Shown here: positions 1 through 26,760 of the stretch, in pieces
How positions within the stretch are numbered: position 1 is the stretch's first letter
Layout: each line of letters starts with the position of its first letter
DNA from: a virus
IMG/VR virus record: IMGVR_UViG_3300021961_000530
Location: 1-26,760 of that record
Reading direction: 5' to 3' (one strand)
DNA length: 26,760 nt
Program-made: the position numbers and the translations under genes
Notes under the pieces: model-generated
The model's database searches: none
What the model was told of the DNA's origin: nothing
Seen by the model: the letters and a program-made list of their open reading frames with translations, nothing else

Positions 1-35
1 CCAATAAGAATATTTACTATTTCTTGATTTTCCAT
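1..35 (-). CDS. Start of an unidentified small protein, truncated by the window edge
   Basis: An ATG at base 35 opens a frame that reads MENQEIVNILIG before leaving the window. It begins two bases after the stop codon of the preceding small gene, which fits the tight spacing seen throughout. No clear Shine-Dalgarno sequence precedes it, so translation may depend on reinitiation. The run VNILIG could be the start of a membrane helix, but twelve residues are too few to assign a family or even to be certain that this is a gene. Confidence 0.35.
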   Translation of the reverse strand, partial: MENQEIVNILI

Positions 36-37
36 GA

Positions 38-205
38 TTAATTTAATTGTGCTTGTTTAGTTGCTAAATACATATTACCATCACTAAAAATGGTGGTAAT
101 AGTTCCATCGTTTAATGTAATTTGAAAGTTGTTGTCTATTGTTATAATATCAACAATAGTTCTGCCGATTAGATCATCAAAGTTTTCGGGTTCTAATGTC
201 ATCAT
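38..205 (-). CDS. Small hypothetical protein, 55 aa
   Basis: This 55-residue frame starts with two ATG codons in tandem (bases 205 and 202). The first overlaps the stop of the upstream tail fibre gene as ATGA, the same coupling used by many junctions here. The protein starts MMTLEPENFDDLIGRTIV and ends KQAQLN. It is acidic near the start, has a DGT and a DGN turn in the middle, and shows no transmembrane helix or cysteine. The alternating pattern IVDIITIDNNFQITL suggests a small beta-rich fold. I do not recognise a family. Its place after the fibre genes makes a fibre-associated or assembly role possible, but that is only positional inference. Confidence 0.7.
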   Translation of the reverse strand: MMTLEPENFDDLIGRTIVDIITIDNNFQITLNDGTITTIFSDGNMYLATKQAQLN

Positions 206-1674
206 AATGGATATACCAAATCAACTTCATCCCCTACAGTTAGTCCACTAGCAAAAATTACGCTAGTTCCGCTTGTTACAGTTACATCTGATCCATTACG
301 CATTTTAACACCATTTGCATAAACTTCTATTTTATTTGCAGTATATGTTTGGCTTGGAGTAAATGTAGTTTGTGATGCAGTTGCAGTAAATGTATCGTAG
401 ATAATGTTTTGAATACCACCTGAACTTCCATTTGCAGCAGCAGTAATACGACCTTTAGAATCAACTGTAATGTTTGCTGATGTATATGATCCAGGTGTAA
501 CTGCTGTATCTGATAAAGTTGTTGCATTTCCAACTGAAGTAACATCACCAGTTAAATTGGCATTAGTTGTAACAGTTGCCGCATTGCCAGTTGTATCAGC
601 ATTGATAGTTGCAGGTAAAGATAAAGTAACTGCACCAGTTGAAGCTGATACATCAATTTCACTAGCTGTGCCAGTTAATGATGTAACACCTGTATTATCA
701 ATAGTGATTGCACCACCTGTTGTTTCGGTGATGCTAATAGCAGTTCCATCAGTTAAATTAATATTTGACCAATAACCACCTGTTTGATTGTAGCTTAATA
801 ATTGACCGCCAGTAGGACTTGTTACTTCAACATTACCAATATCACTTAAATTAAGACCTACACCTAATTTAACAATAAATGAACCTGCGCCACCTGCTGC
901 TGCATTAATAACAGTTCCAACAAATAATTTTATATTTGGTGCAACTGGTTCTGTTTTAGTTAATCCACCTGTGGCTGGATTGTAATAAATGTCATCGTTG
1001 TCTGCCCAAGTTTCACCATAAGCAGTTCCGTTAGTTGTAATGTTACGAACTACTCCATAAGTAGTAACTCTGCCCCAACTATTTAATGCAATATCTTCAG
1101 TAGCGCATCCAATAATTTGGTCGTAATCTGTAATGCCTGAAACTGCTGGCGCAAAAGTAATTTCACCTGAAGCGCCAACAACACCAGTTTTATAAACTAA
1201 TTGTAAAGGGGAATCTGTGATAGCACTTGATGCTTTGCCATAACGATAAAGTTCTTCACCAACTTGTTGAGTAACATTGCCGCCACCCATGCCAAGATTC
1301 CAAGAACCTGTTGTATCGTTATACCACATCTTACCTGCGGCAACAGTAACAGCAGTTCCATCAGCAAAAGTTTGAGATAAAGTTCCTGAAGAATTATTAT
1401 TATCGTCTATTGTAATGCCTGAATCTTGTATTAATTTACCAGTTGTGCCATCAAATCTAGTGATTGCATTATCAGTTGCAGAACCTGGTCCTACTACATC
1501 ACCACTTCCAGCACCGCCACCGCCTATTTCGACAACGGATTCAGCACCATCATCTTTTTTAATATACATTTTGCCGTCATAAGTATTAACAGCTATTTCA
1601 CCTAATTCGAGATCAGTAGTCGTTGGAACTTTAGCTGCAACTGCTGATCTCTTGACTTTAATTGTATTTGCCAT
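202..1674 (-). CDS. Tail fibre or appendage protein, 490 aa
   Basis: A long Ser/Thr/Gly/Ala-rich protein typical of phage fibres. The N-terminus MANTIKVKRSAVAAKVPTT followed by ELGEIAVNTYDGKMYIKKDDG is a familiar beginning of fibre proteins in aquatic phages and probably attaches the fibre to the virion. It is related to the start of the next fibre upstream. The centre carries repetitive beta segments such as GVTSLTGTASEIDVSAS and TGDVTS typical of trimeric fibre shafts. The last 65 or so residues (FTATASQTTFTPSQTY to VDLVYPL) resemble a module also found in the J-like protein of this phage. A good Shine-Dalgarno (AAAAAGGAAG) precedes the ATG, behind a 12-base palindrome. Receptor binding is likely but not demonstrated. 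Confidence 0.85.
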   Translation of the reverse strand: MANTIKVKRSAVAAKVPTTTDLELGEIAVNTYDGKMYIKKDDGAESVVEIGGGGAGSGDVVGPGSATDNAITRFDGTTGKLIQDSGITIDDNNNSSGTLSQTFADGTAVTVAAGKMWYNDTTGSWNLGMGGGNVTQQVGEELYRYGKASSAITDSPLQLVYKTGVVGASGEITFAPAVSGITDYDQIIGCATEDIALNSWGRVTTYGVVRNITTNGTAYGETWADNDDIYYNPATGGLTKTEPVAPNIKLFVGTVINAAAGGAGSFIVKLGVGLNLSDIGNVEVTSPTGGQLLSYNQTGGYWSNINLTDGTAISITETTGGAITIDNTGVTSLTGTASEIDVSASTGAVTLSLPATINADTTGNAATVTTNANLTGDVTSVGNATTLSDTAVTPGSYTSANITVDSKGRITAAANGSSGGIQNIIYDTFTATASQTTFTPSQTYTANKIEVYANGVKMRNGSDVTVTSGTSVIFASGLTVGDEVDLVYPL

Positions 1675-1687
1675 TTGGCTTCCTTTT

Positions 1688-1699
1688 TGCTATATAGCA
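1688..1699 (-). repeat. 12-base palindrome in the fibre gene leader
   Basis: TGCTATATAGCA is a perfect inverted repeat lying just upstream of the Shine-Dalgarno of the last large fibre gene, in the 44-base gap between two fibre genes. On the coding strand an A-run follows it, not a U-run, so it is not a rho-independent terminator for these genes. It could be a small mRNA hairpin, an RNase site or an operator-like site, or chance in AT-rich DNA. Confidence 0.4.
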
Positions 1700-1718
1700 G
1701 GAAATTATTATTAGTTAA

Positions 1719-2921
1719 TTAAAATGTACCACCATCAATAGTGATGCCATCAAATGTTGTTAAATTAGTAACTGAACCACCACTAATATTAACATTGTTT
1801 GCATCTTGAGTTGACATTGTGCCAAGACCTGAAACTTGAGTATTAGCAATTGCAATATCTGTATCAGCTAACGCTGTTAATTGACCTTGAGCATTTACAG
1901 TAGCAGTTAATGTTTTACTTGCAGCACCATAAGCACCTGCGGTAACAGTTGTATTAGTAATACTAAATTCATTGCCAGTTAATGTTAAACCTGTTCCAGC
2001 AGTGTATGTGCCAGCACCACTAAATTGTACCCAGGTTACATCAGTAACACCTAATGTTCCGCCTGAATTAACTGTACATACCCAACCTGAATCAGCTTGA
2101 GTTGAACCTTCTTCAACAAATATAAATGCGGATACTAATTCATCCCATGTATCTGCATCAGATGATCTAGCCCAAGCAGTAGCAGAAGCAACATAAATAC
2201 CATTTTCTTCAGCAGCAGTTTGGTTTTTAACTAAAACTCTATCGTTTGCTGATAATGTAACACCATCAATAGTTAATAAACCTGATAATGTTGCAATGTT
2301 AGCTGTTGAAGCAGCTTTTGCTGATGCTTTAGGATCAAGTCCTTGTGCAACAGAATCGACATAATATTTAGTTGCAGCATCTTGATCGCCTGTTGGGTTA
2401 GCAAGATTAGTAATTTTAAAAGCACCAAAATCAAAGTCTGCTGTTGGAGCAGATAAATCACTCAAACTTGCTTGTTCGCCTGCTGTTGCTAAACCTTTAC
2501 CATTAATAGTAATTTTTGTATATGTGCCAACATTGCTATTAACTGTAGCTAATGTTCCAGTTCCAGTCACATTAGCTGTTCCATCAAATGCACCTGAAGT
2601 GTAAGCAATGTCACCAGTAATAGATATTGTTCTGCCAGTTGTTAAAGAATCTGTTGAACCAGAACTTCCTGATACTGAACCAATAATTGTATTGCTAAAT
2701 GTTTTATTACCGCCAATTGTTTGATCGGATGATAAGTCTACAAATGCACCAGCACCTGCAATTGGAATAATGCTTGTAGCACTTCCACCTGCGCCACCAG
2801 TACCTTGTCCATAATAAAGAACCTCACTGACTTCATTAAACGCTAATTCTGCATTTTCTAGGGAAGTAGGCGCACCACTACCACCGCTAGTTCTTCTTTT
2901 AATCCGTATTGTATTTGCCAT
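1719..2921 (-). CDS. Tail fibre or appendage protein, 400 aa
   Basis: The start MANTIRIKRRTSGGSGAPTS and the segment LENAELAFNEVSEVLYYGQG parallel the neighbouring downstream fibre, so the two share a probable virion-anchoring head. A collapsed shaft with T/S/G-rich beta repeats follows (for example SSDQTIGGNKTFSN). Around residues 165-190 is ITNLANPTGDQDAATKYYVD, a motif very common in phage fibre shafts. The central part (VLVKNQTAAEENGIYVAS to the GWVCTVNSG area) is also a recurrent fibre module. It ends IDGGTF, nearly the same ending as the small fibre protein upstream. The Shine-Dalgarno AAGGGGAAA lies a few bases before the ATG. It is structural by composition and context; the exact attachment partner is unknown. 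Confidence 0.85.
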   Translation of the reverse strand: MANTIRIKRRTSGGSGAPTSLENAELAFNEVSEVLYYGQGTGGAGGSATSIIPIAGAGAFVDLSSDQTIGGNKTFSNTIIGSVSGSSGSTDSLTTGRTISITGDIAYTSGAFDGTANVTGTGTLATVNSNVGTYTKITINGKGLATAGEQASLSDLSAPTADFDFGAFKITNLANPTGDQDAATKYYVDSVAQGLDPKASAKAASTANIATLSGLLTIDGVTLSANDRVLVKNQTAAEENGIYVASATAWARSSDADTWDELVSAFIFVEEGSTQADSGWVCTVNSGGTLGVTDVTWVQFSGAGTYTAGTGLTLTGNEFSITNTTVTAGAYGAASKTLTATVNAQGQLTALADTDIAIANTQVSGLGTMSTQDANNVNISGGSVTNLTTFDGITIDGGTF

Positions 2922-2935
2922 TTATTTCCCCTTAA

Positions 2936-3202
2936 TTAAAAATTACCACCATCAGAAATTTCTGTTTGTGGTATGTTTGTCCATGATCCTAAATTAAACA
3001 TTAACGCATCATAATTACTAACTGATGAAACGCTAATGGGATAACCGCCTATTGTATTTGGTCCTGCTGGTCCTGCTGGACCAACTAATCCTCGATTAAT
3101 ACTAATTGTTTGCGTTGCTCTAGGCTCAACAGTTAAATCAATATTAGATTGAGGATTAACAGAAATATCTATATTGTTATTATTTGATAATTTAACTTCC
3201 AT
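2936..3202 (-). CDS. Small collagen-motif tail fibre protein, 88 aa
   Basis: The 88 residues include a short collagen-like Gly-X-Y run, GLVGPAGPAGP, around residues 38-48, flanked by polar beta-prone segments. The end, TEISDGGNF, resembles the end of the neighbouring fibre (IDGGTF). Collagen-like runs in phage fibres help to trimerise or extend the fibre. The ATG overlaps the upstream stop as TAATG. The protein is too short to be a complete fibre, so it may be a connector or a tip subunit working with the large fibres next to it. Confidence 0.75.
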   Translation of the reverse strand: MEVKLSNNNNIDISVNPQSNIDLTVEPRATQTISINRGLVGPAGPAGPNTIGGYPISVSSVSNYDALMFNLGSWTNIPQTEISDGGNF

Positions 3203-3681
3203 TAATTTACTACTCCATCTGACCTCACCAAAAACAATAAAAATATTATTTGATCTTCAGCAGGTGAAGAACCAGTTACAGGAAATGAAAGTTTTATTCT
3301 TCCACTAAATCCAACGCAGTTTTCAGCATTAATATCTAATTGTGGATCGCTGCTAATAACATCCCAAGCAGATTCATCAATTACAAGCGTAAATGAACCA
3401 TTAGTATCATTTCTATTAGTAACTGATAAATTGACTGGAGTTGGAGTTGGAGTGTAATCAGCAATATCAAATGTTAAACCATAACGACTGTCGCGTATGT
3501 TAGATAGTTGCCTACGAATTATTTGTGCATCAATAGTAACACCAGTTAAATCTACTGGAGTTGAATCGGAAGTAAAATTAAGATTCCAAAAGGTTTTTTG
3601 ATTATATACAAGTTCACCTGCAATGATTTCATTATCAAAGCCACTCACTTGTTGGAGTGTATTTTTATTAAAGATAGCCAT
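3202..3681 (-). CDS. Putative tail or baseplate appendage protein, 159 aa
   Basis: This is the first gene after the only convincing promoter in the window, preceded by a good Shine-Dalgarno (AAGGAAAAAGA). The protein starts MAIFNKNTLQQVSGFDNEII. It has a mostly beta pattern: NLNFTSDSTPVDLTGVTI resembles the first strands of BppU-type N-terminal domains of baseplate and fibre proteins. A segment (SAWDVISSDPQLDINAENCV) precedes a final beta stretch. It has no membrane helix or catalytic motif that I can recognise. Its place at the head of the fibre operon suggests an adaptor between tail tip and fibre. The function is inferred from context and general shape. Confidence 0.6.
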   Translation of the reverse strand: MAIFNKNTLQQVSGFDNEIIAGELVYNQKTFWNLNFTSDSTPVDLTGVTIDAQIIRRQLSNIRDSRYGLTFDIADYTPTPTPVNLSVTNRNDTNGSFTLVIDESAWDVISSDPQLDINAENCVGFSGRIKLSFPVTGSSPAEDQIIFLLFLVRSDGVVN

Positions 3682-3690
3682 TCTTTTTCC

Positions 3691-3714
3691 TTACAAGGTT
3701 AATAACGCACTCAT
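3691..3714 (-). other. Possible 7-codon leader ORF (MSALLTL)
   Basis: Within the leader upstream of the base 3681 gene, a GGAG sequence four bases before an ATG begins a seven-codon frame with three leucines. It ends in a TAA that overlaps the AAGGA Shine-Dalgarno of the next gene. The GGAG and the ATG both fall in a possible hairpin, CGTGG-AGTT-CCATG. It could couple translation of the fibre genes to that of the leader. Such short frames occur by chance, so confidence is low. Confidence 0.3.
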
Positions 3715-3755
3715 GGAACTCCACGCAATGCGGTCTTGTCTTATAAGTTTAAAAA

Positions 3756-3786
3756 ATTATAGCATATAATTTATTTAAAATGTCTA
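3756..3786 (-). promoter_or_regulatory. Predicted sigma70 promoter with extended -10 for the fibre genes
   Basis: On the minus strand a perfect -10 hexamer TATAAT (bases 3761-3756) is directly preceded by TGC, giving an extended -10 element. A -35-like TAGACA (3786-3781) is 19 bases upstream, slightly long, but an extended -10 tolerates a poor -35. It lies in the 109-base gap, the longest in the window, and transcription would begin near base 3749 and run into the four fibre genes. It would separate fibre expression from the oxygenase genes upstream. Confidence 0.6.
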
Positions 3787-3790
3787 TATA

Positions 3791-4909
3791 TTATTTAAAA
3801 TAAGGTCCTACCATCCAAGTAACAACTGAGTAGCGTATTCCTTTTGTTACTGGCTCTACGCCATGCACCATGTATGCAGGAAATACTAACACAGTTCCAG
3901 CTTTTTGTGGGGGGTAAAATGGCGTTCCCGATGCATTGAGAAAAAATTTTCCGCCCTCAAAATTATCATTCAAAAAAGCCAAAGCCGTGAGTTTTCTTGT
4001 CTCATCAGTATGAGCATGAAATGTGTCTACATGAGAAGTATAGCGCCCACCTGGTTCATACATTAAAAACTCTGTTTGATTGCTGTGCGTGATGTTATAT
4101 TGCCACCAATAATGATTAGCATTTAACGCTGTGGATGTAAGCACACCACCTATGCCTTTATTTTGTGGCAACATAAGTCGACTAACATCGCGTATCTCTT
4201 TATTAATAGTCCCATCATTATTACCAATGATGGGTGGTAACTTTGTATGTTTTTTCTTTGAATATTCTTTAATTAATTGGGTACAGAATTTATCTGTTAA
4301 ATGCCCTTCAAATACTGCACAATCAGTTAGAATTCGTTGACTGACTTGTTGTGTGTTATTAGATAGTTTAGGGATGCCTAAATTATCTCGACCATCATAT
4401 TTTTCATTTTTATGTATTCCGTTTGCATCTACATAATGTAAAAAAACTTGTGCTTGCCATTGTCCTTCTGTATATTTTTCTCGCCAATGCTCTACTTCTT
4501 GTCCACGATATAAAACAGCATCGCCTACTTTCATATCTACTTTATTACCATCCATGTAGATAGACCAAACATTTCCTTCAAAACCTAAAGTAATTGTTGC
4601 ACTAATTTCACATGCTGGTCGATCAGTATGCTTAACTAATTCCTCACCTGGAGCATATAGCCTAGCGTATGAGTAAGTAGGTAATAGTTTTAATCCACTT
4701 GCCGTTTCAAAGTTAGGTAATAAATCTTCTAGTAATTTATCAAAAGTAGTATGCCCATGCACAGCTTGTGACTTTGGACATTGACTATCTTTTTCTGTTA
4801 AACCATCTTTAACAGCTTGCTTTAGTATTTGTGTCAGTTCTGCACAATTTTGTTCGTCTAAAAAATCTTTTAAATAAACATAACCATTTTCTTTAAACAT
4901 ATTTTTCAT
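3791..4909 (-). CDS. Two-domain 2-oxoglutarate/Fe(II)-dependent oxygenase
   Basis: The 372 residues contain two double-stranded beta-helix oxygenase domains. The C-terminal one is textbook: H293-V-D295 and H349 as iron ligands, and R359 ten residues later as the 2-oxoglutarate anchor, in the prolyl-4-hydroxylase-like arrangement HGVEPVTKGIRYS. The N-terminal one has H94-T-D96 and H141, but no obvious arginine at the usual spacing (R143 and K145 are nearby), so it may be altered or inactive. I place the start at the ATG at 4909, which overlaps the upstream oxygenase stop as ATGA; a TTG at 4921 is also in frame. Such enzymes hydroxylate proteins, nucleobases or small molecules using O2; the substrate here is unknown. 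Location among fibre genes suggests a virion or host-surface target, which is inference. Confidence 0.88.
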   Translation of the reverse strand: MKNMFKENGYVYLKDFLDEQNCAELTQILKQAVKDGLTEKDSQCPKSQAVHGHTTFDKLLEDLLPNFETASGLKLLPTYSYARLYAPGEELVKHTDRPACEISATITLGFEGNVWSIYMDGNKVDMKVGDAVLYRGQEVEHWREKYTEGQWQAQVFLHYVDANGIHKNEKYDGRDNLGIPKLSNNTQQVSQRILTDCAVFEGHLTDKFCTQLIKEYSKKKHTKLPPIIGNNDGTINKEIRDVSRLMLPQNKGIGGVLTSTALNANHYWWQYNITHSNQTEFLMYEPGGRYTSHVDTFHAHTDETRKLTALAFLNDNFEGGKFFLNASGTPFYPPQKAGTVLVFPAYMVHGVEPVTKGIRYSVVTWMVGPYFK

Positions 4910-5436
4910 AATAAATTCCAAGAAATTATTGTTTTAATTTTATCTGATAAATTTGGTTTTGATTCATGTGGAATATTACTGCTAAAAGTTAAAACATCAC
5001 CTTCTTTTATTTCAGCCTCAGCTTTAGTATCTCTAAAGTGAAATGAAGTTTTTGGATTGTTAGTATCTAAATCAATATAATAAATATTAGAAAAACTGCA
5101 ATGTGGATGAATATGTTTTTTGTGATAATCATTTTTACTATATTGTTGAAACCAACATTGAATATTTGCGTGTTTGCTATAATGTTTTTTATCTAAATTT
5201 AAGTGATGTAAAACATTATTAAAAACTTGATTTACTATTGGATTAATAAAATCAACATAAGGTCTATGTATTTTTTTATCTAAATAAAAATCTGTATTAT
5301 AAATTTTTGAAAAATTATCTTCAAATGAATTAATTGGCATAGAACTAATAGCATCAAGAATTTGTTTTTTTATATCTTGATGATTTTCTATTTTTGTAAC
5401 AATAAAAGTGCTAGGTATATCAAATGTTTGATACAT
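4906..5436 (-). CDS. 2OG-Fe(II) oxygenase-like protein, 176 aa
   Basis: The middle of the protein, CWFQQYSKNDYHKKHIHPHCSFSN split around residues 94-116, matches the pattern of the PF13759-like putative 2OG-Fe(II) oxygenases of marine phages: an aromatic strand, H-x-H-P, then a strand with YYIDL. A distal histidine H157 (in NIPHES) and K166 or K168 would complete the site. The stop overlaps the start of the two-domain oxygenase, so the two genes are translationally coupled and probably act together. No Shine-Dalgarno is visible before the ATG; the upstream gap is an A/T tract. The substrate is unknown. The lysine in place of arginine in the anchor region is a point to examine. Confidence 0.8.
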   Translation of the reverse strand: MYQTFDIPSTFIVTKIENHQDIKKQILDAISSMPINSFEDNFSKIYNTDFYLDKKIHRPYVDFINPIVNQVFNNVLHHLNLDKKHYSKHANIQCWFQQYSKNDYHKKHIHPHCSFSNIYYIDLDTNNPKTSFHFRDTKAEAEIKEGDVLTFSSNIPHESKPNLSDKIKTIISWNLL

Positions 5437-5445
5437 AATATAATT

Positions 5446-5464
5446 TTTTATTTTATTTTATTTA
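5446..5464. repeat. Short TTTTA tandem repeat
   Basis: Three TTTTA units and a partial fourth lie in the 39-base gap between the 100-residue unknown gene and the small oxygenase. The repeat replaces any recognisable Shine-Dalgarno for the oxygenase. It may simply reflect AT-rich DNA or be a slip-prone spacer. Confidence 0.5.
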
Positions 5465-5475
5465 TATATTGTTTA

Positions 5476-5778
5476 TTATATTTTAGGTGGTTCTGTTGGC
5501 ATAGAAACATCTTGTGGAATTAAATAAATCCCATCTTTATAATAATATAAACTAATATTAGTCATAGTTAAATCATCATTGCAATCTAGCCAAACTAAAG
5601 ATGGATGTACTTCAAATATTTCAGATTCACTATCTACTACTTGAAGAATTCTTTTTGCTTCATAAATATAATTTTGAGCATCAGGATCAGGATACCATAT
5701 TTGAGCATCGCTACTCCAAAGCCAATTAGATAACCATTTAATTGTAAATGAATTTGTGTCAATTAATATTTTTTTCAT
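5476..5778 (-). CDS. Hypothetical protein, 100 aa
   Basis: A 100-residue protein starting MKKILIDTNSFTIKWLSNWL. It is rich in tryptophan and tyrosine (four W in the first 30 residues, a YYYKDG turn near the end) and ends in a proline-rich PTEPPKI. There is no membrane helix or known catalytic motif. An AGGAA Shine-Dalgarno precedes the ATG. It sits between the glycine-rich fibre and the oxygenases, so a role in fibre maturation or as a minor structural protein is possible. I do not recognise its family with certainty. Confidence 0.7.
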   Translation of the reverse strand: MKKILIDTNSFTIKWLSNWLWSSDAQIWYPDPDAQNYIYEAKRILQVVDSESEIFEVHPSLVWLDCNDDLTMTNISLYYYKDGIYLIPQDVSMPTEPPKI

Positions 5779-5789
5779 TATTTTTTTTC

Positions 5790-6647
5790 CTATTGCCAGT
5801 ATTCAACAATAACTATACCAGCAGCACCATTGCCACCAGCAAAAGGTGGGTTTGCTGGAACAGGTGAACATGCACCATATCCGCCTGCGCCATACAGCAT
5901 ACCAGGAGTACCAGCTTGACTGTTACTATCGGGAATTCTTTGCTGTTGCCCAAGAAAAGAACCACCACCTTGGTTACGACCTTTACCATCACCGCCTTGC
6001 ATATTATAAGTGCCACCACTTGCAGTGCCGCCATTAGCAACAGTTGACTGGTTACCAGGACTGCCTGCGCCACCAGCAGCAGAACAAAATGCACCAAAAG
6101 AGGAAGTTCCGCCAGTAGCACCAGCAGTATAACCACCAACAGTACCAGGTGCAGGACCACCAGCACCACCACCGCCCACAGTAACAGAAACAGGACCAGG
6201 AATAGCTGGGGCATCTATATATTCAATTGCTGTACCGCCACCGCCACCACAGCCACCAACAGTGTTTACAGTAGGACTTGCTCTACAACCACCACCGCCA
6301 CCGCCACCGCCTGCAACAGTTACTTTAACTGCTGTTACACTAGCTGGTTTTGTCCATGTACCTGAACTAGTAAATGCTTGCATAAAATAATCACCGCCAC
6401 CTGCTGCTGCTATAGTAATTGATCCTGAACCATTAGTAATATTAATACCTGAGCCAGCAGTTAGTGTAGCTTTAGTTAATGTATTGCCAGTAGTGTTACC
6501 AATAAGAAGTTGCCCATCAGTATATGATGTTTGACCTGTACCGCCATTAGATGTAGATAGTGTTCCGCTAACACCAGTTGCTACATCAAGTTGTCCTGAT
6601 GTATTAACTTTATTGGCTAATTGACTTAAATTAAATGCTTGTGTCAT
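5790..6647 (-). CDS. Glycine-rich tail fibre protein, 285 aa
   Basis: The N-terminal 90 residues contain the common fibre motif LSTSNGGTGQTSYTDGQLLIGN and a beta shaft. From about residue 98 (FTSSGTWTKPASVTAVKVTV) the protein becomes a glycine-rich domain with long Gly runs (VAGGGGGGGGC and others) and finishes GGNGAAGIVIVEYWQ. This layout is that of phage fibre tips with a polyglycine-rich domain, which in known phages is often host-recognition surface that varies by recombination. A strong AAGGGGAAAAA Shine-Dalgarno precedes the ATG. Three Cys lie in the Gly-rich part. It directly follows the J-like protein, so it probably attaches at the tail tip. Confidence 0.85.
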   Translation of the reverse strand: MTQAFNLSQLANKVNTSGQLDVATGVSGTLSTSNGGTGQTSYTDGQLLIGNTTGNTLTKATLTAGSGINITNGSGSITIAAAGGGDYFMQAFTSSGTWTKPASVTAVKVTVAGGGGGGGGCRASPTVNTVGGCGGGGGTAIEYIDAPAIPGPVSVTVGGGGAGGPAPGTVGGYTAGATGGTSSFGAFCSAAGGAGSPGNQSTVANGGTASGGTYNMQGGDGKGRNQGGGSFLGQQQRIPDSNSQAGTPGMLYGAGGYGACSPVPANPPFAGGNGAAGIVIVEYWQ

Positions 6648-6656
6648 TTTTTCCCC

Positions 6657-9600
6657 TTATGCTGCACCTGCTCTAGCAAATGTTTGTTGAACTAAAACTG
6701 TTGTGCTATTGTTAGGTGTAATTGTAAAACTATATGTGTTTGTTCCCGTAGTATAATCTGTTCCTTGTATGTTGTAAACACCATTAGCAAATAAATCGAA
6801 AGCATCTGCAATATAAACAAATGAATACAATGCCTGTCCATTAACAGTATATCTTACAGTATTCACTGGAGTTCCAGTTGGAGTTGTTAAATTATTTTCA
6901 CTAAATTGAATAACAGTTAATTTACCTGTTGTTGTATTTGGAAAGTTAGTAATTGAACCACTTGATATATCATAATCCAATTCATTTACCACAGTTCCAT
7001 TTAAAAATAAAAATTCATATCCACTACTAATATCCCATAAGGTAGGTGTATAAAATGTTGCTGCTGTTAAATCAGCTTCATAACGACTAAAGCATGGATA
7101 AGATGATCCTGCTGCTCTATAACGATAAATTGAATCGCCATTAGAAGCTGTTATTGATATATCAACTGTAATTTGTCTACTTGCATAATCAACTCCAGTT
7201 ACAGTATATTGAGTTGGAGTTCCTGTGTTATCAAAAGTAATAATGTCACCAATATTAATATATTGAAATGGCATTTCACCTAATGCCCATGTCACTACAT
7301 TGCTTGCAACTGAATCAACATATACATGAAGAAACTCATAATAAGTTCCGCTTGAAACTGCTCGCATTGAAATAATAGATATTTGATCGCCTGCATTTGC
7401 TCCAGTATTTAAAGTGACAGTTGTTGTTGTTTCTGTATATTCAGAAGTAGATAATAATAATCCATTTTGTAATATTAAATCTTGACCATTAATATAACCT
7501 GGTTGTCTTGCAACTGGAGTAAACACAGTTTGTCCAGCAGTTGCTACATAATTATTACTTGTGTAATAAAATTCATCAGGTGATGTAAACCCAAGCACTC
7601 GACCATAAATATCAATGGTTAAAGTTGCAGCAGAACCCGTAAATGTAGGCGATCCACCAAAATCTAAAAATTGAGCAAGTGAAGCAATTACTCGACCATC
7701 AGGATTATTAGTTACAGCAATTTCACCTGTTCCAACTGTTGTTGAACCTGTAATTAATACCTGTCCAGTAGCTTGATCTAAATCAATATAATTAATTCCA
7801 TCTTCTAATGCTGACCATACTCTAGGATCAAATTTACTTGCAGTTGATGGAACAAAAGCACCACCACCACCTGCTGAAACAGCAAAATCAGTATCAAAGC
7901 TAAATTTTCTTCCAGTTCTATTTGCATACGCTAAATATATATTTGTGCCAAAATTAGGATCAGCAATATACCAATTGTAATCATTGGCATCTAATGATGG
8001 ACTTGTTCCTGTTTGATTTAATAATCCAAAATAACTTTTGTTTCTTGGACTAAGTGAGAATCCAGTTCCATTAACATCATCTGCATAAGCAACAGCAATG
8101 TAACGATCAGAAAATTGAAATGTAGTTGGTCGCCATCTAAATAATAATGAAGCATCTGAATAATTACTTTCAGCTAAAGCATTAACCATTTTGCTAAAGA
8201 AATACCAATTACCCGCAGGAATATTAAATAATTGTATTGGTGGTAATGTAGTATTAACATCATAAGGATCACCATTAGATTGTATTTCTGAAACTGCTGC
8301 TAAAAATAATTGAGATTCTGTTGGAAATTCATAAGCTGAATACCAAAGTTCTGCATACTGAGTTATGCCAGCACTTGATGATGTTATTTGCACATCAAAA
8401 GCAGGGTTAGTAATTGATGGATATTGATTTAAAATAATAGGAATAGGAATATTACCAAAAGCTGTTGGAGTTCCAATACCTGTATTTGGTGCAGGGGTAA
8501 ATTGAGTAATATCAACATCTGCATAAACATCAGGGTTATATTCAATTAAATTTAATGTTGCACTTATTTGTCCTGATTCATTAAATTTTTCTGTTACTTT
8601 CATAATTCTGAATAATTTTTCATCCCATCCATAATTAGTATTGGTAACAGTTACAATATCGCCAGCTTCTAATTGAAGTCCTTGATAATTAATATCAAAT
8701 GTTAATTGCAAATCTTCTCGCGCTGATTTCAACATTCGATTAGCTAAAAATTGTGCAGTTACATTATCATTTGTTAAATATAAAGAAACAGATTGTTTAT
8801 TAACTGGTTCATTAGGAAATAATAATTCAGGTGCTAAAGTTGCTAAATCAAATGTAGAAGAATTAAATGTATCTTTTTCAGAACCATCAGGAAATTTAAC
8901 TTCAATGACATTAAATGAATTTGATAAATCAATAGGTGAAACTGTAATAGAAGAAATAATATTAGAATCGTTTAAATCCATAACTGGAACATCATCAGGC
9001 GATTGAACAACAATTGCCCACTCACCTACTATTTCATTATATTTAACTAAACAATCACAACAATCACTCATGGATTGTATGTTTTGCATTATTTTTCTAT
9101 TAGTATCTAATAAACCATTAAATGTAAATCTTGGAATTGTTCCAGTTCCACCTGTATAAGTTGTGTAAGTAAAACTACCTGAACAATATGTATTTAATGC
9201 AGTAAGTGAAGCTGTGTCAATTTGTGATAAAGGAATTGCAGCACCATAGCGTGTGCTTGAAAAATAATCTAAAAAACAATCGCCTGGCTGAGTTCTTGAA
9301 TTAATAACTTGAAAGCGTGTTTGTTGTAATCCAGTTATTCCTCGACTTTGGCTGTATTTAATATGAACAATAGCAAAAGCTGTATTGGTCATTAATTTAT
9401 ATCCATTCCATTTATACAATAAATTTGTTGCGCTCATTATTCCTATGGCAGATGATGCAGTATTCCATCCGCTAGAAGAACCATTACTATATAAATAAAT
9501 ATCCATGTAACCTGAAATATCTTGTACTCCTGCGGTTGGATCACCTGGATCATAAAGACTTTCATCTAATAAACCAGTTACTTTTCCATTAGCACCAAAA

Positions 9601-9983
9601 ATACATCTTTTCCCACCCCAATAAACATTGCCAAAAGATATAGAGTCAGGTGTTCCGCCCGTTTCAGTATTAGTTACTTCACATAATGAAAAAACATAAT
9701 ATAAATCTTGATTATTTGTTGAGATAGATAAATCAGTCATGATACCGCCTGTGTAAGCAGTGCCATAAATTACAGGAAGTTTATTATCGCCAGCAGGCGA
9801 AAGTTGTTGTCTGTTGCCTGGATTGGGTTCGGGAGTTGCATTGGTTTGACTAGGTGCATCAGGCGCAAAAAGTTTAGATATAATTGTGGATGCGATCATA
9901 TTAATAGCAAAAGCCATTACTGTTCCTGCAAAAGTTGCGGCAAATGCTTTGCCTGCTATTGCGGCTACTACTGCACCACCCAT
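6657..9983 (-). CDS. J-like tail tip / host specificity protein, 1108 aa
   Basis: The length, the place at the end of the tail genes and the N-terminus identify a central tail-tip protein of the lambda J type. Residues 1-40 are hydrophobic and alanine-rich, followed by the typical segment LPVIYGTAYTGGIMTDLSIS, where J-like proteins begin their hub domains. The region around residues 300-500 (FTYTTYTGGTGTIPRFTFNG to NLIEYNPDVYADVD) matches hub domains of the Phage-tail_3 kind. Fibronectin-like and beta modules follow. The last 300 residues hold several copies of a QTVFTP / NG / DYT module shared with the 490-residue fibre. Its start overlaps the acetyltransferase stop as TAATG. It should form the tip that contacts the host envelope. 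Confidence 0.88.
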   Translation of the reverse strand: MGGAVVAAIAGKAFAATFAGTVMAFAINMIASTIISKLFAPDAPSQTNATPEPNPGNRQQLSPAGDNKLPVIYGTAYTGGIMTDLSISTNNQDLYYVFSLCEVTNTETGGTPDSISFGNVYWGGKRCIFGANGKVTGLLDESLYDPGDPTAGVQDISGYMDIYLYSNGSSSGWNTASSAIGIMSATNLLYKWNGYKLMTNTAFAIVHIKYSQSRGITGLQQTRFQVINSRTQPGDCFLDYFSSTRYGAAIPLSQIDTASLTALNTYCSGSFTYTTYTGGTGTIPRFTFNGLLDTNRKIMQNIQSMSDCCDCLVKYNEIVGEWAIVVQSPDDVPVMDLNDSNIISSITVSPIDLSNSFNVIEVKFPDGSEKDTFNSSTFDLATLAPELLFPNEPVNKQSVSLYLTNDNVTAQFLANRMLKSAREDLQLTFDINYQGLQLEAGDIVTVTNTNYGWDEKLFRIMKVTEKFNESGQISATLNLIEYNPDVYADVDITQFTPAPNTGIGTPTAFGNIPIPIILNQYPSITNPAFDVQITSSSAGITQYAELWYSAYEFPTESQLFLAAVSEIQSNGDPYDVNTTLPPIQLFNIPAGNWYFFSKMVNALAESNYSDASLLFRWRPTTFQFSDRYIAVAYADDVNGTGFSLSPRNKSYFGLLNQTGTSPSLDANDYNWYIADPNFGTNIYLAYANRTGRKFSFDTDFAVSAGGGGAFVPSTASKFDPRVWSALEDGINYIDLDQATGQVLITGSTTVGTGEIAVTNNPDGRVIASLAQFLDFGGSPTFTGSAATLTIDIYGRVLGFTSPDEFYYTSNNYVATAGQTVFTPVARQPGYINGQDLILQNGLLLSTSEYTETTTTVTLNTGANAGDQISIISMRAVSSGTYYEFLHVYVDSVASNVVTWALGEMPFQYINIGDIITFDNTGTPTQYTVTGVDYASRQITVDISITASNGDSIYRYRAAGSSYPCFSRYEADLTAATFYTPTLWDISSGYEFLFLNGTVVNELDYDISSGSITNFPNTTTGKLTVIQFSENNLTTPTGTPVNTVRYTVNGQALYSFVYIADAFDLFANGVYNIQGTDYTTGTNTYSFTITPNNSTTVLVQQTFARAGAA

Positions 9984-10435
9984 TATTGAATCCTTTTAAT
10001 AAATATTTTTTCTATAAAATTACATCCAAGATATTCAAACAGTCTTGAATTATCTAAATGCGTTTTTGTGCTATATCTAATCATGTTAATACCAATAGAC
10101 TTTAAATATTCTTCTGCAAATTGAAACATTTTTATTCCTGTTCTGCCTTTACGATATTCAGGTTTAAGATAATAAATATCTTCAGTCGCTAACAAACAAT
10201 CTTTATAGTGAAGATTAAGCCCAACAAAAAAAACAATGTAACCTACTAATTCACTATCATCTTCACATAAAACAACTTTAACTAAATTCTTTTTATCTGC
10301 ATTAAAGTAAACATCATAATCAGGATTTAATTTTAACTCTTGAGTTACAGATAATTCTTTATAATGTTCATCAAATAGTTTTATTATTCGATCAAAACAT
10401 TCTTTAGCATTTGTTATCCTATATTGTATTGTCAT
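9983..10435 (-). CDS. GNAT family N-acetyltransferase, 150 aa
   Basis: A complete GNAT-size protein. The central strand ATEDIYYLKPEYRKGRTGIK holds the acetyl-CoA-binding R-x-x-G-x-G/A type loop (RKGRTG), followed by an alpha helix (FQFAEEYLKSIG) and the final ENLG-like part SRLFEYLGCNF. These are standard features of the fold. Its stop overlaps the J-like gene start, so it is built into the tail operon rather than inserted loosely. It could acetylate a tail component, a host protein or a small molecule; the sequence does not say which. Acetyltransferases appear at this place in other aquatic siphophages. Confidence 0.82.
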   Translation of the reverse strand: MTIQYRITNAKECFDRIIKLFDEHYKELSVTQELKLNPDYDVYFNADKKNLVKVVLCEDDSELVGYIVFFVGLNLHYKDCLLATEDIYYLKPEYRKGRTGIKMFQFAEEYLKSIGINMIRYSTKTHLDNSRLFEYLGCNFIEKIFIKRIQ

Positions 10436-10437
10436 AG

Positions 10438-11196
10438 TTAAGAATTAGCAGGCGCATCCTTTCCAAAGTAATAATTAATGGTTTCAATAAATGAAACTCT
10501 ATTCATTGAATCATCACCTGGATTCCAATAAGTCCAAGAGTTATCATTAGTATATCTACCAGCAGTTCTATTTTGTAAAATAATTTGTATGCTTGATGCA
10601 GATACAGTTACTATTCCAACAAACTGTCTTATTTCTTCCATCCATTGTTCTGATATAGCAAATGAATTAACATAGCCAGTAAAAAATTTATATAAACCAC
10701 CAGTTCCGCCAGTTGTTATTAATGCACCATTGCTATCAAAAAATCCATGCCACATTTCTATTAATGATCCTTTAATGCCTTGACCAAGAACCCAGCCAAG
10801 TAACGCAGTATCAATTCCAACTAAAGTAACTGTTGTTTCATTTGCTGTTGATTTAATATCACGAGTTACATCATTAATTTTAACAAGTCCGCCAAGCGCA
10901 TCAAAAGGTTCTGAATCAACTGCTGGAATTGTTAATGGACTTGGAGTAGTAGCTAAACGATAAACAACATTACCAAAGACTGTGCCTGTTCCTTCACCTA
11001 CTCCAGTTGCAGTAAATACTACACCAACAGTATTGGATGAAGCACCTATTAATGTAAAATCAGTATTGCCTACAAAAACAATTGTATATTCAGTTCCAAT
11101 ATTAATAGAAGTAACAGAAATAGTTGCAGTAGTAGTTACTCTAACAAAATCAACTAATCTTATACTATTGGTATCGACTTCAGGAATTATGTTCAC
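10438..11196 (-). CDS. Distal tail / baseplate hub-like protein, 252 aa
   Basis: The last third (KFFTGYVNSFAISEQWMEEI, then NRTAGRYTNDNSWTYWNPGD and NYYFGKD) has the pattern of proteins that link the tail tube to the tip in lambda-like phages: a beta domain ending in an R-x-N-x-x-S plus Y-x-x-K/GK region. The N-terminal part contains an extra segment, residues about 30-75 (GTEYTIVFVGNTDFTLIGAS and following VGVVFTATGVGEGTGTVF), which is a repeat known from fibre proteins and seems inserted. The start overlaps the upstream gene's end by a few bases. The family assignment is moderate because I cannot run a profile search. Confidence 0.65.
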   Translation of the reverse strand: MNIIPEVDTNSIRLVDFVRVTTTATISVTSINIGTEYTIVFVGNTDFTLIGASSNTVGVVFTATGVGEGTGTVFGNVVYRLATTPSPLTIPAVDSEPFDALGGLVKINDVTRDIKSTANETTVTLVGIDTALLGWVLGQGIKGSLIEMWHGFFDSNGALITTGGTGGLYKFFTGYVNSFAISEQWMEEIRQFVGIVTVSASSIQIILQNRTAGRYTNDNSWTYWNPGDDSMNRVSFIETINYYFGKDAPANS

Positions 11197-11873
11197 AATA
11201 CATCCTCAAATGCTACAAAGTTACCATTCCAAGCAAGAAAAGAATCATTAGTCATTGGCACTAATGTGTAGGTTGGATATTCTTTTAATAAAACTGGAAA
11301 TGTAACTCCAGTGTAAGTTCCACCACTTAATGAAATAGTCGTACCATATTGACCTATTACACATTGAACTGGAGTAGCAAGATTAGTTATTAAATTACGA
11401 TGAACTGGAATATTAACTGTTGAACCTGAACCTCTTTGAACATCTGCTGTTGCAATATAAGCATATCTGCCTACTTGGCAAAAATCACCAGTTTTAACAA
11501 TATAATCAGTTGCACTCATTGTTGGTAAATCACCTAAGACTAAAGTTTTGTTTGCACTTGCAATTTGCCAATTACATAAGCCAATATCAAATGTAGCCAT
11601 GTCACCTTGATAAGCAATGTAATTAACCCATCCAGTTGCACCAAAATTTAAATATTGTTCAACTGATCTATCTGCATCTCTTAACTGACTTAATAAAGTT
11701 CTGTTTTGAGAATACAATAAATAGTTCATTGGCTTCATTGTAAATTGAAAAGGTTGAACAGTTACAATTTCAGAAGTAGAAAGTCTTTGGTTTCGAGATA
11801 ACATTTGACCAATAAACTTTTGATCGTTTATTCCTACTGATTCAGATATAGAAAGTATAGTATTTAGTGACAT
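11193..11873 (-). CDS. Distal tail-like protein, 226 aa
   Basis: A beta-rich 226-residue protein directly after the tape measure gene, where distal tail or tail-tip proteins normally lie. Notable segments are VTVQPFQFTMKPMNYLLYSQ early on, and the end FPVLLKEYPTYTLVPMTNDS and NGNFVAFEDVL; the F-x-F/V-x-E-D-V-L tail is usual in such tip proteins. It has no membrane helix or enzyme motif. It overlaps the next gene by four bases (ATGA), so the two are translated together and may form one tail-tip complex. Confidence 0.6.
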   Translation of the reverse strand: MSLNTILSISESVGINDQKFIGQMLSRNQRLSTSEIVTVQPFQFTMKPMNYLLYSQNRTLLSQLRDADRSVEQYLNFGATGWVNYIAYQGDMATFDIGLCNWQIASANKTLVLGDLPTMSATDYIVKTGDFCQVGRYAYIATADVQRGSGSTVNIPVHRNLITNLATPVQCVIGQYGTTISLSGGTYTGVTFPVLLKEYPTYTLVPMTNDSFLAWNGNFVAFEDVL

Positions 11874-11875
11874 AA

Positions 11876-13747
11876 TTACCTCGATTGTGGCAAACTTCTT
11901 TGAGCAGATTGATTAGCTGACCAAACTGCCGATTTATTTGCTGATAAAAATTGAGTAGCTGATTGTGTATCAATTGCACTCATATTTTGAATATAAGGAC
12001 CATTATAAACTATTTGTGGTTGGCTTCCCATCATTGATCCCATTTGATTGTTAGGAATAATTGTTCCTGCTGTGCGTGGAATAAAAAGTTCAGGTCCTTT
12101 TTCACCTACAATAGAAGGTTGGTTGACTGGTGGATTACCCCCATCTGCAAATTTTGGATACGGACTTCCAATAGCACCAACAGTTACAGTTCCTGTACCA
12201 CCGCCAAATATATTACCAACAGAAGGAAACAATGAACTAAATATAGAAGATGCTTGCGCCTTTAATTGCATTTTAATTATATCTGCAATAATGCTTTTAG
12301 CTAAATCACCAAATTTTAGTTTTCCAGTTTCTACAAATGTATCCAAAGCATTTTCCATACTTCTTGTCATAGATTCAAAAGCCATTTCACCTGCACCAAA
12401 TGAATCATTCATTTTTTCTTTAAAGTTTTCAAAAGCAGTTGACCATCCAGCTTGAAATGTATTTTGCATCCTTTTAGTTTCTTCTTGTATTTCAATAGTT
12501 TTTATTTTTAACTTATCTAATTGTTCTAATTGATCGCCAGTTAAAGTTGTTGATTTTCCAAGTTTGTCTATTTCAACTGCTAAATCAAATAAAGCCAGTT
12601 GTTTTTCTTTATAAGTATCTGATTTTCCAATTAACTCTTGTTCAAGTTTTAATCTTTCTTGAGCAATTTCAGCTAATTCAGATTGAGTATTAAATATGTC
12701 ATCGCGTATAGCTTTATCTTTAAGCATTGCTGCATTAAGCAATTCTTGTTTAGCAGCTTCGCTTGCACGATCAAATTTTCCGCCTGGTTGAAATTCTAAA
12801 GCATATTTTTGATATTCAGTTCTAACAGTTCCTATTGTTTCTGCTTCTAATTTAAGAATTCTAATTTGTTGTTGTAATGCTTCATTTTGCTTTTCTATTT
12901 CTTTTTGTATTTTCTTTTCTTCGTCACCTAAACCTAATTCTCTTTTATTATCTAATGGTCTATCGGAAAGAAACATGTAATCTTTTCCGTACTCACCAAG
13001 TTCGGCTGCTTTTCCAGTAAATTTATCAATAGCAGAATTAATCTCTTTAAATATTAAAGCCCATCCTTTTAATGACTGAGTAATAAAATCAAGTGCTGGT
13101 TCAATAAATCCTATAAAGTCAACATAAAATAATCGCCAACTATCTGTTAATTCGCCAACTAAAAAAGCTGCTCTTTCTATTGATGCTTCATTATCTGCAA
13201 AGCGTGGAGTTAATTTATCTAAATCATCTGATAATCTTGCTAAATCTACATTTTTAATTCCCTTACCAAATAATTCAAATCCTAATGTGTTTCTCTTAAT
13301 TTGATCGTCAACTTGTGATAATCCTCTAAGAGTTTTTTTGACTAATTCTTCTTGAGATAATGTGCCTAAATCTTTAAGTGTTATTCCTAATTTTGCAAAG
13401 GAAGCTCTAGTCTTATCAGAACCTTCAATTGCTGAACCAAGACTTTTTGTAAAGGATGATAATAATTTAGAAGAATTTTCTGCTTCACCACCATTTTGTT
13501 TTAATGCTTGTGATAAAGCTAAAACAGATTTAATAGATACTTCATTGGCTACTGCGGTATCATTAATTTTATCTGCATAATCCATTGCATTTTTGATAAC
13601 TGCGGTAAAAGAAATACCAACAGCAGCTAATGCAATTTTGGTAGAAGTTGCAAAATTTGAAACTTTGTCTTTAGCAAGTCCTAAATTTTTATTGAACTCA
13701 CCAGTATCTAGTCCAAGAATAACTGCTAATCTTGAAATAATTGCCAT
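11876..13747 (-). CDS. Tape measure protein, 623 aa
   Basis: The N-terminus MAIISRLAVILGLDTGEFNK followed by a hydrophobic helix (IALAAVGISFTAVIKNAMDY) is characteristic of tape measure proteins. The centre is long, charged and helical with coiled-coil segments (for example around residues 285-440, rich in E, K, Q and L). The C-terminus has the typical tape measure ending, FADGGNPPVNQPSIVGEKGP followed by ELFIPRTAGTIIP. If one residue spans roughly 1.5 angstrom, the tail would be about 90 nm long, which agrees with a siphovirus. It is preceded by the two chaperone genes, as expected. Confidence 0.9.
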   Translation of the reverse strand: MAIISRLAVILGLDTGEFNKNLGLAKDKVSNFATSTKIALAAVGISFTAVIKNAMDYADKINDTAVANEVSIKSVLALSQALKQNGGEAENSSKLLSSFTKSLGSAIEGSDKTRASFAKLGITLKDLGTLSQEELVKKTLRGLSQVDDQIKRNTLGFELFGKGIKNVDLARLSDDLDKLTPRFADNEASIERAAFLVGELTDSWRLFYVDFIGFIEPALDFITQSLKGWALIFKEINSAIDKFTGKAAELGEYGKDYMFLSDRPLDNKRELGLGDEEKKIQKEIEKQNEALQQQIRILKLEAETIGTVRTEYQKYALEFQPGGKFDRASEAAKQELLNAAMLKDKAIRDDIFNTQSELAEIAQERLKLEQELIGKSDTYKEKQLALFDLAVEIDKLGKSTTLTGDQLEQLDKLKIKTIEIQEETKRMQNTFQAGWSTAFENFKEKMNDSFGAGEMAFESMTRSMENALDTFVETGKLKFGDLAKSIIADIIKMQLKAQASSIFSSLFPSVGNIFGGGTGTVTVGAIGSPYPKFADGGNPPVNQPSIVGEKGPELFIPRTAGTIIPNNQMGSMMGSQPQIVYNGPYIQNMSAIDTQSATQFLSANKSAVWSANQSAQRSLPQSR

Positions 13748-13749
13748 AA

Positions 13750-14058
13750 TTATTTACCTTTAAATTTATCTAAATTAAACCCTTGCGCTTGCGACATATA
13801 AGCTAATAATGATTCGCTTGCAGATAAATCTGCTTCTTGGTAAATGTAATTGTAGGTAGTGCCGAGAATAGATTTTAAACTATATGGTTGGCTATTGTTT
13901 CCACGAATATAATTAAATACCCCTGCTGTAAGTGTTCCAAGCGTTACCATTAGATTTTTATTCCCTACCATACCATCAGCATACATGACCATAATATCGT
14001 TCATTGTTGCTTCATCTAACGCATCTATTGTGTCTTGTGTATGCCCATTAAAAATCAT
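13750..14058 (-). CDS. Tail assembly chaperone, downstream (T-like) part
   Basis: A 102-residue frame located between the chaperone and the tape measure, as T in lambda G-GT. The frame is open upstream of its ATG to base 14109 and is in the -1 frame relative to the preceding gene, giving KVIGSLRKQVRAS in front of the ATG. No good Shine-Dalgarno lies before the ATG (nearest AAGAAAG is too far), which favours production as a frameshift fusion rather than as a free protein. The frame ends MSQAQGFNLDKFKGK. The protein itself is not strongly recognisable, so the call rests on position, size and frame relation. Confidence 0.75.
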   Translation of the reverse strand: MIFNGHTQDTIDALDEATMNDIMVMYADGMVGNKNLMVTLGTLTAGVFNYIRGNNSQPYSLKSILGTTYNYIYQEADLSASESLLAYMSQAQGFNLDKFKGK

Positions 14059-14090
14059 TGATGCTCGGACTTGCTTTCTTAATGAGCCAA

Positions 14091-14109
14091 TTACTTTGAG
14101 CGCGTTTCC
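14091..14109 (-). promoter_or_regulatory. Candidate -1 ribosomal frameshift region (tail chaperone G/GT)
   Basis: The two chaperone frames overlap in these 19 bases. The upstream frame ends AAA CGC TCA AAG TAA-like (last Lys codon AAG followed by stop), and the -1 frame reads AAA GTA. A one-base back slip on the final A-AAG (bases 14097-14094) keeps perfect lysyl-tRNA pairing; a GGAAACG (14109-14103) is a weaker alternative. No strong heptamer of the lambda GGGAAAG type is present, so the slip site is a hypothesis. Confidence 0.5.
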
Positions 14110-14570
14110 TTATATCCAGGTGAAATAGCTTCATTAATGCCATCAACAATACTTAACTGAATTGCTAATGGAAATTCATCTTCAATATCTTTATATTCTA
14201 AATCAGCTAATGATTCCCCATGTTCAGGAATTAAAAATTTAAAATATTCGGTAATTCTATATTGCAAAATAGTTTTGTTTTTAGCCGTTTCACGCATAGA
14301 ACGACCTTCAACAATAATATCATTATCTTTATATTCTACACCATCAGGATTATTATTTTTAATATTTAATAAATCTTTGGTTAAATCTTGATAATTTTTT
14401 TCAACATCTTCTTCGTTTGGGTTTTTAAAATATTCATATATTTTTTCTATTTCTGTAACACTTGGCACTCTAACTTTAAAAGTATGTCCACCTAATTCAA
14501 ATGTTCTAGTCATTATAGATAATTTATTATCTTCAAATTTTTTACCTAATGCTTTTTTTAATTTACTCAT
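14091..14570 (-). CDS. Tail assembly chaperone (G-like), 159 aa
   Basis: Lies two places before the tape measure, starts MSKLKKALGKKFEDNKLSIM and contains a charged middle (residues 50-75, rich in N, E, K and D). The segment TRTFELGGHTFKVRVPSVTE is the beta-rich start common to tail assembly chaperones that bind the tape measure. It ends GYKETRSK. The start overlaps the previous stop as ATGA. In lambda-like phages such a protein coats the tape measure during tube polymerisation and is made both alone and as a frameshift fusion; the -1 frame open overlap here matches that. Confidence 0.75.
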   Translation of the reverse strand: MSKLKKALGKKFEDNKLSIMTRTFELGGHTFKVRVPSVTEIEKIYEYFKNPNEEDVEKNYQDLTKDLLNIKNNNPDGVEYKDNDIIVEGRSMRETAKNKTILQYRITEYFKFLIPEHGESLADLEYKDIEDEFPLAIQLSIVDGINEAISPGYKETRSK

Positions 14571-15118
14571 GTTTTTTTACTCCTGTATTGTTCCATTTTT
14601 TGTTTTAAAATTTCACCTAATTTTTTTGTTACATTTTGTGCTTGTGATTCTAAAGATGTTCGCATAAATGGTTGTGCTGACATTTTTGCTGTTCCAAATT
14701 CTTGCGCCATTGCTCGTGCATCTGATACAACATTTTTTCCTTCATAAAATTTTCTTTTTTCTCGTTTGTATTCTTTGCCTTTTAAACCTTGAGCCATTGC
14801 TTGAAATTCTTTTTTAAGTTTTCTAGGAATAGGTTTAGTCTGAACAAAAGCTAAAACAGAATCAGTTGGATTAATATATTTAGATCGCATATCTTTTCTT
14901 GTTGGTCTGCGACCTGTAATGTGTAATGAATTAACTAATGTTCCAGTGTCTTTTGGTGCTAATGATTTAGTCATAGCAAGAACTGGTTTCATTGCTTCTT
15001 TTACAGAAGGCAATAATACTTTGCTTTTTGCTTCTTTATCACCAATTTCATTTTGAAGTTGCTGAAATACCTCAAGCGTTTCTTTTAGTCCAACAACAAC
15101 AAAACGGGTAGCAGTCAT
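14567..15118 (-). CDS. HK97 gp10-like head-tail or tail completion protein, 183 aa
   Basis: The stretch KSLAPKDTGTLVNSLHI (around residues 51-67) is the A-P-x-D-T-G-x-L-x-x-S-I signature of the HK97 gp10-like family, and the later EFGTAKMSAQPFMRTSLES is its second signature (G-T-x-x-x-x-A-x-P-F-M-R). Basic residues are frequent between these motifs (KKEFQAMAQGLKGKEYKREK). The family normally sits before the major tail protein. Here it lies after it, which is a small change of order. The start overlaps the previous stop as TAATG. Family assignment is confident; its exact step in joining head and tail is inferred. Confidence 0.83.
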   Translation of the reverse strand: MTATRFVVVGLKETLEVFQQLQNEIGDKEAKSKVLLPSVKEAMKPVLAMTKSLAPKDTGTLVNSLHITGRRPTRKDMRSKYINPTDSVLAFVQTKPIPRKLKKEFQAMAQGLKGKEYKREKRKFYEGKNVVSDARAMAQEFGTAKMSAQPFMRTSLESQAQNVTKKLGEILKQKMEQYRSKKT

Positions 15119-15339
15119 TACTCTACCTTAATAATTTTTTGATAAATAGCGTTATTTAATTTAACAACATAATCGACAACTTCATCAGGTGACATAGTAT
15201 CAGCATGATTGGCTGCAATTTCATGAGCAAGATTAATACCAGTTAGCCTTTGTTGTGCAAAGCCAAACCAGTTTTTTTGTCCTGAATTGGCTTGCATAAC
15301 AAGGTAACCTAATAAATCTTTTTGTGATCCTATATTCAT
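15118..15339 (-). CDS. Small hypothetical protein, 73 aa
   Basis: A predicted helical protein of 73 residues (MNIGSQKDLLGYLVMQANSG at the start, DEVVDYVVKLNNAIYQKIIK at the end). An AAGGATAAAACATC leader gives a Shine-Dalgarno. It stands between the tail tube protein and the gp10-like protein. There is no membrane helix or cysteine. It could be a minor tail assembly factor but I do not recognise it. Confidence 0.7.
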   Translation of the reverse strand: MNIGSQKDLLGYLVMQANSGQKNWFGFAQQRLTGINLAHEIAANHADTMSPDEVVDYVVKLNNAIYQKIIKVE

Positions 15340-15358
15340 GATGTTTTATCCTTTTTCA

Positions 15359-15853
15359 TTAAGCGTTATTTGACCATCCGTATTGATTGCCTCTTGGATG
15401 AACTGTAAAAGTACATTTAGCTTCTGCACCAGGTGCAGGATCAACACTAAATTGACCAACACGACCATTAAACGCATAAAGAACTTCATCTGTTCCATCG
15501 GATGCAACAATAACAAATGTTCTATCAATAGTACCATTGTAAGCATCTGCTCTCATTGCAAGCAATTGAGTATCAGCAGGATTCCATGCAGCAGTGATAG
15601 TCATTGATGTTGGTGCAGCTTGAACTGGAATCTTATCAGATTGTCTGCTACCAGCAACGCTGTAATTAGCCATTGCATCATCTTGACCAAAAGCAGGGAT
15701 AGCTTCAACTGGTAATACATTTGCAGGATCAACAATTGCTGCTACAGTTGCATAAGTTGATAATTCTGCAATAGTTAATACTGTTGGTGTTGCGCCTGGT
15801 TGTGCATAAAGGGTTGCACTAAAACCAGGTAAAACTTTATTTGGAAGTGCCAT
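15359..15853 (-). CDS. Major tail (tube) protein, 164 aa
   Basis: Size, position before the chaperones and tape measure, and composition fit the tube protein of a siphovirus. The protein begins MALPNKVLPGFSATLYAQPG and has the beta pattern of lambda gpV N-terminal folds: strands around SMTITAAWNPADTQLLAMRA (W-x-P-A-D, then a helix) and RTFVIVASDGTDEVLYAFNG, ending CTFTVHPRGNQYGW. A strong Shine-Dalgarno (TGAGGAAATAATT) agrees with high expression. There is no additional Ig-like domain. The call rests on context plus fold pattern. Confidence 0.8.
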   Translation of the reverse strand: MALPNKVLPGFSATLYAQPGATPTVLTIAELSTYATVAAIVDPANVLPVEAIPAFGQDDAMANYSVAGSRQSDKIPVQAAPTSMTITAAWNPADTQLLAMRADAYNGTIDRTFVIVASDGTDEVLYAFNGRVGQFSVDPAPGAEAKCTFTVHPRGNQYGWSNNA

Positions 15854-15889
15854 AATTATTTCCTCACATTAATAAAAATTAAAAAAATC

Positions 15890-16300
15890 TTATGTTGGTA
15901 TGTCAATTGTGCAATCCATAAAAATATTATGAAGCGCAATTTCATTATCGTATCCATGATATAACCAAACAACATCGGCTTTAGAAATATAAAATAAACC
16001 ACCAAATATCCCGCTATAACCATGTAATGCTTGTAATATCGTATTCGCTATTTCAAACCCATCTTGCATTTTACTACTAAATACACTAATTTGAAATGTC
16101 GGTGTATCAATACCTTTATTATCTTGGTAAATACCAGTATAGACTGGTTGATGCACATCTCTTAATTGCCAAGTAATAAATTTTTGTTCAGTTGCAAAAT
16201 TTCTATTAAAATTTGCATAGACTGGCACTGGGGTAGCAATGCTTGTCAACTGCGCTTGTATTGCCTTTGCATAATCATTAACATTTTGTTGAGTAGCCAT
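15890..16300 (-). CDS. Tail completion / tail terminator protein (DUF3168-like), 136 aa
   Basis: A small alpha/beta protein, next to head closure and before the tube protein, as the tail terminator normally is. It opens with a helix (NVNDYAKAIQAQLTSI), then strands (PVPVYANFNR, FITWQLRDVH) and the segment YTGIYQDNKGIDTPTFQISV, followed by a helix (GFEIANTILQALHGY). This order is that of the DUF3168 / gp17-like tail completion family. The start lies directly after the upstream stop. Role: capping the tail tube and joining it to the head. Confidence 0.7.
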   Translation of the reverse strand: MATQQNVNDYAKAIQAQLTSIATPVPVYANFNRNFATEQKFITWQLRDVHQPVYTGIYQDNKGIDTPTFQISVFSSKMQDGFEIANTILQALHGYSGIFGGLFYISKADVVWLYHGYDNEIALHNIFMDCTIDIPT

Positions 16301-16645
16301 TTAAACCTCTGTTGTTGGATCAGAACGATAACACATTAGCGTTACACTCATTCTATCATTAGCTTCTAAACAATCTGCTATTCGCCACTCATTACCCCTA
16401 TATGTTATAGAATATAAATTTTGATTATTAGAAATTGTTTGCATATTTGGTGTGTAATTAAACTTCATACTAATCAAATCTTGATAAACTCTATATCTTT
16501 CAGAAATAGCAACTGATGCTTTAACTTCACCAACTAATGGTCTACTAGAAAACCATTTTGTAATTGTGGTTTCCCCTTCGCCATAAGCGTTAGTTGCAAA
16601 TGTTAAAGTATTAACATCCACCTGTTCATATCTTGCTATCGCCAT
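16301..16645 (-). CDS. Head closure / head-tail adaptor protein, 114 aa
   Basis: A 114-residue protein at the usual adaptor position. Features are the N-terminal strand pair, the segment TKWFSSRPLVGEVKASVAIS followed by SERYRVYQDLISMKFNY, then YSITYRGNEWRIADCLE, which is the typical ending of SPP1 gp16-like head closure proteins (Y-x-I/V-x-Y/W-x-G-x-x-W-x-I). The start overlaps the connector stop as TAATG. It would plug the portal-connector after packaging. Two cysteines are present. Confidence 0.78.
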   Translation of the reverse strand: MAIARYEQVDVNTLTFATNAYGEGETTITKWFSSRPLVGEVKASVAISERYRVYQDLISMKFNYTPNMQTISNNQNLYSITYRGNEWRIADCLEANDRMSVTLMCYRSDPTTEV

Positions 16646-17280
16646 TACATCACCAAAGGTTTATAAGGTCTTAATAAAGCATCTACTCCATAAGGAATTG
16701 TCTGCAAACCACCATTTGTTGTTTCACTTCTGTTATTGTATAAATGCGTAAATAACAATAACCCAGCTTGTTTGATAACTGGGTATTGTGCTAAATCACT
16801 TTCAGCTAATGTATATTCAATAACAATAGGTGAAGTTCTATTAGTATTAATATCAGTTGGCATTGAATTTAAAACAATTTTATCGCCACTTGCATCATAA
16901 TAATAATTGCTTGATGCAATGGTAGTTAATACATTTGATAAATTGTAATATTTAACTGAATTAATAGTTATTCCATTTAGTGAAGTTTGCGGCAAGTCAA
17001 AACTTACTGGCGAACCATACATTTCACTTCCATAATATACTCGATAAGATACATCAAATATAGGCATCCCCAAATAGTCCTCAATGTGCATCCTTACCGC
17101 TAATTCTAACGATAAAAGATATTCGTCTTGAGATTCATCTTGAAACAAATTAAGTTGATTAGTAATCTGCTCAAGTGAAAGCCATTGTGCGCCAATATTT
17201 CTTTCTATCTGTTCAAACTTATGATAGTTAAATGGGTTGTTATTTATCCCATAACTATTACTGGTAAGTGTGGTTGTCAT
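16645..17280 (-). CDS. Head-tail connector (gp6-like adaptor), 211 aa
   Basis: Helix-rich protein following the capsid genes. A helix with LSLELAVRMHIEDYLGMPIF, strand regions around VSFDLPQTSLNGITINSVKY, the KYYNLSNV segment, and the end QAGLLLFTHLYNNRSETTNG followed by PYGVDALLRPYKP match HK97 gp6 / gp15-like connectors. In that family the last helix and the LL-R-P-Y tail contact the portal ring. An AAGGCGG sequence before the ATG works as Shine-Dalgarno. It would form the adaptor ring below the portal. Confidence 0.85.
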   Translation of the reverse strand: MTTTLTSNSYGINNNPFNYHKFEQIERNIGAQWLSLEQITNQLNLFQDESQDEYLLSLELAVRMHIEDYLGMPIFDVSYRVYYGSEMYGSPVSFDLPQTSLNGITINSVKYYNLSNVLTTIASSNYYYDASGDKIVLNSMPTDINTNRTSPIVIEYTLAESDLAQYPVIKQAGLLLFTHLYNNRSETTNGGLQTIPYGVDALLRPYKPLVM

Positions 17281-17282
17281 TA

Positions 17283-18323
17283 TTAACCGCCTTGAACTAA
17301 TATACCTGCAAATGGATCGCGAACTGTACTTACTACTCGTTTTTCAGCAAATAGCGTTACTGTTCCTGGTTGTGTTTGGTCAAAGCGTTTAATTGTTATT
17401 TCAGGTATATCACCAATTGCCCAAAACTTACTCCAATCAGCTAAAACAATTGAAACTTGACCAGTTCCTCGTTCTTCCAAATATGGATTAGGAATTACTG
17501 GAAATCCTAATAAATAAACAGCAGGACCGCCATCTTCATCACCAACTTCTTTAAGAATTGGATCACCGCCAGTTGCAGTTAATTTTCTTAACCAAGCAAT
17601 CGTTGTTGGATGAATATGCCAGGCAGTATTTTCTGTCCAATATTGTGGTGGCAATGCTTCGCAAACATCAACTAAAGTATTGTAATCAATATCATTAGTA
17701 TTTTCAGTTATTGTTTTAATAGTGTGAATACCATCAGTAATTGCAGTTCCACTTGAACCAAATGATGCACTTGAACCACGATTATATGAAGTTAAACCTC
17801 TTAATCCTTCTTCTGCGCCTGTTGCATCAGTTGATGAACCTGATTGGTCATCGTTAGTTCCCATAGATTGACCTTCTAATTCTGAAAGTTCATCTAATAA
17901 GTCTTGTGCAACAATTTCATCTAATCCATTAATATCATCTAGGGTTGCGCTTCTAATAGGCAACTGTGCAGATACTACACGCACTGGTAATTGCCAAGTT
18001 GAAGTAGCAATATTAGGTGATCCACTGTTAGCATTTACAATATAGCCCCAGGGGTTTGTTGAATCTGCCGCATTACCAAGTTTTGCTACAAAAGTCATAT
18101 CAGAACCATCAATTAATGTTTGACGACTTAAATAGCGAAAAGGGTTTGTATAACGCATTTGGTCAAACGCATTATCAAAATAAATTTTACCACCTTTATC
18201 TGAACCTGATCCTGTTAGAGCAGATGATTCGTTTACTTCTTTAGATTCGAGCAAATTTACTTTGGCTTGCCCTTCGACTAATGCCCTCTTTACTCCAATC
18301 AAAATTTGTTCAGTTATTTTCAT
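17283..18323 (-). CDS. Second HK97-fold major capsid protein, without N-terminal delta region, 346 aa
   Basis: A paralogue of the gene just upstream in transcription. Both share ALTGSG (residues 35-40 here, 115-120 there), NPxRxxSRxxxxDGS, WGYxVN, PIRxAxLDDI, the SMxxNDDQ region, GLRGL, the HP-x-x-x-x-x-x-R-x-L motif, LLGFxVxxNxY and the ending RYDQTxPGxxTxxxEKR... (FDQT here) with DPFA. It lacks the roughly 80-residue coiled-coil front of the other copy and starts MKITEQILIGVKRALVEGQA. It could be a second shell subunit, a penton or a minor capsid form, similar in principle to T4 gp23/gp24, which is inference. A Shine-Dalgarno AGGA lies seven bases before the ATG, behind a terminator-like hairpin. 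Confidence 0.88.
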   Translation of the reverse strand: MKITEQILIGVKRALVEGQAKVNLLESKEVNESSALTGSGSDKGGKIYFDNAFDQMRYTNPFRYLSRQTLIDGSDMTFVAKLGNAADSTNPWGYIVNANSGSPNIATSTWQLPVRVVSAQLPIRSATLDDINGLDEIVAQDLLDELSELEGQSMGTNDDQSGSSTDATGAEEGLRGLTSYNRGSSASFGSSGTAITDGIHTIKTITENTNDIDYNTLVDVCEALPPQYWTENTAWHIHPTTIAWLRKLTATGGDPILKEVGDEDGGPAVYLLGFPVIPNPYLEERGTGQVSIVLADWSKFWAIGDIPEITIKRFDQTQPGTVTLFAEKRVVSTVRDPFAGILVQGG

Positions 18324-18340
18324 AATTATTCCTAATAATT

Positions 18341-18368
18341 AAAAAAGGATCGGGGAGAAAATCTCCCC
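18341..18368 (-). terminator. Terminator-like hairpin between the two capsid genes
   Basis: A perfect seven-base-pair stem GGGGAGA/TCTCCCC (bases 18352-18368, three-base loop) is followed on the coding strand, after GATCC, by six T residues. This is the strongest hairpin with T-run in the window and lies between the first and second capsid genes. The separation of the T-run from the stem by five bases makes it weaker than an ideal terminator, so partial read-through is likely. It could lower expression of everything downstream or protect the upstream mRNA end. Confidence 0.65.
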
Positions 18369-18381
18369 TTTCCAATTATTG

Positions 18382-19734
18382 CTATACAGTAGCAGTTGCT
18401 GTTGATCTATAACGAACAATAGCGAATGGATCAACAACAGAAGTTGCTAATCGTTTTTCACCATAGAATGTAATAGAACCAGGTAGAGTTTGGTCATAGC
18501 GTCTTAAAACCATGTCCATACGATCTACAATGGTATGACCTTTTTGCCAATCACCAAAGTACATTGGATATAAAGAATCAGTACCTGCTGAAGAATCAAC
18601 AGATGGTGCATCAGCATAAGTGTTTACAACTACATTAAAGCCTAACAATTTGCCAACGATTCCATCATCTCTTGATAAACCATCAACATAAATTGGTCGA
18701 CCTTGATCGTCTGTTAAACCACGGATTGCTGAAAGCATTACTGGATGAACAACAAATGCTGCTGATGGTGTCCAATATGCTTGTGGTAAAGCGTATACAA
18801 AATTAACAATATCTTTATAAGTTACATTGTTATCTAATGTATTTCCGTTAGTTGTAAGCTGATCGTAAGTAGCAATATCATGCAAACCTGCTGATGAACC
18901 TGTGCCGCTTGTACCAAATGCAGCAACAGAAGTTGCGCCACCAGTATAAGAAGCATTAACACCTGGATATTGATCTAAACCTCTTAAACCATTAGAACCG
19001 CCATAAGGTAAAGAAGTAGCACCTTGGTCATCGTTTTGCATCATGCTTAATGCTTCAGCTTGGCTGAATTCTTGAAGCATATCTGATACAACATTAGATT
19101 CAAGTCCATCAATATCATCTAATGCAGCAGTTCTAATAGGGAACTGAACATTAAGGTCTTGAAGTGTTAATTGCCAAATGTTTGTATCAACTGTCGTTGC
19201 AGCAGTATTGTTATTAACAGCATAACCCCAAGCAGCACCAGCGTTACCAACTTTAGCACGGAATTGATATGTAGAACCATCAGTTGCAACTGTGCGTGAA
19301 ACACCTCTTAATGGGTTTTGTAATCTTAATGAATGAAATACTGGATCATAAGATGTACGACCACCAATGCCTGCGCCTGAACCAGTTAATGCTGATGCTT
19401 CTTTTAAAAACGCATCATATTGACCTTCGTCTGCAAACATTTTAATAGATTTTTCAACACGACCACTGCCTTTGATGTATTCTCTTAATTGTTCTTTTAC
19501 AGAACGATTAACTTCGCTTGCAATTGTTTTATATGTCTTAATAACTGGAGTTGCATTAATTTCAGCAACTTTAGTTTCAAGAACAGCAACTTTTTCTTCA
19601 AAAGAAAGTTTAGTTGCTTCTACATCTGCTTTTGCTTGTTCTAATTCTGTTCTGACTTCAGCTTTAACAGCTTCAATCTGTTCAGCATTAGAGGCTTCAA
19701 TAGCATCTAACTTTTCAATAATTTTTTCTGACAT
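18382..19734 (-). CDS. Major capsid protein, HK97 fold, with N-terminal delta domain, 450 aa
   Basis: The first 65 or so residues are a highly charged coiled coil (MSEKIIEKLDAIEASNAEQI and following), typical of the delta scaffolding region of HK97-type capsid proteins, followed by residues 66-110 and then EASALTGSGAGIGGR where the mature shell protein is expected to begin. The body has the family landmarks: LRLQNPLRGVSRTVATDGST, PIRTAALDDIDGLESNVVSD, NGLRGLDQYPG, and the end RYDQTLPGSITFYGEKRLAT followed by VVDPFAIVRY. The protease gene directly upstream should remove the front part, with cleavage near residue 110 as inference. An AAAGGATAAATC Shine-Dalgarno precedes the ATG. Confidence 0.93.
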   Translation of the reverse strand: MSEKIIEKLDAIEASNAEQIEAVKAEVRTELEQAKADVEATKLSFEEKVAVLETKVAEINATPVIKTYKTIASEVNRSVKEQLREYIKGSGRVEKSIKMFADEGQYDAFLKEASALTGSGAGIGGRTSYDPVFHSLRLQNPLRGVSRTVATDGSTYQFRAKVGNAGAAWGYAVNNNTAATTVDTNIWQLTLQDLNVQFPIRTAALDDIDGLESNVVSDMLQEFSQAEALSMMQNDDQGATSLPYGGSNGLRGLDQYPGVNASYTGGATSVAAFGTSGTGSSAGLHDIATYDQLTTNGNTLDNNVTYKDIVNFVYALPQAYWTPSAAFVVHPVMLSAIRGLTDDQGRPIYVDGLSRDDGIVGKLLGFNVVVNTYADAPSVDSSAGTDSLYPMYFGDWQKGHTIVDRMDMVLRRYDQTLPGSITFYGEKRLATSVVDPFAIVRYRSTATATV

Positions 19735-19737
19735 GAT

Positions 19738-20544
19738 TTATCCTTTAATACGATTGTTTAAAATTTTAAGCAAATCTCTTTCTGCAATAGCATTAAGAAT
19801 TGCTTGTTCATCTACCACCGCATCAGCATCACTCTGAATTAGTGCTTGTTCTTCAACAGATTTAGTTGCATCACGCATTTCTAAAATTTGTTTGAAGATA
19901 GAAGATGCGGTGGTCGCATCTTTTCTTGAAAGTTTTGCATCACGCAATGCCTTCTCGATTACTTTTAGGTCCGCAGAACCATCGTTGCGGAAATACTCTA
20001 ATCTCGTTACATTACATTCAAGGTTATTAGGTTGCATTACAATAGATACTTCTCTTAATCCGCCTTTAGTAATTTGGAAATAACCATCCATATCATCGCC
20101 TTCATCAAGCATATTGCCTTCAGCATCTACCATACAATATTCATCAGCATAAGCACCAACAGATACTCCGCCAACTAAATTTGGACTTTCTTTCATAATG
20201 TTATATAAATCATTACCAGCAGATGTATTTAAAAATAACTTTCCTTCAGCTTTCATGCCTACATCATCCATTTCAAATTTTGTCCATTGTCCAACTGGCA
20301 AAGATTCGTCATCATGCTGAAAATACATAGGTAATGGTTTATCCATAGCTTCAAACTCTTTAAACCAGTCCATAAATCCTTCAGAATTATAATTAAATTT
20401 ACGACCATCAGCACCTTCTCTAGCACCCCAAGTCGTAACCATAGCTTCTACTAAACCATTTGAACCTTCAGCTTCATCAGTATTAACTCCTAACTCAACT
20501 TTTGATTCATAAAAAAATTGAATATTTTTTATTTCTTTAGTCAT
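19738..20544 (-). CDS. HK97-family prohead protease, 268 aa
   Basis: The serine protease that matures the capsid. Catalytic candidates are H77 in MYFQHD and S128 in the GGVSVGA motif, both standard for the S78/U35 family; the strand after it (GGLREVSIVMQPNN) is also diagnostic. The N-terminal 40 residues hold the usual VEAMVTTWGAREGADGRKFN region. The last 70 residues form a charged helical tail that may act as scaffold or capsid-targeting arm. The start at 20544 is inside the 3' end of the small upstream ORF and has GGGAG eight bases before it. Gene order portal-protease-capsid supports the call. Confidence 0.9.
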   Translation of the reverse strand: MTKEIKNIQFFYESKVELGVNTDEAEGSNGLVEAMVTTWGAREGADGRKFNYNSEGFMDWFKEFEAMDKPLPMYFQHDDESLPVGQWTKFEMDDVGMKAEGKLFLNTSAGNDLYNIMKESPNLVGGVSVGAYADEYCMVDAEGNMLDEGDDMDGYFQITKGGLREVSIVMQPNNLECNVTRLEYFRNDGSADLKVIEKALRDAKLSRKDATTASSIFKQILEMRDATKSVEEQALIQSDADAVVDEQAILNAIAERDLLKILNNRIKG

Positions 20545-20653
20545 TGATTGGCACTCCCTTTTCCTTTATTCCATAAGTTTCAAGTGGCAATGGTTTCCTT
20601 TTTTTTGCCGCTTGGGTTAATTTAAGTAATAACTCTTTTAATGTTGGTTTCAT
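20537..20653 (-). CDS. Small basic hypothetical protein between portal and protease, 38 aa
   Basis: The ATG at 20653 overlaps the portal stop as ATGA and the frame runs 38 codons to a TAA, overlapping the protease start. It reads MKPTLKELLLKLTQAAKKRK followed by PLPLETYGIKEKGVPIND. The front half is an amphipathic lysine-rich helix. It fills a gap that would otherwise be empty and keeps the coupling chain of overlapping stops and starts intact, which supports that it is translated. No family is recognised; a role in prohead assembly is only positional. Confidence 0.65.
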   Translation of the reverse strand: MKPTLKELLLKLTQAAKKRKPLPLETYGIKEKGVPIND

Positions 20654-22059
20654 ACACTACCTGCTCGACCAGTTTTGCCAATAGAAGATATATTTCCGCC
20701 ACCACCTGTATCTTGCGGTGAACTTCCAGCTATTGGATCAGTTGATTTTTTGTTACTATCTTTTAATTGGTTTGCGTTATCAATATTAGCTTTGCCTAAA
20801 TATTCTCGCGCTTCATTAGGTGTAATAATACCATTATTTACTCCAGCTACTACATAATTCATTTGATCTATTGGTGCGCCTTTTAAGAAATTTTCTGTTT
20901 GAAACTCAATGCAAAGATTTGGATAGCCATTTAGTAATGCTGTTTTAAATTTTTGTTGAATATTTGTAAGCATTGGGGACATAGTAGATTTATAAAACTC
21001 ATCTAGCATAGTTTGTGTGTTGTTATATTTACTTTCCCCAATTCCAATCATTGCAGGCGGAACTCCAAACAAACCACATATTCTTTTCATTGTTTGTTCT
21101 TTAAGTTTAGCGCAATCTGCATCTTGTAGCGTAAGCATATCTAATGGAAAGTATTTCATGCCATTATCTAACAACATAGATTGACCAGGCTTACTTGGAT
21201 CAGATTGTTGTGATCCAGTTAAACTATTCCAGGCTTCTTTAAGTCTTGCAGCTATCTCTTTAAATTTTGCATCAGGAATTACTTGATCTGTAACAAACAT
21301 ACCTGATGGTTTTGCACCATTTTGCATAATAAAGTTAGCATATAAATCAATATCCTGATCTAAACCAACTAATTCAACTGCTAATATGCCTTTATTAAAT
21401 CCAGCTACACCTTGCCATGCAGCTTCCGTAGTGTGAATAATTTGATGTGCTTTTAATGGCGCATCTTTATTAAATCCATAAGTAGAACTTGATAAAATGT
21501 ATGTTGGATAACGAGTAGAAGAAATTTGAGCAGTAATTAAAGTGCTGTCCAATATATACATTTCTAAAGGTGTTTGTTGTGAGTTCTCTTGTTCTTTGCG
21601 CCATAGAGCAGTAAATGTTTCACCTGCTAGGTCATACCACATTGAGAATTGATACCAAAACTCATAAGAACTTTGAAAGTTATTTGGGTTATTTAATAAA
21701 CTGTATACTGATTTTGCTTTTGCTTTATCTCTAGCAGATACATTAGGATTAGTAAGGGCATCAACTAATTTGCCATCTTCACCATAAGCCATAATCTTTA
21801 CTGGTAACTGTGCTAACGCTCTTGCTTTCGCACCAACGCAAGCCATAACTGTTGAGTTGCGTGATAAGGTAGTCATGTCAACTGCTCTACCTGCATTAGT
21901 TACAGATGAAGTAGTTACATATAATAATTGATTATTAACAGTATTTTGTCTGTTAGCATTTTGTAAAACATTATTACCTAGTATAGATTGACCAAAAAGC
22001 GTGTTACTTTCTGTTGCGTTTTTACTAGGTTTCTTTTTGAATATATCTAATATTGCCAT
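20650..22059 (-). CDS. Portal protein, HK97 type, 469 aa
   Basis: Forms the dodecameric ring at the capsid vertex. Typical segments are the start MAILDIFKKKPSKNATESNT, the region STVMACVGAKARALAQLPVK followed by IMAYGEDG (the family's conserved N-terminal helix and strand), SSYEFWYQFSMWYDLAGETF, LKEQTMKRICGLFGVPPAMI, and NNTQTMLDEFYKSTMSPMLT, which are the core motifs of HK97-like portals. The last 40 residues are a Gly/Ser-rich, probably disordered end. Shine-Dalgarno AAAGGAAAAAC before the ATG. It lies directly after the large terminase, the normal order. Confidence 0.93.
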   Translation of the reverse strand: MAILDIFKKKPSKNATESNTLFGQSILGNNVLQNANRQNTVNNQLLYVTTSSVTNAGRAVDMTTLSRNSTVMACVGAKARALAQLPVKIMAYGEDGKLVDALTNPNVSARDKAKAKSVYSLLNNPNNFQSSYEFWYQFSMWYDLAGETFTALWRKEQENSQQTPLEMYILDSTLITAQISSTRYPTYILSSSTYGFNKDAPLKAHQIIHTTEAAWQGVAGFNKGILAVELVGLDQDIDLYANFIMQNGAKPSGMFVTDQVIPDAKFKEIAARLKEAWNSLTGSQQSDPSKPGQSMLLDNGMKYFPLDMLTLQDADCAKLKEQTMKRICGLFGVPPAMIGIGESKYNNTQTMLDEFYKSTMSPMLTNIQQKFKTALLNGYPNLCIEFQTENFLKGAPIDQMNYVVAGVNNGIITPNEAREYLGKANIDNANQLKDSNKKSTDPIAGSSPQDTGGGGNISSIGKTGRAGSV

Positions 22060-22068
22060 GTTTTTCCT

Positions 22069-23727
22069 TTAAAAAGAACGGAATCCGTATGTTGTAGAAA
22101 TAAAGGGATGATCGAGTGAACAATGAAGGGAAATAATAAGAGCAATGATACCATCGACCTTAGCACTTTTATCAGCTTCATTTTTGCGAATCTTGATGTT
22201 ACCATTAACATCTTCATAGACTTCACAATTATCCAATTGCCATCCTACAAACGGGTTTCCATTATGTCTTATCGCATTGGACATTATCAGCTTCTCTGCG
22301 TGCTTGGATGGGTTGTTAAGAACAGCCATTCCTTGACCGACTTTTTTTACTGGTATGCCAAAATCATGTAATCTTGCAACTAAACTAGCTGCATTATACG
22401 CATCATACCCCACTTCTTTAACATTGTATAGTGTCGATTCATTTTTTATGTATTCTGATATTTCTCTGTCATCCATAACATTGCCTTCTGTTATGTGAAG
22501 TATTTTAGATTGAATTGCCTGGTCAAATATAGATCGATAATGACTTGGCACTAATTCTAAAGCATCTTCAGGAAGAAAGAATTTAAAGTTTGCATAATAA
22601 TCATTTTCTGAATATCGCTTTAATGTACAAACTGCATTTAAGTCACGAGTAGCAGCTAAATCAAATCCAATAAAGACCGCTTCAGGTTCAGGCTTATCTT
22701 CACCAATAGAATCATCCCAATACTTTCTATCTATCCAGGCACTATTGGCACTTACATATACATTAAGTGTTTTACATAGAAACTCATTAAGTGATGCTGG
22801 TTTTAATTGTGCTTGAGCGCATCGTTCTTTAATAGCATCTTGATAAATACTAATGCCGTGCATTGGATTAGCTTTTGCCCAAATAGATTCATCTCTCCAA
22901 TCATCCGCAGGATCAAGTCCATATAGCAATCCAAACCAATGTGGATTATCAGGTGCTTCACCAATAAGCATTGATTCAAACATTGAATAATCTTCATAAA
23001 ACTTTGTGTCTTTAGAAAATGATGCAGTTGTAATATATATACGCAATGGATTTTTACGAGCCACCATACCTGAGAAAACTACTTCAATTGTATTGCGATC
23101 TACAATCTGTGCAGCTTCATCAATGATTGCACAAGAAGCATTTTTACCATCGCCTGTTTTTTTATTATCACGACTTAATGCTCGAAACATAGATTGAGAA
23201 TCACCAACTTTGCCAATATGATATTTGCTAACATTAAACCACCCTTGCAATGTTTTAGGCATAGATTCAATCATTCCTCTTGCAGCATCAAATACTATTG
23301 TGGCTTGTTCTCTGTTTGTAGCTAATGTAAACACTTCTGCACCAGCTTCATTAAACATTAATTCATACAAACCAATGATTGCTGTTAAAGTTGATTTACC
23401 TGCTTTGCGTGGAATAAATACAATAACATCTGTTGTCATTCTGCGGCTATGATCTTTTTTATGTCTGAATCCATAAATAGCGCATAACAACATTATTTGA
23501 AATGGTTCAAGGTTTATTTGCTTGCCAGCGTCAGGACCTTTTGTGTGTTTTAATATTGAAATAAATTCTAATACATGATCTACATATTCATGAAAAAACT
23601 CATATTCCCAATGTTTGTCTTCATAAAAATTAATAAATCTTTGGCATGATAATTGTATGTTTTTACAAACATCAATATTTCCTTTGATTACATTTTGAGC
23701 ATATTCAAACCCATCTTGCCATTTCAT
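22069..23727 (-). CDS. terL: Terminase large subunit (P27-like), 552 aa
   Basis: The packaging motor and nuclease. The Walker A motif PRKAGKST is at residues 106-113, the Walker B IIDEA at 201-205, and the C-terminal nuclease domain starts with the metal-binding D356 in GFDLAATRDLNA. A P27/Terminase_1-type ATPase signature is visible in VFTLATNREQATIVFDAARG. The length is normal for the family. The start overlaps the small terminase stop as ATGA. All key motifs that can be read are present, so the protein should be active. No intron or frameshift is seen. Confidence 0.95.
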   Translation of the reverse strand: MKWQDGFEYAQNVIKGNIDVCKNIQLSCQRFINFYEDKHWEYEFFHEYVDHVLEFISILKHTKGPDAGKQINLEPFQIMLLCAIYGFRHKKDHSRRMTTDVIVFIPRKAGKSTLTAIIGLYELMFNEAGAEVFTLATNREQATIVFDAARGMIESMPKTLQGWFNVSKYHIGKVGDSQSMFRALSRDNKKTGDGKNASCAIIDEAAQIVDRNTIEVVFSGMVARKNPLRIYITTASFSKDTKFYEDYSMFESMLIGEAPDNPHWFGLLYGLDPADDWRDESIWAKANPMHGISIYQDAIKERCAQAQLKPASLNEFLCKTLNVYVSANSAWIDRKYWDDSIGEDKPEPEAVFIGFDLAATRDLNAVCTLKRYSENDYYANFKFFLPEDALELVPSHYRSIFDQAIQSKILHITEGNVMDDREISEYIKNESTLYNVKEVGYDAYNAASLVARLHDFGIPVKKVGQGMAVLNNPSKHAEKLIMSNAIRHNGNPFVGWQLDNCEVYEDVNGNIKIRKNEADKSAKVDGIIALIISLHCSLDHPFISTTYGFRSF

Positions 23728-24194
23728 TTTTTAATTTGAGGTCCTAACATTAACCTTCCAAATTGTGTATTGCTTTCAATATCAGGTTTGCTTAATCTTC
23801 CTCTTGGAGTTAATCCTAATTCATTCATTAATTGAATAACTAATTTAAGAGCATTATTTCTTATGCTTATAAAAGGATTTGGACCAATGGTTTTTCCATT
23901 ATTAAACATTGATACAATCCCATTTTTTTCTATGCCTTTTCCACATTGAATATATAAATCAATTTGATCTGCAAGCATAGCTAATGTATGTTTATCCTGG
24001 TCTGAACCAATGCCATATACTTCAAAAAGATAATCAGATGTTTCTTTAATAAATGTAGCCTTGCTCCACGCATCAGGATTTTCCATCCATTCTGCTTCAG
24101 GTATTCTTTGCCTTAAAGATTCAGGCAATAATGTAGCATCGTGTTCAGCAATTGTTCCATTAACTAAATGAAGTTCTATTGGCTTTCTATTCAT
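23724..24194 (-). CDS. terS: Terminase small subunit, P27 family, 156 aa
   Basis: A helical DNA-recognition subunit. The features AWSKATFIKETSDYLFEVYG, then ADQIDLYIQCGKGIEKNG, TIGPNPFISIRNNALKLVIQ and the ending MNELGLTPRGRLS are the typical P27-family (Terminase_4) pattern: helices around the N-P-x-x-x-x-x-x-x-A-x-x-x-x segment and L-G-L-T-P-x-x-R-x-x/L. It lies directly before the large subunit and overlaps it. The start shares one base with the stop of the small gene upstream (TAATG). Confidence 0.9.
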   Translation of the reverse strand: MNRKPIELHLVNGTIAEHDATLLPESLRQRIPEAEWMENPDAWSKATFIKETSDYLFEVYGIGSDQDKHTLAMLADQIDLYIQCGKGIEKNGIVSMFNNGKTIGPNPFISIRNNALKLVIQLMNELGLTPRGRLSKPDIESNTQFGRLMLGPQIKK

Positions 24195-24382
24195 TAGATT
24201 TCTTTACCTGTTAAAAATTCAGCAAACTCTTTATTCATTAATGCTATCTGCTTTATTTCACACTTGTCTTTATTGTTCATAGATTCATGTTTTTTAATAG
24301 CATGAGATTTATGTATAAACAAACATTCTTCAACTGGTTGTTTGTCATGTTTATATACTACAGTCCATCTGCTAAATATCAT
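24194..24382 (-). CDS. Small hypothetical protein, 62 aa
   Basis: A basic, lysine- and histidine-rich protein of 62 residues starting MIFSRWTVVYKHDKQPVEEC and ending EFAEFLTGKEI. Its start overlaps the methyltransferase stop as ATGA and its stop overlaps the small terminase start as TAATG, so it is linked in the operon. No membrane helix, and only two cysteines that do not form a zinc motif. The family is not recognised. Confidence 0.7.
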   Translation of the reverse strand: MIFSRWTVVYKHDKQPVEECLFIHKSHAIKKHESMNNKDKCEIKQIALMNKEFAEFLTGKEI

Positions 24383-25533
24383 AATAGTTCCGCCTTTTTA
24401 CCTGTAAATTCTTCCCAGCGTTTTACTATAACATCACAATAATATGGTTCAAACTCCATTATGTAACATGACTTATTAGCTTTTTCGCAGGCGATTAAAG
24501 TTGAACCGCTGCCACCAAACAAATCTAATACCGTAGACACTTCTCTAAAGTAATCAAAAGACCATTCAGCTAAAGCAACAGGCTTTTGTGTTGGATGCAC
24601 GCGTTTTTGTCCATGCTCAGAGCCTTTAATTAAGCCTTTCCAAAGATGTCTAAATATTCTAACACTTGACCATTTAGATTTAACCCAAGCCAATTCACAA
24701 TCTGATTGTGTATCTGTCATTTTGTCTTCTACTCTTTTATCCCAAACAAACCAATTATTTGATTGTGGTAAAGCATGGCAATAATAATTAGCTCCCCACC
24801 AAACTTGTCTAGGAATGTTTAACACTCCCTCCACAATTTGATAAGCCTCAATGGCATAATCAATGGTATCGTCTTTAAAATCTTTTAAATTATTGCCTTG
24901 TGTTAAACCTCCACGCTTTGACCTATCGCCTTTTTCATTAATACCATATGGAGGATCTGTATAACATAAATCAATCTTTGCGTTATTAACTAGCTTATCT
25001 ACTGCATCTATACTTGTGCTATCACCACACATTAATCTATGATTACCTAGCTGGTATATGTCCCCTAGCTTTGTTGTGGGTTCATCAGGAACTTCAGGAA
25101 CTTTATCTTCATCAACTAATCCTTCAATGATAGGAGTAAATTCTTTTAATTCATCTGCGCTAAAACCTGTCAATCCTAAATCAAATCCTGCGTCTTTTAA
25201 TTCTGCAATTTCTAATTGTAAAATTTCATTATCCCATCCTGCGTTTAACGCAAGTTTGTTGTCAGCAATAATGTATGCTTTCTTTTGAATTTCAGTTAGC
25301 TCTGATAATTCTATTGTTGGAACTTCAATTTCGTTTAATTTTTTTGCAGCCATTAATCTTCCATGACCAGCAATGATTCCGTTTTCACCATCAAGCAAAA
25401 TTGGATTAGTCCAACCAAATTCTTTTATGCTCGAAGCAATTTGCGTGACCTGGTCATCACTGTGTGTGCGTGAATTGTTTATGTAAGGAATTAAATCTTC
25501 TATTTTTTTATATTTTATTTCAATCTTATTCAT
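24379..25533 (-). CDS. ParB-like nuclease domain fused to DNA adenine methyltransferase, 384 aa
   Basis: The first 100 residues are a ParB-N domain: IKEFGWTNPILLDGENGIIA followed by GHGRLMAAKKL at about residues 37-66. The second part is a class beta DNA methyltransferase with motif IV DPPY (193-196), the HPTQKP motif (313-318) and motif I DLFGGSGS (337-344), an order IV then I. DPPY usually marks N6-adenine methylation, though N4-cytosine enzymes are related. I chose the ATG at 25533, preceded by a seven-G run serving as Shine-Dalgarno; an in-frame ATG at 25545 and a TTG at 25593 are alternatives. Fused ParB-methyltransferases are common in phages and probably protect the phage DNA; the target sequence is not known. 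Confidence 0.88.
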   Translation of the reverse strand: MNKIEIKYKKIEDLIPYINNSRTHSDDQVTQIASSIKEFGWTNPILLDGENGIIAGHGRLMAAKKLNEIEVPTIELSELTEIQKKAYIIADNKLALNAGWDNEILQLEIAELKDAGFDLGLTGFSADELKEFTPIIEGLVDEDKVPEVPDEPTTKLGDIYQLGNHRLMCGDSTSIDAVDKLVNNAKIDLCYTDPPYGINEKGDRSKRGGLTQGNNLKDFKDDTIDYAIEAYQIVEGVLNIPRQVWWGANYYCHALPQSNNWFVWDKRVEDKMTDTQSDCELAWVKSKWSSVRIFRHLWKGLIKGSEHGQKRVHPTQKPVALAEWSFDYFREVSTVLDLFGGSGSTLIACEKANKSCYIMEFEPYYCDVIVKRWEEFTGKKAELL

Positions 25534-25545
25534 ACACCCCCCCAT

Positions 25546-25631
25546 GCTCAACCCCAAATGCAGAGAATTGGGTTCGCGCCTGCTCAGATTCAAACCCCAA
25601 AATATTTAAGTTATTAATTTTTTTTATTTGT
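25546..25631 (-). other. GC-richer intergenic segment upstream of the methyltransferase
   Basis: This 86-base gap is visibly richer in G and C than its surroundings. It has two TTTGGGGTT copies (around 25599-25591 and 25558-25550 on the coding strand) and an imperfect stem GGGTT/AACCC. It is not a tRNA, and no consensus promoter or terminator is evident. It might be a cohesive-end, operator or packaging signal because it lies close to the terminase genes, but nothing proves this. Confidence 0.3.
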
Positions 25632-25907
25632 TTAAGACAATTCATTAAGCACTCCCAACTCGCCTGCAATCGCAGAATATCCAGCCATGTCGATTGCATT
25701 ATCAATGTTGTATGGGTTCTTCTTATATCTAGCAATTTTAAGTAGTGTCATCATGATAGCCACATCTTTTACGCCAATTGTTTTATCTAAATAAGCACCC
25801 CATAAATTTGCTATGTTTGCAAAGCTATCCTCAGCATCCCCGTGTGTTGATTGTCTATCTTTGGTGATGTATTCATTAGCCTTCTTTAATATCTCTGACC
25901 TATTCAT
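25632..25907 (-). CDS. DUF6378 phage protein, 91 aa
   Basis: This matches the pattern of the DUF6378 family, frequent in phages: a basic helix then TKDRQSTHGDAEDSFANIAN (R-x-x-x-x-G-D-x-x-x-x-F), LWGAYLDKTIGVKDVAIMMT and then LLKIARYKKNPYNIDNAIDM and AGYSAIAGEL. The invariant acidic and basic residues (D, K, R, D, D) are present. Some relatives resemble small all-helical nucleotide-handling proteins, but no function is proven. A Shine-Dalgarno AAGGATAATAT precedes the ATG. Confidence 0.8.
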   Translation of the reverse strand: MNRSEILKKANEYITKDRQSTHGDAEDSFANIANLWGAYLDKTIGVKDVAIMMTLLKIARYKKNPYNIDNAIDMAGYSAIAGELGVLNELS

Positions 25908-25920
25908 ATATTATCCTTTT

Positions 25921-26067
25921 TTATTTAGTAACTAAAATGTAAGCACCTATGTTAGCAAACGCATAACCAAAATACATACATGCTAAAGCAATATTACCTT
26001 TCAATAACTGTTCTACTGCAACTGCTGAATAAATTATTCCCACTGCTACTATCAGTCCTGCGCTCAT
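25921..26067 (-). CDS. Small two-helix membrane protein, 48 aa
   Basis: A 48-codon frame reading MSAGLIVAVGIIYSAVAVEQ, then LLKGNIALACMYFGYAFANI and GAYILVTK. It contains two hydrophobic segments (about residues 3-18 and 26-45) separated by a short KGN turn, so both ends could face the same side of the inner membrane. An AGGAAG Shine-Dalgarno lies inside the end of the lysozyme gene, ten bases before the ATG. Position directly after holin and lysozyme suggests an antiholin, second holin or lysis regulator. This is inferred from position and topology only. Confidence 0.75.
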   Translation of the reverse strand: MSAGLIVAVGIIYSAVAVEQLLKGNIALACMYFGYAFANIGAYILVTK

Positions 26068-26070
26068 GTA

Positions 26071-26520
26071 TTAGTATCTTCCTAAGAACAAATCTACTTC
26101 TGCTTTGCGCCTTATTTGTAATCCTCTTACTACTTTACCACCTGCTCGACAGTATTTCAGTAGCGTTTGCATAGCGACTTCTTTATCACCGCGTAACAAC
26201 GCTGACCTAACTGTGCTTCTTTGCAAAGTTCCCAACCCCAAATTAAAAGCAAAAGATACAATGCTATCAAACTCACATTGCTTGTGTAACACAGGAAGTA
26301 ACCTTTGCACTCCGCGTACAAACCGAGCCAAGTCCAATCGAAGTAATTCATCTATTTCCCCATTTGATATTGTGCGATTCCAACTACTAGGCAACAAAAG
26401 ATCACGACTGATGAGATGACCAACACCGATAGTCCAATAGCCACCGCTACATCGATAAGCCTTTTTCCTAACCCCTTCATATTTCTTTATGAATTCTATT
26501 CCCCGTTGCGATATATTCAT
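26071..26520 (-). CDS. Endolysin, GH24 lysozyme-type, 149 aa
   Basis: Cleaves the peptidoglycan glycan chain during lysis. The N-terminus carries the catalytic triad spacing of the GH24/T4-like family: E15 in KKYEG, C24 at the place of the usual Asp, and T30 in YWTIGVGH, giving E-8-C-5-T, a known variant in P22-like endolysins. The remainder contains the family's SFAFNLGLGTLQRSTV region. The ATG at 26520 overlaps the holin stop as ATGA; an in-frame TTG at 26529 is less likely. No signal peptide is visible, so export depends on the holin. Confidence 0.92.
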   Translation of the reverse strand: MNISQRGIEFIKKYEGVRKKAYRCSGGYWTIGVGHLISRDLLLPSSWNRTISNGEIDELLRLDLARFVRGVQRLLPVLHKQCEFDSIVSFAFNLGLGTLQRSTVRSALLRGDKEVAMQTLLKYCRAGGKVVRGLQIRRKAEVDLFLGRY

Positions 26521-26760
26521 CTTTTCCAATGTCGACTACCAAACCAAAAGCCTATGATACCAGCAAACATGTTTTGTTCGTTCTCATTGAATACTGTGTT
26601 TAAAGCTTCATGAAAATCAATGCCTTCTAAATTTATTGCCCATATAAGTCCCACAATATCAACAAATAACAAAATAAAAATAAAAGCATAGGTAACGATA
26701 GGGCGAACAGAAGCTCGTAAATTGGCAACCCACTGACTAACCCCTTTACCGATTTCTTCA
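26517..26760 (-). CDS. 3TM-type phage holin, C-terminal part (partial at window edge)
   Basis: The 80 visible residues contain RASVRPIVTYAFIFILLFVD leading into a hydrophobic segment ending IVGLIWAINL, then a polar stretch (FHEALNTVFNENEQN), then the second hydrophobic part MFAGIIGFWFGSRHWKR. The R-x-x-R-P-x-x-T-Y-x-F start and the I-x-F-W-F-G-S-R ending are features of the 3TM holin (GTA_holin_3TM) family. The start is beyond the window. It overlaps the lysozyme start as ATGA, and holin-lysozyme coupling is typical. It permeabilises the inner membrane at the end of infection. Confidence 0.85.
   Translation of the reverse strand, partial: EEIGKGVSQWVANLRASVRPIVTYAFIFILLFVDIVGLIWAINLEGIDFHEALNTVFNENEQNMFAGIIGFWFGSRHWKR

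Follow-up and report, generated by a model that had tools for sequence, protein, structure and literature searches.

In textbook HK97-type siphophages, the hexamers and pentamers of the shell are made from one protein by conformational switching. The locus described here instead has two adjacent genes for proteins resembling major capsid proteins, and the question is whether both are shell proteins and, if so, how they may share the work. The window, a virus record of 26,760 bases analysed at its full length, carries the head and tail module of a phage on its minus strand, to which all coordinates given here refer. The head module has the terminase large subunit TerL (22069-23727), the portal protein (20650-22059; PHROG 12, E=3.1e-66) and, directly upstream of the pair, the prohead maturation protease of the peptidase S78 family (19738-20544; PF04586, E=4.7e-11; PHROG 80); the two capsid genes follow, the first (M1, 18382-19734) encoding 450 residues and the second (M2, 17283-18323) encoding 346, positions and sizes that the first-pass annotation had given exactly. 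The gene after M2 encodes a head-tail adaptor (16645-17280; PHROG 442 and 40), with further connector and tail genes past it. As for the rest of the strand, overlapping 2OG-Fe(II) oxygenase genes (3791-4921 and 4906-5436; PF13640, PF13759) are found among tail-fibre-like genes, a GNAT acetyltransferase-like gene (9983-10435; PF00583) occurs among tail genes, and the product of 24379-25593 has a C-terminal N4/N6 DNA methylase domain (PF01555) and an N-terminus that is ParB-like in look.

Two homologous capsid proteins

Regarding their relationship, M1 and M2 are identical at 131 of 333 aligned residues (39%, BLASTP E=1e-67), and both match PF05065 (Phage_capsid) well above its cut-off of 24.2 bits, M1 with 116.6 bits (E=1.8e-33) and M2 with 74.5 bits (E=1.2e-20), as well as PHROG 10, the "major head protein" family. 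The landmarks ALTGSG, WGY, PIR.A.LDDI, NDDQ, GLRGL, LLGF, DQT.PG, EKR and DPFA occur in the same order in both, as had been read from the sequence at the outset.

Structure prediction of the single chains gave an HK97 fold, with E-loop, spine helix, P and A domains, for both proteins, which matched the RcGTA and HK97 capsid chains, so that the original description of tandem, homologous HK97-fold capsid genes holds. The AlphaFold2 model of M2 (pLDDT 75) had the RcGTA capsid protein as best match (Foldseek E=1e-17), with a VIA-align Z of 22.9 over 256 residues at 3.7 Å, against a Z of 18 for HK97; the model of M1 is weak (pLDDT 61), and its best match was also the RcGTA capsid protein (E=2e-15). 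Sequence profiles agree, placing the RcGTA capsid protein Rcc01687 first for both families (E=2e-10 for M1 and 2.6e-07 for M2), and this protein is thus the closest solved structure by profile and by fold. RcGTA itself, a gene transfer agent, has one capsid protein and is not known to carry a second copy. A frameshift, or a duplication introduced during assembly of the record, was considered as the origin of the pair and ruled out, since the copies are only 39% identical and are conserved as separate clades.

A single duplication and its conservation

Related loci were collected from IMG/VR and from bacterial genome contigs; M2 alone gave no match as a query in the viral scan, and two-sequence alignments then served as queries, together with a combined M1+M2 query. 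Loci were counted if they were non-redundant, had the 3′ end of M1 complete and extended at least 300 nt beyond it. Among the matches listed, M2 directly follows M1 in 132 of 132 counted loci, with no exception, which excludes a chance pairing, and the combined query retrieved no close relative with a single capsid gene among the matches listed from the viral and bacterial genome collections; M2 was not found in plasmids. A Shine-Dalgarno-like AGG precedes most M1 and M2 starts among these matches. The lineage is one of freshwater phages and occurs frequently in virus collections of environmental, mainly aquatic, origin.

Its cultured member is the Methylophilaceae phage P19250A (KX815270; 38.7 kb), which infects a freshwater methylotroph. 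Genes 5 and 6 of this isolate are 66% and 55% identical to M1 and M2 of the window, respectively, and the order is the same (TerL, portal, a gene in the protease position, M1 and M2), with a hairpin between the two copies; the record labels gene 5 "gene transfer agent capsid protein" and gene 6 "hypothetical protein". The OM43 phage Venkman has been described as syntenic with P19250A (PMC8163748); tblastn matched neither M1 nor M2 in its genome (MT375522), and the head module in its record is of another kind, with scaffolding encoded as a protein of its own.

The history of the pair was reconstructed from a tree of 44 M1, 44 M2 and six single-copy outgroup capsid proteins. All M1 sequences form one clade (SH-aLRT 99) and all M2 sequences another (93), and the two together are separated from the outgroups with a support of 100; this topology indicates that one duplication took place before the lineage radiated, and the phylogeny of the copies across related phages, proposed from the start as a check, finds the pair conserved. 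The six outgroup phages each have a single capsid gene in their annotated head operon, in agreement with the remark that siphophages normally have one.

Both copies are under purifying selection, with a median dN/dS of 0.195 for M1 and 0.211 for M2 (330 pairs with dS < 1 in both genes); a value for M2 as low as that of M1 implies a functioning protein, and the possibility raised earlier, that one copy might have escaped such constraint, is not borne out. The M2 of the window has an unusually long branch (0.82, compared with 0.16 for its M1), most M2 end branches being far shorter; this copy may have evolved faster, or may have been acquired from a source outside the sample.

M2 also shows variation of its own. 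Near-identical M1 proteins are accompanied by diverged M2 proteins in two pairs of loci (L068/L069 and L049/L052), which suggests recombinational exchange of M2 between phages, separately from M1; no strict co-evolution of an interface is seen in these cases. In four loci (L045, L082, L125 and L133) the open frame of M2 gains about 100 residues at its N-terminal end; in L045 (2807-4138) the extension matches PHROG 2859, a family of unknown function, with E=1.5e-31, and an in-frame internal ATG is found at the usual start. In L164 (2852-4102) M2 has instead an insertion of about 60 residues, of low complexity and rich in Thr and Gly, in the predicted E-loop. Extensions and insertions of this kind would suit a shell position of low copy number and are suggestive at most.

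Features that distinguish the two copies

The first difference concerns the N-terminus. In M1, the 112 residues up to and including the invariant Glu112 (19399-19734) constitute a delta, or scaffolding, pro-region with a coiled coil, predicted as a helix spanning residues 2-59; this long coiled coil is limited to M1, as the first-pass annotation had it. Its further statement that M2 lacks the delta region is correct for the coiled coil and overstated for the rest, because M2 retains 32 residues up to and including its invariant Glu32 (18228-18323), with a predicted helix at residues 3-17 and the same putative cleavage motif. The pro-peptide of M2 is thus minimal but not absent.

The motif common to both families is E-(A/S)-S-x-L-T-G, whose Glu is invariant in 44 of 44 M1 and 44 of 44 M2 sequences; in M1, Glu112 is followed by A-S in the 44 orthologues. 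In phage P1, the cut falls between Glu and Ser (E120/S121; PMC9024508), which makes a cut after the Glu of the motif plausible here. As M2 keeps a peptide ending in the same motif, the S78 protease probably trims both proteins, with cleavage predicted beside Glu112 and Glu32.

As for the capsid bodies, 65 columns are conserved and identical in both families, and 11 positions are fixed for different residues; seven of these 11 are in the A domain, approximated as residues 201-300 of the window's M2. This excess gives a one-sided binomial p of 0.018, in a small test with approximate domain boundaries. M2 is also devoid of two segments conserved in M1, at around residues 258-265 and 294-296. The A domain lines the centre of the capsomer, and the differences would fit a change of capsomer symmetry, without proving one. 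In T4, some of the gp23 mutations that bypass the vertex protein gp24 lie in the gp23 A domain (PMC9958956).

The third difference is one of position. The gap between M1 and M2 has a terminator-like hairpin with a T-run (18342-18368), in which a G+C-rich stem and its loop, GGGGAGA-TTT-TCTCCCC, are followed by GATCCTTTTTT (z −2.1). Such a hairpin occurs in 41 of 43 orthologous M1-M2 gaps, where dinucleotide shuffles average 3.3, and in two of 43 at each of the flanking junctions; the sequence of the apical stem and loop differs in 32 of 42 stems, meaning that the sequence has drifted around a conserved structure. M2 is thereby grouped with the connector genes on the side presumed to be expressed less, and M2, being behind the hairpin, is probably made in smaller amounts than M1. 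The hairpin was also considered as a feature peculiar to the pair; this was dropped and the hairpin weighed as a clue to expression only, given that it is frequent after the capsid gene of single-copy outgroups (under the criterion used for the pair in L183 and L184, lacking the T-run in others) and may simply predate the duplication. The simple reading is that an ancestral post-capsid terminator was retained, leaving M2 behind it and M1 in excess.

How the shell may be divided

Taken together, the single duplication, the universal retention of the pair, the selection on both copies, their distinct conserved residues and their predicted HK97 folds give good support to the earlier proposal of a duplication with division of labour. 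The most probable form of this division, with a probability of about 0.62, is that M1 forms the hexamers and M2 the pentameric vertices. It is the best explanation in the light of two precedents, T4 gp24 and SaPIbov5 Ccm, and of the position of the hairpin.

The first precedent is gp24, the vertex protein of T4, which is about 20% identical to gp23 and is regarded as the product of a gene duplication; the N-terminal peptide cleaved off is 65 residues long in gp23 and 10 in gp24 (PMC9958956). The likeness lies in two HK97-fold paralogues of which the second has a much shorter pro-peptide, cleaved in T4 and predicted to be cleaved here, and M2, like gp24, is a duplication-derived paralogue of the major capsid protein, as the clade supports given above indicate. 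T4, however, a large and prolate myophage, has its scaffold as a separate core, whereas the phages of this lineage have a small genome, delta-domain scaffolding and copies that are 39% identical. No homology of M2 to gp24 was found in a profile search of the PDB, which returned only RcGTA-type and cf-PICI capsid proteins up to E=0.1; M2 may thus work like gp24 and yet be the product of an independent duplication.

The second precedent is Ccm of SaPIbov5, a homologue of the phi12 capsid protein with a delta region of 87 instead of 128 residues, which forms pentamers only and makes no shells alone (PMC8569155). This is likewise a delta-domain HK97 system having a homologue with a shorter delta region; the gene for Ccm, however, belongs to a satellite hijacking a helper phage, whereas here both genes are in one phage operon and M2 immediately follows the M1 of the phage itself in every counted locus among the matches listed. 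Neither gp24 nor Ccm is among the best VIA-align matches of the M2 model, which excludes neither.

According to the hexamer-plus-penton reading, the capsid gene would have been duplicated once in the ancestor of the lineage, and the copies would then have shared out the shell. M1, with its full delta domain and made in large amounts, would build the hexamers; M2, having lost the coiled-coil part of the delta region and kept its 32-residue pro-peptide, would be made behind the hairpin, probably in fewer copies, and would supply the pentamers of the 11 vertices other than that of the portal, the S78 protease removing the pro-regions of both. A T=7 head, a size suggested by the genome length of P19250A, would then contain about 360 copies of M1 and about 55 of M2.

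Among the alternatives, an unlikely one, although the most probable of them, is a mixed shell whose capsomers contain both M1 and M2, at a ratio that may be constant or may vary, and into which the delta domains of M1 bring M2. Both copies have the same fold and the 65 shared columns, and two-component HK97-fold shells exist, an example being the Family 2B encapsulin of Streptomyces lydicus, with two HK97-fold paralogues in one shell according to the titles of its PDB entries (9bje, 9bix), which are among the fold matches of M2. This encapsulin is non-viral and has neither maturation protease nor portal, and M2, which lies among protease, portal, terminase and adaptor genes, does not have the setting of a non-viral shell with cargo loading. 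Against mixed rings stand the identity of 39%, the different A-domain residues and the indels, all of which make separate rings likelier; in addition, capsomers are homotypic in the closest worked precedents, Ccm and gp24, and the hairpin suggests unequal amounts of the two proteins. The stricter version, an obligatory two-paralogue shell across this whole lineage of small siphophages, with mixed capsomers in which the short copy needs the long copy's delta domains for assembly, is slightly less probable still; if true, it would make the assembly scheme a new one, distinct from a T4-like specialisation of vertices.

It is also doubtful, and a little more so, that M2 has a minor role in the shell or its assembly, confined to one place such as a ring of subunits next to the portal vertex, or determines head size, rather than being a component of all vertices. 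The location of its gene after the hairpin, together with those of the connector, and the domain of about 100 residues fused to its N-terminus in L045 and L082, would agree with such a role, but M2 is a capsid paralogue whose body is intact, for which a place in a capsomer is the best fit, and no HK97-fold paralogue is known to be limited to the portal ring.

Less probable again, at the level of an outside chance, is that M2 may be absent from the virion altogether, either forming a separate particle or compartment or regulating assembly and then being discarded. HK97-fold proteins also form encapsulins, several of which are among the structural matches of M2; however, the gene is locked between those of the capsid and the head-tail adaptor, the protein most resembles virus and gene transfer agent capsids (the Z of 22.9 for RcGTA compares with about 16 for the best encapsulin) and it keeps the maturation motif of M1. 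Finally, that M2 is a degenerate leftover without function, as the long branch in the window might suggest, can be practically dismissed, given its presence in every counted locus among the matches listed, a purifying selection as strong as that on M1 and the invariant residues retained in the window's own copy.

In conclusion, specialisation of the vertices through capsid duplication is already known, mainly from the much larger T4, and the literature covered, outside which the original P19250A paper falls, yielded no account of paired capsid genes in this group, nor of such specialisation in it or in small delta-domain siphophages. If M2 does form the pentons, this lineage would have evolved specialised vertices on its own, and with a genome roughly one quarter as large as that of T4. 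The M1/M2 pair also makes the loss of the delta-domain scaffold from one copy directly amenable to study, and it illustrates that genes annotated as "hypothetical protein" beside the capsid genes of environmental phages can be second capsid proteins.
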